Source: Pirellulales bacterium (GTDB lineage Bacteria > Planctomycetota > Planctomycetia > Pirellulales > PALSA-1355). Taken from it: 64,000 nt of DNA. Numbering within the stretch: position 1 is the first letter of the stretch; the number at the start of each line of letters is the position of its first letter. The position numbers and the translations under genes are program-made. Of this stretch, positions 1 through 64,000 are shown one piece after another. Location of the stretch: positions 62,001 through 126,000 of the forward strand of contig JALHMI010000013.1 in NCBI GenBank assembly GCA_022844125.1. The letters run 5' to 3'. The notes below the pieces were generated by a model. That model ran no database searches. It saw nothing but the letters and a program-made list of their open reading frames with translations, and was not told the DNA's origin.

Positions 1-2
1 AC

Positions 3-857
3 TTGGACGAACTCACCTTTGATCTTTCCATCATGAGCCCAATAGACGATTCGGGGACCAGACGCACCCCCTCTGCAACGGAGCTCGGCATTCTGAGGGA
101 TATTGGATGGGACATTCGTCCAGCCGGACTTCAATTGCATTCGCTTGGGCAGGCCTTGGAAATCGGTAGCAACAGTGCAAAAAACAACCTGTGGGTGATC
201 GGAACCAATCCCGTGGGCGATGGAGCAGATCACGGCGTGCACCGCTTCGATGGTTCGGGGTGGGTCAATGAGGGTGGCGGAGGAGTTCAGATCGCCCTGG
301 CTGCGGACGGGAGTCCATGGCTGATCAACTCGGTAAATGACATCTTTCACAAGGTAAATGGTGCCTGGCAGCAAGTCATCGGAAAGGCACGAGACATCGG
401 CGCTGGTGCCAACGGAAGCATTTGGGCGATAGGTACAGACCCCGTGGGAACGGGCGGTGACTATGGAGTGTATTCGTGGAACGGAAGCTCTTGGGACAAT
501 GCCGGCGGCGGCGGAGTGAAGATCGCTGTCGCGGAGAATGGTACCGCCTACATGGTCAACTCCGCGCATGACATCTTCAAGCGGGTCGGAAATGGGTGGG
601 AGCAAATGATCGGCAAGGCGCGCGACATCAGCGTTGGCGCGGGCAATGTGCCTTGGGTCGTTGGTACGGACCGCGTCGGCGACGCTGAAGACTACGGCAT
701 TTATTACTGGAACGGCAGTTTTTGGGCCAACGCGGGTGGAGGCGGAGTGGCTTTGGCCATAGGCAACGACGGGACACCATGGCTCGTCAATTCAGCACAC
801 GACATTTACTATCGCGAAGGCGGACAGTGGAACCTACACAAACCAGTGTGGGTGTAG
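3..857 (+). CDS. Tectonin-type beta-propeller repeat protein, 3' part only
   Basis: The frame is already open at the window edge, so this is the C-terminal 284 residues of a longer gene; the TTG at 3 is probably internal. The first ~40 residues end in LGILRDIGWDI, wording that often closes the catalytic domain of secreted planctomycete metalloprotease-like proteins (family knowledge; the active site itself is outside the window). From about residue 60 come three similar ~70-residue units, each with a W-x-IGT-D/N-P-VG opening, a GGGGV step and a VNS-x-DI segment. This is the pattern of tectonin/TECPR propeller repeats, which bind surface glycans or lipids in other proteins. Likely secreted. 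Exact ligand unknown. Confidence 0.7.
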   Translation: MDELTFDLSIMSPIDDSGTRRTPSATELGILRDIGWDIRPAGLQLHSLGQALEIGSNSAKNNLWVIGTNPVGDGADHGVHRFDGSGWVNEGGGGVQIALAADGSPWLINSVNDIFHKVNGAWQQVIGKARDIGAGANGSIWAIGTDPVGTGGDYGVYSWNGSSWDNAGGGGVKIAVAENGTAYMVNSAHDIFKRVGNGWEQMIGKARDISVGAGNVPWVVGTDRVGDAEDYGIYYWNGSFWANAGGGGVALAIGNDGTPWLVNSAHDIYYREGGQWNLHKPVWV

Positions 858-983
858 CTTAGACAGACCTTAAGGAGGCGCTAACGACCCACCCCGGGCA
901 AAGTGCAAGTGGATTGGTTATCACCGCGTTCTCGACAACGATACCAACATCTGTGTGACCAGAAACCGAATGGAGACTATTCC

Positions 984-1613
984 GTGAAGACACTGTTCGT
1001 GCTCACTATTGCGATGATGTGGACTGTTACCTGCCATGGTGGAACCATTGAATTCTCGAATGGCAGTAGTGTTGTTGATCTCAATTACACGTCCATCGAC
1101 ATTGGCGGCGGCTTGGTACGTCACGATGTCTTTATCGATGATCCCCTGAATGCGAACGCATCCTACTTCCTTCAGTCGCTCGGCTTCACGGGGGTGATCG
1201 CGCAGAATCAGGCATTCGCTTTTTTGGCGGTTGATTCTTCAGTTCAGGCTGCAGTGTTCGATGCGAACGCCGCGGCTGGCTACAGCAAGTCCTCAGACAG
1301 CTTCTTCTTTTCGCCGTTTGCGGAGAATACGGTTGCACCGGGCATTACCGATTCGGCGGGAGCCGGCCTGCTGCAGCGCACCTACAGCATCAATGCGGGC
1401 TCGGGAGGTGGCAGCCAACTCGATTTGGTCCAGATCGCTCAGATCGTCACGTCGAGCGATGTCCTGGTGGCGGGAGCCATCGGTCGTAGTGGCAAAACGT
1501 TTGTCGGCTCGGGAGTGATGCAAGTACCGGAGCCCTCGAGCCTAGCGCTATTCGCGATTGGAACCATCTGGATGGTGCGGCATGCGTTGGTGCGTCGCCG
1601 ACGGAGAAGCTGA
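984..1613 (+). CDS. PEP-CTERM sorting-domain protein
   Basis: Exported protein of about 209 residues. I chose the GTG at 984 because GGAG lies eight bases upstream and the protein then begins with a clean signal peptide (VKTLFVLTIAMMW, cleavage near the following CHGG). A longer frame opens at 903 but its first 27 residues do not look like protein. The C-terminus has the PEP-CTERM tripartite signal: VPEPSSL, a hydrophobic helix, and a final arginine cluster RRRRRS. In known systems exosortase cleaves this tag and passes the protein to the cell surface or extracellular matrix. The middle part is not recognised. Confidence 0.8.
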   Translation: MKTLFVLTIAMMWTVTCHGGTIEFSNGSSVVDLNYTSIDIGGGLVRHDVFIDDPLNANASYFLQSLGFTGVIAQNQAFAFLAVDSSVQAAVFDANAAAGYSKSSDSFFFSPFAENTVAPGITDSAGAGLLQRTYSINAGSGGGSQLDLVQIAQIVTSSDVLVAGAIGRSGKTFVGSGVMQVPEPSSLALFAIGTIWMVRHALVRRRRRS

Positions 1614-2261
1614 CTCGCGATCGGGACTCAAGGCAATCGGGCCGAGAGCCGTTCCTCTTCGGTCCATCTAGCAAATGCCTTCGGCTGCACTTCTTGCCCC
1701 CTTTTTGATACCGACGCCACTACCATAGCGCAGGCGAAGAACCCGACCGACAAATTTGGGGCTGCGACGAGCATGCGTCGGCCCGATCAAATCTGGAAGA
1801 GAGGTGATGTGGCGGTCTCGTCCCCGGGGCTTCCTCAAGAGTGGCTATTAATGCTCGGCCCCGCCGGCCCCGCGGGGGCGAAGAGCACGTGCGCCCGGCC
1901 GGAATGAAAGTGGAAGCCGGCTTCGCCAATGCAAGCGCAGACCCCGCCGGCAAAGCCGGGGGCTGTGGGGAAGGAACGAACAGGGGCGAGCTCGCAGCGA
2001 TGAAAAAAAGCGTGAGAGAAGAAAGCCCCCCTCCCGAACCCTCCCCGCAGCAATCCTTCCGGCAGCGGGCGGAGGGAACCGGAATGGACGCCAGGCGGCG
2101 GCGCCCGGGAACTCGAACAGGGGAACGACACGACGCAGAACGACATCGAGCACGACTCAAGGTCACGAGCAGCGTGGACGTCGTTAATGCGTGTTTCCAA
2201 GCCGCGCTGCGCGGTTCTCAGTCCCGGCAGCGGCGAGCGTTAGTAGCCGTAGCGGCGAGCG
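1614..2261. other. Intergenic region with dispersed repeats
   Basis: About 650 bases between two PEP-CTERM genes. Frames here are rich in Arg, Ala and Pro on both strands and none has a ribosome binding site, so no gene is called. It holds a CCGGCAAAGCCGG hairpin (1942-1964), a C-rich repeat (about 2019-2088) and a GC-rich repeat (2089-2116); the last two recur near 4.6-5.0 kb. Confidence 0.6.
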
Positions 2262-2951
2262 TTAATGGCCGCGTGTCGCGCGGCGCCGCGAGGCGATGGT
2301 GATCAGGGACAGCGCCCCCAGCACTCCCAGCACGATCGTCGACGGTTCCGGAACGGAGATCGTATCGACCACCACCTGGCTCAGTGAAACCCCGTCCGGG
2401 ATGGCGATCACGAAGTACTCGTTGTCGGGATTGGGGCGAATCTCCCACTGTTCGATGCGCTGAAACAGGCCGCTGGCGTTGGGAATCGCAAACTCGACGG
2501 CGCCGGTCAAGCTGATATCGAGGATGCCCGCGGGATCGAAAGCGTTCATCTCCAGCACGAACGGCGACAGCCCTAAGGGGCCTCGATCGTAGGTCATTTG
2601 AATCTGCAAGTACTTGATCGGTTCCTGGTCAATCCAGTTGGGGATCTCGAAGCCGAGCGTCCCGCCGAACATGGCGCCGGTCCAGGCGCCTGTGCCATCG
2701 AACGGGCTCCAGTTGATCCCCGAGCCGGGAATCGCCAAGGGAACCCCACCTGCGTCGCCAACCACCGGCGTGACCGACGTGCCATCCGGCGGTCCGGCCC
2801 CGGGCGTCAGGAAGTCCCACTCCGCGACGGTGGACAAGGCCCCTCCGCGCCACGGCGGCGGCTGTAGATCGTCGGCCTGGGCCGCCTCGAGAACTATCGC
2901 CGCGGCCACTGCAACCAATGCCACCCCTCGCCAGCCGTATCGCGCATTCAT
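2262..2951 (-). CDS. PEP-CTERM sorting-domain protein
   Basis: Exported protein of about 229 residues. It begins with MNARYGWRGVALVAVAAAIVLEAAQAD, a typical signal peptide; the frame can be extended six codons upstream to 2969 but the inner ATG gives the better leader. It ends with VPEPS, a hydrophobic stretch and SRRRATRGH, the PEP-CTERM anchor signal. The body contains a beta-rich segment (residues ~60-200) with an EIRPNP motif and no enzyme signature. It lies among three other PEP-CTERM genes in the first 11 kb; no exosortase is in the window. Ligand or substrate unknown. Confidence 0.8.
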   Translation of the reverse strand: MNARYGWRGVALVAVAAAIVLEAAQADDLQPPPWRGGALSTVAEWDFLTPGAGPPDGTSVTPVVGDAGGVPLAIPGSGINWSPFDGTGAWTGAMFGGTLGFEIPNWIDQEPIKYLQIQMTYDRGPLGLSPFVLEMNAFDPAGILDISLTGAVEFAIPNASGLFQRIEQWEIRPNPDNEYFVIAIPDGVSLSQVVVDTISVPEPSTIVLGVLGALSLITIASRRRATRGH

Positions 2952-3456
2952 GAGCAAAGTCTCCTGCACCGACGATTGAAATTATGTGACGAGCCCGAAA
3001 ACGACACGTGCCGTGCGTGTTGAGCCTGGAACCGGCACGGGCGCTGCATGGCAGTTATTTTAGTATCGCGACTCGCGCCCCGCGCCTAGCGCCGGATGAA
3101 GTTTCGGGAACTTTTTTCCCGCCCCCGTCGTTCGTGCGCGAGCGGAATCGCCCGGAACAAGGGCGCGCGGTGTCCGCGTTGGGGCGCGGGTGAGGCGCGA
3201 TGGAAAAAGGGGCGAGGCCGCGGTGACGCGAAGCCGCGAGAGAGTTGATCTGCGGATGAGGTAGGGCTGCAGTGGGACGATGCACGCCGGCTCGAAGCAT
3301 TCGCTGCTTCGCCAGGTGGTCCTCATTGGTTGCGGTTGCTGGAAGAAGCAGGACGGCTAACCACGACGGCACCAACCCACGGCGCAACACGATTGAACAA
3401 GCCAGCGTGCGCCTTCCTTGATTTCTTCTTTGACTTCTTCTGCGGTAATCACCGGC
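2952..3456. other. Intergenic region, nothing recognised
   Basis: About 500 bases upstream of the 2262-2951 gene and downstream of the CHRD gene. Open frames here lack ribosome binding sites and have shadow-like composition. It presumably includes the promoter of the 2262-2951 gene, but I could not pick out a convincing -35/-10 pair. Confidence 0.4.
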
Positions 3457-4134
3457 TCAGGCGGCCGGTGTTGCTTTCCACATGACCGCTGCCATCACCA
3501 CTGCTGCGATCGCGGCGAGCAGGATGCTGGAGGGCTCGGGCACGCCGACGATCTCGCCGGACGCGACGGGCAACACTGCTTTGTATCCGCCCGTGCCGTC
3601 CACTTCGCCACCGGTGCCGGCGCCAATGCCGTCGGCGACCGTTTTGCCGTGGAGCACGATTTCGCGGAAGTTCAGCGGAAACAAGTCCTCGGAGGAGAAC
3701 CCTGTGGCGAAGATGCCGCTGTCGGTGAGGTCGTAGGTCTGCATGAACGCGATCACACCGGTGGGCGTGCTAACGCTACCCAGCGGCAGGATGATGGGCC
3801 CATATTGGGCCCGGCCTTCTTCCAGTTCGATGAAGCCATCTCCGTCCGTGTCGTCGGCCAGCGTGGGGTTGGTGGCATTGGTCGGATTGCCGTTCCCATC
3901 GAAGGTGCCGTGAATGTGCATCACGTGATCCTCGTCGGGCTCGAGATTGAGGGCGTTGATTTCGACCGCAAGCGAGTTCAAGACGGTATCGTACGTGAGC
4001 ACGGCATTTCCGGTGACGTTCGAGTTGTTAAGCTGCGTCAGGTCGGAAGTGAAAATGAACTGCTCGGCCCGCGCGGTAGTAGTGATCAGCAGGCACGCAA
4101 GCATTCCAACAGCAAGAGCTCCTCTCAGAATCAT
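3457..4134 (-). CDS. CHRD-domain PEP-CTERM protein
   Basis: Exported protein of about 225 residues. The ATG at 4134 follows GAGGA at seven bases and opens a signal peptide (MILRGALAVGMLACLLITTTARA). The body (residues ~25-165) has the order of a CHRD domain: FTSDLTQLNNSNVTGNAVLTYD at the start, a VMHIHG step in the middle and FREIVLHGKTV near the end. CHRD is named from chordin and occurs in many bacterial secreted proteins of unknown role. The C-terminus carries VPEPSS plus a transmembrane helix, so it should be processed by exosortase. A longer frame to 4332 is not credible as coding. Confidence 0.85.
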   Translation of the reverse strand: MILRGALAVGMLACLLITTTARAEQFIFTSDLTQLNNSNVTGNAVLTYDTVLNSLAVEINALNLEPDEDHVMHIHGTFDGNGNPTNATNPTLADDTDGDGFIELEEGRAQYGPIILPLGSVSTPTGVIAFMQTYDLTDSGIFATGFSSEDLFPLNFREIVLHGKTVADGIGAGTGGEVDGTGGYKAVLPVASGEIVGVPEPSSILLAAIAAVVMAAVMWKATPAA

Positions 4135-4539
4135 CGTGGCTTCCTCATTGATGGGTGAACAGTATGGTGTCGAATCGTTTCGGCGCACTGCGGTGCGTTC
4201 GATGGGCAACTTCGATGCCCTCTGCGAACGGTCCACCGGCTGTGCGGCGCAGAAAGTCGCGCAAACGCGGCAACAGTGCCCAAATAGAAAATCAGGGCGT
4301 TGCATTCGGAGCACAGCAGCGATGCGACCCATTGCTGATCACAGCGCCCACGAAGCGTTACGCGTGGTCTGTGAACATGCACGGCGGATGGCCCGTCTGG
4401 GGGCCTTTTGATCGCCCGCCGACGGTCTCTGAGGTGGTTGCAAGCGCGGCACGCGTATCCCCTTGCGGAGCTAAGAATAGAAAGGAGAAAGTGTGGCGGC
4501 ACTCTCGGTTGCGGGCGCGCGAGGGGAGACAGCAAGGCC
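4135..4539. other. Intergenic region, nothing recognised
   Basis: About 400 bases upstream of the CHRD gene. Open frames on both strands have no ribosome binding site and no natural-looking protein text. Confidence 0.4.
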
Positions 4540-4824
4540 TTACGACTCGGCCTGGATGCCTTGCTTGTGGCGTGAGCCCGTGGCCTCGTTGTGTTCGACC
4601 GTCGGAAACCGCCAGGCGGCGGCGCCCGGAAACTCGATGGGCGGGACGTGCTCCGGGGCGCGATGGTGATCGTGATGGCGATAAGCCACGATCGCCATGA
4701 TCATGCACACGAGTCCGGCCACAATCACGCCAGCCTGCCAGTGAATCAGCCAGGCGACGGCAATCACGACAGCCCCGCCAAGAACCAAAACGGCATCTTC
4801 CAGGTATCCCTGTCCACGTCGCAT
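4540..4824 (-). CDS. Small membrane protein with a repeat-derived tail
   Basis: 94 residues. The ATG is preceded by a strong Shine-Dalgarno run (AAGGAGGGG), which is the main reason for calling it. Residues ~10-47 form two hydrophobic helices (DAVLVLGGAVVIAVAWLIHW and VIVAGLVCMIMAIVAY), followed by a His-rich RHHDHHR segment. The last ~30 residues (from PPIEFPGAAAW) are encoded by a GC-rich repeat that also occurs without a gene at 2089-2116, so the original stop codon was probably lost when the repeat arrived. Function not recognised; the His cluster could bind metal, but that is a guess. Confidence 0.6.
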   Translation of the reverse strand: MRRGQGYLEDAVLVLGGAVVIAVAWLIHWQAGVIVAGLVCMIMAIVAYRHHDHHRAPEHVPPIEFPGAAAWRFPTVEHNEATGSRHKQGIQAES

Positions 4825-5166
4825 GGGAAAGCCCCTCCTTCATTGGGTCTCCCACTGAAATCGCAAACGGCGCGCCAGTCGGATGGCAAGCGGCGACGCG
4901 GATTGAAGGCCCCCTCCCTAACCCCACACACGCAGGGCAGAGGGAACCGGAATGGAATCAGGAGTCGGGCCACAGCCGGCAGGCGCCGGCGGCTGGAGTG
5001 CCGTGGGAGGCTTGGGGCCCTCGGCCAGTCAGTTCAGCGGCGTTCCGGACGGGACGAAAAAAATACTTGTAACAAATGCCGGGGACATTCGCTGGGGGTG
5101 GTAGGGCGAGCGAAGGGTTCGCCGGACAGAATTCAAAAACACCTCATATTGAAGGGAATTGGTGCC
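4825..5166. other. Intergenic region with dispersed repeat
   Basis: About 340 bases between the divergent small membrane gene and the 5167 gene. It holds the second copy of the C-rich repeat (about 4904-4955), which shares GAGGGAACCGGAATGGA with 2073-2087. It should also contain both promoters; none is clear by eye. Confidence 0.45.
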
Positions 5167-6009
5167 ATGCTTCGATCCACGACTACCACCGCTGCCGTCG
5201 CCCTCTGCCTGTTTGCTCTGACCTCAGCCAGCCTCGCAGGCGATGGGAACAACGACGAAAACAACCGCTCAAAGAAGAATCAGTTTCGTCAGAAGTTCGC
5301 TCTGCATGGGTCGAACCCGGGCCAGATGCTCCGCCAGTCGCTCCGCTCCGGCAACAGCGGCGACAGCGACTCACACCAGAAGCACATCAAACACAACCAG
5401 CACACGACCCACAATAAGCAAGACGACAACATCAACAACATTATCCCCCTGGATCCAGGCCGAGGCGACGGCCGCGTACCGGTCGCGCCCGTCATCAGCA
5501 CACCGCCAGCTCGTCCCGGTTATGTGTGGGTGGGCGACCATTGGGAGCGGCAAAGGGCGACCTCGCGTCCGGTGACCAGCGGGCCTCCTCCGGTGGCCAA
5601 TGGCGGCGGTGGCGTGACCGTGACGTCGGCCAACAGCGGACCCGTGATTCGCGATCATCGCCAGGGGGGCGTCGTGATTCGCGATCATCGCCAGGGCGTA
5701 GTGCCCGTCACCCCGGTGCCGACCAAGCCCACGTTTGGCGGCCAGACCATCACGCCCCCGCCGGTCGTACTCAATCCGCCCGTGACGCAGCCAACGCCGC
5801 CGCGCGGCAGTGGCGGCCGGCCGCGATTCGATCAGAACCGAGCACCGGGCGGCGTGACGGTAAGTGTTGTGCCCGGCTCGCAACGTCCGCAGAATGTGAC
5901 CGGCGTAGGTGGCAGCCCGATCGACAAGGCGATCGAATCGATCACGGGGATCTTTCAAGGGAATGGCGGGATCACTCCAGCCGGCACCACGCGGGATCAC
6001 CGCCGATAG
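5167..6009 (+). CDS. Secreted low-complexity protein with a YVWV-type motif
   Basis: About 280 residues. The ATG at 5167 follows GAAGGGAA and starts a signal peptide (MLRSTTTTAAVALCLFALTSASLAG); the longer frame from 4591 runs through intergenic repeat sequence and is rejected. The mature part is polar and His/Asn-rich at first (KHIKHNQHTTHNKQ), then Pro/Gly/Val-rich. It contains RPGYVWVGDHWER, resembling YxWxxGxW motifs of small bacterial envelope proteins, and a duplicated VIRDHRQG unit. A strong terminator follows the stop. Envelope or matrix location is likely; role unknown. Confidence 0.7.
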   Translation: MLRSTTTTAAVALCLFALTSASLAGDGNNDENNRSKKNQFRQKFALHGSNPGQMLRQSLRSGNSGDSDSHQKHIKHNQHTTHNKQDDNINNIIPLDPGRGDGRVPVAPVISTPPARPGYVWVGDHWERQRATSRPVTSGPPPVANGGGGVTVTSANSGPVIRDHRQGGVVIRDHRQGVVPVTPVPTKPTFGGQTITPPPVVLNPPVTQPTPPRGSGGRPRFDQNRAPGGVTVSVVPGSQRPQNVTGVGGSPIDKAIESITGIFQGNGGITPAGTTRDHRR

Positions 6010-6037
6010 GATGGTCGAACAAAGTTAAGTCAACCAG

Positions 6038-6074
6038 GCCCGGCCTCCTGAGTGCAGGAGGCCGGGCTTTTTTT
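6038..6074 (+). terminator. Rho-independent terminator
   Basis: A perfect 13-bp stem (6038-6050 with 6055-6067), a four-base loop and a run of seven T. It lies 30 bases after the stop of the 5167-6009 gene. Confidence 0.92.
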
Positions 6075-6304
6075 GTGCGCGCTACGGCAAAGTTCGAAGG
6101 CTGCGGAGTCCAGCATGAATTCCGTTCGGGCCGTTGCGTGAAACTCGTGCTCGTCGGCCGGCCCGGGCTGCCCATCACCGGCAATCAGTCGCTGGGATTT
6201 TTCACGTAACAAATCGCCCGCCCGCACGCTCTTGAACACCAACCGGGCCGCATTGGGCGGGCCTTCTTAAACACAGACCTTCAGTCAGGGATATACGTGA
6301 CGCC

Positions 6305-7981
6305 ATGAACACCAAACCGCACACAACGTTTGCTCGCAACCGTAACCTCCACGTTCAGCGCAGCCGGCACTTTGGTCGCTTCGAGCCGTTGGAGACCCGC
6401 GACCTGATGCACGGCTCGGCCCTGCATTTCGACGACTGTCATACCTTGTCAGAGTTTGCGGATCACGATGAGCCCGGCGTGTACGTGGCCTACGACGGCG
6501 CCTCGGCTCAGGGGGGCTCGGGCTTCCTGTTCAGCGATAGCATCGTCACCAAGAATCTGACGATCAAGAGTCTCGATGCCCGGACGCTGGACGAAACGAC
6601 CGGCTTGCCGATGCTCGACAGCAACCCGAATGCGCCGGTCACGATTCATCTCGATTTCACCGGCAACTTTATTGGCGACTGGTGGTACAACTCCGGCAAT
6701 TCGTCGGTTCACTATTACAACGTGAGCACTCCCGCATTCAGTCTCGATAACGTGGCCACGTTCAACACAGCCGAGCAGAACCTGATTCGCGAGATTTGGG
6801 CCCGAGTTGCTGAAGACTTCTCGCCGTTCAACATCAACGTCAGCACGGCATACTACGGCACCTTCGAAAACGGGAAGGCCCTGAAGGTCAACATCGGCGG
6901 CAGCAACACGGACTGGCTCGGGGAGAACTCCTCGGGCTTCGCCTCGATTGGCTCGTTCACAGACAATGCCCCGAATCAAGTGTTTGTGTTCGATCTGGCC
7001 GCTTGGGCCCGAGCAGGCGTGACGGATGGCGACGGCAACCCGCTGAATGCGGCGGCGGCGATCGCGACGACCGCGAGTCATGAGGCCGGGCACGCCTTTG
7101 GCCTGCGGCATAACGCGCGCTACGCCTTTGACGGGACGAAGATGACGGACTACGACCCTGGCACCAACGGCTGGACGCCAATCATGGGTGATAATCTGGC
7201 CGGCGATCGCACCACGTGGAATGCCGGGCCGACGGATGTGGGCGCCAGCTCGATGCAGGACGACGTCGCGGTGTTGACCCGAGCAGTCAACGGGTTTGGA
7301 ATCCGGGCCGATGATTACTCGAACTCGCGTTCGACCGCGGTTTCGCTGCAGAGCAACGAGTTTGGAGTGTACACCGGCCAGGGAATCATCGAACAGCGGC
7401 TCGACTACGACGTATTCAAATTCACGACCCAGGGCGGAACGGTGTCGATCTCGGTCAACGCCGCGAAATTTGGGCCGAACCTGGTGCCGGTAGCCGAACT
7501 GTATTCGACAGCGGGATTTGTCAGCTCGGCCACGGGCGGCAGCTGGACCCAATCGATCATCACCAAGACCTTGCCCGCCGGAACCTACTATTTGCAGGTC
7601 CGGGGCTTCCAGGATCACGGCAGCATGGGGCAGTACACCTTCAGCATTTCGACGCAGTTGTCATCCACGACCCTGTCGACGACGACCCTGTTGACGACAA
7701 CAAGCCCCACGACGACGACCACGTCAACGACCTTCAATCCGACGGTTAACAAGTTCTCGACCAGCAAATCAACGTCGACTTTCGCCTCGAAGTCGTCTGG
7801 CGGGGCTGGCAGCCCGTTGATGATCAGTGAGAGCCCGATTGTCCCGATGGCCGATAAACAGTCCACCAGGCCGGTCAAACTGGCTGCGGCCCACGACGCC
7901 GTGTTTGCCCAGTGGGATGGCGAACTGCTGGAAACGCTAGTGGTTCGTAAGCGGGGGGAACTCAAGTTGGGGAGGAACTAG
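6305..7981 (+). CDS. Secreted zinc metalloprotease with pre-peptidase C-terminal domain
   Basis: 558 residues. The N-terminus has the planctomycete FEPLETRDLM sequence, an LEPxxL-like export motif placed at residues ~26-35 after a basic leader. Residues ~110-330 form the protease: the zinc site HEAGHAFGLRH has ligands H259, H263 and H269, the long metzincin-type spacing. Residues ~370-455 (DYDVFKFTTQGGTVSISV to YTFSIS) match the pre-peptidase C-terminal beta-sandwich found on exported proteases. A Thr/Ser-rich stretch (~455-500) looks like a flexible stalk, followed by a short unrecognised tail. The likely role is extracellular protein degradation; the substrate cannot be read from the sequence. 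Confidence 0.85.
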   Translation: MNTKPHTTFARNRNLHVQRSRHFGRFEPLETRDLMHGSALHFDDCHTLSEFADHDEPGVYVAYDGASAQGGSGFLFSDSIVTKNLTIKSLDARTLDETTGLPMLDSNPNAPVTIHLDFTGNFIGDWWYNSGNSSVHYYNVSTPAFSLDNVATFNTAEQNLIREIWARVAEDFSPFNINVSTAYYGTFENGKALKVNIGGSNTDWLGENSSGFASIGSFTDNAPNQVFVFDLAAWARAGVTDGDGNPLNAAAAIATTASHEAGHAFGLRHNARYAFDGTKMTDYDPGTNGWTPIMGDNLAGDRTTWNAGPTDVGASSMQDDVAVLTRAVNGFGIRADDYSNSRSTAVSLQSNEFGVYTGQGIIEQRLDYDVFKFTTQGGTVSISVNAAKFGPNLVPVAELYSTAGFVSSATGGSWTQSIITKTLPAGTYYLQVRGFQDHGSMGQYTFSISTQLSSTTLSTTTLLTTTSPTTTTTSTTFNPTVNKFSTSKSTSTFASKSSGGAGSPLMISESPIVPMADKQSTRPVKLAAAHDAVFAQWDGELLETLVVRKRGELKLGRN

Positions 7982-8136
7982 GGCGAGCAGGAGCGGCCAC
8001 TCGGCCCCGCCGGGGCGAGGGCAGCCGGATATCGACCGGCGCGACGGCCCTTGCCTCGGCGAGCTGCGGCAGCGAACATGGCGACAGTTCCTTGCAGCGA
8101 GCGCTGCTGCCTTGATGCTCCAACGAGAACCGTCGA

Positions 8137-9153
8137 ATGCTGCACGCACTCCCCAGGATGATTCTGCTCGCCACGACGATTGCATTCGGCGGGTTGACCG
8201 GCACGGCCCGGGCTGCCGATCCGCTGCCGTCGTGGAACGAAGGAGCGACCAAGCAGGCGATTCTCGATTTCGTGGATCGCGCCACCAGCGTCGACAGCCC
8301 GGAGTATGTGCCGCCGGGCAAGCGGATCGCCACGTTCGACAACGACGGCACGCTGTGGTGCGAGCAGCCGAACTACATCCAGGCCGAGTTTCTCATCGCG
8401 CGCGTGAAGGCACTCGCCGCGGATCATCCCGAGTGGAAAACGCAGCGGCCGCATGCCGCGCTGCTCAAGGGGGACCTGCGCGATGCCCTTTCCGGCGGAG
8501 AGCAGGGCTTTGCCGACCTGATCACGTCGCTGCACGCGGGCCAGACGCTCGAGCAGTTTCAAGAGCTCGTCCGCGAGTGGTTCGCAGTGGCCCGGCATCC
8601 GCGGTTCCAGCGGCCGTATACCGAATGCGTATACCAGCCGATGCTGGAGTTGCTCGCATATCTGCGGGCCAGCGGGTTCAAGACGTACATCGTCACTGGT
8701 GGCGGTACCGACTTCGTCCGCACCGTGAGCGAGCAGATATATGGCATCCCGCCCGAGCAGGTGATCGGCAGCAGCATTCGCACGAAGTTCGCGGAGCGCA
8801 GCGGGGTGTTCGAAATCCTGCGGCTGCCGGAGATCGAGTTCATCGACTACGGCGCGGGCAAGCCGATCGGCATCGAGCAGTTCATCGGCCGGCAGCCCCG
8901 AGCGGCGTTCGGAAACTCGGACGGCGATCTGCAGATGCTGCAGTGGACGACCGCCGGGGCGAACCGCAAGCCGCCGCACTTCGGCTTGCTGGTGCATCAC
9001 ACCGACGCCGAGCGCGAGTATGCCTACGACCGGCAGTCGACGATCGGGACGCTCAAAGTCGCGCTCGACCAGGCCGCGGAGCGAGGCTGGACCGTCGTTG
9101 ACATGAAGCTCGACTGGCGGGTCATTTTTCCGCCGACAGCCGAGAGCGAGTGA
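8137..9153 (+). CDS. Exported HAD-superfamily phosphatase
   Basis: 338 residues with a signal peptide (cleavage near TARAAD, residue 27), so it acts outside the cytoplasm. HAD motif I is FDNDGTLW with nucleophile D68 and acid/base D70; motif II is YIVTGGG near residue 190; the magnesium-binding late motif is GNSDGD near residue 262. The cap arrangement resembles phosphoserine-phosphatase-like HADs. A nucleophilic Asp-phosphate mechanism follows from the family; the substrate is unknown. It converges with the sialidase-like gene and a palindrome lies between them. Confidence 0.85.
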   Translation: MLHALPRMILLATTIAFGGLTGTARAADPLPSWNEGATKQAILDFVDRATSVDSPEYVPPGKRIATFDNDGTLWCEQPNYIQAEFLIARVKALAADHPEWKTQRPHAALLKGDLRDALSGGEQGFADLITSLHAGQTLEQFQELVREWFAVARHPRFQRPYTECVYQPMLELLAYLRASGFKTYIVTGGGTDFVRTVSEQIYGIPPEQVIGSSIRTKFAERSGVFEILRLPEIEFIDYGAGKPIGIEQFIGRQPRAAFGNSDGDLQMLQWTTAGANRKPPHFGLLVHHTDAEREYAYDRQSTIGTLKVALDQAAERGWTVVDMKLDWRVIFPPTAESE

Positions 9154-9200
9154 ACGCCGCGCGTCGTGTATGATCGCCAAACTTTCGCAGGCAACAAATC

Positions 9201-9223
9201 CCCCCGGCAAAGCCGGGGGCTGC
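9201..9223. repeat. CCCCCGGC...GCCGGGGG hairpin
   Basis: An eight-base stem with a three-base AAA centre, in the 90-base gap between two convergent genes. Related hairpins occur at 1942-1964, 30649-30670, 32448-32471 and 45195-45219. It lacks a T tract, so it is not a standard terminator on either strand. Confidence 0.7.
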
Positions 9224-9243
9224 CACTAAAAATCGGCGACGGC

Positions 9244-10320
9244 CTACTTCGTGTGTCCCAGGATCGCGGACTCGTCGAAGATGACGCGGTTGACGACCTG
9301 GCGCTCGTTGGAGGTGTAGACGACGTGAATCTTGCCGTCGCGCGTCTGGATGGCGACGGGATAGGCGGCCGTGTCGCCAGGAATGTTCACGATGTCGCGG
9401 CGATGCGGATAGGTTTTGTCGCCGTCGGTGGAGATGGCCACGGTGAGCGGCATCCGATCGTCGATGTTCGTGTCGTTGTACACGAGCAGCAGGTGGCCGT
9501 TCTGGAGCTTGATGAAGTCGACGGCCGAGTTGGGATTCGGGAATTCGGTATCTTTGGCATCGGTCCAGCTGCGGCCGCCGTCGCGCGATTCGCTGCGGAG
9601 CACGAAACGCTTGGGGTTCGGCTCGAAGTTTCCGCCCGGCCGGAGGTACGCCACGAGGTAGTCGTCGGTGAGCTGTGCTTGTGCCGGCTGCAGGTTGCCG
9701 TTCGCCGACTTGATGCGCGAGGACTCGGTCCAGGTCTTGGTCTTGGGGCTGTAGCGAAGGAAGTAGCTCACCGTGTCCGAGGCGGTGTGTTCGCGATCTT
9801 CGCCCGTCTCGTTGTAAACACCGAGCAGGTAGTCGCCGTCCTGGAGCACGATCGGCCGGCCGCGGACCATCGAACCGAGTTCGAAGGCCAGCATGTCGGA
9901 GTCGGTCCAGGTTTGGCCACGGTCGTGCGAGAGCTTGTACTTGATGCGCGAGGTGGACCAGGTCGGGCCATAGTTGGTGATGTAGAACAACCACACGACG
10001 CCGTCGGGCGCTTGCCAGATGACGGCGTTGCCTTCGGAGCGGCCGGGCGTGTCGGCAATAATCGCGGGCTTTGTCCAGTGGGTGCTCCCCTTGGCCAGTC
10101 GCGAACCGAAGACCGCGGTGTCGCCTTCGTACTCGCCTTCGCCGCCGTAGTAGACGACGTACAGATCGCCGTTGTCGAACTCCGCGATCGACGGCGGATG
10201 CTTGTAGCGGCCGGGAATCTGGGGACCGAAGAGCCGCTCGATTTTGATGTCGTCCGCGGCGTGCAGCGCGGAGGAGAGCGTCAGGAGAGCGGCGAGGCAG
10301 GCGAGAGCGATCTTCAACAT
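9244..10320 (-). CDS. Exported sialidase-like (BNR/Asp-box) protein
   Basis: 358 residues with a signal peptide (MLKIALACLAALLTLSSALHAAD). Asp-box motifs mark the blades of a six-bladed propeller: SHDRGQTWTD near residue 130, SRDGGRSWTD near 230 and a weaker STDGDKTYPH near 300. An N-terminal region IPGRYKHPPSIAEF matches the opening of planctomycete exo-alpha-sialidase-like proteins. Members bind or hydrolyse glycans, and many planctomycete copies are uncharacterised. The catalytic Arg triad and Tyr cannot be assigned safely by eye, so sialidase activity is not claimed. Confidence 0.82.
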   Translation of the reverse strand: MLKIALACLAALLTLSSALHAADDIKIERLFGPQIPGRYKHPPSIAEFDNGDLYVVYYGGEGEYEGDTAVFGSRLAKGSTHWTKPAIIADTPGRSEGNAVIWQAPDGVVWLFYITNYGPTWSTSRIKYKLSHDRGQTWTDSDMLAFELGSMVRGRPIVLQDGDYLLGVYNETGEDREHTASDTVSYFLRYSPKTKTWTESSRIKSANGNLQPAQAQLTDDYLVAYLRPGGNFEPNPKRFVLRSESRDGGRSWTDAKDTEFPNPNSAVDFIKLQNGHLLLVYNDTNIDDRMPLTVAISTDGDKTYPHRRDIVNIPGDTAAYPVAIQTRDGKIHVVYTSNERQVVNRVIFDESAILGHTK

Positions 10321-10406
10321 CGTGGCACCGGGGCAGGGGAGGGGCGTGCGGCTTTCCCGCCAGTGTACCTAGACCTCGGTGGCCATATCTACCGGTTATA
10401 GTCCGA

Positions 10407-10690
10407 CTACGGTGACACCCAATCTTGTCCCGGCGCACGAACGAAGAGGACTCGAACCTCTGAGCCCTGGATCGAGTAGAGAATGCGGTACACGCGGCCG
10501 CTTTTCATCACAAACGATTTGTTTCTCAACGGCACGGAGAAAAGGTGAGCTTCGGGCGCGAGGAAGTGGCGATCGAGATCTCGTTTCAGGGTGGCTAGCG
10601 CGGCGAGGAGGTTGCCGTATGGCTCAGTTATCCTCGGCCCGGCGGCCAGGGCGCGGATCTGCGCAAGCGGTCGGATGGAAATTGCGACTG
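10407..10690 (-). pseudogene. Possible start-less RelE/ParE-like toxin frame
   Basis: An open frame of about 95 codons reads in another frame straight out of the 3' end of the PEP-CTERM gene and stops at a TAG (10407-10409). Its last third, GRVYRILYSIQGSEVRVLFVR, resembles the C-terminal strands of RelE/ParE toxins (YRILY followed by EVxVLxVR). No usable ATG, GTG or TTG with a ribosome binding site lies near its beginning; the only inner GTG gives about 42 residues. It may be a toxin gene whose 5' end was lost, or a chance frame. No antitoxin is next to it. Confidence 0.3.
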
Positions 10691-11134
10691 TCAGGCTTTC
10701 CGGGCAATCCGCCGCGCGGCGAACAGCCCAGCCAAACCCAACAGCAAGAGTCCGAACGCGGTCGGTTCGGGCACGTCGGAAAGATTCAGCGGCAGCGCAG
10801 CCTCGGTCAAAAATGTAGGGGCGGCGGGGCTAGTTTTCGGCACGGCGACCGTTTCCGACGACTGCTGGAGAAGCAGAGCCAACCGGGGCTGAGTACCCGT
10901 GAGTCCGACATCGGCGACCAGATCAAGCGCGAGTTGCGGAGCCTGCGAGAGATTGTCATCGGATGGCGCAAACGTGGAACCAGTTTCAAGCGTGAAAATC
11001 GCTGGGCGTGTGCCGATGGCGCCGGCGTCGCTGCTGGCAATGCTGCTCGCGCGGGCGGAAGTGCCGAGGGCCACGAGGCCGACGGACAGGAGCGAGGCAA
11101 CCGCGCCGCGCAACTTCGAGACACGAATGAACAT
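10691..11134 (-). CDS. PEP-CTERM sorting-domain protein
   Basis: About 147 residues. The ATG at 11134 has AGGAG nine bases upstream and opens a signal peptide (MFIRVSKLRGAVASLLSVGLVALGTSARAS). The middle is Ala/Ser/Thr/Leu-rich with no known domain. The end has VPEPTAFGLLLLGLAGLFAARRIARKA, a textbook PEP-CTERM anchor. A frame extending upstream to 11173 lacks support. It is divergent from the small gene at 11204. Confidence 0.8.
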   Translation of the reverse strand: MFIRVSKLRGAVASLLSVGLVALGTSARASSIASSDAGAIGTRPAIFTLETGSTFAPSDDNLSQAPQLALDLVADVGLTGTQPRLALLLQQSSETVAVPKTSPAAPTFLTEAALPLNLSDVPEPTAFGLLLLGLAGLFAARRIARKA

Positions 11135-11203
11135 GGCGATTGCTCCTGACGAGAGGTCCGCGAAGGTTGACAATAGTTAGTGTTCGCATGTACACTTACG
11201 TGC

Positions 11204-11437
11204 ATGCGAAGCGACCAGTTAACCGATGCTCAAATTGGGATGATTGCGGAAAAGATTCGGCCGATGCTGCGATATTTATCGAAGCTGGAGAACCGCATCC
11301 TGGAGCAAAACTTTCCGGAGGACGATCGGCTGCTGGTGCTGGTGCGTGCTGCGCGCACCGCGTTCCAGGGGCTGCACATGGAGTTGCATTATTTGACGTG
11401 CGACAACATCGGGCGCCCGCCGCGGGAGGGAAAGTAG
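11204..11437 (+). CDS. Conserved-looking small soluble protein
   Basis: About 77 residues from the ATG at 11204 (MRSDQLTDAQIGMI); a frame from 11180 adds eight residues without a better start site. The protein is charged and predicted mostly helical (KIRPMLRYLSKLENRILEQ, then LVLVRAARTAFQGLHMELHYLTCD). No catalytic motif is visible. It resembles small hypothetical proteins I associate with planctomycetes, but this is from memory. Function unknown. Confidence 0.6.
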   Translation: MRSDQLTDAQIGMIAEKIRPMLRYLSKLENRILEQNFPEDDRLLVLVRAARTAFQGLHMELHYLTCDNIGRPPREGK

Positions 11438-11508
11438 GGCATCGGCGGCGTGCTGGCATGACAGCGCTGGCGCGGCTGCGAAGTTGGCACTGGGGGCGTC
11501 GTGCTACG

Positions 11509-12630
11509 CTACGAGGCCATGCGACGCTGGTCGTGGCGGAGCTTGCGGCGGTCGGCACGCGAAAGTCGCTTCGCATCGCTGGAGTGGTCGCTCGACGAAT
11601 TCGGTGAGCTGCCTGCCTGGGCCTTGGTGCCCAGGGCCAGCTTCGGCGCCGGCGGGGCGGCTTCTTCGTCAGCATCGGCCGGAGTCGAACGATCGACCGG
11701 ATCGAGATCGGTGCGGAGCTTGAGCGAAGCCTTTCTGGCCGGCCGCGCGGAAGCCGCACTCTCGTCGTCTTCTGCATCGGCGACCTTGGCGGCCGGCTTT
11801 TTCCGTTTCACACGGACCGGCAACGCCACGGCGCCGGTCACTTCGAGCTGCACGCGGCGGCTGTAGAGCAGCAGCGTGGTGACGAGGAGCACGTAGCCCA
11901 ACAGCCAGCTTCCGCGGAGCCACAGCGGAAACGCGGCGGGACTGTGGACAACTGGCCAGCCGAAGTTTGCCGCGGCGGCCACGCCGAACGAAATGCACGC
12001 CAGCACGAGCGTCATCATCGCCGGCCCGCAGCGGCGGATTTCGATCCCCAGGCGGATCAACAGCCCGGCGACGAGGGTCGTCATGGCGGCCGGGCAAATG
12101 AGATCGGCTCTGAGGCCTGTGGCGCCGCACGCGGCGCTGCACAGCGAATGTATGATTGCCGCCAGCGAGCTGGCCTCCATCAGATTGCCGATCGCGCAGG
12201 CGACGGCCACCAGAATCCACATCCGGTAGCGGCCATGGTAATCGTCGATCCGATGGCGGCGGAGTGAAAAAATGAACAGCGACAGTCCGCTCGCGGCGGC
12301 GAGCAGTGTCGACGCCAGCCATGCCGAGAGCGAGACCGGCTGGTTAACCCGCAAGCTGTTGGCCGCCGAGGTTCCGAGCGCAACTTCCACGCGATCGGCC
12401 GCGAGGTGCAGGCCCAGCACGCCGCCGGCGAGGATGAGCAAACCGCTGACGACGAGCGCAAGTGTCCAACCGCGGAGCGGCACGAGCGCGTGCACGCCGC
12501 GCTGCCGGGCAGCGCGGGCCGCGTCGGAGTACGGTTGCTGCGCGTCGCCACCATCGGTCACGCGCATCTCGGGCGCGGCCGCGGAGCGAGCGGCATCTTC
12601 AGGGAGCAAACGTCGGCGACGATCGCGCAT
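11509..12630 (-). CDS. Multi-pass membrane protein of unknown function
   Basis: 373 residues. After a basic, Ala-rich N-terminal ~50 residues come about six hydrophobic helices (among them LALVVSGLLILAGGVLGLHL near residue 60 and WLLGYVLLVTTLLLYS near 255). The C-terminal ~100 residues are hydrophilic, Lys/Ala/Asp-rich and probably disordered in the cytoplasm. No transporter, kinase or enzyme motif is visible. It is divergent from the signalling gene at 13115. Confidence 0.65.
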   Translation of the reverse strand: MRDRRRRLLPEDAARSAAAPEMRVTDGGDAQQPYSDAARAARQRGVHALVPLRGWTLALVVSGLLILAGGVLGLHLAADRVEVALGTSAANSLRVNQPVSLSAWLASTLLAAASGLSLFIFSLRRHRIDDYHGRYRMWILVAVACAIGNLMEASSLAAIIHSLCSAACGATGLRADLICPAAMTTLVAGLLIRLGIEIRRCGPAMMTLVLACISFGVAAAANFGWPVVHSPAAFPLWLRGSWLLGYVLLVTTLLLYSRRVQLEVTGAVALPVRVKRKKPAAKVADAEDDESAASARPARKASLKLRTDLDPVDRSTPADADEEAAPPAPKLALGTKAQAGSSPNSSSDHSSDAKRLSRADRRKLRHDQRRMAS

Positions 12631-13114
12631 AGGATACGCAGGGGAGTCTTCCGCGGAGCTTATGCCGCCGCGAGAGTGGGTGGGTGGAACGGGGTGGGTG
12701 GCCGGCAGGGATCAGCGGCGCCAATGCCTGACGGACACCCATGGCGGGCAGGGCCTCCTTGAGAGATTCGGCACTTTCGGGCTCCGGCTCCAACGGCAGG
12801 CACGCAAGCGGCGCGCAGTCGGCAAATCGCCGCGGCGCAGGCGCTTGCCTGCCGACAGCGGCGCAATCGCGCCAACCGATACATTTTGACCAACTGCGTT
12901 CCTCGTTTTGACGGTCACCCTTTCGCAAGCTAGGGTTCCTTCGATGCTCTGGATGTTTGCCGCAACCCTGTCACCGCGGAGCGGGTGATCGGCGGGGTCG
13001 ATCGCCGGCACAGGATGCAGGAGGCCGGCAGTGCGTACGCACCACGAGCAGCTCTTCGCCCCCGGCTCCGATGTCTCGGGGGCACGCCTTTGATCGAGCA
13101 GCCGGAGCAGCCCG
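12631..13114. other. Intergenic region between divergent genes
   Basis: About 480 bases between the membrane protein and the HD-GYP/GGDEF gene. Arg-rich frames on the + strand are shadows without ribosome binding sites. It presumably holds both promoters; none is clear. Confidence 0.4.
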
Positions 13115-15271
13115 TTGAGCACCTTGGAGCAAGAGTCTGGCGCATCAGAACTGACCCCGCAACTGGCGGTGGCCACGTATGAAAACCGCTTGATTGAGGT
13201 TCGTCTCGGAATCGCCAGCAGCCTGATCGCGGCGCTGCGGCAGAAACATGCGCCGGCCGCATCGCACTCACTGCGCGTCGCGCTGGGCTGTTCGTCGTGG
13301 GCGTTTTCCGTGGGACTGCCCAACCGAGAGCGCGATGAACTGGAAGTTGCCGCGCTCTTGCACGACCTGGGCAAAATCGGGGCTCCCGATCGTTTGCTGC
13401 TGAAGCCGGGTCCGCTCGACCTGGACGAAGGTCGGCTGATGGACCAGTATCGGCTCTCCGGGCTCGACATCCTGGCCCACTGTTGCCCGCAGCCAAGCAT
13501 CGTGGAAATCATTCGTCACGCGGCCGCCTGGTTCGACGGGACGCGGACGGGCTATCCGCTCGTGGGCAAAGACATCCCCGGCGGCGCACGGATGCTGGCC
13601 ATCGTCGATGCGTTCGACTCGATGACGACCGACCAGGTTTACCGACCGGCGCTGTCGCGCGAGCGAGCGCTGCACGAGTTGTTCGAACACGCCGGCACGC
13701 AGTTCGATCCCGAGCTGGTGAAGTCGTTCAGCGAATTGAACATTGGGGCCCACCTGCACCAGCAAGTGATCAGCCACTGGCTGAAGACGCTCGATCCGCG
13801 CAAGGCCAACCAGTTCTGGAACAACACTCCTCAGCCGCTGGTGACGGCGGCCCAGCCCGCGGACGGGCTGTTTCAGCAGAAGCTGTTCGACAACATGTTC
13901 GATGCGGTGATCTTCGTCGATTGCAATCAGCAGATCGTCCGATGGAACCGCGGGGCCGAGCGGCTGACGGGCCTGTCGAGCGAAAGCGTGTTGCATCACG
14001 GCTGGGAGACCGACCTGATCGGGATGCGGGGAGAACAGAACGAGCGGCTGCTCGGTACGGATTGTCCGGTGAGCTACTGCATCTCAAGCGGCGTGCAGTC
14101 GCTGCGCAGGCTGCGGGTACGGAGCGGTGAGAAGTCGATCACGGTTGACGTGCATACCGTGCCGGTGGTCGGACCGGACGGCACGACGCACGGAGCCGCG
14201 ATGCTGCTGCACGACGCCTCGCCGCAGGCCTCGCTCGAAGAGAAGTGCAACAATCTGCACGAACGGGCGACCAAGGATCCGCTGACCCAGGTGGCGAACC
14301 GGGCGGAGTTCGACCGGATGCATCACTTGTTCGTGGGCGCGCACCTGGAATGCAACGTGCCGTGCAGCCTGATTATCTGCGACCTGGATCATTTCAAATC
14401 GATCAATGACACCTACGGACATCAGGCCGGCGATGAAGCCCTGAAAGCGTTCGCCCAGGTGCTGAAGAGCGAATGCCGCAGCGGCGACGTGGTGGCGCGC
14501 TACGGCGGCGAAGAGTTCGTCGTACTGTGTGCGAACTGCAACAACTCGGCCGCGACCCAGCGTGCCGAACACCTGCGCCGGTTGATCAGCGAATTGCCGC
14601 TGGCGGTGCTCGACGGCAAGGCGCTCACAGCCAGCTTTGGCGTAACCGAAGTGCAGCCCGGCGATACACCTGATTCGATGCTGCGGCGAGCGGACCGGGC
14701 GCTTTTGGAGGCGAAGCGGGTGGGTCGCAACACGGTGATCCAACTGGGCGACGGGCTGATCAAGCCCGGCGCCACGCGCGACGACGTTTCGCTGGAAGGA
14801 CAGCGCGCCGGCGAACTGATGATCGAACGGGTGTTGATTACCTCGGTTCCGCTGACGATGGCCGTCGAGAAGCTGCGCGGCTTCGTGCTGGATCATCATG
14901 CCGAGATACTTGGGATCAAGGCCGACCGGATCGACCTGTTGATCGACGCGTCCGAGCAGCAGCCGACGCGGCGCCGCTCGGATCGGCCAGTTCCGTTTCT
15001 GGTGCAAATGCAATTCGCCGAAGAACGCATTACCATCCGCAACGCGTCGGGATTGCCTTCGGCACGAACATTGCGGACACGCGTGCTCGTGTCGATCCGA
15101 TTGAACCGCACTCGCGACCGGCGTAATGCCGAGATCATGCTGCAGGCGAGCGCCATTCTGGCCGCCGTGCAGTCGTACCTGATGGCCACGCCCGAGACGA
15201 CAACGCAGGAAGAGGGGACCTCGCGGCGGAGCGTGAATATGCTCGCGCCGTGGCTCAAGCTGCGGAGCTGA
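13115..15271 (+). CDS. HD-GYP-like / PAS / GGDEF signalling protein
   Basis: 718 residues; the start is a TTG and is uncertain. Domains in order: an HD-GYP-type domain (~45-205) with HDLGKIG at 83-89 and GYP at 146-148; a PAS domain (~253-370); a GGDEF domain (~385-550) with GGEEF at 464-468 and an I-site RSGD at 455-458, five residues before it; and a C-terminal ~150-residue region I do not recognise. GGDEF domains make cyclic di-GMP, and the I-site allows product inhibition. The HD-GYP part lacks residues normally binding the second metal: the usual HHExxDGxGYP reads [14 protein letters not shown]. It is therefore likely a diguanylate cyclase with a sensory or dead HD-GYP half. Confidence 0.88.
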
Positions 15272-15474
15272 ACCGGCCAGCGGCGAGGCCATTCGCCGGC
15301 GGCATGGTCGCGCACGCGGCGCGCAGCCAATTGTCAGTATTGCACGAATCGGGTATGCTGCGCGGGCGCAATTCGACATCTGTTTTTGGACCGCGCACCA
15401 CGCGCTACGCATGGCCGTTTTCCGGCCATCAGATCAAGACAATCGCGACCCGAAATTCGGAGGAGATACCAGTT

Positions 15475-16083
15475 ATGCCGTACCAACTGCCGCCACTGCC
15501 CTATGCGAATAACGCCCTCGAGCCGCACATCGACGCGCGGACGATGGAGATCCACCACGACAAGCACCATCAGGCCTATGTCACGAACGTGAACAAGGCG
15601 ATTGAAGGCAGCGAGTGGGACAACAAGCCGATCGAAGAGCTGTGCCGCAAAATCGACCAGGTGCCCGAGAAGATTCGCACCGCGGTGCGCAATAACGGCG
15701 GTGGGCACTTCAACCACTCGATGTTCTGGACCACGATGGGTCCCGGCAAGGGCGGCGCGCCCAGCGGCAAACTGGCCGAGGCGATCGAAAAGGACCTGGG
15801 CGGTTTCGAAAAGTTCAAGACGGACTTCGCGGCCGCGGCCACCACGCGATTTGGCAGCGGTTGGGCCTGGCTGACCGTCAAGGACAAGAAGCTCGTCGTG
15901 GAAAGCACCCCGAACCAGGACAACCCGCTGATGAGCGGCAACACGCCGGTCCTGGGGCTCGACGTCTGGGAACACGCCTACTATTTGAATTATCAGAATC
16001 GCCGGCCGGACTACATCACCGCCTTCTGGAACGTGGTCGACTGGGACGCCGTCGGCAAGTTGTACGACGCGGCCGTGAAGTAG
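15475..16083 (+). CDS. sodA: Superoxide dismutase (Mn/Fe family)
   Basis: 202 residues. The ATG at 15475 follows GGAGGAG by about ten bases; the frame extends to 15250 but that part is not protein-like. Metal ligands are H27, H81, D163 and H167 (the last two in [11 protein letters not shown]). [10 protein letters not shown] and the later Q in TPNQDNPL favour the manganese form, though metal choice cannot be fixed from sequence alone. It converts superoxide to peroxide and oxygen in the cytoplasm. A hairpin terminator follows, so it is probably transcribed alone. Confidence 0.96.
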
Positions 16084-16146
16084 GCACGCGCATCGCATTG
16101 CACGAATGCTGGCAGTGCATTCTGCTGGCAGACTGAAGATTCGAAG

Positions 16147-16181
16147 GCCCGCGACGCACGACGTGTGCGTGGCGGGCTTTT
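16147..16181 (+). terminator. Rho-independent terminator after the SOD gene
   Basis: A 13-bp stem with one mismatch (16147-16159 with 16165-16177), a five-base loop and TTTT. It lies about 60 bases after the stop codon. Confidence 0.85.
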
Positions 16182-16553
16182 GCGTTTGCGCGCGGGAAAT
16201 CTGTGCGCGGAGAGCGATTCTCGCGTCCGATTGGCGTTGACCGCGATGTGCGGTTTCCTATAATCCCCGCCCTGCGTGGGGCAGGACGCTTCCGCGTCAT
16301 GCGCTGGGTACGGTGGAATATTCCGCACCCTTTCGCATGGCGCTTGCGACCGTCAAACTCCGATGCAATGCAATAGGTCCAGCAGTGGCCGCTCGCGTTG
16401 TCTCAGAACCAATTGGCGGTGGTCCGCACGCGATTCGAACAAGTCACGTCCTCAGGGAAGAGGACCGCACGTGCCCCGCGCGGCAGGGAAGCCGCAATGG
16501 GGGGCACGTTCTGCGATCTCTTCTCGCGCTCATCGATAAGGGAATCCTCCGCC
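16182..16553. other. Intergenic region, nothing recognised
   Basis: About 370 bases between the terminator and the lipoprotein start. The frames here lack supported starts. Confidence 0.4.
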
Positions 16554-17582
16554 ATGCGTGCGAAGTGTTGGCCCGCGATCGTAGTCGTTGCTGCCACGCT
16601 AGCCATGACTGGCTGCCGTAGCGGCAGTTCTGGCTGGAGTTGGAATCGAAAATCCGACGCCGCTCTGGCGAAGAACGAACCGGCGTTGCCATCCTCGGGC
16701 GCCAATGCCGACACGGCGCCGGCATTTGCCAGTGCCGCGGCGCCCACGGTTTCGACAGGCACGCAGACCGCGCCTGGCGGTTCGGCCTTTGCCGCGCCCA
16801 CGTCTCCGAGCCCGTACGCCGGGGCACCGTATCCGGATGCGACGGCTTCGCACACGGCTCCGCCGGCCGGCCCCGCGGCAGGTCCTGCGCCCGACGCGAC
16901 CGCGCTTCAGCAGCAAGGTTCATACGCAGCCGAAGTCGGCGCACCGCCGGCAGCTTATCCAGATACCGGCGCGACAGCTCAGGCGGCGCCAAATCCGTAT
17001 GGCGCTGCCGATCCCTATGGTGCGCCGGCCGCCAGTGCTGCTCCTCCGGCCGACCACTACGGCGGATATGGCGCCGCCGCAGGCGCCGGTGCTTCGCCCA
17101 ATCCGTACGACGCTCCGCCCGCTCCCACTGCCACTGCCGATCCGGCCGCAGCGTATGCCAACAATGCTCCTGCCGCTCCCGCGGGTCCGCAGCCCGAACA
17201 GCATGCCGCCAGTCAGTATGGCGCACAACAATCGGCCGATCCCTATGGCAGTGGAGCCCCGCCGGCTCCCGTGGCGGACACGGCGCAAACAGTGGTTGGT
17301 CCCAACGGCTATGTGCCCGGCAGCACCAACTACACTCCGGGGGACACAGGCTATCAGCCGCCGGGCGTGCCGAACTACCAAATGCCCGCCGAACCGAACC
17401 TGGTCGCGAATCGGGCCGACCCACACTATCGCCCAGGCGGTACGGGCGACTATGTTTCGCCGACGCAGCCGGCCACCGCGGTGGCTGATCGCTACAGCAA
17501 TCCGGCCAGTCAGTACTCGCAGGAGAGCCAGTACTTGAAGGCGGACGGCAGCAACTCGCCGTCGAAGGGTTTTGTGCAGTAG
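16554..17582 (+). CDS. Low-complexity Ala/Pro/Tyr-rich lipoprotein
   Basis: 342 residues from the ATG at 16554. The leader MRAKCWPAIVVVAATLAMTGC ends in a lipobox-like AMTGC, so the Cys should be lipidated. The mature protein is almost wholly low complexity: Ala, Pro, Gly, Ser and Thr with repeated NPYG, DPYG and PYGAP units every 10-20 residues and no globular domain. Such proteins may act as surface spacers or matrix. A frame starting at 16398 is rejected because the leader would be buried. It converges with the di-haem gene, nine bases apart. Confidence 0.75.
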   Translation: MRAKCWPAIVVVAATLAMTGCRSGSSGWSWNRKSDAALAKNEPALPSSGANADTAPAFASAAAPTVSTGTQTAPGGSAFAAPTSPSPYAGAPYPDATASHTAPPAGPAAGPAPDATALQQQGSYAAEVGAPPAAYPDTGATAQAAPNPYGAADPYGAPAASAAPPADHYGGYGAAAGAGASPNPYDAPPAPTATADPAAAYANNAPAAPAGPQPEQHAASQYGAQQSADPYGSGAPPAPVADTAQTVVGPNGYVPGSTNYTPGDTGYQPPGVPNYQMPAEPNLVANRADPHYRPGGTGDYVSPTQPATAVADRYSNPASQYSQESQYLKADGSNSPSKGFVQ

Positions 17583-17591
17583 TCGGTGAGC

Positions 17592-18935
17592 CTACCTTGG
17601 CGAGGCTATCTTGGGTGGAGCCGCGAGCGTCTCCAGGAAAGCCAGCAGGTTCTGACGCTGCGGGCTTGTTAACTCTCGGTATCTGTAGGCGGCGAACTGT
17701 GCCTCGCCGCCGTGCAGCTTGATCGCTTCGTCGACGGTTTCGGCGCGGCCGTCGTGCAGATAGGGAGCCGAATCGCGCAGTCCCCACAGCGGCGGCGTCT
17801 TCCATTCGCGCCGCGCTTCGACGAGCCGCCGTTCGTTGGCGAGTTCGACGTTTTCATAGTATCCCGCAGCGCTGGGCAGCAGCGGATCGATGGGCGCGGG
17901 CGCCGGGTCGGCCAGCGATGGCCCCATTTCGTGAACGAGCAGATCGCTGTACAGGCCAGACACATCGGCCAGCGTCGGGCGATGGCACTCGGCACAGCCG
18001 ACCGAGTCGAACAGAGCTTCGCCGTTCTTGATGCGAACGAGTTGCTGCCGATCGTCGGACAGTACGCGCCGCGGTTTGGGCAGGCGGGCCACGAACTCGG
18101 TCAGATCGCGGCACTCCTGCGCGGAGATATCGAACGGGCGGCGGACGAGCGGGTCTTCGGGTTTGCCAACCGGATTGATCGGTTGCCGATGCGTGGCCAG
18201 TTGAAGCCCCAATTCGGTGGCGCATGCCGAGCGGACGAAGTTGTCCAGATTCTTGACCTGACCGCGCCAGCCGAAGCGTCCGAGGAACCGTCCGCTGACG
18301 ATGCCTCGACGGGCCTGTTGCCGGGCAACCGAGTTGATCTCGAAATCGGGAATGCGGTCGATCAGTCCCAGGCCGAACAATGGGGTGGTGTTGCGGCGGC
18401 TGACGATGAACTCGACGCGACTGACTTTAACAGCCCGGTTGGGAACGCGGCTCTGGCCCCGAAAGATTGCCAGCTCGGCGTTCTGCTGGCGGGCCGGCTC
18501 GTGAAGGATGCGCGGATCGAGACCGAGCATCCGGTTGCGAAACTCGCCGTAAGCTTCGCGATCGGTGCTGAATTTGTGGAGCACGATGGTCGAGGCGGTC
18601 GCGAAACCGGGATGCACTTTTCGGAAGCGATCGTCCGGGCCGCTGGAACTCAGCTCTGCGGCCGAGGGCGTCAGGAGATCAACGTTCTTGTCGTTGGGAC
18701 CAGCGCCGCCGATTCCGCCCAGCGAGTGGCAGGCGACGCACGAACGTTCGTTGTACAGTGGGCCCAGGCCATCGGCCGCGGGATGTGGCGCGGAAGAAGA
18801 CTGCCAGACCCGCTCGAACAGTTCGCGTCCGCGCGCCGCTGAATCATCGTCGGCACGGGCCGGGTCAGAGAGCGCTAGAAGCAACAGAACGCTGGCGCCG
18901 AGGGCACCCCAGAAAGCGCGAAGAGACGCACGCAT
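17592..18935 (-). CDS. Di-haem oxidoreductase-family cytochrome c
   Basis: About 447 residues. The ATG at 18935 has GGAGG at six bases and a signal peptide (MRASLRAFWGALGASVLLLLALSDPARAD); the frame upstream to 19022 is not supported. Two haem-binding motifs, CVACH near residue 60 and CAECH near 320, are joined by long loops including RIPDFEI and FGWRGQV. This layout and the paired haems match the di-haem oxidoreductase (DUF1111/thiol-oxidoreductase-like) family of periplasmic electron-transfer proteins. It ends with ELTSPQRQNLLAFLETL, as in related cytochromes. The electron partner is unknown. Confidence 0.9.
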   Translation of the reverse strand: MRASLRAFWGALGASVLLLLALSDPARADDDSAARGRELFERVWQSSSAPHPAADGLGPLYNERSCVACHSLGGIGGAGPNDKNVDLLTPSAAELSSSGPDDRFRKVHPGFATASTIVLHKFSTDREAYGEFRNRMLGLDPRILHEPARQQNAELAIFRGQSRVPNRAVKVSRVEFIVSRRNTTPLFGLGLIDRIPDFEINSVARQQARRGIVSGRFLGRFGWRGQVKNLDNFVRSACATELGLQLATHRQPINPVGKPEDPLVRRPFDISAQECRDLTEFVARLPKPRRVLSDDRQQLVRIKNGEALFDSVGCAECHRPTLADVSGLYSDLLVHEMGPSLADPAPAPIDPLLPSAAGYYENVELANERRLVEARREWKTPPLWGLRDSAPYLHDGRAETVDEAIKLHGGEAQFAAYRYRELTSPQRQNLLAFLETLAAPPKIASPR

Positions 18936-19090
18936 AACACACCTCCGCTGTTCAGGTTCCGGACTGACGGGAAGACGCGTGACGCACCGAGTTGTGCGGT
19001 GCATTGTAGCGGAGGCGCGCAAGTTCGTGTCGAGAAGAGCATCCGCCCCCGCGCAGATTGCGCGAGTCGCCGCGCGGCCCCGGACCGACT

Positions 19091-20581
19091 CTAGCCCAGC
19101 ACGTCTTCGATCACGCGGCCGTGGACGAACGTGAGTCGCTGCTCAGCGCCGTTGTGAAAGAAGCTGAGCCGCTGGTGATCGAGCCCCAGCAGGTGCAGGA
19201 TCGTGGCGTGCAGTTCATAGACGCTGCTGGGGTTCGCCACGGCCTGGTAGCCGAAGTCGTCGGTCGCGCCATAACTGTGAGCGCGCTTGACGCCTGCTCC
19301 GGCCAGCCAGACGGTGAAACCCTTGGGATTGTGATCGCGTCCCTTGGAGCCTTCTTGAAAGGTTGGCATGCGGCCGAATTCCGTCGTCCAAACAACCAAC
19401 GTGTCTTCGAGCATGCCGCGGGCTTTCAGGTCCTTGAGCAACGCGGCTGCCGGCTGGTCGAGGATGGGGGCGTGAACGCTGTACTGATCGTGAAGGGCTT
19501 TGTGACCATCCCAGTTGCCGACGCCTTCGCCCATCGCGTAAGCGCCGTTGAAGAGCTGCACGAAGCGCACCCCGCGCTCGAGCAGCCGCCGGGCCAGCAG
19601 GCAGTTGCGGGCGAAGCCGGCCTTCACCGTGTTGGCGTCATCGGTGCCGTAGGCCGCGTGAGTGGCGGCTGTTTCGCGCGTAAGATCGGAGACTTCCGGA
19701 GCGCTGAGCTGTAGTTTGGCGGCCAGTTCGTAGCTGGCAATTCGAGCCGAGAGTTCCGTGTCGCCGGGGTTGCGCTCCAGGTGCTTGTCGTTGAGCAGTT
19801 TGAGAAAGTCGCGCGTGGCGGCCTGCGCCTGGGGGCTGACCGAGGCCGGCGTCGCCAGATTCGAGATCGGCTGCTGCGTGTTGAACGACGTGCCCTGAAA
19901 CACGGCCGGCAGAAAGCCGCTCGACCAATTGTTGGGGCCGACCTGCGGTATTCCGCGCGGATCGGGAATGGCGACGAAGGCGGGTAGGTTGTCGCACTCG
20001 CTCCCCAGGGCGTAGGTGACCCAAGCACCGGCGCTCGGATAGCCCTCGAGCGTGAAGCCGGTGCTCATGAAGTTTTCGCCGGGCCCGTGGGTGTTGGTCT
20101 TCGAGGTCATCGAGTGGATGAAGCACATCTCGTCGGCCAGTTCGGCCAGGTTCGGCAGCAGATCCGAGATGTACTTGCCCGACTCGCCGCGGGGTCGAAA
20201 CTCCCAGGGGCTTTTCTGCAGGTTGCCGTTCTTGCCCTGGAAGGTGACGAGTTCGCCGCCGGGCATCGGCTTGTCGTGATGTTTGATGAGCTGCGGCTTG
20301 TAGTCCCAGGTGTCGAGATGACTGCACGCGCCGCTGCAGAAGATCATCAGCACGCGTTTGGCCTTGGCCGGGAAGTGCGCCTGGCGGGCAGCCAGCGGCG
20401 CATCGGGGAGGATGCTCGGCCGGTGTGGTGCAGTATCGTTGGCGAGCAGACCTTCTTGCGAAAGCAGACTGGCGAGCGCGATGCCGCTGAGTCCGTGGGC
20501 GGCATGGGTCAGAAATCCACGGCGATCGAGCAGCCGCAAACCGCCAGGGGAAGGAACTGACTTCTGAAAGAGAGGCGTCAT
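19091..20581 (-). CDS. DUF1501 family protein with Tat signal
   Basis: About 496 residues. The ATG at 20581 gives a twin-arginine leader ([23 protein letters not shown]), so it is exported folded. The body has the DUF1501 pattern: [22 protein letters not shown] near residue 65, [18 protein letters not shown] near 160, and [10 protein letters not shown] with GRDHNPKGF near 400. These are sulfatase/alkaline-phosphatase-fold features. In planctomycetes DUF1501 genes usually sit beside PSD1 (DUF1549/DUF1553) genes, as here. An inserted 627-bp element now separates the two; its inverted repeat starts 31 bases upstream of this start codon. Confidence 0.92.
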
Positions 20582-20612
20582 ATCGTGACGGTCTTTAGTG
20601 AACTTGGAGAAG

Positions 20613-21239
20613 AGAACCACAGATGAACACAAATGAACACAGATAAGAGATGATTGCCGGCATTAGCCATAAGCTCGCTGCAATTTATGCCTTCCGGGTA
20701 AACTCAACGACAATACACGTTCAGCCCTAGCGCGGAGCGATCTCAATGCATGACGAAACCATGGCCAACGATGCAGCGCAGCGTTCCGCAGACGAAAAGG
20801 AGGGACCGTTTGCGGCCGAAACCAGAGCAATCATTAGTTGTGCCTTGAGGTACTAAATCATCTGGGCCATGGATTGCTCGAAAAAACTTACGAGAATGCG
20901 CTGGTTGTCGAGTGCGCTTTGCGCGGAATCCCGGTCGCTCAACAGCGGCCGCACGATGTCCTCAACAAACAGGTAAGTATTGGCCTTTACGTTCCCGATC
21001 TAATTGTGTTTGAACGAGTGATTGTCGAAACCAAGGTGATCGACCGGATTTCCGACCACGAGCTTGGACAGGTGCTCAACTACTTGAAGATCACTGGCTA
21101 TCCGGTCGGTCTCATCCTGAACTTTAGACGAGCACGACTTGAGTGGAAGCGGGTTGTATCCCCGGCCCTGCAAGGCAAGCCCTCATCTCACTTTCCCACC
21201 TAGTCTTATCTGTGTTCATTTGTGTTCATCTGTGGTTCT
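20613..21239 (+). mobile_element. GxxExxY gene flanked by perfect 36-bp inverted repeats
   Basis: The left end (20613-20648) and right end (21204-21239) are exact reverse complements over 36 bases, each built of two overlapping ATGAACACA-type units. Between them lies one gene, whose stop codon abuts the right repeat. The whole 627-bp unit sits in the gap between PSD1 and DUF1501, genes that normally adjoin. I see no target-site duplication and no transposase. The terminal motif recurs at 35012-35150 and 40639-40756 without any gene. Mobility is inferred from structure and placement. Confidence 0.7.
20746..21203 (+). pseudogene. GxxExxY / PD-(D/E)XK nuclease-like protein, frameshifted
   Basis: The likely start is the ATG at 20746 with GGAG eight bases upstream. 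That frame gives 36 residues ending ETRAIISCALRY and stops at 20854-20856; the remainder continues in the -1 frame from about 20838 as LEVLNHLGHGLLEKTYENAL. One missing base near TTGAGG (20845-20850) explains the break. The intact part shows the family signature GLLEKTY, then PDLIVFERVIVETKV (the D...ExK core) and YLKITGYPVGLILNF. GxxExxY proteins are small, often multicopy and of unknown function, placed in the PD-(D/E)XK superfamily. No slippery heptamer is seen, so decay or a base-call error is more likely than programmed frameshifting. Confidence 0.8.
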
Positions 21240-21264
21240 TTCTTCGCAGTCCTTGACGCAAGAA

Positions 21265-24093
21265 TCAATTCACGTACAGGAATTCGTTCGCGTTGAATAG
21301 CGCGCGGCAGAAGATGGCGAGGCCTTGGGTGGAGATTAACGACTCGGCCGCGGCCAGTTCGTCGGCGTCGGGTTCGCGGCCGAGGGCGAGCCAGAAGGCG
21401 CGCCGAATCTGGTCAGCGGGTGAGGACGCCTCGCGCTGGAGTCGATCGGCCAGGAATTGCGATTGCTCCACCATGAACGCCGCGTTCAACAGGTTCAGGG
21501 CCTGCAGCGCCGTCGTCGAGACATTGCGGCGGCCGACGACTTGCGTGGCGTCGGGACAGTCGAATTCGCCAAACACACCGTCCTGGCGCGAGCGTGTCTT
21601 CTCCTGATAAATCATCCGCCGCCATTGGGCCGGGCCGAACTGGTCGAGCGGTTCGTACACCCGGACGTAGTTGTCGTTTGGCTTGAAGGGGCTATAGCCG
21701 GGCCCTCCCATCGCGAGATTCAAGACGCCGCTCGTGGCCAGGAGGCAATCGTGAATGGCTTCGGCCTCGAGCCTGCGTGGCGGGAAGCGCCACAAGAGCC
21801 GGCAGTTCGCGTCGACCGCCGCGGCCGACTCGTCGAACCGGCTCGACTGCCGATACGTCGAAGATAGCAGGATCATCCGGTGAAGCTGCTTCGGCCGCCA
21901 GCCGCCGGCCATGAACTGGCTGGCCAGGTAATCGAGCAGCTCCGGGTGCGACGGCGTTCCACCGTTGAAGCCGAAATCGCTGGGCGTCTTCACCAGTCCC
22001 TGGCCGAAATGGTAGTGCCAGATGCGATTGACCATTACCCGGGCAGTGAGTGGGTTTGCGGGGTCGCCGATCCAGCGGGCGAGCGCCATGCGACGTGCGG
22101 CTTCCGGCGCCGCAGCCGGCATCACGAGCGAGGAACCGACGGCAGCAATCGCGCCGGGCGGCACTTCGTCGCGCTGCTGCATTGGATCGCCGCGATGATA
22201 GACGCGTGTGGCCTCCGGCTGCTTGAACGTGCCGAGATAGGCCATCGTGGGAGCGAGCAAGGCCAGCTCGGTGCGCAGTCGAGAAGCTTCGCCCGTGAGC
22301 TGCTCGTATTGTTCGGCGACCTCGGCGGGCAGTCCGGCGGCGATCGACTGCTGGTCCTCCGACTGGCCAAACGGCGTGCGATCATCTCCGGTGGCGACCG
22401 TTTGCCAGGCGTGGGGATCATCGCCGCCGGGGCTGATCTCGACGCGATACCTGGTGGGCACGCGGTCTTTGAATTTACCTTCGCGATCGCGAGCCCAGGC
22501 AATGCGGTCGACCAGCATGGGCTCTGCGAGTTCGATCTGCACCCAGCCGCTGCCGGCTTCGGCCGAGATCCAACTGCGGCCGTTGCCATAGCGGGCATCG
22601 TTCACGTGTTCGATGCGATGGATGCTGTTCGTGCCGTTGGCGTACACGCTCGAAGCGGTGGCTGTAGCACCCACGCTTGCCAGAGCAACATTCTGGGCAC
22701 TTTCGCCGGCGGTGTAGATTTCGAGTTCGTCAAGGCAGGGTTCGATGCCACTCGATTCCAGGACCGTAAATCGCACCAACTTTGCCGCTACCGGCTCGAA
22801 GCGGTCGACGTTGTAGAGCGGACTGACGGGTGGACGACGCGGACCGTCGGCGGCCGGATTTAGCTGGGCAAGGGGCTGACTGCGCGCGGCCAGCGCGTTT
22901 GCTTCGCGTTCGAGGCGTTCGATCTTGGCGCGCAACTCTTTCGCCGTCCGCTGGCGCTCCGACGATTCGGGCGCACGCAGTTCGCGAGCCTCGTGCTGAA
23001 CGCCTGCGAACATCGCCTGGAGCGAGTAATAATCTCGCTGGCTGATGGCGTCGAACTTGTGATCATGGCACTTTGCGCAGCCGGCGGTCAGTCCGAGAAA
23101 CGCGGTGCTGGTCGTGGAGACCATGTCGTCCAGATCGTTGGCGCGCTGGTTGAGCGTGAGCTCGATGTCGGGACTCTTCACCTGGTCGTGAGTCCCGCCC
23201 ACCAGGTAGCCTGTGGCGGCGTCGACGCCCGTCTGATCGCCAGCGAGCTGATGCAGCACGAACTCAGGATAGGGGAGATCGCGGTTAAAGGCGTCGATGA
23301 CCCAATCGCGATAAGGCCAGGCGTTCGCCCGCGGCTTGTTCGTTTCGTAGCCATCGCTTTCGCCGAAGCGGACGACGTCCAGCCAGTGCCGGGCCCAGCG
23401 TTCGCCGTAGCGTGGTGACGCGAGCAGCCGATCGACGAGTCTCTCGTAGGCGTCGGAGGAGTTATCGGCGACAAACGTGGCGATCTCTTCCGGTGTCGGC
23501 GGCAATCCGTGCACGTCGAGAGTCGCCCGGCGAATGAACGTCGCGCGGTCGGACTCGGGTGCGGGCTTGAGACCTGCTTCTTCCAGTCGGGCGAGGATGA
23601 AAGCATCGAGCGGGGTGCGCACCCAGCCCGCGGTTTGCACGGCCGGAATGGGCTGCGCGACGGGCGGCTTCAGTGACCACCAGTCGCGGCCGCCGCGGAG
23701 TTCGGTCGTGTAATCGAAAGCACTCAGCGTGCGACCAGAGGGCCAAGCCTCGCCACTGGCGATCCAGGCTTCGAGTCGTTTAAGCTCCTCGGCCGGAACA
23801 GGGGCGCCTTTTCCCTCGGGGGGCATGTCGCCGGCGCGAAGCCGATCGACGAGGTAGCTGGCGTCGAGATCGCCCGGCGAGATGGCCGGGGCGCCGCTCT
23901 CACCGCCGGCAGCAAGCTTGTCCCAGGAAGAAAGATCGAGACCACCGGCGAGTTCGCTGGCGTTGTGGCAGCCGAGGCAGTGCTTGACCAAAAGGGGCGC
24001 GACGTCACGATCAAAGCTCGGCGCATGCTCTTCGGCACGCACCCGCGCAATCGTCGCGAGCAAAACGCACAGTGTGACGCCGATCCGCTGCAC
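21265..24093 (-). CDS. PSD1 (DUF1549/DUF1553) planctomycete cytochrome protein
   Basis: 942 residues with a signal peptide (MQRIGVTLCVLLATIARVRAEE). An N-terminal planctomycete cytochrome C domain carries the haem motif CLGCH near residue 40. DUF1549 follows (~150-350: TPLDAFILARLEEAGLKP, YGERWARHWLDVVRFGES, then CAKCHDHKFD, a second CxxCH). DUF1553 occupies ~650-900 (NPLTARVMVNRIWHYHFGQGLVKTPSDFGFNG). Between them, at ~430-560, is a discoidin-like beta-sandwich (SGIEPCLDELEIYTAGE to GSGWVQIELAEP), suggesting carbohydrate binding. It lies upstream of DUF1501 on the same strand; the family is abundant in planctomycetes and biochemically unknown. Confidence 0.93.
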   Translation of the reverse strand: MQRIGVTLCVLLATIARVRAEEHAPSFDRDVAPLLVKHCLGCHNASELAGGLDLSSWDKLAAGGESGAPAISPGDLDASYLVDRLRAGDMPPEGKGAPVPAEELKRLEAWIASGEAWPSGRTLSAFDYTTELRGGRDWWSLKPPVAQPIPAVQTAGWVRTPLDAFILARLEEAGLKPAPESDRATFIRRATLDVHGLPPTPEEIATFVADNSSDAYERLVDRLLASPRYGERWARHWLDVVRFGESDGYETNKPRANAWPYRDWVIDAFNRDLPYPEFVLHQLAGDQTGVDAATGYLVGGTHDQVKSPDIELTLNQRANDLDDMVSTTSTAFLGLTAGCAKCHDHKFDAISQRDYYSLQAMFAGVQHEARELRAPESSERQRTAKELRAKIERLEREANALAARSQPLAQLNPAADGPRRPPVSPLYNVDRFEPVAAKLVRFTVLESSGIEPCLDELEIYTAGESAQNVALASVGATATASSVYANGTNSIHRIEHVNDARYGNGRSWISAEAGSGWVQIELAEPMLVDRIAWARDREGKFKDRVPTRYRVEISPGGDDPHAWQTVATGDDRTPFGQSEDQQSIAAGLPAEVAEQYEQLTGEASRLRTELALLAPTMAYLGTFKQPEATRVYHRGDPMQQRDEVPPGAIAAVGSSLVMPAAAPEAARRMALARWIGDPANPLTARVMVNRIWHYHFGQGLVKTPSDFGFNGGTPSHPELLDYLASQFMAGGWRPKQLHRMILLSSTYRQSSRFDESAAAVDANCRLLWRFPPRRLEAEAIHDCLLATSGVLNLAMGGPGYSPFKPNDNYVRVYEPLDQFGPAQWRRMIYQEKTRSRQDGVFGEFDCPDATQVVGRRNVSTTALQALNLLNAAFMVEQSQFLADRLQREASSPADQIRRAFWLALGREPDADELAAAESLISTQGLAIFCRALFNANEFLYVN

Positions 24094-24194
24094 AGGCGGG
24101 ACCCTTGTGTCGGGGGCTTAAAGGCAGGCTTGGACAGCCCTTACGATACGTTGCGGGTACCGCCGATGTCAATTTAGTCGCGTTAATCGCGGGG

Positions 24195-25616
24195 TCATCG
24201 CACCAGCTTTCGGACGAGCCACGAGTGCGGCAGTTCGTCGACAAGGATACGGCGGGGGCGGCCGAGGCAGCGGAGTACTCCCTCGGCGGCCAGATACCCG
24301 CTCCGCACGGCGCCTTCCATCGTGGCGGGCCAGCCGGTGCGCGTCCAATCGCCGGCCACGTGAATGCCATGCGTAACGGTCTGCTGCGCGGGACGGATCC
24401 GTTCCAGGCCCGGCCGCGTACTAAACACGGCCGCATGCTCGGTCACCATTCGCGAGTGCAGGAGCATTGCCTGTGCGGCAGCGGGCCAGATGGCGGCCAG
24501 CTCGCGGCAGACTTCGGCGATCACGTCGTCGCGATTGCGGCCGGCGAGGTTTCGCGAGGCGCTGATCACGACCTGGTAGTAGTGGCCTGCGGGAACGTCT
24601 GCGGCGTTGACCGTCGGCGTCACGTCGCGACGGAACACCCACTGGCAAAGTCGGCCGACGAGCACGGCATGGTCGAGCGGCATGATCGGCCTATCGAACC
24701 AGAGATGCACGCCCGTGATCGGCGAAGCTGCGACGGCATCGACCTCTTCCAGCCAGGGCCAGCGGCCGGCCAGCTCGGCATCAATCACGTCGTGCAACTT
24801 GTGCCACGGCATCGCCACGATCAAATGATCGGGCCTGATCTGGCGGCCGTCATCCAGCAGGAGTTGCGGCCGACCGTCAGGATGACTCACGTGCCTGGCC
24901 GCCGCATTAAAATGTACAGCCACGCCGCGTTCAGCAAACCAGCGGAGCAGGGCGTCGCCATAGAGCTCTCCCAGTGGCACCCGCGGCACTTCGACGACGT
25001 AGGCCTCGCGATTGGTGAGAAAGCCATCGACGATCACCTTGCGAGCGGCCGAGAGTGACGCTCGATCGAGATCTTCGGCCAGCGCACTAACGAGGACGAC
25101 GTTCCAGAAGAGCTCGATTGCTCGGGCTGATTGTCCCTGCCGGCGCAGCCAGGCACCGATCGTGGGCGAGGTTTCGTCGTCCGTTTCGCGCAGGCGCAGC
25201 AAATGCCAGATGGCCCGAGCCACGCCGAAGCGTTCACCTATCGAGAGGAACTTGAGCCCCCAAAATGCTCCGGCCAAATGCAGCGGCGCCGGAAGCATGC
25301 CGGCGGCCAAATCGCTGCGCTGGCCGTCGGGCCCGATGAAATGGAGCGCGTCGACCCGGCGGAAGAGGCCGTCGATGCCGACCCGCCGACTGAAGTCGGC
25401 CAGGTTCGTGCAGCAGCGCATGCTGACATGCTGGCAGTGGTCGATCGATTCGCCCGTTGTGGGATCGCGAAACGATCCTGCGCGACCCCCGAGCGAGCGG
25501 CGCGATTCGACGAGTTCGACGCGGCAATCGTCGGCCAGCGCGACGGCCGCGGCCAGTCCGGCCAGGCCGCCGCCGACGATCGCCACTTGCGGCCGCTCGT
25601 CCGGCTGACTCGTCAT
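24195..25616 (-). CDS. hpnE: Hydroxysqualene dehydroxylase
   Basis: 473 residues. The N-terminus has a Rossmann FAD site VAIVGGGLAGLAAAVAL, then LVESRRSLGGRAGSFRD and DHCQHVSMRCC, typical of HpnE. A C-terminal GIHVAGDWTRTGWPATMEGAVRSG is the usual second FAD contact of amine-oxidase-fold proteins. HpnE reduces hydroxysqualene to squalene, the last step of the HpnC-HpnD-HpnE route. Its ATG overlaps the hpnD stop by four bases (ATGA), implying translational coupling. No squalene-hopene cyclase is in the window. Confidence 0.93.
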   Translation of the reverse strand: MTSQPDERPQVAIVGGGLAGLAAAVALADDCRVELVESRRSLGGRAGSFRDPTTGESIDHCQHVSMRCCTNLADFSRRVGIDGLFRRVDALHFIGPDGQRSDLAAGMLPAPLHLAGAFWGLKFLSIGERFGVARAIWHLLRLRETDDETSPTIGAWLRRQGQSARAIELFWNVVLVSALAEDLDRASLSAARKVIVDGFLTNREAYVVEVPRVPLGELYGDALLRWFAERGVAVHFNAAARHVSHPDGRPQLLLDDGRQIRPDHLIVAMPWHKLHDVIDAELAGRWPWLEEVDAVAASPITGVHLWFDRPIMPLDHAVLVGRLCQWVFRRDVTPTVNAADVPAGHYYQVVISASRNLAGRNRDDVIAEVCRELAAIWPAAAQAMLLHSRMVTEHAAVFSTRPGLERIRPAQQTVTHGIHVAGDWTRTGWPATMEGAVRSGYLAAEGVLRCLGRPRRILVDELPHSWLVRKLVR

Positions 25617-26524
25617 GGAGCCGTTGCGCCCAGCGCGCTATCGACCGCGGGGCCGCCGGCGATCCACTGCGAGGCGATGCGCATCTTTTGCCAGCGGCTG
25701 AGCTTCACGCGCGCACTGAACACGTCGCCGTCGCGGCGTTTGATTTCCTCCAGCAGCGTGCGATAGACCGCGAGCATGCTACCGAACACTCGGCGTCCGT
25801 CGGCCGACAAATGCGACATCAACTGGCTGCCCGTTTCGTAAAAGCTTTCGGCGCGGGCGACCTGAAATCTCATGAGCTCTCGGAACCGGTCATTGCGCAA
25901 GCCGGCCCGCAGATCGTCGGCCGAGTAACCGAAGCGAGCGAAGTCTTCGCGTGGCAGATAGACGCGGCCGGCGTCGGCGTCTTCTTTCAGATCGCGAAGG
26001 ATGTTCGTGAGCTGGAAAGCCAGGCCGCAGCTGCGCGCCGGCGCGAGGGCCTCGCGCTTAGTGCAGCCCCAGATCGGGAGGCAGGCGAGTCCCACGGCCG
26101 AGGCCACGCGGTGGCAATAGGTTTCGAGTTGGGCGAAGGTCTCGTATCCGGTCGGCTCGAGATCCATCTCCACCCCGTCGATCACTTCCTCCAGGTGCGA
26201 GCGGCTGATGCCGTGGCCGTGGATCGTGTCGACCAGGGCCGGCAGAAGCGGATCGTCGTGTTCACCGGACAGGGCTCGGTGAAGTGCCTGCCGCCACTCG
26301 ACGAGCGCCGTGCGACGTTCCAAGACCGAGCGCTCGCAGTCTCCCAAATCGTCCGTGCGCCGCAAGAAGGCATACAGCGCACACATTGCCTGCCGTTGCC
26401 GCTCGGGAAGGAGCAGAAACGAATAGTAGAAGCTGGAGGCCGAGCGGCGCGCGATGTCATGGCAATGCGCGTAGCTGGCTTCGAGCAGCTTTGGGGGCGT
26501 TTTTTCCAGAACTCCACTGTTCAT
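25613..26524 (-). CDS. hpnD: Presqualene diphosphate synthase
   Basis: 303 residues of the trans-isoprenyl diphosphate synthase head-to-head family. The two Asp-rich motifs are RRTDDLGD (~60) and LRDLKEDADAGRVYLP (~185), with FYYSFLLLP and CHRVASAVGL supporting squalene/phytoene synthase family membership. By family and position it should make presqualene diphosphate from two farnesyl diphosphates. It is the middle gene of hpnC-hpnD-hpnE; the gap to hpnC is about 27 bases. Phytoene-synthase-like activity is a less likely alternative, given that all three hpn genes are present. Confidence 0.93.
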   Translation of the reverse strand: MNSGVLEKTPPKLLEASYAHCHDIARRSASSFYYSFLLLPERQRQAMCALYAFLRRTDDLGDCERSVLERRTALVEWRQALHRALSGEHDDPLLPALVDTIHGHGISRSHLEEVIDGVEMDLEPTGYETFAQLETYCHRVASAVGLACLPIWGCTKREALAPARSCGLAFQLTNILRDLKEDADAGRVYLPREDFARFGYSADDLRAGLRNDRFRELMRFQVARAESFYETGSQLMSHLSADGRRVFGSMLAVYRTLLEEIKRRDGDVFSARVKLSRWQKMRIASQWIAGGPAVDSALGATAP

Positions 26525-26551
26525 GAGGGGCAGATCCTTGCCGCAGGTCGG

Positions 26552-27472
26552 TTAGGGCATCCTACGCGTCTCGCGCCAACAGGCCGCGAGCAGTTTAAAC
26601 TTCGCCAGTTTCGACACGCGCGGCCGCGAGCGCAAGACGTCGAACTCCGCTCGACGAATCGCGGAGGCGATCTCGCGGCCACCGGCGGCGAAGAGCGCGA
26701 CATCCAGTCGTAGCGAGCGCGTGATCATCGGCACAAGTTGATCTCCGCTGGCCAGGTACCGCTCGGCGCGCTCGACTTCTTCACGCAAGGCCGCGCGGAG
26801 TTCGTCGGTCGCGGTATCTTCATCCAACATCGAGAATTGGCAGCCGTGCCGGGCGAGCGTCTCGGTCGGGAGATAGACGCGGCCTTTCAGCCAATCTCGC
26901 CTTACGTCCTGGCAGAAGTTGATGAGCTGCAGGCCCGTGCAAACGTCGTCCGAGAGGCGGCCTCGCTGCTCGTCATAACAACGACCCAGGAACAACACCA
27001 GCCGTCCGACGGGGTTGGCCGAGTTGCGGCAATAGGCGAGCAACTCGTCATGTGTCTCGTACCGGGTGACGCGCTGATCCTGGCGGAATGCCACGAGCAA
27101 GTCCAGAAACGGCTCGGGCGGAATCTCGAACTCGCGAATGGTCTCGCGCAAGGCGATGAACACCGGATGGTCGGCGTGGCCTTCATAGCAGCGGATGAGT
27201 TCACCCTGCCACCAGTCCAGAAGCTCGAGACTTTGCTCGGGGCTGGCCGATTCATCGGCCAGATCGTCTGCCCAGCGGCAGTAGGCATAGACCGCTTGAA
27301 AGTGCCGAACGAGTTCGCTGGGCAAAAGCAGGCTGGCGACGGTGAAGTTCTCATAGTGCCGGCGGGCCAGATCGCGGCAATAGCGGGCCGCGTCGGCAGA
27401 AGTCCAGCGGCGCGAGGTGCGCCGGGCCGGTCCCAGTTGGCCCAGCTCGGTGGCTAGCGAGAGCTCGCCCAT
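26552..27472 (-). CDS. hpnC: Hydroxysqualene synthase
   Basis: 306 residues from the ATG at 27472. It belongs to the same fold as HpnD, with Asp motif YCRWADDLADE (~70) and QDVRRDWLKGRVYLP (~195). HpnC converts presqualene diphosphate to hydroxysqualene. It is the first gene of the squalene operon and is divergent from ispH, so squalene synthesis and precursor supply could share a regulatory gap of about 210 bases. No clear Shine-Dalgarno precedes the start. Confidence 0.93.
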   Translation of the reverse strand: MGELSLATELGQLGPARRTSRRWTSADAARYCRDLARRHYENFTVASLLLPSELVRHFQAVYAYCRWADDLADESASPEQSLELLDWWQGELIRCYEGHADHPVFIALRETIREFEIPPEPFLDLLVAFRQDQRVTRYETHDELLAYCRNSANPVGRLVLFLGRCYDEQRGRLSDDVCTGLQLINFCQDVRRDWLKGRVYLPTETLARHGCQFSMLDEDTATDELRAALREEVERAERYLASGDQLVPMITRSLRLDVALFAAGGREIASAIRRAEFDVLRSRPRVSKLAKFKLLAACWRETRRMP

Positions 27473-27683
27473 CAATTATTTACGCCCATCCGTGAAAGTG
27501 TGCGTCGGATTGCGGTTCGCCCGCCGGACTTGTGTGGCGCGCCGCCCGCATGACTATTCTCAATCCGGCCGCTGCGCATTATGATGATTTGCTTACCCCT
27601 TGCAAAGCCAGACCGCGAGAGCGCGAAAGCAAGGATGCGGCCGCCCGCAAAGGCTTTGCAGCCAGGAGCAGCAGCTCACCCCC

Positions 27684-28628
27684 ATGAAGATCATCCTCGC
27701 CAGCCCGCGCGGCTTTTGCGCAGGCGTCAACATGGCCATCGAGACGCTGGAGCTGGCCATCCAGATCGTCGGCACCCCGGTCTACGTGTACCACGAGATC
27801 GTCCACAACAAGTACGTCGTCGAGCGGTTCCGCGCTCGGGGCGCGGTGTTCGTGGAAGACCTGACCGAAGTGCCCCCCGGCGAGACGCTACTCTATTCGG
27901 CGCATGGAGTTTCGCCCGAAATCCGCCGCGTGGCTGCGGAGCGCGGACTGCGGACAATCGACGCCACTTGCCCGCTGGTGATCAAGGTCCACCTGGAGGC
28001 GATTCGCTATGCCAAAGAGGCCTACACGATCGTGCTCATTGGGCACGAAGGGCACGACGAAGTGATCGGCACGATGGGTGAAGCGCCCGAGGCGATCATC
28101 CTGGTCGAGTCGCCCGAGGACGTGGACAAGCTGGAGCTTCAGACGGAAAAGCTTGCCTATCTAACGCAGACTACGCTTAGTGTGGACGACGCAAGCCGAA
28201 TCATCCGCCGGCTGGTGGAGCGCTTTCCGCATATCGTTGGCCCGCCCAAGGCGGACATTTGCTATGCGACGCAGAATCGGCAAGAAGCCGTGCGGATCCT
28301 GGCGCAAGAGGCAAACGTCGTGCTCGTGCTCGGCAGTCAGAACAGCTCGAACAGTCAAAGACTGGCCGAACTGGCCGGCGAGTCGACCATGCGGACGTAC
28401 CTGATCGACGGACCCGAGGACATCGACCTGGGTTGGTTCGCGGCGGACGACACGGTCCTGGTCACAGCCGGCGCGAGCGCGCCGGAAACGGTCGTCGAAC
28501 GGTGCGTCGATTTGCTGGTCGAGAAGTTCGGCGCGCAGATCGAGTCGCGCTCGATTCGCGAGGAGGAAGTTTACTTCCCATTGCCGAAAGACGTGCGGGC
28601 TCTGCAAGCGACCGTGGCGAAGAACTAG
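27684..28628 (+). CDS. ispH: 4-hydroxy-3-methylbut-2-enyl diphosphate reductase
   Basis: 314 residues from the ATG at 27684. It begins MKIILASPRGFCAGV, the canonical IspH opening; cluster-ligand cysteines are in GFCAG, DATCPLV and ICYATQN, holding one iron-sulfur cluster. It makes IPP and DMAPP in the last step of the MEP pathway, in the cytoplasm. AGGAG lies about 16 bases upstream, farther than usual. The frame open from 27600 has no family match. Standing next to hpnC-hpnD-hpnE, it forms a small isoprenoid locus. Confidence 0.97.
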   Translation: MKIILASPRGFCAGVNMAIETLELAIQIVGTPVYVYHEIVHNKYVVERFRARGAVFVEDLTEVPPGETLLYSAHGVSPEIRRVAAERGLRTIDATCPLVIKVHLEAIRYAKEAYTIVLIGHEGHDEVIGTMGEAPEAIILVESPEDVDKLELQTEKLAYLTQTTLSVDDASRIIRRLVERFPHIVGPPKADICYATQNRQEAVRILAQEANVVLVLGSQNSSNSQRLAELAGESTMRTYLIDGPEDIDLGWFAADDTVLVTAGASAPETVVERCVDLLVEKFGAQIESRSIREEEVYFPLPKDVRALQATVAKN

Positions 28629-28634
28629 CGTGCA

Positions 28635-28663
28635 GTTCCAGGGGAAGGTGTTCTCCTGGCTTT
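28635..28663. repeat. CCAGGGGAA...TTCNCCTGG hairpin, copy 1
   Basis: A nine-base stem with one mismatch around GGTG, directly after ispH and before the convergent CBS gene. Same family as 33781-33812, 36561-36589 and 58400-58428; all four read in the + orientation and end GGCTTT. Confidence 0.75.
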
Positions 28664-28685
28664 GAAGACGCACTTGCAGTTCGCG

Positions 28686-29126
28686 CTAACTGGAGTGCAA
28701 GTAGTTCTTCAGGTAGTGGTTTTCCATTGTCAGGCGATCGTGCTGCGTTTTGACGATGTCGCCAATGGAAATCAGTCCCACGAGTTCTCCGTCGTCGACC
28801 ACCGGCAGGTGGCGAATGCGGCGGACGGTCATGAGGCCCATCGTGTCTTCGATCGAGTCGCATGGCGAGCCCGTGGCGACGTCGGTGGTCATGGCGTCCG
28901 CAACGCTGAGGGCATTGAGCGGACAACGATGGGTGGCGCAGGAGCGGAGGATGTCCCGTTCGGTGATGATACCGACCATGCGGGTTTCGCTGCTGCGGGA
29001 ATCAACCACCACGAGCGAGCCGCAATTATTTTGCACGAGCCGGTCGACGACTTCTTGCAGCGAATCGTTGCGCTCAATGGTGTGTACGAGGGTTCCCTTC
29101 GTTTGCAGGATCTCACGGAGGATCAT
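28686..29126 (-). CDS. Tandem CBS-domain protein
   Basis: 146 residues. The ATG at 29126 has GGGAGG eight bases upstream; longer frames to 29522 cross non-coding sequence. It consists of two CBS repeats: ~10-65 (SLQEVVDRLVQNNCGSLVVVD with MVGIITERDILR) and ~75-130 (SIEDTMGLMTVRRIRHLPVVDDGELVGLISIGDIVK). CBS pairs bind adenine nucleotides and act as energy sensors, usually by partnering another protein. No fused effector is present, and the partner is not evident from neighbours. Confidence 0.88.
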   Translation of the reverse strand: MILREILQTKGTLVHTIERNDSLQEVVDRLVQNNCGSLVVVDSRSSETRMVGIITERDILRSCATHRCPLNALSVADAMTTDVATGSPCDSIEDTMGLMTVRRIRHLPVVDDGELVGLISIGDIVKTQHDRLTMENHYLKNYLHSS

Positions 29127-29472
29127 CGCCTGGCCTCCCGAATGGTTCGAGTGTGATTTGCGCGGACGTGAAAGGATGCGCACTCTTCGCTGTCGGATCT
29201 GCACCCGAAAGCATACCCCGGCGTCGGGCGCGGTGTCAAAAAAAAGCTTTCCTCGATCGAGCGGTATAATCGTGCAAATTTTCCCAAAGTCGCCGAGTTG
29301 CTGGTAGCCGATGCGCCGGTCGCGGGCTGGCGGAGGCGGATGGTTGTGCTGGCCACTGGCGACTGGTATTTTTTGAGTTATTCGGCTCGCCGCCCAAAGC
29401 CCCCCACCTAAAGCCGGCGAGTCTCGCCAGCCGAGCATTCCGGCAGCGTTTCCCACCGAGCGAGGAGATTTG

Positions 29473-30588
29473 ATGAGCACACTCCAGCAGTCGACCCCGG
29501 AAGAACTGACGTCCGCCGCCAAGCGGGCCCGCGACCAACTGGATGCCCAGGCTTATGAAACGGTGCAGTGGCACTTTCATCCGTCGACGGGCTGCCCGTT
29601 CTGGCTGGAGAAGGCGAAGTCGCTCAAGTTCGATCCGCTGAAGGAGGTCAACAACTTTGACGACCTGAAGAAGTTCGACCTGTTCGAAGACGAGTGGCTG
29701 CGCGGCGGCCCCGTGCGACGATGGGTGCCGAAGGCCTATGCCGACAAGCCGATCTACGTCTTCGAGACCGGCGGCACCACCGGCATTCCCAAAAGCCGAA
29801 TCGCGATCGAAGACTTCCGGGTCGACTACTCGCTGTTCAGCAACACACTGCCGGACGAGTACTTCCCGCATGGCGCGAACTGGCTGATGCTGGGTCCCTC
29901 GGGTCCGCGGCGGTTGCGGCTGGCGGTGGAACACCTTTGCCAGCATCGCGGCGGGATCTGCTTCTGCATCGATCTCGATCCGCGGTGGGTCATCAAGCTG
30001 ATCAAAAAAGGCTGGATGGAACATCTGGAAGAGTACAAGAAACACTGCATCGATCAGGCGATCACAATTCTCACAGCGGGACACGATGTCCGCTGCATGT
30101 TCACCACGCCAAAGCTGCTCGAATCTCTGGCGATGGAGCTTGAGAAGCGCGGCACCACGATTCGCGAGATGGGGATCACCGGCATCTTTTCCGGTGGCAC
30201 CGAGTTCACGCCTCAGTGGACACGTTTTGCCACGGAAGAGTACCTGGAGGGCGTGTACATGACGCCGACCTATGGCAACACGCTGATGGGCCTGGCCTGC
30301 AGCAAGCCGGTCACCGCCGCGGAAGGCTACAAGATTTCGTACTACGCCCCGCAGCCCCGGGCCGTGCTCGAGATCGTCGACTTCAACGATCCGCACAAGG
30401 TCGTGGGTTACGGCGAGACCGGCCGCGTGAAGCTCACCACGCTGACCAAGGAGTTCTTCGTCCCGGGCTTCCTGGAGCGGGACGAAGGCGAACGCGAGAG
30501 ACCATACATCAAGTATCCCTGGGACGGCGTGAGCGGCGTGCGTCCGTTCCACGAGCTGGCCGAGGCAACGACGGTCGGCGTGTATTAA
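29473..30588 (+). CDS. Acyl-activating (AMP-binding) enzyme, PaaK/LuxE-like
   Basis: 371 residues. The ATG at 29473 follows GAGGAG by five bases. The adenylate-binding loop is ETGGTTGIPK (99-108), the TxGTTGxP pattern of adenylate-forming enzymes; GIFSGGTEFTP (~240) and PTYGNTLMG (~275) fill the places of the later motifs. The length and missing C-terminal lid resemble phenylacetate-CoA ligase or LuxE acyl-protein synthetase more than standard acyl-CoA ligases. With the next two genes it could activate an acid for reduction to aldehyde and alcohol (inference). It opens a co-oriented block reaching 41623. Confidence 0.75.
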   Translation: MSTLQQSTPEELTSAAKRARDQLDAQAYETVQWHFHPSTGCPFWLEKAKSLKFDPLKEVNNFDDLKKFDLFEDEWLRGGPVRRWVPKAYADKPIYVFETGGTTGIPKSRIAIEDFRVDYSLFSNTLPDEYFPHGANWLMLGPSGPRRLRLAVEHLCQHRGGICFCIDLDPRWVIKLIKKGWMEHLEEYKKHCIDQAITILTAGHDVRCMFTTPKLLESLAMELEKRGTTIREMGITGIFSGGTEFTPQWTRFATEEYLEGVYMTPTYGNTLMGLACSKPVTAAEGYKISYYAPQPRAVLEIVDFNDPHKVVGYGETGRVKLTTLTKEFFVPGFLERDEGERERPYIKYPWDGVSGVRPFHELAEATTVGVY

Positions 30589-30648
30589 ACAGAGTGTATT
30601 GATCTGGGCCGTAGGATAAGGACAGTCGCTAAATCGAACGGATTGGTA

Positions 30649-30786
30649 GCCCCCGGCTTTGCTGGGGGGTGAAGGACCAAGTGAAATCGCCGACGACGGC
30701 AGCCGGGTTGAATCGCACGGCTCACGTCAGGACCGACTGCAAGGTGAAACTAGAGAAGGGCACTGCCAGGCAAGCTAGCAGTGCCA
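30649..30786. repeat. Hybrid hairpin element in the gap before the aldehyde dehydrogenase
   Basis: The left part is a CCCCCGGC-type hairpin (30649-30670). The right part ends in a GGCACTGC...GCAGTGCC hairpin (30759-30785) preceded by AAGGTGAAAC, as in the 153-bp elements at 32277 and 38944. It appears to combine pieces of two repeat families. Confidence 0.55.
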
Positions 30787-30819
30787 GAAAAAACGGGTCT
30801 AAAAACCAAAGGACCACAC

Positions 30820-32259
30820 GTGCTCAACATTCCGATTCTGCGCTGGGGCAAGCCCTACGAGTCGCTCGAAACCGACGACGTGAAGCACTTCCTCACCGGC
30901 GAGCCAATCGCCAAGGTGAGCCAGGCCAATGGTGGCCTCTTGCAGCGCGACATGCGCAAGGCGGCCAACGCCCGCAAGGTGCTCCGCGACATTCCGATCG
31001 AAGACCTGATCGAGCGGGTCAAGAAAGCGGGTGAGTTGTATCTGAACGCCACGCTTCCGCTGGGCGATGGCACGCAATCACCAGACGACTTCGCCCACAT
31101 GCAGTCGGCTTCGACCGGGCTGCCCGAGCACATGTGTAAGGCAAACATGGCGAAGAACTTCTTCGTGCTCTCGCACATGGACCAGATGCTCGACGCGCTC
31201 ACACGCGGGCTGAACCTGAACATCCTGAGCAACGGCTTTGGCGTGGAAAATCGCGGGGTGGTGGTGAGCTTCCAGGCCCAAGCGCCGGCCGTGGGGCTGG
31301 TGCTGCCGTCGAACTCGCCGGGCGTACACACGCTGTGGCTGCCCGTGATTCCGATGCAGATCGGCCTGGTGCTCAAACCCGGCCCGCAGGAACCGTGGAC
31401 GCCGTATCGGATGACGGCCGCGTTCACCGAGGCGGGTATTCCGGCCGAGGCGATCTCGATTTACCCCGGCGGTCCGGACGTGGGCGCCGCGGTGCTGGCG
31501 AGCTGCGATCGAAGCATGATCTTTGGCGGCACGCCGACGGTCGAGCGCTACAAGGGGAACCCCAAGGTGCAGGCGCACGGCCCTGGGTTCAGCAAGATTC
31601 TGCTGGGAGACGACGTGGTCGACGACTGGGAGAAGTATGTCGACCTGATGGCCGACAGTATCTATCTCAACAGCGGCCGCGGGTGCATTAACTGTTCGGG
31701 CATCTGGGCATCGCGGCACACAAAGGAAATCGCCGCGGCGATCGCCAAGAAGATCGGCCCCGTGCCGGTGCTGCCGCCGGAGGATCCCAAAGCGGGGTTG
31801 GCGGCGTTCACGATTCCCGGCGCTGCCCAGGCGATCTGGAACCAGATTGCCGCGGGGCTGAAGGAAGACGGCGTGACGGATATGACCAGCGAGTACGGCG
31901 CGCGGCTGGAGGAAAAGGAACGCTGCGCGTACCTGCGGCCGACGATTGTGCACTGCAAGAGCCCGTCGAACACGCTGGCCAAGGCCGAGTACATGTATCC
32001 GTTCGCGAGCGTGGTGGAATGCCCGCAGGACAAGATGCTCGAGTCGATCGGCCCGACGCTGGTTTGCACGGCGCTGACGAACGACCCGAAGTTCCAGAGT
32101 GATCTGACGGACGCGACGCACATCGACCGTTTGAACATCGGGCCGATCCCGACGATCAAGCTCGACTGGCTGCAGCCGCACGAAGGCAACATCGTGGAGT
32201 TTTTGTTCCGCGCCCGGGCATACCAGGTGCCGGAAGAGCGACTGGCGGCAATGCGGTAG
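30820..32259 (+). CDS. Aldehyde dehydrogenase superfamily protein
   Basis: 479 residues from the GTG at 30820, which has AAAGGA seven bases upstream; the frame to 30781 runs into the repeat and is rejected. NAD-fold text PAVGLVLPSNSPGVHTL (~157-172) and VLKPGPQEPWTPYR correspond to the cofactor-binding region. The catalytic thiol is probably C289 in GRGCINCSG (C292 is the alternative). The loop differs from classical ALDH and recalls acyl-reductase types such as LuxC, so it may work on an activated acyl group from the preceding enzyme. Direction and substrate are inferred from context only. Confidence 0.82.
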   Translation: MLNIPILRWGKPYESLETDDVKHFLTGEPIAKVSQANGGLLQRDMRKAANARKVLRDIPIEDLIERVKKAGELYLNATLPLGDGTQSPDDFAHMQSASTGLPEHMCKANMAKNFFVLSHMDQMLDALTRGLNLNILSNGFGVENRGVVVSFQAQAPAVGLVLPSNSPGVHTLWLPVIPMQIGLVLKPGPQEPWTPYRMTAAFTEAGIPAEAISIYPGGPDVGAAVLASCDRSMIFGGTPTVERYKGNPKVQAHGPGFSKILLGDDVVDDWEKYVDLMADSIYLNSGRGCINCSGIWASRHTKEIAAAIAKKIGPVPVLPPEDPKAGLAAFTIPGAAQAIWNQIAAGLKEDGVTDMTSEYGARLEEKERCAYLRPTIVHCKSPSNTLAKAEYMYPFASVVECPQDKMLESIGPTLVCTALTNDPKFQSDLTDATHIDRLNIGPIPTIKLDWLQPHEGNIVEFLFRARAYQVPEERLAAMR

Positions 32260-32276
32260 AACGGATGAATGTTGTG

Positions 32277-32429
32277 TGCCACTGCTGGCTTGTCCAGCAG
32301 TGCTCCGCGGATGTAAGTGAACGAGCAGATTTCGAAAACGACGACATTCGCCCTTGCACAATCCGTCGACAGCTCGACGAGCAAGGTGAAACCAGAGAAG
32401 AACACTGCTAGGCTGGGCCAGCAGTGGCA
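32277..32429. repeat. 153-bp double-hairpin element, copy 1
   Basis: It starts TGCCACTGCTGG and ends CCAGCAGTGGCA. Each end is itself a hairpin: left CACTGCTGG/CCAGCAGTG (32280-32288 with 32294-32302), right 32403-32411 with 32418-32426, one mismatch. The core has AAGGTGAAA near its right end and a TTCGA...GACGA...CCCTTG block shared with copy 2 at 38944-39096, which has exactly the same length. It fills the gap between the ALDH and Fe-ADH genes. No gene inside. Confidence 0.8.
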
Positions 32430-32447
32430 GCCGGCGCGCGAAGTAAA

Positions 32448-32471
32448 AGCCCCCGGGAGAACCGGGTGCTA
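32448..32471. repeat. AGCCCCCGG...CCGGGTGCT hairpin
   Basis: A related member of the CCCCCGGC hairpin family, 19 bases after the 153-bp element and 60 bases before the Fe-ADH start. Confidence 0.55.
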
Positions 32472-32530
32472 CAAGCAGCGAAAGCAGCACGTTAAACACC
32501 CGCCCGAAGTCACCCCACCGCGATGCGTGC

Positions 32531-33682
32531 ATGATTCCTTTCGACTACCAGCCGCGCACGCGCATCGTCTACGGTCCCGACAAAGTCGATCAGCTCGGGG
32601 CACTAGCCGGTGAGCTGGGCGCCCGCCGGGCATTGGTCGTCAGCGATCCGGGAATCGTTAAGGCGGGGCACGCTGCCCGCGGGCTCAATTCGCTCGCGAA
32701 GGCCAGCATCGAAGCTCAGCTCTTTAACGGCGTCGAGGAAAACCCCACGACCGACAACGTTGACGCTGGCGTGGCGCTGTGCAAGCGTTATCAGCCTGAG
32801 TTGATCATCGGGCTGGGAGGCGGCAGCTCGATGGACTGCGCCAAGGGGATCAACTTTATCTACTCCGGCGGTGGCCGGATGCAGGACTATTGGGGCGTCG
32901 GCAAAGCCACGCGGCCGATGCTGCCGATGATCGCCGTGCCCACCACGGCCGGCACGGGAAGCGAAACGCAATCGTTCGCCCTGATCTCGGACTCCAAGAC
33001 GCACGTCAAAATGGCCTGCGGTGACAAGAAGGCCTCGTTCCGGATCGCAATTCTCGACCCCACGCTGACGGTGTCGCAGCCGCCGATCGTGACGGCGCTG
33101 ACCGGCATCGATGCGATTGCCCACGCGCTGGAGACGTACGTCACGAAAGTACGCAATCCGGTGTCACTGGCGTTCAGCCGCGAGTCGTGGTTGCTGTTGG
33201 CTGAGAACTTCACACGCGTGCTCGATGAGCCCGAGAACCTCGACGCGCGCGGAGCGATGCAACTGGGGGCCTGCTTTGCCGGGCTGGCGATTGAGAATTC
33301 GATGCTGGGCGCCACGCACGCGCTGGCAAACCCGCTGACGGCGCGATACGGCATCGTGCATGGGCGGGCGATCGGCCTGATGCTGCCGCACGTGATTCGC
33401 TTCAATGGCGCCGAGTTCGGCCACTGGTATCAAGATCTGCTGGAAGGCACGGGTGGCACCAATGGCTTTCCAAAGCCGGAGAGTGGCTACCAGGGATTGG
33501 CCGAGTTCGTGACGAAGCTGGTGGTGAAGGCGGGTCTGCCCACGCGGCTCGGCGAGTGCGGTGTCGAACGGACGAAACTCGGCGAAATGGCGGCGGAAGC
33601 GGCCAAACAGTGGACCGGCAGCTTCAATCCGCGTAGGGTAGGGGAAGCTGAGCTGCTCACGCTGTACGAGACGGCGTATTGA
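32531..33682 (+). CDS. Iron-containing alcohol dehydrogenase
   Basis: 383 residues. The nucleotide-binding loop is GLGGGSSMDCAKG (~95-107), followed by PTTAGTGSE (~137-145). Metal ligands of group III ADHs are visible: D194 and H198 in GIDAIAHALE, and later His residues in GATHALANP and IVHGRAIGL. It interconverts alcohols and aldehydes using NAD(P)H. It sits downstream of an acyl-activating enzyme and an ALDH, the three together forming a plausible acid-aldehyde-alcohol set. Substrate chain length cannot be read from sequence. Confidence 0.92.
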   Translation: MIPFDYQPRTRIVYGPDKVDQLGALAGELGARRALVVSDPGIVKAGHAARGLNSLAKASIEAQLFNGVEENPTTDNVDAGVALCKRYQPELIIGLGGGSSMDCAKGINFIYSGGGRMQDYWGVGKATRPMLPMIAVPTTAGTGSETQSFALISDSKTHVKMACGDKKASFRIAILDPTLTVSQPPIVTALTGIDAIAHALETYVTKVRNPVSLAFSRESWLLLAENFTRVLDEPENLDARGAMQLGACFAGLAIENSMLGATHALANPLTARYGIVHGRAIGLMLPHVIRFNGAEFGHWYQDLLEGTGGTNGFPKPESGYQGLAEFVTKLVVKAGLPTRLGECGVERTKLGEMAAEAAKQWTGSFNPRRVGEAELLTLYETAY

Positions 33683-33708
33683 TTTTCGCTCGCGAGGGGC
33701 TTTCTGCA

Positions 33709-34944
33709 ATGGCGATCACGTTCCAGCGGCGAGATAGCATGAAACGATGCGCTAATGCCCGACGAATACCTGCGCCGGGAGGTTCCCGGGGAAAGTATTC
33801 CCCGGGCTTTCGCTTGAGCGCGTCGCTGTTCGTGATGCTAATCGCTGCGAATGCCGCGCTGGCCGCTGACGCCGCCAAGCCCAACTCCGCTTCGCCGCCG
33901 GCGGCCTGGCCCGTGTTCCGTGGCGACACGATGGCCACGGGTGTCGCCGGTAGTGCGCTGCCCGAGAAGCTCGAAGTGCTGTGGAAGTTCAACAGCAAGG
34001 ACCATGGCTTCGAGGCCACGGTCGTGATCGATGGCGGGCTGGTCTACGCCGGCAGCCTCGATGGCGAGTTGTACGTCCTTTCGCTCGAAGATGGCAAAGA
34101 GAAGTGGCGCTATCACACCGACCTGGGATTTACGGCCCCCGCCGCGGTGCGCGACGGCCGGGTGTTTGTGGGCGACAGCGACGGGAAGTTTTATTGCTTT
34201 GAAGCGGCAACCGGCAAACCGATCTGGGGCACGGAGACTGGCGCGGAAGTCAATTCCGGGGCGAACTTTTATAAAGACACGGTGCTGTTCGGTTCGCAGG
34301 ACGCGACGCTGTATTGCATGAAGGCGGCGACCGGCGAAAAGGTTTGGACCTACACGATCGGCGATCAGATTCGCTGCCAGCCGACAGTCGTTGAAGGCCG
34401 GGCATTCCTGGCCGGCTGCGACGCCAAGTTGCACATCGTCGACCTGGACAAGGGAGAGGCGATCACGACGGTCGAGATCGACGGGCCAACGGGCTCGACT
34501 CCGGCCGCCGACCAGAACAACGTCTATTTTGGCACCGAGGGCTCGACGTTCTTTTGCATCGACTGGCGCGAGGGGAAAGTCCGCTGGACGATGAACACGG
34601 GCAAGAACATGCCGTTGCGGTCGAGTGGGGCGCTAAATGCCACGGCGGTCATCTTTGGCGGCCGGGATAAGCTGGTATATGCCTTGGAGCCGGCTACGGG
34701 GAAAGAGCTATGGAAGTTCCGCGCGAAGTCGCGCGTCGATTCCTCGCCGGTGATCGTGGGAGATCGGGTGTTCGTCGGCGCTTCGGACGGCCGGCTGTAT
34801 GAGCTCGATCGCAAGACCGGCAGGAAGGTCTGGGAGTACGAAGCGGGCGGAGACTTTATTGCCTCACCAGCGATCGCCGACGGCAAACTGGTGATCGGCA
34901 ACACGGACGGGACGCTGTACTGCTTTGGCGCGAAAACGAAATGA
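33709..34944 (+). CDS. Exported PQQ-type beta-propeller protein
   Basis: About 411 residues from the ATG at 33709 (GAGGGG nine bases upstream); an ATG at 33739 is an alternative. After a basic N-terminus of ~35 residues comes a hydrophobic leader (LSASLFVMLIAANAALAAD). The mature part has seven to eight WD-like/PQQ blades such as GLVYAGSLDGELYVLSLEDGKEKWRY and GRVFVGDSDGKFYCFEAATGKPIW. These resemble BamB and quinoprotein propellers; no PQQ-enzyme catalytic residues are evident. Oddly, the segment GGSRGKYSPGF in the leader is encoded by a copy of the CCAGGGGAA hairpin repeat (33781-33812). Confidence 0.85.
   Translation: MAITFQRRDSMKRCANARRIPAPGGSRGKYSPGFRLSASLFVMLIAANAALAADAAKPNSASPPAAWPVFRGDTMATGVAGSALPEKLEVLWKFNSKDHGFEATVVIDGGLVYAGSLDGELYVLSLEDGKEKWRYHTDLGFTAPAAVRDGRVFVGDSDGKFYCFEAATGKPIWGTETGAEVNSGANFYKDTVLFGSQDATLYCMKAATGEKVWTYTIGDQIRCQPTVVEGRAFLAGCDAKLHIVDLDKGEAITTVEIDGPTGSTPAADQNNVYFGTEGSTFFCIDWREGKVRWTMNTGKNMPLRSSGALNATAVIFGGRDKLVYALEPATGKELWKFRAKSRVDSSPVIVGDRVFVGASDGRLYELDRKTGRKVWEYEAGGDFIASPAIADGKLVIGNTDGTLYCFGAKTK
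33781..33812. repeat. CCCGGGGAA...TTCCCCGGG hairpin, copy 2, inside a coding sequence
   Basis: A perfect nine-base stem (CCCGGGGAA with TTCCCCGGG). It is translated as part of the N-terminal region of the propeller protein without breaking the frame. Confidence 0.75.
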
Positions 34945-35200
34945 TTGACCGCAGAGGACACGGAGGTACGCAGAGGAAATAACGTTAGAGGAAGATGAAG
35001 GGAAGAAGAGTGAACCACAGATGAACACAGATAAACACTAATAGGATAGGAGAAGAACAGTGGGACGGAAATAGGGTTAACACCTCCTTCTTCCGCACTG
35101 ATGCTCTTTTCGTTTCTTCATCTGTGTGCATTTGTGTCCATCTGTGGTTCGGACTTCTCTGCCTTCCCCTCTGCGAACCTCCGCGTCCTCTGCGGTTCGC
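34945..35200. repeat. Two-tier nested inverted-repeat element, copy 1
   Basis: The outer pair is CCGCAGAGGACACGGAGG-type at 34945-34976 and its inverted copy at 35168-35200. The inner pair is ACCACAGATGAACAC-type at 35012-35040 and inverted at 35119-35150. The ~80-base centre has no gene. The element begins one base after the stop of the propeller gene and ends 31 bases before the radical SAM start. The inner motif is the same as the ends of the GxxExxY element. Confidence 0.8.
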
Positions 35201-35231
35201 CTGTATTTTTGATTGCGGAAGAGGGTGACGG

Positions 35232-36554
35232 ATGGCAACGGAATCGAAAACCGAAGTTGGTAGTTACTTCATCTCGAACTACCCGCCGTTTTCGCAGTGG
35301 TCGGCCGAGGCGCTCGACGACGTGCGGGCGGCGCTGCATGCGCCGCCGCTGACTCCGCCCGGCAGTTCTGAGCCGGCGCCGCTGGGGCTGTACCTGCACA
35401 TTCCGTTCTGCCGCAAGCGCTGCAAGTTCTGCTACTTCCGCGTGTACACCGACAAGCGGGCGGACGACGTCGAGACTTACGTCTCGGCCCTCTCGCACGA
35501 GATCGAGCTGGTCAGCAAGCTGGAAGTGATGGGGGGCCGACCGTTCCGCTTCGTATACTTTGGCGGCGGCACGCCTTCGTTCCTCAGCGGCAAGCAGCTC
35601 ACCAAGCTCGTCGACCGTTTGCGGGCGAACATCAACTGGGACCACGCCGAGGAAGTCACGTTCGAATGCGAGCCGGGCACGCTTTCGGAGCCGAAGGTCG
35701 CCACGCTGCGCGAGCTCGGCGTGACGCGGCTAAGCCTGGGCGTCGAGAACTTCAGCGACGCCGTGCTGGAAGAGAACGGCCGGGCGCATCTTTCGCCCGA
35801 GGTCTACAAGGCCTGGGACTGGATCCGCGCCGCCGGCTTCCCGAACGTGAACATCGACCTGATCGCCGGGATGGTCGGCGAGACGTGGGACAACTGGAAA
35901 GACTGCATCAAGAAGACGATCGCGCTGGATCCGGAGAGCGTCACGATCTATCAGATGGAGTTGCCGTTCAACACGGTTTACTCCAAAGACATTCTCGGCA
36001 ACCAGATTGAAACGCCCGTGGCCGACTGGCCGCTGAAGCGGGCCTGGGTCGACTACGCGTTCGACGAGTTGGCCGCGGCCGGCTACAGCGTGTCGAGCGG
36101 CTACACGATGGTCAAAGACAAGAGCAAGGTGAACTTCAGCTACCGCGACAACCTGTGGCACGGCAGCGACCTGCTTGCGACGGGCGTGGCCAGCTTCGGG
36201 CATGCCTCGGGTGTGCACTATCAGAACGAGCCCGACTGGGCAGGCTATGTCGGTCGCTTGGAGCAAGGCGAGCTGCCTTTGCATCGCGGGATGAAGCCCA
36301 CGCCGCATCAGCTGCTGGTGCGCGAGATGATCCTGCAACTGAAGAAGGGTTGGCTCGACGCCGGTTACTTTAAGCGCAAGTTTGGCGTCGACATCCTCGA
36401 TCACTGGCGCGGCGAGTTCCAGCAGCACGCGGATGATGAACTCCTGACCATTGATGCTGACGGTGTGAAGCTGACTCGCAAGGGGCTGCTGCGCGTCGAC
36501 GGCATGCTGCCGGCGTTCTTCGAGCCGGAGCATCGGGGTGTGCGGTATACGTAG
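35232..36554 (+). CDS. HemW/HemN-like radical SAM protein
   Basis: 440 residues. The radical SAM cluster motif is CRKRCKFC (C60, C64, C67) followed by YFR, close to the CxxxCxxCxF of HemW. It continues with FVYFGGGTPS, TFECEPGT (replacing the E-NPGT of true coproporphyrinogen oxidases) and NIDLIAGMVGETWDNW, then a HemN-type C-terminal domain. It lacks the fourth Cys of HemN, so it is not a canonical coproporphyrinogen III dehydrogenase. HemW-type proteins are haem chaperones; other members act in specialised metabolism. Its place among acyl-reducing and sugar-phosphate genes suggests a dedicated, unknown role. Confidence 0.85.
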   Translation: MATESKTEVGSYFISNYPPFSQWSAEALDDVRAALHAPPLTPPGSSEPAPLGLYLHIPFCRKRCKFCYFRVYTDKRADDVETYVSALSHEIELVSKLEVMGGRPFRFVYFGGGTPSFLSGKQLTKLVDRLRANINWDHAEEVTFECEPGTLSEPKVATLRELGVTRLSLGVENFSDAVLEENGRAHLSPEVYKAWDWIRAAGFPNVNIDLIAGMVGETWDNWKDCIKKTIALDPESVTIYQMELPFNTVYSKDILGNQIETPVADWPLKRAWVDYAFDELAAAGYSVSSGYTMVKDKSKVNFSYRDNLWHGSDLLATGVASFGHASGVHYQNEPDWAGYVGRLEQGELPLHRGMKPTPHQLLVREMILQLKKGWLDAGYFKRKFGVDILDHWRGEFQQHADDELLTIDADGVKLTRKGLLRVDGMLPAFFEPEHRGVRYT

Positions 36555-36560
36555 TGGGTA

Positions 36561-36589
36561 GGTCCAGGGGAAGGTATTCCCCTGGCTTT
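36561..36589. repeat. CCAGGGGAA...TTCCCCTGG hairpin, copy 3
   Basis: A perfect nine-base stem (36564-36572 with 36577-36585) seven bases after the radical SAM stop. Same orientation as the other copies. Confidence 0.78.
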
Positions 36590-36678
36590 CGGGCGGCGTG
36601 GCGGGGGCTTTCGCGCTTGTCGCGAGGCTGTTACCATTTGGGTTTCTTATATGGCCCGAATGTGCCCGGTGTTACCGT

Positions 36679-37968
36679 ATGTCCAAGCCTCGAAACATGG
36701 TTGTCGCCCAGAGCGGCGGACCGAGCCCCGTCATCAATAACAGCCTGCGGGGGATCATTGAAATCTCGCGCGAGCTGGCCGAGATCGGCACCGTTTACGG
36801 CGCCGTCCATGGTATCGAAGGCGTGCTCAAGGAAGAGCTGCTCGACCTGACCGCGCAGCCGGCCGAAGAGGTCTCGCTGCTCCGCTATACGCCGGCCGCC
36901 GGCTCGATCGGCACCTGCCGCTACAAGCTCAAGCCGAAGCAGACCGAAGATTTCGACCGCGTGCTCGAAGTGTTCAAGGCGCACGACATTGGCTACTTCC
37001 TGTACATCGGCGGCAACGACTCGATGGACACCGCGAACAAGGTGGCCGCGCTCGCCCGCGAGCGTGGGCTCGACCTGGTCGGCGTGGGCGTGCCGAAGAC
37101 GATCGACAACGACGTCGGCGACAGCGCGTTCAAGCTGATCGACCACACGCCCGGCTATGGTTCGGTGGCCAAGTACTGGATGCACATGGTCCAGGCCGCG
37201 AACGAAGAGAACGAAGGCTCCTCGCCGGCCGATCCGGTGCTCGTGATGCAGGCGATGGGTCGCAAGATCGGCTACATCCCGGCCGCCGCGCGACTGGCCG
37301 ATCCGAACCGCGAGATGCCGCTGCAGATTTATCTGGCCGAAAGTCCCTGCTCGCTGGAGAAGATGGCCGACCAGGTGAACGATCAGCTGCGCCAGCATGG
37401 TCGCTGCGTGGTTGTGGTGAGCGAAGGGTTCGACGTCGGCTCGCTGGGCGAGGTGCGCGACTCGTTCGGCCACGTGATGTTCAGTAGCAGCCAGATGACC
37501 GTGGCCCAGGCCGTGGTGAATCACCTGAACAAGGTGGGCCTGGCGGCGAAGGGCGCGGCTCGCGGCAACGTGCCGGGCACCGATCAGCGGCACGCGATTG
37601 CCCTGGCCTCGACGGTCGACCTGGAAGAAGCCTATCGCAGCGGGCAGCTTGCGGCGCTGCTGGCGGCGCGCGGTGAGAACGGCTACATGTCGACGATTTT
37701 GCGGAACGAACCGCCGATCTACAGTGTGCGATACGACAAGGTGCCGCTCGAGGAAGTAGCCAACAGCGAGCGGACGTTCCCCAAGCAGTGGATCACGGCC
37801 GAGGGGAACGACGTCACCGACGAGTTCGTGCGTTATGCCAAGCCACTGGTGGGCGAAGACATGCTCACGATGCCGCTGGTGGACGGGCGGTTCCGGATGA
37901 CGCGGTTCGAGAAGATTCATGCCAAGCAGAAGCTGGCGAAGTATGTGCCGCAGGCGGATAGAAAGTAA
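36679..37968 (+). CDS. PPi-type 6-phosphofructokinase
   Basis: 429 residues from the ATG at 36679. It starts NMVVAQSGGPSPVINNSL, continues with YIGGNDSMDTANKV (~115) and has VPKTIDNDV (~140). The Lys in PKTIDND, rather than the Gly of PGTIDND, marks pyrophosphate-dependent enzymes in this family; GGNDS at the phosphate site agrees with that. It reversibly phosphorylates fructose 6-phosphate using pyrophosphate. Dependence on PPi is from motif knowledge, not proved. It stands in the block with 6-phosphogluconate dehydrogenase, linking glycolysis and the pentose phosphate path. Confidence 0.9.
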   Translation: MSKPRNMVVAQSGGPSPVINNSLRGIIEISRELAEIGTVYGAVHGIEGVLKEELLDLTAQPAEEVSLLRYTPAAGSIGTCRYKLKPKQTEDFDRVLEVFKAHDIGYFLYIGGNDSMDTANKVAALARERGLDLVGVGVPKTIDNDVGDSAFKLIDHTPGYGSVAKYWMHMVQAANEENEGSSPADPVLVMQAMGRKIGYIPAAARLADPNREMPLQIYLAESPCSLEKMADQVNDQLRQHGRCVVVVSEGFDVGSLGEVRDSFGHVMFSSSQMTVAQAVVNHLNKVGLAAKGAARGNVPGTDQRHAIALASTVDLEEAYRSGQLAALLAARGENGYMSTILRNEPPIYSVRYDKVPLEEVANSERTFPKQWITAEGNDVTDEFVRYAKPLVGEDMLTMPLVDGRFRMTRFEKIHAKQKLAKYVPQADRK

Positions 37969-38074
37969 GAGACAATTTAGCCCGAAGCGCGCGACGGTAC
38001 CCCGCCGGGTGATGCTACCTCGCTTATGCGTCGGGTTATGAATTCATCACCACAAGAACGACAAGACACGCGTT

Positions 38075-38935
38075 ATGTTCGAGATTACTCCCCAACATGA
38101 TTTTCTGGTCGGCATCGATTCCGACGGCTGCGCCTTCGACACCATGGAAGTGAAGCACAAGGAGTGCTTCATTCCGAACATCATCCAGTACTACGGCCTG
38201 GCCGGCGTGAGCAAGTATGCTCGTGAAGCAGCCGAGTTCGTGAACCTGTACTCGAAGAGCCGGGGGGTCAACCGCTTCCCGGCCTTGATCGAGGCCCTCG
38301 AGTGGCTCAAGGAGCGGCCCGAGGTGATCGCCCGCAAGGTCGAGATCAAGATTCCGCAGGGGGTCGTCGAATGGATGAAACGTGAGACGAAGCTCGGCAA
38401 TCCGGCACTCGAAGCTGAGGTGAAAAAGACGGGAGACGCCGACCTGACGCAGGCGCTGGCCTGGTCGAAAGCGGTGAACAACACGGTGACCGACATCGTG
38501 AGCAACGTGCCACCGTTCCCGTACGTGCGCGAGTGCCTGGAGAAGCTGCAAGCCAAGGCGGACCTGCTCGTGGTGTCGGCCACGCCGAACGAAGCGCTCG
38601 AGCGTGAATGGGAAGAGCACGACCTGAGCAAGTACGTGCGGGCGATCTGCGGACAGGAAGTGGCCTCGAAGAAAGAGACGCTGGCCAACGCCAAGAAGTA
38701 CAAGCCGAACCACACGCTGATGATTGGCGACGCGCCGGGCGACTACAAAGCAGCAGTCGCGAACGACGCGCTCTTCTATCCGATCAATCCGGGGCATGAA
38801 GAAGCGAGCTGGAAGCGGCTGTACGACGAGGGGATTGAGAAGTTCTTCGGCGGCACGTTCGCCGGGGAGTACCAGAAGAAGCTGCTGGCGGAGTTCGACA
38901 GTTACCTGCCGGAACTGCCGCCGTGGAAGAAGTAG
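38075..38935 (+). CDS. HAD-superfamily hydrolase, cytoplasmic
   Basis: 286 residues, no leader. Motif I is GIDSDGCAFDTME (D nucleophile, D two residues on), motif II is LLVVSATPNEAL, motif III a Lys in ASKKETL, and the acidic loop is MIGDAPGDYKAA. Between motif I and II is a long helical insertion of ~120 residues (cap). This fits a phosphatase or phosphoglucomutase-like HAD acting on a small phosphorylated metabolite. It is placed between PPi-phosphofructokinase and 6-phosphogluconate dehydrogenase, so a sugar phosphate substrate is likely but not shown. Confidence 0.85.
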   Translation: MFEITPQHDFLVGIDSDGCAFDTMEVKHKECFIPNIIQYYGLAGVSKYAREAAEFVNLYSKSRGVNRFPALIEALEWLKERPEVIARKVEIKIPQGVVEWMKRETKLGNPALEAEVKKTGDADLTQALAWSKAVNNTVTDIVSNVPPFPYVRECLEKLQAKADLLVVSATPNEALEREWEEHDLSKYVRAICGQEVASKKETLANAKKYKPNHTLMIGDAPGDYKAAVANDALFYPINPGHEEASWKRLYDEGIEKFFGGTFAGEYQKKLLAEFDSYLPELPPWKK

Positions 38936-38943
38936 TTGCCGGG

Positions 38944-39096
38944 TGCCACTACTGGCTTGTCCAGCAGTGTTCCTCCTGGAGACAGTTTTGTGGTTAACTT
39001 CGAGAATGACGAAATTGACCCTTGTTGCATCACTCGGATGCGTGGGCAACAAGGTGAAATCTGCTAAGAACACTGCTGGGCAAGCCAGCAGTGGCA
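38944..39096. repeat. 153-bp double-hairpin element, copy 2
   Basis: Exactly the same length and layout as 32277-32429: it starts TGCCACTACTGG, ends CCAGCAGTGGCA, and has AAGGTGAAAT and AAGAACACTGCTGG before the right hairpin. The first 26 bases differ from copy 1 at one position. It lies eight bases after the HAD stop and 31 bases before the 6-phosphogluconate dehydrogenase start. Confidence 0.82.
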
Positions 39097-39127
39097 CCCA
39101 AACATCAATCACTAAAATCAATACACC

Positions 39128-40570
39128 ATGCCTGCAACTTGTGACATCGGACTGATCGGCCTGGCCGTGATGGGTGAGAACCTGGCTCTGAACATGGAGA
39201 GCCGCGGCTATCACGTCGCCGTTTTCAATCGGACCACGAAGGTGGTCGACGACTTCATTGGCGGCCGCGCGAAGGGGAAGAATTTCGTCGGCTGCCAGAC
39301 GGTCGACGAGCTCGTGTCGAGCCTGAAGTCGCCGCGAAAGGTGATGATCATGGTCAAGGCCGGCGCGCCGGTCGACGCCGTGATCGATCAGTTGCTGCCG
39401 CTGTTGGACAAGGGCGACATCATTATCGACGGTGGCAACAGCTATTATGTCGACACCGAACGCCGCACGACCGAGGTGGAAGCGAAGGGCTTGCTCTACG
39501 TGGGCACGGGCGTCTCGGGTGGTGAAGAGGGCGCGCTGAAGGGCCCTAGCATGATGCCCGGCGGTTCGGTCGCCGCCTGGCCGCTGGTGAAGCCGATCTT
39601 TCAGGCAATCGCCGCCAAGGTGGGTCCGAACGGCGACATTCCGTGTGCGGAGTGGGTCGGTCCGCGCGGAGCAGGCCACTATGTGAAGATGGTGCACAAC
39701 GGCATCGAGTACGGCGACATGCAGCTCATCTGCGAGGCCTACTTCGTGCTCAAGCACGCGCTGAGGCTCTCGAACGAAGAGCTGTATAACGTCTTCGACG
39801 AGTGGAACCGCGGCGAGCTGGACAGCTACCTGATCGAGATCACTCGCGACATCTTTAGCGTGCGCGATCCGGATACGGACAACTACCTGGTCGACTACGT
39901 GCTGGACAAAGCGGGCGCGAAGGGAACCGGCAAGTGGATGAGCCAGTTGGCCCTGGATCTCGGCGTGCCCAGCACGCTGGTGACCGAAGCGGTATATGCC
40001 CGGAGCCTCTCGGCGATGAAGGACGCCCGGGTGCGGGCGAGCAAGGTGCTGAAGGGCCCCACGGCGAAGTTCAACGGCGACAAGAAGCAGTTCATCGAAG
40101 AGACAAGGCACGCCCTGTACGCCTCGAAGATCTGCAGCTACGCCCAGGGCTTCGTGCAGATGGCCGCGGCCGCGAAGGAACACGACTGGCCGCTGAACTT
40201 CGGCGACATCGCGATGCTGTGGCGCGGGGGCTGCATCATTCGGGCTCGGTTCCTGGACCGGATCAAGGAAGCGTTCGACACTGACCCGAAGCTGGAGAAC
40301 CTGCTGCTGGCGCCGTACTTTACCGAAGCGGTCGAGAAGGCCCAGCCAGCCTGGCGGCACGTGGTGAGCACGGCGATCGAGTTGGGCGTGCCGACGCCTG
40401 CGTTCAGCGCGGCCTTGGCCTACTTCGACGCCTATCGGCAGGCGAGCCTGCCGGCGAACTTGCTGCAGGCACAGCGGGATTACTTCGGGGCACATACCTA
40501 CGAGCGGACCGACAAGCCCGGCACGTTCCACAGCGACTGGCTGAGATTGCGGCGGGAACCGAGGAAGTAG
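39128..40570 (+). CDS. gnd: 6-phosphogluconate dehydrogenase (decarboxylating)
   Basis: 480 residues, normal for the long form. The NADP fold begins [25 protein letters not shown] with NRTT as the discriminating turn. The substrate region has [21 protein letters not shown] (~130) and the catalytic Lys in [15 protein letters not shown] (~185). It converts 6-phosphogluconate to ribulose 5-phosphate with loss of CO2, giving NADPH. NADPH could feed the reductases in the same block (inference). A nested repeat lies between it and the SDR gene. Confidence 0.97.
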
Positions 40571-40591
40571 TCGAGTAGGGGGAAAAATAGA

Positions 40592-40802
40592 TTAACCGCA
40601 GAGGACGCAGAGGGAAGGCCGAGAAGAGAAAGCAAACGAGAACCACAGATGAACACGTATAAACACAGATAAGAGAGGAAGAAGGAGTGAGGGGAGGGAT
40701 GGCAGCAGGTCATCTCTTCCAGCACTTCTTCAAATTGCTTTCCCGTCTGTGGTTCTGTTCCCCTGTTTTCCCTCTGCGAACCTCCGCGTCCTCTGCGGTT
40801 AG
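40592..40802. repeat. Two-tier nested inverted-repeat element, copy 2
   Basis: The outer pair is AACCGCAGAGGACGCAGAGG at about 40592-40613 and its inverted copy at 40771-40802. The inner pair is AGAACCACAGATGAACAC at 40639-40676 and a shorter inverted end at 40745-40756. The centre (~70 bases) has no gene. The inner motif matches the GxxExxY element ends; the outer motif matches 34945-35200. Confidence 0.78.
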
Positions 40803-40840
40803 TCTCTTCAGTCCGAATCCTCGTTTGATCAGAGACTACC

Positions 40841-41623
40841 ATGGCCAAATCCTTTCTTGACGAACTCTTCGGACTCGAAGGTCAGGTGGCAGTGGTCATC
40901 GGCGGAACGGGCGTGCTCGGCGGCGCCCTGGCCGAGGGAATCGCCAAGGCGGGTGCGACCGTGGTCGTAGCCGGCAGCCATGCTGAGCGCGGCGCGGAAC
41001 GGATCAAGGCGATCGAGGCGGCGGGCGGGAAGGCGATCTATCTGCCGGTCGACGTGAGTCACCGCAAGTCGATCGAAGAGCTGCTCGCCCAGACGCTCGC
41101 CAAATACCAGCGCGTCGACATGCTGGTGAACTGCGCCGGAGTGAACTCGGCCAGTGAGTATCTCGAAGTCAGCGACGAAGATTGGCAGCGCGTGATTGAC
41201 ATCAACCTGCGCGGCACGCATTGGGGCTGCCAGGTGTTCGGCGGGCACATGGCCGGACACGGCGGCGGGGCGATCCTGAACATTGGCAGCGTGACCAGCG
41301 ACAAGCCGCTCTCGCGCGTATTTGCATACAGCGCGTCGAAGGCCGCCGTGATCAGCCTGACGCAGAACGTGGCCCGCGAGCTTGCGCCACAAGGCGTGCG
41401 GGTGAATGCGATCTGCCCGGGCTTCTTTCCGGCCGAGCAGAACCGGGCGATTCTGGATGCCGTCCGCACCGGCCATATTATGGCTCAAACGCCGCTGGCC
41501 CGATTTGGCGAGCCGAGCGAACTGGTGGGGGCAACGCTGCTGCTGCTGTCGCGCACCGCGGGGAGCTATATCACGGGTGCGGCCTATTACGTTGACGGCG
41601 GCTTTACGGCGATGCGGTTTTAG
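40841..41623 (+). CDS. Short-chain dehydrogenase/reductase
   Basis: 260 residues. The cofactor loop is VVIGGTGVLGGALAEG (the TGxxxGxG pattern at ~19-28), with NCAGVNS (~90). The catalytic tetrad is visible: N (INLRG), S in NIGSVTSD (~145), Y and K in YSASKAA (~163-167). The N-terminal LFGLEGQVAVVIGGTG matches SDRs annotated as sugar-acid oxidoreductases (D-mannonate or gluconate type). In this context a sugar acid or ketose substrate is plausible. It is the last gene of the co-oriented block before recA. Confidence 0.9.
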   Translation: MAKSFLDELFGLEGQVAVVIGGTGVLGGALAEGIAKAGATVVVAGSHAERGAERIKAIEAAGGKAIYLPVDVSHRKSIEELLAQTLAKYQRVDMLVNCAGVNSASEYLEVSDEDWQRVIDINLRGTHWGCQVFGGHMAGHGGGAILNIGSVTSDKPLSRVFAYSASKAAVISLTQNVARELAPQGVRVNAICPGFFPAEQNRAILDAVRTGHIMAQTPLARFGEPSELVGATLLLLSRTAGSYITGAAYYVDGGFTAMRF

Positions 41624-41935
41624 TTGGGCCGCAAACTCTAGCGGTTCACTAGCAGTTGTGGTCGCGCGCCCTCTGTACACCATCCCTGGTGCGTTTGCTA
41701 AGATGCTAGCCGGCAGTCCGCACGGCGAACTTTCCCCCGATCAAAAATGGGGCAAAATTCTCAGTGGACCGCTCTTGAAGATTGGCCTCGACGCCGATAC
41801 TATGTACACGTGTTCACTAGTGCGGGCCTGGCGGCATTTCAGCCCCCGTCAGCCGCCGGGCCCCGCACCGCACTGTCCAGAATGATCGACTGCCACAACG
41901 TCGGCCCCGTCTTCAAGCAGAAGGAAGCGTCTCCC
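41624..41935. other. Intergenic region upstream of recA
   Basis: About 310 bases. It holds the palindrome at 41803-41816 described separately. A frame in phase with recA extends to 41747 but lacks a Shine-Dalgarno and does not look like RecA. Confidence 0.5.
41803..41816. promoter_or_regulatory. Near-palindrome upstream of recA, possible LexA-type operator
   Basis: TGTACACGTGTTCA is a 14-base inverted repeat with one mismatched pair, about 120 bases upstream of the recA start. LexA sites in several phyla are built from TGTTC/GAACA half-sites; only one half fits that here. Speculative. Confidence 0.25.
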
Positions 41936-43042
41936 ATGGTCACCGCCACCAAACCGAACAATCGCATGGCCAAAGAATCCAAATCCAAGAAGACCAAAGA
42001 GAACTCCGCCACCAGCTTCATGGACGGCCACGCCGATTTGCGTAATACGGTCGCCCAGATCGAGAAGCAGTTCGGCGAGGGGGCAATCATGCCGCTGGGC
42101 GCCGCCCGGGCGGTTCAGATCGAGGGCATTCCGACGGGCAGCCTTTCGCTCGACCTGGCGCTCGGCGGCCAGGGAATCCCCAAGGGACGCATTTGCGAGG
42201 TGTTCGGTCCCGAGTCGAGCGGTAAGACGACGCTCGCTTTGCATGCGATTGCCCAGGCCCAGAAAAACGGCGGAATCGCGGCCTTTATCGACGCGGAGCA
42301 CGCCCTCGACCCGAGCTGGGCCAAGAAGCTTGGCGTCGACCTGGAAACGCTGCTCGTCAGCCAGCCGGGCTGTGGCGAAGAGGCCATGCACATCACCGAG
42401 ATGCTGATCAAGTCGAACGCCGTGGACATCATCGTCGTCGACTCGGTTGCGGCCCTGGTGCCCCGGAAGGAACTCGAAGGCGAGATTGGCGATTCGCACG
42501 TCGGCCTGCAGGCCCGGCTGATGAGCCAATCGCTCCGTAAGCTGACCGGCACGATTAACAAGAGCAAGACGAGCGTGATCTTCATCAATCAGATCCGCGA
42601 GAAGATCGGCGTCATGTTCGGCAGCCCGGAAACGACCCCCGGTGGCCGGGCACTGAAGTTCTACAGTTCCTGCCGGATCGACGTCCGCCGGATCGGCCAG
42701 CTCAAAGAGGGCGAAGAGGTCGTCGGGCAGCGGGTCCGTGCCAAGGTGGTCAAGAACAAGGTCGCCCCGCCGTTCCGGCTGGCCGAGTTTGATATGATGC
42801 ATTCCAGCGGCATCAGTTATGAGGCCGACATCCTGGATTTGGCGATCCTGCATAAGCTGATCGTCCGTTCCGGGGCTTGGTTCCGCTACGGTGAGGTACA
42901 ATTGGGGCAAGGCCGGGAGAAGACCCGGGTCTACCTGCTCGAGAATCCCGCGCTGGTCGAAGAGCTCAGGGCCAAGATCATGGCCACGGGCGAACCGGCC
43001 GTCGCGATCGATGTCGAGGCGGCTGCCGAGGGGGACGAATAA
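41936..43042 (+). CDS. recA: Recombinase A
   Basis: 368 residues from the ATG at 41936, with AAGGAAG about nine bases upstream. Walker A is GPESSGKT (91-98); Walker B text is [12 protein letters not shown] (~168); L1/L2 loops include [14 protein letters not shown] and the conserved [27 protein letters not shown]. It coats single-stranded DNA, drives strand exchange and activates SOS cleavage. The N-terminal ~30 residues are Lys/Ser-rich, longer than in E. coli. The C-terminal tail is acidic (EAAAEGDE) as usual. Confidence 0.98.
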
Positions 43043-43136
43043 CACCCGCCGGATCCGCATCCTCGCTCGCTGGTAGGCCTGGCTGAAAGCCCGCTGTGGC
43101 GAAAGCCCGTTTTGCCAAATGCCATCGAGGTGCCGG

Positions 43137-44672
43137 ATGAGACGCTTGTTGCTCGCTTGCGGATCGATATCACGCCAATGCTCGGCAGTTGCCTTACTCG
43201 CGCTTGGGTTTGCGCTAGCCACGCCGGCGAATGCGCTGGCCCAGGAAAACGCTGAGCAACCTGGTTCGGCACCTGAATCTGAGGCCAGGAACGTCTCCGC
43301 ATTCCAAGCGGCGGTGGCCATTGAAGGCGCCATGGTCGACGCGATTGCCAAGGCCGAGAAGTCGGTCGTGGCAATCGCCCGCGTTCGCCGGCAAGATGAC
43401 CAGCCGCTCGATTTGAGCGTCAACCAGTTCGGCCGCCTGCAGATCACGGAACTCGCTTCGCCCGGTACTCCGGAGTTCATTCCGAACGAATATGCCACCG
43501 GCGTGGTCGTCGGGGCCGACGGTCTGATCCTGACGGCCAATCACGTCCTGCAAGAGAACTGCGACTACTGGGTCACCACGCCCGACCGGCGGATCTTCAA
43601 GGTCGTGCGCGTGAAAGGTGCCGATCCGCGGAGCGACCTGGCAGTCTTGCAGATCGAGGCCACGGACCTGGTGCCGATCGCGTTTGGCGACGCCTCGAAG
43701 CTGAAGAAAGGGCAGATTGTCCTGGCGCTAGGGAATCCTTACGCCATCGCTCGCGACGGTCAGGCCAGCGCCAGTTGGGGTATTATCGCCAACCTCACGC
43801 GGAAGGACGGCCCTTCGCTCGATCAGGGGAACCCCAAACCGGCGCTGCATCAATACGGCACGCTGATCCAGACCGATGCCCGGCTGAACCTGGGCACGAG
43901 CGGTGGCACGCTCTTAAACCTGCAAGGCGAGATGATCGGCCTGACGGTCTCGCTGGCGGCGGCGAGCGGCTACGAGCAGTCGGCCGGCTTTGCAATTCCG
44001 GTCGATGAGACATTTCTGCGTGCGGTGCAGACGCTGAAGGCCGGACGCGAGATGGAATACGGCTTTCTGGGCGTGGCGGTCAATGCGCTCGCCCTGATGG
44101 ATCGTCAAAGCGGTCGTCACGGGGTGATCGTGACCGCTGTTGTGGGCGCAACTCCGGCCAAGCAATACGGCGTGAAAGACGGCGACCTGATCACGCACGT
44201 CGATGGTCAGCCGATCTACGATCAGGACCAGTTCATGCTCGCGATTGGCAAGCTGCCGGCCGATGGTCAAGCCTCACTCACGGTGGAACGTGAAGGACAC
44301 CTTCGCCGAGTCGAGATCGGGAACCTGGCCAAGTACTTTGTGCCTGAGGGGAAGATCGTCACGGCTCCGAAGCCGGCCTGGCGTGGGATGCAGGTCGACT
44401 ACGTGACGGCGACGCGAAATTTCCAGAGTTGGTCGCAAATGGGCGACCTCGACCCGCAGGGCTCGGTGCTGGTGACCGAAGTCGCGGAGTCCAGCCCGGC
44501 CTGGAACGAGGGGTTGCGGCCCGAAATGCGAATCACGCATGTGAACGGCGAGCGGGTGGCCAATCCGCGGGAGTTCGCCGAGCGCGTGGGCGGCGCAACG
44601 GGCCCGGTCAAGCTGAAGATCTTCGACAGCGCGAACAAGCATCCCGAGCATACGATTCCGCCGGAAGCGTGA
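43137..44672 (+). CDS. Exported HtrA-like serine protease with two PDZ domains
   Basis: About 511 residues from the ATG at 43137, five bases after GAGGTG; it starts a signal peptide (MRRLLLACGSISRQCSAVALLALGFALATPANALAQ). The catalytic triad is visible: H in TANHVL, D in RSDLAVLQ, S in LGTSGGTLLN (N of the usual GNSGG is T). Two PDZ domains follow, ~290-390 (GFLGVAVNALALM... GVIVTAVVGATPAKQYGVKDGD) and ~410-505 (GSVLVTEVAESSPAWNEGLRPEMRI). DegP/DegQ-type proteins handle misfolded proteins in the periplasm. The T for N change may weaken the oxyanion loop, to be tested. Confidence 0.9.
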   Translation: MRRLLLACGSISRQCSAVALLALGFALATPANALAQENAEQPGSAPESEARNVSAFQAAVAIEGAMVDAIAKAEKSVVAIARVRRQDDQPLDLSVNQFGRLQITELASPGTPEFIPNEYATGVVVGADGLILTANHVLQENCDYWVTTPDRRIFKVVRVKGADPRSDLAVLQIEATDLVPIAFGDASKLKKGQIVLALGNPYAIARDGQASASWGIIANLTRKDGPSLDQGNPKPALHQYGTLIQTDARLNLGTSGGTLLNLQGEMIGLTVSLAAASGYEQSAGFAIPVDETFLRAVQTLKAGREMEYGFLGVAVNALALMDRQSGRHGVIVTAVVGATPAKQYGVKDGDLITHVDGQPIYDQDQFMLAIGKLPADGQASLTVEREGHLRRVEIGNLAKYFVPEGKIVTAPKPAWRGMQVDYVTATRNFQSWSQMGDLDPQGSVLVTEVAESSPAWNEGLRPEMRITHVNGERVANPREFAERVGGATGPVKLKIFDSANKHPEHTIPPEA

Positions 44673-44700
44673 TGCGGTTGGCCGCAGGGGAGGTGCTTGG

Positions 44701-45071
44701 ATGTACGCAGAGCCCGACGAATTCCCTGACTCTGTGCTCGCGAACCTTCGTTCGCGTGTGGCTAACTTTGAAGTCCAGCAACGCCTGTACGAAGATCGTG
44801 ACGAAGCGATCGCCTGGATGAGAGACCACTACAACCAGAGGTCGCAGCCGGTCGCATCACCCTCGCGTTCGCGGCCGCACGAATCGCGAACTTTGAGCAA
44901 TTCTTCTCCAAGCCGCAGCAACTCACCGTGGAAGAGCAAAGGGCGGCTGCGCTTTTTGAGCAGTTCAAGAGCCGCCAGGCATCCCGCCCGCCAGACTTTG
45001 CCGCGTTGTACCAGCGGAAGCAGGAGCTCGATGGAGCAACGGGGCAGGGCAACCGGGAACGGGAACTCTGA
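44701..45071 (+). pseudogene. Small gene with an apparent frameshift
   Basis: The first ~47 codons from the ATG at 44701 look like protein (DEFPDSVLANLRSRVANFEVQQRLYEDRDEAIAWMRDHYNQ). After about 44840 that frame becomes Ser/Arg/Pro-rich, while a second frame turns protein-like (RITLAFAAARIANFEQFFSKPQQLTVEEQRAAALFEQFKS...) and ends at the TGA at 45069-45071. The simplest reading is one ancestral gene of ~120 residues with an indel near 44835-44855. Neither half matches a family I know. Two overlapping small genes are the alternative. Confidence 0.45.
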
Positions 45072-45194
45072 GCCGTAAGCCTTTCCGTCGGTCGCTTTAC
45101 CCTCCCTGGCCGTAAATCGCGAATACGGCTATCATTAGACGCTTTCCAGGGTCGATTCTGCGGCTTGTGGTAAGCAGACGCGGCACCGACGCTG

Positions 45195-45219
45195 GCCCCT
45201 CGGCAGAGCCGGGGGCTGC
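45195..45219. repeat. GCCCCTCGGC...GCCGGGGGC hairpin
   Basis: A member of the CCCCCGGC hairpin family with one mismatch, about 110 bases upstream of alaS. Confidence 0.55.
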
Positions 45220-45329
45220 GAGCGTGCTTTCGATTCTGAGCCGCCAGTGGTGAACGTTTGTCGTACCCGCCGGCTCAAGTTCAGCAAGCGCCGCGAGCTG
45301 CCCCGCCCCACGTAATCACAAACGAGTTT

Positions 45330-47945
45330 ATGAAAACCGACGAACTACGCGAAAAGTACCTCGCCTTCTTCGAGTCCAAGGGCTGCGTCCGCCGGCCGAG
45401 CGACGTGCTCGTGCCCCGCTGGGATCCCTCGGTGCTGTTCACCCCGGCCGGCATGAACCAGTTCAAGGATCACTTCCTGGGCAAGATCAAGCTCGATTAC
45501 ACCCGGGCCACGACCTGCCAGAAGTGCCTGCGGACGGGCGACATCGACAACGTGGGCCGCACAGCCTATCACCATACGTTCTTCGAGATGCTGGGCAACT
45601 TCAGCTTCGGCGACTACTTCAAGCGCGAGGCGATCAATTGGGCCTGGGAATTCCTGACCAGCAAGAAGTGGCTGGGGCTGGACGCCAACAAGCTGTTTGT
45701 CTCCGTCTACCTGGACGACGACGAAGCGGCCGACATCTGGGCGAAGGACATCAAGCTCATGCCCGACCGGATCAAGCGGCTGGGCGAGGACGACAACTTC
45801 TGGCCGGCGGGCGCGCCGAGCCAGGGTCCTGACGGCGTCTGCGGTCCGTGCAGCGAAATCTTCTACATGCCCGACCCCAAGAGCGAAGTGGAAATCTGGA
45901 ACCTGGTGTTCACGCAGTTCAATCGCGTGGGCAGTCCGCCCGATAATCTGCGGCCGCTGCCCAGCAAGAACATTGATACGGGCATGGGCCTGGAGCGGAC
46001 TGCGGCCGTGCTGCAGGGCGCTTCGACGAACTTTCATATCGACATCCTGCGGCCGATTGTCGAAGCCGCGGCTGACGTCTGCAAGACGAAGTACGATCCG
46101 GCCAGCGAGGAAGGCCGGCGATTGCGCCGCATTGCCGATCACGTGCGGGCCTGCACGTTCGCTGTGCACGAGAACGTTTACCCAGGGCCGAACAAAGAGA
46201 AGTACGTCGTCAAGCGGCTGCTTCGCCGGGCCGTGCTCGACGGCCGGCAGATGGGCGTCGCCGAGCCGTTCCTGTACAAGCTGGTCGGCAAAGTCGCCGA
46301 GATGATGAAGAAGCCGTATCCTGAGCTTTCGGAGACCATCACGCGCGTCTCGCAGGTCATCGAGCAGGAAGAGAGCAACTTCTTCGGCACGATCGACGCG
46401 GGGCTCGACCGCATCGAACGACTGTTCAAAGCAATGAAGGCCGACGGGCGCGAGATGGTCACAGGCGGCGAAGCGGCCGAGATGTACACCACGCATGGTT
46501 TTCCGCCGGAACTGTTCGAGACGCTGGCCGCGGAGCACAACCTGGGCTTCGACTGGGCCGGCTTCAAGAAGGAGATGGAACAGCACGGCATCGAGTCGGG
46601 CGCCGGCAATCGCGTGGAACTGTTCAAGTCGAGCCCGATCGACGCGCTGAAGAAGACGCTGCCGGGCACGGAGTTCCTCGGCTACGAATCCACGACCGCC
46701 GAAGGGCAGGTGGTGGGTGTCATCGCCCAGGACGAACTCGTCGAGCAGCTCGACGAAGTGGGTCACGAGAAACCGATCGTCCTGGTCCTGGACCGCACGC
46801 CGTTCTATGGCGAGTCGGGCGGTCAGGTAGGCGACACCGGCGAGATCAGCGGCGCGGGCTTCAAGTTCCAGGTGACGGACACGCAAAAGGAAGGCGCCTT
46901 CACGCTGCACTTGGGGCACCTGAAGAGCGGCAAGATTACGCAGGGCGACAAAATCACGGCCACGGTTGAGGCGTCGCGGCGGCTGGGAATTCGTCGGGCT
47001 CATTCGGCCACGCACTTGTTGCATCATGCCTTGCAGAAGCACCTGGGCAAGCATGCCCAGCAGCAGGGCTCGAAGGTGGATCGCGACTGGCTGCGGTTCG
47101 ATTTCACGAATCCCGGCGCGATCGCTCCGGACAAGCTCGAATCGATCGAGAAGGAAGTGAATCAGCTCGCGTCGAGCGCGGCCAAGATCGGCTGGCGCAC
47201 GATGCCGATCGCCCAGGCCCGCGAGACAGGCGCGATGATGCTGTTCGGCGAGAAGTATCCAGACGTGGTGCGGGTCGTGTCGATTGGCGACTTCAGCAAG
47301 GAACTCTGCGGCGGCACGCACCTGGAAAACAGCGGTCAGGTGGGTCTGTTCAAGATCGTGGGGGAAGAAAGCGTCTCGGCCGGCACACGGCGGATCACGG
47401 CGCTGACGGGCGAGGCCGCGCTCGAGCACGTTCGCAAGCAGGAAACCGTGGTGCACGAGCTGGCGGCCCTGCTTAAGGTTCCGGTGAGCGAAATCCCCAA
47501 TCGAGTGGCTGCCCTGGCGAAGGAAGTCCGCGAACTGAAGAAGCAACTCACGGCGGCTCCGAAGGCCGGCGGCGTGACCGCCGATGCTCTGCTCGCCGCG
47601 GCAGTGGAGCAGGGGGGCGTCAGGGTCATCGTGGCCGATGCGGGTGACGGCGATGCCAACCAGATGCGACAGCTCATTGATCAACTGCGCAAAACCGCCA
47701 GCCCTGTCGCGGTGCTGCTGGGCTCGGGGGGAGAAGGCAAAGTGACGCTGGTGGCCGGCATCAGCCGCGACCTGGAAGCCCGCGGGCTGCACGCGGGGAA
47801 CTGGATCAAGAGCGCGGCTGAGCTTGTCGGCGGTCGCGGCGGCGGAAAGCCCGACATGGCGCAGGCCGGCGGCAAGGACGTGGCGAAGCTTGGCGAAGCG
47901 CTGGCGGCGGCGAAGGCCGAGGCGCTCAAGCTGTTAGGGAAATAA
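45330..47945 (+). CDS. alaS: Alanyl-tRNA synthetase
   Basis: 871 residues, normal for the family. The ATG at 45330 starts MKTDELREKYLAFFESKGC, aligned with known AlaRS starts; the frame from 45258 is not supported. Class II motifs: PRWDPSVLFTPAGMNQFKDHFLG, motif 2 RTAYHHTFFEMLGNFSFGDYF, motif 3 GMGLERTAAVLQG. The editing domain shows HSATHLLHHAL and CGGTHLENSG (zinc ligands H, H, C, H), and a DHHA1 domain ends the protein. It charges tRNA-Ala and clears mischarged Ser/Gly. A bidirectional hairpin terminator separates it from tpx. Confidence 0.98.
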   Translation: MKTDELREKYLAFFESKGCVRRPSDVLVPRWDPSVLFTPAGMNQFKDHFLGKIKLDYTRATTCQKCLRTGDIDNVGRTAYHHTFFEMLGNFSFGDYFKREAINWAWEFLTSKKWLGLDANKLFVSVYLDDDEAADIWAKDIKLMPDRIKRLGEDDNFWPAGAPSQGPDGVCGPCSEIFYMPDPKSEVEIWNLVFTQFNRVGSPPDNLRPLPSKNIDTGMGLERTAAVLQGASTNFHIDILRPIVEAAADVCKTKYDPASEEGRRLRRIADHVRACTFAVHENVYPGPNKEKYVVKRLLRRAVLDGRQMGVAEPFLYKLVGKVAEMMKKPYPELSETITRVSQVIEQEESNFFGTIDAGLDRIERLFKAMKADGREMVTGGEAAEMYTTHGFPPELFETLAAEHNLGFDWAGFKKEMEQHGIESGAGNRVELFKSSPIDALKKTLPGTEFLGYESTTAEGQVVGVIAQDELVEQLDEVGHEKPIVLVLDRTPFYGESGGQVGDTGEISGAGFKFQVTDTQKEGAFTLHLGHLKSGKITQGDKITATVEASRRLGIRRAHSATHLLHHALQKHLGKHAQQQGSKVDRDWLRFDFTNPGAIAPDKLESIEKEVNQLASSAAKIGWRTMPIAQARETGAMMLFGEKYPDVVRVVSIGDFSKELCGGTHLENSGQVGLFKIVGEESVSAGTRRITALTGEAALEHVRKQETVVHELAALLKVPVSEIPNRVAALAKEVRELKKQLTAAPKAGGVTADALLAAAVEQGGVRVIVADAGDGDANQMRQLIDQLRKTASPVAVLLGSGGEGKVTLVAGISRDLEARGLHAGNWIKSAAELVGGRGGGKPDMAQAGGKDVAKLGEALAAAKAEALKLLGK

Positions 47946-47972
47946 GCCCCTGGCGCTTAGAAATCAAAAGCG

Positions 47973-48008
47973 AGAGGGTCGGACGCCGCTCTGGTCGTCC
48001 GACCCTCT
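47973..48008. terminator. Bidirectional terminator between alaS and tpx
   Basis: A perfect 13-bp stem (47973-47985 with 47996-48008) with a ten-base loop. T-rich bases lie downstream on both strands (GTGCTTTT after it on +, CGCTTTT on -), so it can end both convergent transcripts. Confidence 0.85.
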
Positions 48009-48036
48009 GTGCTTTTCGTAGCAATCACAGTTCGCT

Positions 48037-48555
48037 CTACAGCGCGCCCTTCAGCGCTGTCAGCGCGGCCGGGTAGTTCGGCTCTTCGGCGACTTCCTTG
48101 ACCGTCTCGGCGTAGATCACCTTGCCGTCCTTGTCGAGGACAAACACGCCGCGGGCGAGGATCTTCAACTCGTCGATGAGCATCCCCCAGTTGTGGCCGA
48201 AGCTGCGATCCTGGTAGTCGCTCACGGCGCGCATGTTCTTGATGTTCTCGGCGCCGCAGAAGCGGTTCATGGCGAACGGCAGGTCGAGGCTGACCGTGAC
48301 GGCGTTGATCTTGTCGCCCAGCGACGAGAGCTCCTCGTTGAACTTCTTGGTTTGAATCTGGCAAACGGGGGTATCCAGCGAAGGCACCACGCTGATGAAC
48401 GTGGCTTTGCCCTTCCAGTCGGCGGGAGTGACGGTCTTCATGCCGCCTTCGAACGCGTGCAGCGTGCAGGCCGGGGCCGGCTGCCCCACCGTGACGGCCT
48501 CGCCGGCCAGAGTCATCGGGTTGCCTTTGAAGGTGATAGCACCGGGTCGAGACAT
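48037..48555 (-). CDS. tpx: Thiol peroxidase
   Basis: 172 residues. Peroxidatic C65 is in PSLDTPVCQIQTKKF, and resolving C100 is in RFCGAENI; both spacings fit the atypical 2-Cys Tpx family. It reduces hydroperoxides at the expense of thioredoxin. Start MSRPGAITFKGNPM agrees with family starts. A longer overlapping frame (47957-48637) reads out of phase and is a shadow. It is the second oxidative-stress gene of the window besides sodA. Confidence 0.96.
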   Translation of the reverse strand: MSRPGAITFKGNPMTLAGEAVTVGQPAPACTLHAFEGGMKTVTPADWKGKATFISVVPSLDTPVCQIQTKKFNEELSSLGDKINAVTVSLDLPFAMNRFCGAENIKNMRAVSDYQDRSFGHNWGMLIDELKILARGVFVLDKDGKVIYAETVKEVAEEPNYPAALTALKGAL

Positions 48556-48836
48556 ATGAGTACATTCCTTTCAATGAGTGATAGCATTCCAGGGCGATAA
48601 CGCTCGCTAGTATCGCGCTTAACCCGGAGGTCATCAAGGGGCTCGTGGACGGCTTATGACCAGCGCCGCCGCTGGAGGAAGCGATTTGTGAAAAATGCGC
48701 TCAAAATCGTTGCCGGATTTCGTGAGCGCGTTAAGATGCAATCGCGCGGCCAATGGCGGCACCAATAGGCGGTTTCTTCACTCGCTGCGCAAGTCTTCCC
48801 CGCGGAGTCCTCGGCAGGACTCTTGTTCCCTCGTTG

Positions 48837-49235
48837 ATGGAGCGACAGATGGCCCAGGCAAGCCTCGTCTGTAGTGGTTGGGAATTTGACGTTGATCGTG
48901 GACCGGACTGGCTGTTCGTGCGTCCACGGCGGATGGGCGGCGCGCTCGGAAGTGCGAACTTCGCCGAACAGGTCTGGTCGCTGCTCGAGCAGCACTTCAC
49001 GCACCGCCTGGTGCTGGAGCTCGGTGAGCTCGGTCACTTGAACAGCGAGCTTATCGGCCAGTTGGTCTGGCTGTACAAGCGAGTGCATACGCACGACGGG
49101 CTGCTCAGGATCTGCCAGCTCTCGGACCAGAACGACGAAGTGCTGCACGTCAGCCGGCTGGGCGGCTACTTCCCGCGCTACGGATCGCGCGAAGACGCCG
49201 TGATGGGACATGCTTTGCCGCGTCAGCCGCGGTAG
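48837..49235 (+). CDS. STAS-domain protein (anti-sigma factor antagonist type)
   Basis: About 132 residues from the ATG at 48837; the Met four codons later is an alternative. After WLFVRPRR a STAS-like fold runs ~30-120 with RLVLELGELGHLNSELIGQLVWLYKRVHTHDGLLRICQLSDQNDEVLHVSRL. In SpoIIAA-type proteins a Ser at the loop N-terminus of helix 2 is phosphorylated; here the S in HLNSELIG fits. Partner-switching control of a sigma factor or of another target is typical. No anti-sigma kinase is nearby. Confidence 0.82.
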   Translation: MERQMAQASLVCSGWEFDVDRGPDWLFVRPRRMGGALGSANFAEQVWSLLEQHFTHRLVLELGELGHLNSELIGQLVWLYKRVHTHDGLLRICQLSDQNDEVLHVSRLGGYFPRYGSREDAVMGHALPRQPR

Positions 49236-49454
49236 CGCGCCGCAAGAGTTAGGGCGACAGAGGTTTTGCCGGGGGTTCCAAGCTGGGCTCGCTGATTACG
49301 CGAGATGCGTGCCATGCTCACGCGCAGCGCGAGCCTGGCCGGGCAATTCGGCGCGCTCACGGACTCGGATGCCCTCAGCGCGGTGCACGCCGTCGGCGAT
49401 GCCTCCCGGCCTAAACGCCGGCGGCAATCAGAGCCACGGGGAGACCGTCGCCGA

Positions 49455-49685
49455 CTAGATCCAGGTGACTTCCAACTGGTTCTCGATCTCGTGGACTCCA
49501 TCCACGCGCCGCAATGCTTCCTGCGCCATCTGCTTCTGATAGTATGAACTGACGGTCCCGCGCAGCGTCACGCGGCCTTCGCGGGCCTCGAACTGCAGCT
49601 TGCGACGGGTCAGGTGCGGATGTTTCTCGATCGCTGAAGAGATGCGCTTCGAGAGCGGGCATTCGGCCGTGGTGCTCATAGGCAT
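49455..49685 (-). CDS. BON-domain protein
   Basis: 76 residues (Met at 49685; 49679 is an alternative). The BON fold covers residues ~10-75: LSKRISSAIEKHPHLTRRKLQFEAREGRVTLRGTVSSYYQKQMAQEALRRVDGVHEIENQLEV. This has the characteristic V-L-G-V-S and V-N-L pattern of periplasmic or phospholipid-binding BON proteins (OsmY-like). No leader is present, so location is uncertain. Flanking frames reaching 49794 are shadows. Confidence 0.82.
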   Translation of the reverse strand: MPMSTTAECPLSKRISSAIEKHPHLTRRKLQFEAREGRVTLRGTVSSYYQKQMAQEALRRVDGVHEIENQLEVTWI

Positions 49686-49980
49686 GAAGTTCCAGAGTAA
49701 TGAGGGGTCCCAGTGGTCGGCGGCGGAATTCTACCGGCGCGCCGGGCGCGCGGTGCGGGGAATGCGCCTCGGTACACCTTTCATCGGTGAGCATGGGGGA
49801 GGTACGGCAACGTATTTGAATCCAGAGCTTGGGATTTTCGGCAAAACTGTTCCGCTTGTAGCGATTGTGCGGCTAGCAGCTAGCTAGGCCTGGCAGCCGT
49901 GCGAGGAGGGCGCGATAGCAGGCCCCTGCGGCGACTTAAACCGCCGGGCGATCGACAGTTGCGTGCCCTAGGCTACTGGT

Positions 49981-51096
49981 ATGCTCACGGAACTGCGCCG
50001 TCTGCCGAAGCAACATCCTCGCCGCAAGGCGCCGGGGCCGCTTCGCGCGCATGTGAGCGACGAGCTCGCCCCGCTCGAGGCCCGCTGGCCGACTGATAAA
50101 GATTACCCGGCCTCACCCGCTCCGGGTTTCGCCTGGGTATCTGCCGCGCGAACCGCGTTTTCCGAGGCGGCGGACTTGCGAATATTCACCGTCGAGCGTG
50201 ATGGCCAGGCGCTTGCCGGGATCGCGCTGGCTGCCGCGGGACATGGGCTCACCTGGCGCTGGAGGCCTGTGGGGAGCGAGCTGGGAGAGCCGACCGATCT
50301 GGCGGGGAACGATCCGCAAGCGCTCGGTTGTCTGGCCCGCTCGCTGGTTGGCCTGGGACAGCCGATGGTGCTCGAGCGAATGCCGGCGGACTCGCCGGGG
50401 TTGGCCGCCATTCGACGCGCGGCCCGTGGCCGAGCGATCGTCTTGAAGCAGGCGGCCGAATCTGAACTGGGCATCGAACTCGACGAGGATTGGGTGCGCC
50501 CCGAGCGAAATCTATCTGCGGCCGATCGTCGACAGTTGGCGCGGGCCCGGCGCGAGGCGGACAGCCTGGGAAGCTTCAATACCGAGATTCATGCGCCCGA
50601 CCTGTTTGAACTGCCGGGCTTGCTGGATCAGGTGTTTCAGTGCGAGGGACCGCTGCGGGGCATCGACGAGGAAAACCTGGCCCGGCGAATGAGTTCGGTC
50701 GTGTTCTTTCGTCATTACTGCGAAGCGGCCTGCACGGCGGGAATACTTCGGATCGGCATGGTGCGAATCGCGGATCGCGTGGCCGCGGCGGTAATTGCGA
50801 TTGAACAGGGCTCGACCCTGTGGCTGCTACGAACCGCGATTAATCCGCGTCATGAAACGTGCCAGCCCGGTCCGCTGCTACTTCGCGAGATGCTCAGCTA
50901 CTCGGCGGAAGCGGGCATTCGGCGCTGCAAGCTCTGGGGCGAGCAGCACGACTGGTTCGGTGCGTGGCCGATCGCAGAGCGGCCGTGCGTGCGTGTGAGC
51001 ATCTATCCGCTAACAGTTGCCGGGACGATTGCCGCGGTGGTGGATGCAGCGATCGGACTTGCACGGCGTTTACGGCAACTCGTCCGCGGCCGATGA
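49981..51096 (+). CDS. GNAT-fold acyltransferase, BioF2/FemAB-like
   Basis: 371 residues with no leader. The second half carries the double-GNAT pattern seen in BioF2-like (Acetyltransf_6) proteins: LARARREADSLGSFNTEIHAPDLFELPGLL (~185), then AAAVIAIEQGSTLWLLRTAINPRHETCQPGPLLLREML (~285) as the acyl-CoA fold. Such proteins transfer amino acids or acyl groups to cell-wall or exopolysaccharide precursors. Substrate unknown. It abuts the convergent serA stop with no gap and no terminator between. Confidence 0.78.
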   Translation: MLTELRRLPKQHPRRKAPGPLRAHVSDELAPLEARWPTDKDYPASPAPGFAWVSAARTAFSEAADLRIFTVERDGQALAGIALAAAGHGLTWRWRPVGSELGEPTDLAGNDPQALGCLARSLVGLGQPMVLERMPADSPGLAAIRRAARGRAIVLKQAAESELGIELDEDWVRPERNLSAADRRQLARARREADSLGSFNTEIHAPDLFELPGLLDQVFQCEGPLRGIDEENLARRMSSVVFFRHYCEAACTAGILRIGMVRIADRVAAAVIAIEQGSTLWLLRTAINPRHETCQPGPLLLREMLSYSAEAGIRRCKLWGEQHDWFGAWPIAERPCVRVSIYPLTVAGTIAAVVDAAIGLARRLRQLVRGR

Positions 51097-52716
51097 TCAC
51101 CCTGCCAGCCAGGCCGGTCGCTCACCCGCGGCGGGCAGCTTGATGACGGTTGCGCCGGTTATGGCCGGATGGTTGCGCACTTCTTCCAGCGCGTCTGCGC
51201 CGGGCGCCTGATCGAGATTGAGCACGCCGAGGGCTTCGCCCCCCTTGGTTTCGCGGCCGACGGCCATCTGCCCGATGTTGATCTTGTGCTTGCCGAAAAT
51301 CGTGCCCACGGCGCCGATGATGCCGGGCACATCCTTGTGGCTGAAGATCATCAGGACGCCGTCGAGGTAGGCATCGAGGCGGAAGTCGTCGACCTGCACG
51401 AGCCGGAGCATCTCGGTGCCGAAGACCGTGCCGGCGACTTTGTGCGAGCGGCGGTCGGTTTCGACTTCAGCCAACACAACTGAGGTGAACGCGCCGGGTT
51501 CGGCCTTGCGTTGTTCCACTAGTTCGATGCCGCGCTCGCGCAGTAGCACCTCGGCATTGACGATGTTGATCTCTTCTTCCAGGGCGTGCTCGAGCAGACC
51601 GGCGGCGAAACTGGCCGTGATCAACTTGGTGTTCTTGCCAGAGACGTCGCCGCGGAACTCGAGCGTGCAACGTTTGATGGGCGCCGTCTCGAACTGTGCG
51701 AGCAGCAGTCCCAGGCGGTAGGCGACGTCCAGGTAGCCGCGCAGCTCGGCCAATGTCTTGGCATCCAGCGGCGTCATGTTCACCGCATGGCGGATCGCGC
51801 CAGTGGTCAGGTAATCGATCAGCAGGCCCACACCTTCGACGGCCACCTGGGCCTGGGCTTCCTCGGTGCTGGCGCCCAGATGCGGCGTGGCCAGCACGCC
51901 GGGCATGCCAAACAGCGGGCTGTCGGTGCAGGGCTCGGTCTCGAACACGTCGAGGGCCACGCCGCCAATCTTGCCGGCTTTGAGTCCTTCGACAAGTGCG
52001 GCCTCGTTGTAAATGCCGCCGCGAGCGCAGTTGATCAGTCGCACCCCGGGCTTCAGCTTGTCAAGCTGCGCGAGGTCGATCAGGTTGCGAGTCTCGTCGG
52101 TGAGCGGCGTATGCACGGTCAGGTAATCGACGTGCGGAAGCATGTCGGCGACGCTGGCCGGCTCGAAGCCGAGTTCTGCGATACGCTCGCTGGAAAGGAA
52201 CGGATCGAAGCCGAGTACCCGCATTTGCATGGCTTTCGCGCGCGTGCCGACGGCCTGACCGATGCGGCCGAGGCCGACGATGCCGAGCGTTTTGTCCGCA
52301 AGTTGCGCGCCCATGTACTTGTTGCGATCCCACTTGTGCTCGCACAAGCTGTAATAAGCCGGAGCGATGTTTCGCGAGAGCGCCAGCATCATGGCCAGGG
52401 TATGTTCGGCCGTGCTGAGCGTATTGCCGGCCGGAGTATTCATCACCACGATGCCCAGCCGGGTGGCGGCTTTGCTGTCGATGTTGTCGGTGCCGACGCC
52501 GGCCCGAACGATGGCCCGCAAGCGGTGATTGCCGTCGAGCGCATCGGCCGTGATCTTGACGCCGCTGCGGCAAATTGCGCCGTCGGCTTCGGCCAGCGCC
52601 TGGCGCAGGTCGTCGCCTTTCAGTCCGGTGCGGACTTCGACTTCGATGTTCGGGGCGGCGTCCAGCAGGTCGAGACCCTCCTGAGCCAACTTGTCGAGCA
52701 CGATCACTTTCGGCAT
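51097..52716 (-). CDS. serA: D-3-phosphoglycerate dehydrogenase
   Basis: 539 residues from the ATG at 52716, the long ACT-domain type. NAD-fold GIVGLGRIGQAVGTRAKAM, catalytic text RLINCARGGIYNEAAL and LATPHLGASTEEAQ are present (His in PHLG, Arg in NCARGG). The central ASB domain is followed by a C-terminal ACT domain (~465-539: LMIFSHKDVPGIIGAVGTIFGKHKINIGQM). It oxidises 3-phosphoglycerate, the first step of serine synthesis. It follows the aminotransferase by 39 bases, so the two probably form an operon. Confidence 0.96.
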   Translation of the reverse strand: MPKVIVLDKLAQEGLDLLDAAPNIEVEVRTGLKGDDLRQALAEADGAICRSGVKITADALDGNHRLRAIVRAGVGTDNIDSKAATRLGIVVMNTPAGNTLSTAEHTLAMMLALSRNIAPAYYSLCEHKWDRNKYMGAQLADKTLGIVGLGRIGQAVGTRAKAMQMRVLGFDPFLSSERIAELGFEPASVADMLPHVDYLTVHTPLTDETRNLIDLAQLDKLKPGVRLINCARGGIYNEAALVEGLKAGKIGGVALDVFETEPCTDSPLFGMPGVLATPHLGASTEEAQAQVAVEGVGLLIDYLTTGAIRHAVNMTPLDAKTLAELRGYLDVAYRLGLLLAQFETAPIKRCTLEFRGDVSGKNTKLITASFAAGLLEHALEEEINIVNAEVLLRERGIELVEQRKAEPGAFTSVVLAEVETDRRSHKVAGTVFGTEMLRLVQVDDFRLDAYLDGVLMIFSHKDVPGIIGAVGTIFGKHKINIGQMAVGRETKGGEALGVLNLDQAPGADALEEVRNHPAITGATVIKLPAAGERPAWLAG

Positions 52717-52755
52717 GGTCACTCTCTAACAATCAAAAGCGTGTTGTTCAAACGA

Positions 52756-53919
52756 CTACGAAGTTGCAACGTGCAGCGTACGTTCCGACTCGCGCAACGC
52801 GAGGCTGGCAGCGGCGGCCGCGGCCCCAAGCTTCACGGGGTGTCTCAGTTCGTCGAGCACCAGCTCGATCGCGGCCAAGGTGGCGATGATATCCAATTCG
52901 TCGAGCAGGCCAAAGTGGGCGATTCGGAAGATCTTGCCCTTCAGCTCGAGCTGTCCGCTCGCGAGTTTGACTCCGAAGCGTTGCTCCAGCCGGCTGAGTA
53001 GCTGGCCCGCGTCGATGCCTGCGGGTACGCGAACGGCCGTCATGCCGGCCGCGGAGCGATCGGAAAAAACTTCGAGGCCCATTGCAACTACGCCCGCTCG
53101 GGTCATTTCGGCCAGTCGCTCGCAGCGCTGCCAGACGTTCTCAATGCCTTCAGCACGAATCAGCCGCAGCGACTCGGCCAGGCCGGCGATGAGCGTGTGA
53201 GCCGGTGTCCAGGGGGTGTCCGGTCCGGCGAGCTTGGCCCGGTGGAGCTTCAGGTCGAAATAAAAGGCTTGCGGCTGGATGCGGTCCATCTGCCGCCAGG
53301 CGGCCGCGCTGACGCTGAGCACCGCCAATCCGGGCGGAACCATTAAGGCCTTCTGCGAGCCGACAACCAGCACGTCGACGTGCCAGGCATCCGTCAGGCA
53401 ACGCATCGCGCCGGCCCCGCTGATGCCATCGACAACGAAGAGGGCGTCACTTGCGCCAACGACACTGCCGATGGCTTCGATGTCGTGCCCCGTGCCGGTG
53501 CTGCTTTCCATCAGGGTGCCGAATACGGCCACGGCATCGGGATGCGCGCGGAGGGCCTGCTCGACGGCTTTGGTCTGGATCGCTTGCCCCCAAGGGACCG
53601 CGACTGTGTGGACATCGATGCCATAGCGGCGGCAGATGTCGGACCAGCGTCGGGAGAAGACGCCCGACTCGAGGACGAGAGCCTTGCCGCCACGAGGTAC
53701 GAGGTTTGTGACGGCTGCCTCCATGCCGCCTGTTCCGGATGAGGCCAACAGCACGACGTCGTTATCGGTTCGGAGGACGTGCTTGAGGCCTTCGAGAACT
53801 TCGGCCAGCAGGGCCCGGAACTGCGGCGTGCGGTGGTGCGTGACTTGACGACCCATCGCCTGGAGCGCGGCTTCAGGAACCTCGGTGGGTCCAGGCGTCA
53901 TCAAGCGTTTACGAGGCAT
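52756..53919 (-). CDS. Class V aminotransferase (serine-glyoxylate type)
   Basis: 387 residues from the ATG at 53919. It starts KRLMTPGPTEVPEAALQAM, typical of the serine-pyruvate/alanine-glyoxylate group. PLP Lys is in VGSQKALMVPPGL (~195); SSGTGGMEAAVTNL (~60) binds the phosphate. Standing directly before serA, it may supply the phosphoserine transamination step in place of SerC, as related class V enzymes do in some other bacteria and archaea (inference; SerC may exist elsewhere). Alternatively it is a serine-glyoxylate aminotransferase. Confidence 0.85.
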   Translation of the reverse strand: MPRKRLMTPGPTEVPEAALQAMGRQVTHHRTPQFRALLAEVLEGLKHVLRTDNDVVLLASSGTGGMEAAVTNLVPRGGKALVLESGVFSRRWSDICRRYGIDVHTVAVPWGQAIQTKAVEQALRAHPDAVAVFGTLMESSTGTGHDIEAIGSVVGASDALFVVDGISGAGAMRCLTDAWHVDVLVVGSQKALMVPPGLAVLSVSAAAWRQMDRIQPQAFYFDLKLHRAKLAGPDTPWTPAHTLIAGLAESLRLIRAEGIENVWQRCERLAEMTRAGVVAMGLEVFSDRSAAGMTAVRVPAGIDAGQLLSRLEQRFGVKLASGQLELKGKIFRIAHFGLLDELDIIATLAAIELVLDELRHPVKLGAAAAAASLALRESERTLHVATS

Positions 53920-54238
53920 GGCCGCCACACATGGCCGGGTTTGGCAAACTGGGAAACGCGTTATTGTAAGGGGCCCGCGCCCCTTTGACTATTGGCGCTG
54001 GACGCCCCCCGGCCGCCCGAGGTTCAGCGTGCAAAGTGTGCCCCCGGGGCACAAGAGGTCAGTTTCGCACGGGCGCAAGGCGCGGCGTGAAACGTCGAAA
54101 ACCCGGGCGCAAGCGAGGCTTCTTGCCCCGGGCGTTCGATCGGCACGGCAAATGCCGTTTTGGAGACAGCACAGCGGAGGCCGAAGGCGGCCGGGGACGA
54201 GTTCCATCGCGGACAGTGATTATCGGAGGGCGGTATCC
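53920..54238. other. Intergenic region between divergent genes
   Basis: About 320 bases between the aminotransferase and the DHOD-like gene. Frames crossing it have poor composition. It must hold both promoters; none is clear by eye. Confidence 0.4.
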
Positions 54239-55243
54239 ATGAACGTTGATCTGAGCACCAAATACTTGGGATTGCAACTGGCGAATCCCGTCGTCGTTTC
54301 AGCCTGCCCACTCGTGGGCGAACTGGACGTCCTGAAGCGGCTGGCCGATCACGGCGCCGCGGGCGCGGTGCTGCCGTCGGTCTTTGAAGAACAGATCGAA
54401 CACGGGGACGCCTTGGCCGAAGGCGCCGGCTACGCCGTGATGGAAACGGCCGCGTACTTCAACGAGCTCAAGGCGTATAACCGCGGCCCGGCAACGTATC
54501 TGAAGTATCTTGAAGCGGCCAAACAGGCCGTCCCGATTCCGCTGATCGGCAGCATGAACGTGCATCACGGAGGCGAGTGGGTGCAGTTCGCGCGGCGAAT
54601 TGAAGATGCCGGCGCTGACGCTCTGGAGCTGAATGTGTATCTGCTGGTGACGGATTTCAGCACCACCAGCCGCGAAGTAGAAGCAAAGTACGTGGAGCTG
54701 GTCGCCGCCGTGCGCGACGTGATCTCGATTCCACTGGCGGTGAAGATCGGCCCCTATTTCACGGCGCTGCCGAATATGGCTCGGCGGCTGGTCGAAGTGG
54801 GGGCCGATGGCCTCGTGCTGTTCAACCGATTCCTGCAGCCCGACATCGACCTGGACCTGATGCGCATCGTACCGCGACTGTCGCTCAGCAACCCCGACGA
54901 AATGCGCGTGGCACTGCGCTGGATCGGGCTCTTGCATGGACGCGTAGGGGCATCGCTGGCTGCTTCGACGGGTATCCACTTCGCAGACGACGCCATTCGG
55001 ATGCTGATGGCCGGCGCCGACGCGGTTATGGTCGCTTCGACGCTTTATCGTCACGGGGTAGAAACACTGGCCACGCTGATCGGCGGCATCGAAACTTGGC
55101 TCGAAGGGCGCGAATACAGATCGATCGATCAGATTCGTGGAATGTGCAGCCAGTTGCGTTGCCCGGACCGTGAGGCGTTTGCCCGGGCGAACTACGCCAA
55201 GGCGATTTCCAGCTACGCGATGGGCACCGAAGCCGCGACATAG
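54239..55243 (+). CDS. Dihydroorotate dehydrogenase-like FMN protein
   Basis: 334 residues from the ATG at 54239 with GGAGGG at eight bases. The TIM-barrel begins LSTKYLGLQLANPVVVSACPL, as in class 1 DHODs and PreA. PLIGSMNVHHGGEWVQFARRIEDAGADALELNVYLL matches the substrate and FMN region, and AGADAVMVASTLYRHG the late phosphate-binding loop. Residues differ at the catalytic Cys/Ser position (the DHOD FSNTxxP equivalent is not clear), so it may reduce another pyrimidine-like or unknown substrate. No PreT or PyrK partner is adjacent. Confidence 0.85.
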   Translation: MNVDLSTKYLGLQLANPVVVSACPLVGELDVLKRLADHGAAGAVLPSVFEEQIEHGDALAEGAGYAVMETAAYFNELKAYNRGPATYLKYLEAAKQAVPIPLIGSMNVHHGGEWVQFARRIEDAGADALELNVYLLVTDFSTTSREVEAKYVELVAAVRDVISIPLAVKIGPYFTALPNMARRLVEVGADGLVLFNRFLQPDIDLDLMRIVPRLSLSNPDEMRVALRWIGLLHGRVGASLAASTGIHFADDAIRMLMAGADAVMVASTLYRHGVETLATLIGGIETWLEGREYRSIDQIRGMCSQLRCPDREAFARANYAKAISSYAMGTEAAT

Positions 55244-55267
55244 GATCCGGGCGGCCGGCGGCGGGGG

Positions 55268-56008
55268 TCATCGCACCGAATTAACTTGCGGCGTGGTTAC
55301 GACTCGCGTGCCGCCAGGGGGCGTCTGCACCGGCTCTCCGACCGCGAATTGCGGCATGCTGAGCGAGACCACCCGCGAGGCGAGAGCCGGTTGGTTCGGA
55401 TTGAGCTGCAGCGAGCGCTGGTAGTTGGCGATCGCCTGCTGCGTTTCGCCGGCGTCTTCCCGAAGCTTGCCGAGCGCTGCGAGCGCCCTGGCATTGGTCG
55501 GTTCGACGGTCACGGCTTCGATCAACTGATGCTTAGCGGCGTCGCGGTTACCCGACTCTTCGTAAAGCCGGGCGAGTTCGATCTTCGGTTCGGCCAGGTG
55601 TGGGTTGCGGGCGGCCCAACCCTCCATCAGGCGATAGGCGTCCGCCGTGCGGCCGCGTTCGGTCAGCAAAACGGCCAACGCGCGATAGCAATCCGTGCGA
55701 TTCGGATCCTTATCGAGGCACTGATTGTAATAGTGTTCCGCCTGATCCAGGTCGGCAGGCTGGTTGTGCAACTTGCCGAGCTGTTGATAGGTGCGAGCGA
55801 GGTTGTAGTACGAATCAGGGTTGTTCGGATCGGACTGGATCGCCTGCAAGAACTTTTGCTGGGCACCCTGGTAGTAGGCCTGATCGAACATTCGCACGCC
55901 GTCGGAGTTTTGCGAGTTCGACGCGAGCGAACAGCCGCACGCGGCCACAAGCGCGACCAGGCACGCGAGGCGAAAGCGAGAGCGGCGGTTGCGGCTGGCG
56001 ACGTTCAC
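55268..56008 (-). CDS. TPR-repeat lipoprotein
   Basis: About 246 residues from the GTG at 56008; the frame continues to 56395 but that part looks non-coding. The leader RFRLACLVALVAACGC ends with a lipobox-like VAAC, so it should be anchored to a membrane. Four to five TPR-like units follow (~45-210), such as PDSYYNLARTYQQLGKL, TDCYRALAVLLTERGRTADAYRLME and ARALAALGKLREDAGETQQAIANYQRSLQLNPNQ. TPRs mediate protein contacts. The C-terminal tail is short and unstructured. Partner unknown. Confidence 0.78.
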   Translation of the reverse strand: MNVASRNRRSRFRLACLVALVAACGCSLASNSQNSDGVRMFDQAYYQGAQQKFLQAIQSDPNNPDSYYNLARTYQQLGKLHNQPADLDQAEHYYNQCLDKDPNRTDCYRALAVLLTERGRTADAYRLMEGWAARNPHLAEPKIELARLYEESGNRDAAKHQLIEAVTVEPTNARALAALGKLREDAGETQQAIANYQRSLQLNPNQPALASRVVSLSMPQFAVGEPVQTPPGGTRVVTTPQVNSVR

Positions 56009-56216
56009 AGGCAAAACCAATGGCCCGCGGTAGCTGGGATCCGGTCCGAGACCGGCCCCGATATGAATGGATGCGCGGCGGGACGATATCGCCGTGGGCG
56101 AGTGGCCGCAAGAGCAGTTTCGAGTCGCAGGCTGAAATGGCAGCGGCCACACGTCGAGACTGGGGGTCGACGCGTGGCCGCTGACTTTGGGGGATTTCGC
56201 GGTCGCGACCGAACTG

Positions 56217-56585
56217 CTAGCAGTCAGCAACGGAGAGCTTGGCGCTGGTCGTCGCAAATTCGCCGTGCTTCTTTTCGTAGCCGAGCGAAAGCAGCACCTC
56301 GAGGACCTCGCTGCAGGTCGGGAACATCCGACCGCTCGCCCGCTTGTACTGGTCCAGGGCGTGCATGAACTCGACCTCGGCGTCGGTGTAGTCACGTTCG
56401 CAAGTCGTCGGATCGATCTGTCGGCGGCGATTCACCTTTTCGCGGCGCTGTCCGGTGCGACGCTCGGCCACTACGGCCACGGCCTCTTTACGTCGCTCGT
56501 CATTGCGGCGATCGCGGCCTTTACGGTTGTCGATGGTGGCCACCGCGGTAGCGCCCCGCTTGGTCTTCGTCGTCGTCTTCGCCAA
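56217..56585 (-). CDS. Small basic conserved hypothetical protein
   Basis: 122 residues from a TTG at 56585, chosen because AGGAGGG stands seven bases upstream; the frame to 56864 is not protein-like. It is very basic in the first 60 residues ([32 protein letters not shown]) and then has a compact C-terminal part [37 protein letters not shown]. The layout suggests a nucleic-acid-associated protein. I have seen similar short proteins in planctomycetes but do not know a function. Confidence 0.7.
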
Positions 56586-56934
56586 GGTTAAACCCTCCTG
56601 ATTGAGTAGCCTGGTGAATCTTTGCCGGCTGGCTAAGAAAGGCAATCGACCAGAATCTGCGAAAGAGTTTACGACTGCTGAAAATGGACAGGCTGTATCA
56701 ATTGTACCGGTGAAGGAAGGGAGTGGGAGCGAAAGACCTGCAAATTCCGGCGCAGGGGGCCAAGGGCTCGGCTTGGCTCGGCCTCGGCCTGACCAGGGAA
56801 AACCTCGCCCTGAGACTGGCACTCGGGCCGGGGGCGAGATTATGAGATGCCCTGCAGTCCGCACCAGGGGACTGCCGTGGCGAAGAACGTTCTAGCTACC
56901 GCACGTCGCGAACGTCAGTTGGCGACCACGGCAA

Positions 56935-57678
56935 CTAAGAGTCACGCGTATTGCTGGCCCAGAAGGTGACCGGCAGTGTGTCGAGAATCAGGTCGAATGT
57001 CTCGGTGACCGATTCGGTGACGGGACGCAGTTCATCGCTCATGTGCGTGGGCCAGACGCCGACACCTTCAGGACCGTAGACGGGCTCCAACGGACGCACA
57101 CCTCGTGGGACGGCGACGCCCGGCATCCGCAGCACGACATTCGCCAGACTACGGCCGGTTCCCTTGGCGAGTTCCTCGTAAGGATCCGTCGATTTGTCGT
57201 TATCCGCGGCGGAAGCGAATACCGCCCCAACGAGCGGCACCTTCTTCCACTGCTCGAGATCAAACTTAATTTGCTCGATCTGCTTCACCTTTGCTTGAGC
57301 AACGGCGGGCTGCGAGATCGGCGGCGAGACAAATGCCACCTGCTCGCGCCGGCCATCTCGCGTCAGGAATACTGCCACGAGGACCGCGGCCGCAGTGCTG
57401 AAGAGTGCGGCCGCTGCTGCGGCGGGAAGAGCGGCTTTCGCGGGCAAAGCCAAACGGGGGCGCGCCAAATGTGATTCCAAAACCCGAGTCGACATATCGG
57501 CCGGGCACTCGGGCATTTTGAGCGAGCGAAAGCCCTCGAGCAGCACCCCGTAGGCCGAGGCCAGATCGCGGCAGCGCGGGCAGCAGGCGCTGTGCTCGCG
57601 AAGCTGGGCGTCCCATTCCGGACGCCGGCGCTCGTCGAGGATTTCGTCCAAGTGGCTTTCAAACTCGTCGCACTTCAT
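56935..57678 (-). CDS. Anti-sigma factor, zinc-finger type
   Basis: 247 residues. The N-terminal ZAS-type motif is HSACCPRC (His-x3-Cys-x2-Cys, residues ~29-36), a helix-turn region that grips the sigma factor. A single transmembrane helix follows at ~85-108 (AAAAAALFSTAAAVLVAVFL). The C-terminal ~135 residues are outside and of unknown function. It overlaps the sigma gene by 20 bases, so the pair is translated together. Release could follow a change at the envelope. Confidence 0.88.
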   Translation of the reverse strand: MKCDEFESHLDEILDERRRPEWDAQLREHSACCPRCRDLASAYGVLLEGFRSLKMPECPADMSTRVLESHLARPRLALPAKAALPAAAAAALFSTAAAVLVAVFLTRDGRREQVAFVSPPISQPAVAQAKVKQIEQIKFDLEQWKKVPLVGAVFASAADNDKSTDPYEELAKGTGRSLANVVLRMPGVAVPRGVRPLEPVYGPEGVGVWPTHMSDELRPVTESVTETFDLILDTLPVTFWASNTRDS

Positions 57679-58225
57679 TCTTGAACTCCTGAACGACCCC
57701 GCGTTGGGCCAACCGCGCGATCAACTCTCGGCGCGCGCGATGGACCCAGGTTTTAACGGTTCCCAGCGGGCAGTCTAAGGCCTCGCTGATTTCCTGATAA
57801 CTCAGTTCATGTTGATGAAACAGCAGGAAGGCCTGTCGATATTCCTCTCGCAAAGTTTCCAGCGCCAGCTCGACTTCCTCGGCCAGGTTCTTGGCGGCCG
57901 CGTGCTCATGCGCTTTATCGCTGACCTGCTCAACGAGCGAAGTGGCCGCTGGCTGCCGCTTACGCGTCGAGAGCAGCGTGCGGCAGCGATTTCCCGCGAT
58001 GGCCAGAAGCCACGGCAGAAACTCCCGCTCGCTGTCCCAGCGATGCAAGCTCTTGAGCGCTCGAACGAAACTCTCTTGCGTAACGTCTTCGGCATCCTGG
58101 CGGTGCCTGAGCATGCGGTAGCAAAGACCGAACACCTGACCGCGGTGAGTATCGACCAGTTGCAGCATTGCTGACTGGTCGCCGCGCAGGCACCGGTCCA
58201 CCAACTCACGCACGTCGTCGGACAA
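57659..58225 (-). CDS. ECF-type RNA polymerase sigma factor
   Basis: 188 residues. Region 2 is LVDTHRGQVFGLCYRMLRHRQDAEDVTQESFVRAL (~25-60), with WLLAIAGNRCRTLL (2.4-like). Region 4 is ELSYQEISEALDCPLGTVKTWVHRARREL (~135-165), a helix-turn-helix that reads -35 sites. No region 3, as in ECFs. It is paired with the overlapping anti-sigma gene. Such pairs often control envelope or stress genes and usually their own promoter; the target set cannot be read here. Confidence 0.95.
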   Translation of the reverse strand: MSDDVRELVDRCLRGDQSAMLQLVDTHRGQVFGLCYRMLRHRQDAEDVTQESFVRALKSLHRWDSEREFLPWLLAIAGNRCRTLLSTRKRQPAATSLVEQVSDKAHEHAAAKNLAEEVELALETLREEYRQAFLLFHQHELSYQEISEALDCPLGTVKTWVHRARRELIARLAQRGVVQEFKNEVRRV

Positions 58226-58399
58226 ACCAGATCCTCAGGCTTGCTAGCCGGCTACAGAGGGGAATACCACGAAAAAATGGCCCCGGTTTCACCGAAACCG
58301 GGTCGGATCAAGCACTTCGGCAGGGCCATTTTAGGCAGTGAGGCCAGCTTTTGCCAGAAAAAGCCGCGGGGAAAAGCGTGCGGCCGTCGCGGCGCAGCG

Positions 58400-58428
58400 G
58401 GTCCAGGGGAAAGTATTCCCCTGGCTTT
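58400..58428. repeat. CCAGGGGAA...TTCCCCTGG hairpin, copy 4
   Basis: A nine-base stem (58403-58411 with 58416-58424) between the sigma gene and the small gene at 58452. Same orientation and GGCTTT flank as the other three copies. Confidence 0.75.
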
Positions 58429-58451
58429 ATGGTGCGTTCCACCGCCCAATC

Positions 58452-58694
58452 TCAGCGGCGAATCTCTTCGCAGATATCCCGCAACTCGTGGACCGAGACG
58501 TCTTCCAGCCGCTGGCCTCGCCGCTCGAGGTGTTCGTTGATCTTGACGGCCGTTTCCTGCATGACCTCATGCGTTTCGGCCGAGCCGCCGCAGAGCAGGA
58601 AATTCTCGCCCCGGGTAATCCGCGTCTGGCCGTCTTCGGCATCTAGCCCCAGGCCCAGCAGGGCCCGCTTCTTCTTGGGTTTCGCGGCGCGCAT
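58452..58694 (-). CDS. Small conserved-looking hypothetical protein
   Basis: 80 residues. It starts MRAAKPKKKRALLGLGLDAEDGQTRITRGENFLLCGGSAETHEVMQETAVKINE and ends ELRDICEEIRR. The natural codon periodicity and near-neutral composition suggest a real gene. A leading Lys-rich tail is followed by a short beta-then-helix body. No family function known; no leader or membrane helix. Confidence 0.62.
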   Translation of the reverse strand: MRAAKPKKKRALLGLGLDAEDGQTRITRGENFLLCGGSAETHEVMQETAVKINEHLERRGQRLEDVSVHELRDICEEIRR

Positions 58695-59128
58695 CGTGAT
58701 CTGTATTTACCGGGGGCAAGCAGGGTTGTTCGAGCAGCCTTGGCAGCCAGTGAAAGTATAGGAAGCCGCCGATTTGAGGGTCAAGCGAAGGTACGAGCAA
58801 TCTCCAGCAACGGGCTGCTGTATCAGCTCTGATCGCGGGCAAGCGGACGCTGGCGCCGGCCAAGCCTCTTGGGGCGGCAGGCGACACTTAAGCCGGCTGG
58901 ACTCGACCTGCCGCGCGCGCCGGTCGGTGGAGTGCATTTCTCGGGATTTTCCCAGCGGCGGTGCGGTTCTGCCGATCGTCCGGTCCCATGCCCCGCCGGC
59001 GGGGAAAGGCGCGACCCGGAAGGTGGCAACCTAGGGTTCTACGTGAGACCGCCATACCGTCACCTGCATGGCGGGCGGATCTCACTGCAAACGTTTCCAA
59101 CTTCTCAATGGGCAGGAGATCTTTTTAT
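58695..59128. other. Intergenic region before the YTV gene
   Basis: About 430 bases. Several frames cross it in both directions without natural protein text. It should contain the promoters for the divergent genes at 58694 and 59129; no consensus is obvious. Confidence 0.4.
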
Positions 59129-60328
59129 ATGTTTCGCCATTTAATTCTGTGGATGATGGCACCCGCGTTCATTCTCGCGGCGGCCAACTCGGCCGAGGCT
59201 TGTCACCGCTGTAAGAAGTGCTGTTCGGCTCCCGCGCCGTGCAGCGCCTGTAACGACGCTTGTGAAGGCTGCACCGCTGCGGCCACGCAGGAAGTCGAAA
59301 AGACGGTCCTGGTTCCCACGATCTTCACCGAGACCCGCAAGATTGCCGTGACCAAGTATCGCGATGACGCGAGAACCCTCGCGTTCACGGTCATGAAGAA
59401 CGTTCCGGAAACCAAGACCCGGAACATTTCCAAGACCGAGATGGTGCCCGAGATTCGGACTCGCAAGATCGAAACCTTCACTTGCCGTCCGGTGCTCGAG
59501 AACAAGGAAGTCAGCTACACCGTGAACGTGCCGGAAACGATCACCAGGACGATTAACTACACGGTGCGCAAGCCGATCTACTCGCAGCGTGAAGTCGAGT
59601 ACACGGTGAACGTCCCCACGACGGAAATTCGCACCGGCCTGCGCGCCATCTGCCGGATGGTGCCGGTGGTGAAGACCCGCACGATCACCGAAGACCTCGG
59701 TCGCTGGGAGATTCAGTCGGTTGAGCAACAAGTGGCCGCGGCGCCGGAACCCAAGGCCGACGAAAAGCTGAACGCCAAACAGGACGCCAAGGTCGAGCAG
59801 AAACTGACCGCCGACAAGGAAGACTCCTCGGCCGACCCGTGCTGCAACCCCGATCCGTGCGCGATGGTCGAGCGCAAAGTCTGGGTGCCCAACGTCCAGA
59901 CGCGCGAGGTCGAGTACACGCGTAAGGAGCGAGTGGTAGAGAACGAAGAGTTCACCTACAACGTCACGGTTTATCGACCCGAAATTCGGACGCGGATGGT
60001 GACCGAGTGCACCTACGTGACCGAAGAACGGACTCGCGACATCCAGCAGACCCTCTGCCGTCCGGAGACCCGGACCAAGACGATCCAGGTGACGCGTTAC
60101 GTTCGCGAGCCGAAGACTCGCGAAGAACAGTACACCGTGATGATCCCGCAGACCAAGACGGCCACGGAAGAGTACACGGTGATGAAGCAGGTGCCGGAAA
60201 CGCGGACCAAGAATTACACCATCAAGGCGCCGTACACCGAAGTACAGGAAGTGCCGGTGAAGGTCTGCCGGATGGTGGCCAAGACCATTAAGGTGCAGGT
60301 GCCTGTCAGCACGCCGTGCTGCAACTAA
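59129..60328 (+). CDS. YTV-repeat exported protein
   Basis: 399 residues; the ATG at 59129 follows AGGAGA at nine bases. A signal peptide (MFRHLILWMMAPAFILAAANSAEA) precedes a Cys-rich segment (CHRCKKCC, CSACNDACEGC, residues ~25-48). The remainder is a string of short YTV repeats such as VSYTVNVPETITRTINYTVRKPIYSQ and EEQYTVMIPQTKTATEEYTVMKQVPETRTKNYTI, interrupted by a Lys/Glu-rich spacer (~205-250). YTV is a planctomycete domain found in very large surface proteins; here it is short. A structural role at the cell surface is likely. A hairpin terminator follows. Confidence 0.9.
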   Translation: MFRHLILWMMAPAFILAAANSAEACHRCKKCCSAPAPCSACNDACEGCTAAATQEVEKTVLVPTIFTETRKIAVTKYRDDARTLAFTVMKNVPETKTRNISKTEMVPEIRTRKIETFTCRPVLENKEVSYTVNVPETITRTINYTVRKPIYSQREVEYTVNVPTTEIRTGLRAICRMVPVVKTRTITEDLGRWEIQSVEQQVAAAPEPKADEKLNAKQDAKVEQKLTADKEDSSADPCCNPDPCAMVERKVWVPNVQTREVEYTRKERVVENEEFTYNVTVYRPEIRTRMVTECTYVTEERTRDIQQTLCRPETRTKTIQVTRYVREPKTREEQYTVMIPQTKTATEEYTVMKQVPETRTKNYTIKAPYTEVQEVPVKVCRMVAKTIKVQVPVSTPCCN

Positions 60329-60362
60329 GCGCCTGAGAGCTTTGGCTGCATGCGTTCGATTG

Positions 60363-60408
60363 CCGGCCGGCGCTACCCTCAGAGGTGGCGCCGGCCGGTT
60401 CATTTTTT
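60363..60408 (+). terminator. Rho-independent terminator after the YTV gene
   Basis: A 15-bp stem with one G-T pair (60363-60377 with 60384-60398), a six-base loop and a T-rich run ending in six T. Confidence 0.9.
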
Positions 60409-60441
60409 GGAGCGAGGCGTGCGGTAGATGACGAGGGGCCG

Positions 60442-60645
60442 CTAACTGCCCGTCACCGCGTCGCGCGTGAGCTGGCGGGCGATCTTGAAGGCGACCAGGA
60501 GCGAGTTTGCCCGAACTTCCATCTGGTCGTTCGAGAAATTGATGGCGCCAATGCTGGGGGGCAGACCGGCGATATTCATCGTCAACGGGAGGAGGTCCAG
60601 AAACTCTTTGTAGCGACGGCGTAGGGCGTCTTCATCGGCGGCCAT
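60442..60645 (-). CDS. Small helical hypothetical protein
   Basis: 67 residues from the ATG at 60645 (MAADEDALRRRYKEFLDLLPLTMNIAGLPPSIGAINFSNDQMEVRANSLLVAFKIARQLTRD). The frame going on to 60750 is unsupported. Balanced composition argues for a gene, but there is no recognised domain. It follows the FHA gene on the same strand, with a gap of about 130 bases. Confidence 0.6.
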   Translation of the reverse strand: MAADEDALRRRYKEFLDLLPLTMNIAGLPPSIGAINFSNDQMEVRANSLLVAFKIARQLTRDAVTGS

Positions 60646-60777
60646 GACAGGTGCTCTCCAAGGGCGTGCTGCGGGAATCAGCCGCGCGATCCGGCAGTTG
60701 CGGACCGCGAGGCAGACTCCACAGATAACCGCCCGCCGCCCAGCGAGCAAGCCTTCCGCGCCGGGTTGCGATCTTGC

Positions 60778-61404
60778 CTACCGCCGCTTGCGCATCTGGC
60801 TGAGGATATTGGCCGCGGCGTCCTTGCTGTCCTTGGTGGCAGCCTTGGCGGCAAAGGGACTGACGGCCGGCTTGGCTTTCTTGTCCTCATCCCCCTTGGG
60901 CAACTCGTCGAGCGTCTGGGTGTTGGCCAGATTGATCGAATCGGTATCGGTGAACACCGCCTCGCGGGTGTCGCGTTTCGAGGTTTCCTCGGTCGGTTCG
61001 CCCTCGAGCCAGCTCGTGACGTCGAAGGGATCCTTGGCAGCGTCGGAGGCCGTCCGTTCGACGGCTTGCTTCACATCTGCCACGGGGGGGCGTTTGGGAG
61101 CGCCGATGTTGTGGGCCACGTGCACTTCGAACCGCAAGGCGCCGACCGTAAGGCGGTCTCCGTTCTTGATCTCGCGTTCGCCAATCACGCGTTCTTCATT
61201 GACGTAGGTGCCGTTCTTGCTGCCGAAATCGCGGACGGCGATATAGCCCTCCTCGACCATCAGGGCGCAGTGATGCCGACTGATCAGCTCACTTCCCGGG
61301 CGCAAATGGCAATCTTCTGCGCGACCGATCAGGAACTTGGGCGCTTTGACGGCGATCTGCTGACCGGCATGCTTCCCTTCGAGTACTTTAAGTTTCAAGT
61401 CCAT
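60778..61404 (-). CDS. FHA-domain protein
   Basis: 208 residues. An N-terminal FHA domain (residues ~1-95) has the order FLIGRAEDCHL, ELISRHHCAL, DFGSKNGTYVN and GDRLTVGALRFEV; G25, R26, S43, H45 and N62-like positions that grip phosphothreonine are present. The C-terminal ~110 residues are charged and low complexity, with many Lys/Asp/Thr that could serve as kinase or scaffold segments. Ser/Thr kinases are plentiful in planctomycetes, but none lies nearby. It has no leader and acts in the cytoplasm. Confidence 0.9.
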   Translation of the reverse strand: MDLKLKVLEGKHAGQQIAVKAPKFLIGRAEDCHLRPGSELISRHHCALMVEEGYIAVRDFGSKNGTYVNEERVIGEREIKNGDRLTVGALRFEVHVAHNIGAPKRPPVADVKQAVERTASDAAKDPFDVTSWLEGEPTEETSKRDTREAVFTDTDSINLANTQTLDELPKGDEDKKAKPAVSPFAAKAATKDSKDAAANILSQMRKRR

Positions 61405-61744
61405 TGCTCGACCCGCCTAGGCGAAGCGATATCAGCTAGGGACGCGGGCGTGCCTGTAGGCCACGTGGCCTACCTAACCAGGGAACGCCAGCAGGGACAG
61501 TGGATGAAGAATGGATAACTTCAACCGGTCGCTTCTCTGTACCGCTAAGAATGCGGATTCAACCGGTTATCGCCCAATGCATTATGTCAAGTCATCGGAC
61601 GTGGGGCAATCTGATTCCAGCAAAACTGCCGAATCCGAGGTTTGCGCGGTAAAACGCCAGCAGCGTTAAAGTTTGTCCGGATTTCCCCGGCAATTAGCGC
61701 CTTCGCCGGTGCACCGCCTTTAGCGGCGATCACTCGCTGACCAG
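61405..61744. other. Intergenic region upstream of the FHA gene
   Basis: About 340 bases between the lplA-like and FHA genes on the same strand. It holds TTCAACCGGT twice in direct orientation (61520-61529 and 61558-61567, 38 bases apart), possibly a protein-binding pair. No gene found. Confidence 0.4.
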
Positions 61745-62486
61745 CTACCGCTTCGTGGTCCAATTGCCGGCCGTGTATTTTTCGAGGGCCAGCGTTCGCG
61801 TGGCGTCCAGCTCCAATTCGCTCAGTTCGCCGGCAACCAGCCTGAGCCGCAAGCGATCAGCGATCGCCTGCGACCACCGCTCGGGAATTGGCTCGTGAAA
61901 TAGCTTCTTGCCGGCGACTTCCCACAGGCCGGACACTTCCGGAGCGTGCGGACTGCGCGCGAGGATGAGCGAACCGTGCTGCAGGATAGCGCCCCGGCGG
62001 CGGCGCTGGGCGCTGCCGCACACCTTGATGCCGTCGCACAGCACGTCGCCTTCCGTCCGCCGCAGAAAGCACAAGAACGGCTGCTGCTCGGCCGGCCGCG
62101 CATCCGACTCATCGCGTACTTCGAGCTGCACGTCCCACTCTTCGAGTGTCGCGCATAACGCCTCGTGCACGGCGTGGTAAAGGTCCGTCGAGTCGGCCGC
62201 CAGCGGATGGGCCACCGGCAGCGAAAGGCTGTAAGTCCACTCGCGGTCGTGCATGATGGCGCCGCCGCCGGTCTGCCGGCGCACAACGTCGCAGTCGCGG
62301 CTGGCGATATGCATCCGCCGCTCAGCGTAATTCTGGAAGTACCCCAGCGAAAGCGTCGGTTCGCTCCACTGATAGAAACGCAAAGTGGCCTGGCCCTGTT
62401 CGGCGGCGCTTTCGAGCAGCACCTCGTCGATGGCCATCTGCCAGGCGCCGCCCGCGGGGCCCTCGAGCATCCAACGGCAGTTGATG

Positions 62487-62494
<8 letters not shown>
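61745..62494 (-). CDS. Lipoate-protein ligase family protein
   Basis: 249 residues. LplA/LipB-fold motifs: VVRRQTGGGAIMHDREWTYSL (~75), GIKVCGSAQRRRRGAILQHGSLIL (~155), the Lys being the conserved one that holds the lipoyl-adenylate. It attaches lipoate or octanoate to E2 or GcvH subunits; transferase or ligase type is not decided by these motifs. Its start overlaps the end of trpD by eight bases. Confidence 0.88.
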
Positions 62495-63512
<1,018 letters not shown>

Positions 63513-63761
63513 GTCGCCGTTCCTCAATCGAGTCGCTGAGCTTGGGCATACGTTCCCTCGCCCCACTCAAACGATTCTAGCTTCCGGCCTGCAAGCGGAA
63601 CACCGGCGCATGCCATCAGCACTCTCGGGCTGGCGCGCTGCAGGTGGTATAGTCTTGTTTGAAGCGGCAGCGGACCCTACAATCCCCGCGCCCGCCGGGC
63701 GTTTCGCTCCCGGCCGGCTAGCCGCAACCGGTCATACCGAGCGACCTTTTCTGAGACGGTC

Positions 63762-64000
63762 ATGCTGACGAAAAAGATTCTGCTGGACGTGGACCCGGGC
63801 ATCGACGATGCCGTAGCGCTGTGCATGGCGCTGTTCGACCCGCAACTTGAGGTGGTGGCCGTTACGGCCGTGGGGGGCAACGTTCAGCCCGAGCAGGCCA
63901 CGCGTAACGTGCAATCGCTTGTCGAGCAGCTCGACCCGCCGCGCTGGCCGCGGATTGGCGTGGCTTCGTCGCCGGACCTGGGGCTCCCCTCGCGGAATGT
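63762..64000 (+). CDS. Nucleoside hydrolase, 5' part only
   Basis: Starts at the ATG at 63762 and runs off the window end after about 79 codons. The opening MLTKKILLDVDPGIDDAVALCMALFD contains the calcium-binding DxDxGxDD motif of the IUNH family, followed by EVVAVTAVGGNVQPEQATRN. The family cleaves ribonucleosides to base and ribose. Divergent from trpD. Confidence 0.85.
   Translation, partial: MLTKKILLDVDPGIDDAVALCMALFDPQLEVVAVTAVGGNVQPEQATRNVQSLVEQLDPPRWPRIGVASSPDLGLPSRN

Follow-up and report, generated by a model that had tools for sequence, protein, structure and literature searches.

Iteron-type inverted ends around GxxExxY nuclease-family genes suggest a one-gene mobile element with MITE-like derivatives

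The element and its neighbours

The window, that is, the whole stretch of 64,000 nucleotides that was analysed (G000:C13:62001-126000, G000 being the source genome), contains a short element inserted between a PSD1-type and a DUF1501 gene, both on the minus strand. These two genes normally form an adjacent pair. The locus is organised as follows:

19091-20632, minus strand: DUF1501 gene, the left neighbour; its real start is likely ATG 20581
20613-20648, plus strand: left terminal arm, a GAACC-type outer end and then ~10-bp tandem units CACAGATGAA / CACAAATGAA / CACAGAT
20746-20850, plus strand: N-terminal part of the GxxExxY gene, in a different frame, ATG 20746, ...AAETRAIISCA
20838-21203, plus strand: GxxExxY (PDDEXK_3) frame with the motifs GxxExxY, D, ExK and QxxxY; the N-terminal part is absent from this frame
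21204-21239, minus strand: right terminal arm, the exact reverse complement of the left arm
21265-24093, minus strand: PSCyt1/PSCyt2/PSD1 gene, the right neighbour

The arms match at 36 of 36 positions (20613-20648 / 21204-21239), bearing out the exact inverted ends described in the initial annotation, and share 89% identity over 47 nt when extended (20602-20648 / 21204-21250). The stop codon of the gene, TAG at 21201-21203, immediately adjoins the right arm, which starts at 21204, again as first described. The frame passes the curated cut-offs of both TIGR04256 (E 7e-32, profile 10-116, 110.3 bits against a cut-off of 35) and PDDEXK_3 PF13366 (E 4e-30, 104.9 bits against 22) and carries the GxxE, D, ExK and QxxxY residues; judged by its sequence, the gene is a member of the GxxExxY / PDDEXK_3 family. 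Further family residues lie upstream, from ATG 20746 (...FAAETRAIISCA), in a different frame, which indicates that a frameshift of 1 nt near 20836 disrupts this copy. As its reading frames stand, the window copy is a dead, degenerate family member. The single PD-(D/E)XK-like gene that had been proposed between the ends is therefore right as to family but not as an intact gene. Profile searches recognised PF13366 as the sole gene between the arms and found no known transposase there, in agreement with the original reading.

Inverted arms are the rule at GxxExxY loci

GxxExxY loci were gathered from G000 and its relatives (35), as named loci across GTDB (80), from 2 viral contigs and from 70 more planctomycete sites. 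Inverted repeats were scored from HMM-fixed domain coordinates (score of at least 13 within 260 bp), and windows displaced by 900-1500 bp at these loci served as controls. The initial annotation expected similar repeats around GxxExxY genes elsewhere, and inverted arms were indeed detected at 128 of 168 scorable loci (76%) compared with 10 of 750 shifted windows (1.3%). Unit pairs facing each other on both sides were present at 109 of the 168 loci and at none of 315 controls. The remaining 24% of loci had no inverted repeat detected at the score threshold used; loci L059, L113 and L136 scored without one, yet units are visible there by eye.

The median element is 490 bp long, and its arms are separated from the domain by ~34 and 25 bp. 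Arm autocorrelation is maximal at lags 8-10, and the arms are built of 3-4 tandem 8-11-bp units of the CRCNRAG or CRCAGATGAA type with an outer end of ACC, AACC or TTCACC (for example ACCACAGAGACACAGAGACACAGAG, ACCGCAAAGACGCAAAGG, AACCACGAAGGACACGAAG, AACCGCCAAGACGCCAAG, CAGGATGGACAGGATG and CCGCAGATGAACGCAGATG). ACGACG-type arms border the genes at L013 and L167. Arm-bearing named loci, many of them from metagenome assemblies, occur in 13 phyla: Pseudomonadota, Planctomycetota, Chloroflexota, Verrucomicrobiota, Acidobacteriota, Bacteroidota, Ignavibacteriota, Cyanobacteriota, Nitrospinota, Armatimonadota, Electryoneota, Thermodesulfobacteriota and the archaeal Methanobacteriota. The GxxExxY search matched 8 plasmid records and none of the phage records searched.

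Dispersed repeats and gene-less copies

The window arms belong to a dispersed, genome-wide repeat family made up mostly of MITE-like pairs. Across the 6.4-Mb genome the arm core GAACACAAATGAACACAGAT has 38 matches at up to 3 mismatches and the two-unit core CACAGATGAACACAGAT has 81 at up to 2, while the reversed-pattern control gave 0 for each. Among the sites read, the majority of these matches are gene-less inverted pairs of ~80-280 bp with the form GAACCACAGATGAACACAGATAAACACA...TGTGTTCATCTGTGGTTC. The idea that the 36-bp end is a unit of this gene alone thus had to be abandoned, as the ends are iteron arrays common to a dispersed MITE family. Further examples within the window, given without strand, are:

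34948-35196: second-flavour arms around the element at 35012-35150, ACCGCAGAGGACACGGAGGTACGCAGAGG at 34948-34976 and inverted at 35168-35196
35012-35150: gene-less MITE-like element with first-flavour arms, GAACCACAGATGAACACAG ... CTGTGGTTC
40597-40798: another partial composite, with arms of the second flavour at each edge and first-flavour units at 40644-40670

Complete first-flavour MITEs were nested in second-flavour arms (CGCAGAGGTACGCAGAGG) on both sides in 6 of 9 cases and on one side in 2 of 9 more. Instances of such nesting are the two window sites (34948-35196 and 40597-40798) together with L037, L041, L042 and L045. The 6 of 9 nested MITEs had suggested palindrome centres as general targets, but this was rejected as G221 MITEs showed no excess of outer inverted symmetry; at gene-bearing elements the excess was only slight. 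Another G000 copy of the gene, L003, has second-flavour flanks that are identical at 33 of 33 positions. In or near elements L042 (G000:C1:47800-48750) and L051 (G000:C4:17850-18700) there is also a repeat of a third flavour, TGGTGTCGTCGTGTCGTCGTGG, together with its inverse. Two contigs start with the same repeat matches at the same positions (G000:C3:1-108, L055, and G000:C13:1-108, L054), which suggests that assembly breaks in G000 fall on these repeats. An Rfam search of 14 loci returned no match.

The gene and the repeats co-occur

Co-occurrence was examined in 199 Planctomycetota genomes, 96 with and 103 without GxxExxY. The degenerate arm pattern ACCRCRRAGNNCRCRRAG has 1299 sites in the gene-bearing genomes (control 29) against 188 in those without the gene (control 22). 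At least 10 sites were present in 35 of 96 genomes with GxxExxY compared with 3 of 103 without it (odds ratio 19, p 7e-10, with genomes counted as independent despite their kinship), so that 35 of 38 repeat-rich genomes have the gene. G077, G089 and G129 hold 12-40 repeat sites with no GxxExxY detected; their assemblies are 76-92% complete, and they may be either incomplete or survivors of a lost enzyme.

One flavour was tested for matching between genes and repeats. At least 10 CRCAGATGRACRCAGAT sites were found in 4 of 4 genomes with GxxExxY arms of the same flavour (G000, G060, G085 and G221) and in 2 of 28 other genomes, whose GxxExxY copies are only partly typed. G099, G114, G148, G207 and G214, which are rich in GAG-type repeats, have zero CRCAGATGRACRCAGAT sites. 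About 15 MITEs in G221 carry the same TAGCCGCAGATGAACGCAGATGAACGCAGAT ends as the GxxExxY element of that genome.

Arm sequence follows protein sequence

In a set of 118 loci with protein identity under 80%, the more identical two proteins are, the more alike are their arms (partial Mantel r 0.51 with GC controlled; permutation sd 0.05, maximum 0.15), and the correlation within Planctomycetota alone is 0.44. Mapped on the protein tree, arm class changes 27 times, against 52.6 with shuffled labels (minimum 47). Unlike proteins in one genome have arms less similar (8.0) than like proteins from different sets (12.9; p 1e-4). This shows that the gene and its arms travel together, and argues against genes having dropped into pre-existing genome-wide repeats. 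Co-variation falls short of proof for recognition, because gene and arms are physically linked and co-inheritance alone could produce it. The original proposal of a protein acting on the repeats nevertheless has indirect support from the tracking of protein by arm flavour, from near-invariant catalytic residues and from the concentration of the one tested flavour in matching genomes.

Sites are occupied in some relatives and vacant in others

The flanks of elements of family f43 were used to search 16 relatives for orthologous sites. At the L191 site, the element is present in G124 and a 15-nt spacer in G060 and G238. At L183, G158 and G236 carry the element, G237 has a 133-bp insert whose flavour differs, and the site is empty in G229 and G142, while that of L184 is occupied in G158 and G237 and empty in G060, G238, G236 and G229. 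These intergenic sites are thus occupied in some species and vacant in others, and the elements are variably present between relatives instead of being fixed at orthologous positions. Together with the arms elsewhere, this strongly supports the initial annotation of gene and repeats as a mobile unit. No base-precise empty site was found among the orthologous sites compared because spacers diverge so fast, and 77 elements showed no excess of flanking direct repeats that would mark target-site duplication. Elements L192 and L194 share one position in sister species, a groEL-like/dnaJ-like junction, and orthologous GxxExxY copies have dN/dS of 0.04-0.11, indicative of purifying selection.

The orthologous f43 spacers (L230-L238, L241-L243, L298, L300 and L301) are hot spots in which unrelated palindromic repeats replace each other, between flanking genes that are about 90-97% identical. 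At the sites of L192 and L193, the spacers of sister species contain further small inserts or stretches the size of an ORF, 220-545 bp long (L319, L323, L325 and L327).

The protein resembles Cas4/RecB-type nucleases

Across 176 domains, the catalytic E (of GxxExxY), D, E and K are conserved at 99-100%, and Q and Y at 97%; the motif set is recognisably that of RecB/Cas4-type PD-(D/E)XK nucleases. An AlphaFold model of L115, a Rhodospirillaceae copy (pLDDT 93.8, pTM 0.85), had as best structural matches Cas4 SSO0001, lambda exonuclease and the Cas4-like ACE1, all of them weak (best E 0.006). Profile matches of GxxExxY to Cas4 are likewise weak but frequent, and a PDB sequence search gave a chance-level match only. 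The 176 domains contain no set of four conserved cysteines, the best cysteine column reaching 75%. Taken together, the model and the motifs point to a Cas4/RecB-like PD-(D/E)XK nuclease without the Cas4 cysteines, for which DNA cutting is the predicted activity.

Comparison with known systems

The nearest described systems are REP elements with RAYT and TIRtrons with TIRYT (PMC3733652). They too comprise multicopy short inverted or palindromic intergenic repeats with an enzyme gene between the same repeats, and are found in planctomycetes (PMC3733652). However, the RAYT/TIRYT enzyme is an HUH tyrosine transposase rather than a PD-(D/E)XK nuclease, and its repeats carry GTAG/CGTC tags or TIRs rather than tandem 8-11-bp iterons. 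No HUH Y1 transposase (PF01797) was found between the arms, where the gene is PF13366, and no GTAG or CGTC tag at the element ends, which consist of ACC/AACC/TTCACC and tandem units. Y1_Tnp genes are also present in 20 of 22 genomes searched. The 26 Y1 loci scored have mostly ordinary palindromic flanks, and REP-like palindromes of their own, such as TAGCCGGGGGCGCAAGCCCCCGG, border the RAYT/Y1 genes of L337-L366; the iteron repeat was the best inverted repeat at 0 of 26, and unit-like pairs lay near both sides at 2 of 26. Further, G072 and G214 lack a Y1 gene yet contain GxxExxY elements or 100 repeat sites. Mobilisation of GxxExxY elements by RAYT was rejected on account of the different repeats at RAYT genes and these two genomes. 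By analogy, the GxxExxY element would work most like REP/RAYT with a different enzyme class, without being a member.

Like the MITEs of ordinary ISs, the gene-less copies have the same terminal inverted repeats as an element that carries a gene. They differ in that the arms enclose no recombinase gene of the DDE, HUH or serine type, the ends are iteron arrays and target-site duplication is absent, although some ISs also lack such duplication. With the Cas4, solo-Cas4 and MGE-Cas4 nucleases (PMC5704561) the protein shares the fold, the GxxE, D, ExK and QxxxY motif set and weak profile matches. Cas4 is defined by four conserved cysteines that hold an Fe-S cluster (PMC5704561), whereas GxxExxY proteins have ~125 aa, no four-cysteine Fe-S module and no cas neighbourhood that we could see. 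Rpn proteins (YhgA-like, PF04754) are PD-(D/E)XK recombination-promoting nucleases similarly tied to DNA mobility (PMC5350276). They form a separate Pfam family, and none of 61 GxxExxY members matched PF04754 at E<=1. To our knowledge, Rpn has no terminal repeats or MITE families. If the nuclease is the active enzyme, the system is new with respect to REP/RAYT, IS/MITE, Cas4 and Rpn, from each of which it departs in at least one defining feature. Searches of open-access full texts turned up no account of the function of GxxExxY, of these repeats or of their association.

A probable one-gene mobile element and its alternatives

These observations are probably best explained by a widespread family of one-gene mobile elements in which the nuclease recognises its own iteron ends and from which MITEs derive. 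We give about even chances to the bolder claim of a new class of DNA mobility, in which a stand-alone ~125-aa PD-(D/E)XK nuclease with iteron inverted ends moves itself and flavour-matched MITEs with neither transposase nor target duplication, and which, having spread to numerous bacterial phyla and some archaea, is the source of many of the ACCACAGAGGACACAGAG-like repeats dispersed in their genomes. In the mechanism we infer, which extends to binding, DNA cutting, insertion chemistry and movement, GxxExxY multimers would bind the iteron units in both arms, pair the element ends and introduce a nick or cut at the outer ACC boundary, after which the replication or repair machinery of the host would copy or re-insert the unit, mostly between genes and with no target duplication; gene-less MITEs with the same arms would spread alongside. 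The absence of both target duplication and a joining enzyme favours such repair- or replication-dependent movement over a classical strand-transfer transposase.

The main alternative, which we consider unlikely, is that iteron-ended elements owe their movement to some unrelated transposase acting in trans, be it HUH, DDE or another type, with GxxExxY as a passenger or a defence or stability gene. We know of no strand-joining activity of a PD-(D/E)XK nuclease alone, MITEs are classically mobilised in trans, and many of these genomes have Y1 transposases. However, among the sites read no gene other than GxxExxY was seen between arms of this kind, the arms track its sequence across phyla, and the Y1 evidence above (other repeats around RAYT genes, two genomes without Y1) speaks against this alternative.

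Still less probable is a homing-like drive, whereby GxxExxY cuts MITEs of the same flavour and double-strand-break repair copies the gene unit in, the MITEs being deletion products and landing sites. PD-(D/E)XK homing nucleases are known, and the missing target duplication and the one tested flavour common to genes and dispersed repeats would both fit. What stands in place of the element at the L183, L182 and L251 sites is, however, either an unrelated spacer or a MITE whose flavour differs, never a MITE of matching flavour, and the spread of the MITEs themselves would be left unexplained. That the arms serve an immobile, stably inherited small gene as sites for binding or regulation is very improbable: the shared position of L192/L194 and other elements in sister species and the purifying selection agree with it, but dozens of gene-less copies per genome, vacancy of the same site in other relatives, many copies of differing flavours within one genome and the presence of an arm on either side of the gene do not.

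If the one-gene element is real, a function would be assigned to a widespread protein family that so far lacks an assigned one, a single hypothesis would account for inverted intergenic repeats of a commonly occurring class, and a type of mobile element with a PD-(D/E)XK nuclease as its only enzyme would be added. Since the pairs of protein and repeat represent naturally occurring variants in specificity, recognition is open to direct testing in vitro using proteins of ~125 aa and DNA of 30 bp.

Finally, the arms bear on gene annotation. At many loci (L058-L064 and L135) the left arm is in frame with the gene and its translation gives NHRDTETQR-like N-terminal peptides; annotated GxxExxY starts may therefore lie inside the repeat, and such N-termini should be read as a warning that the left arm has often been taken as coding.
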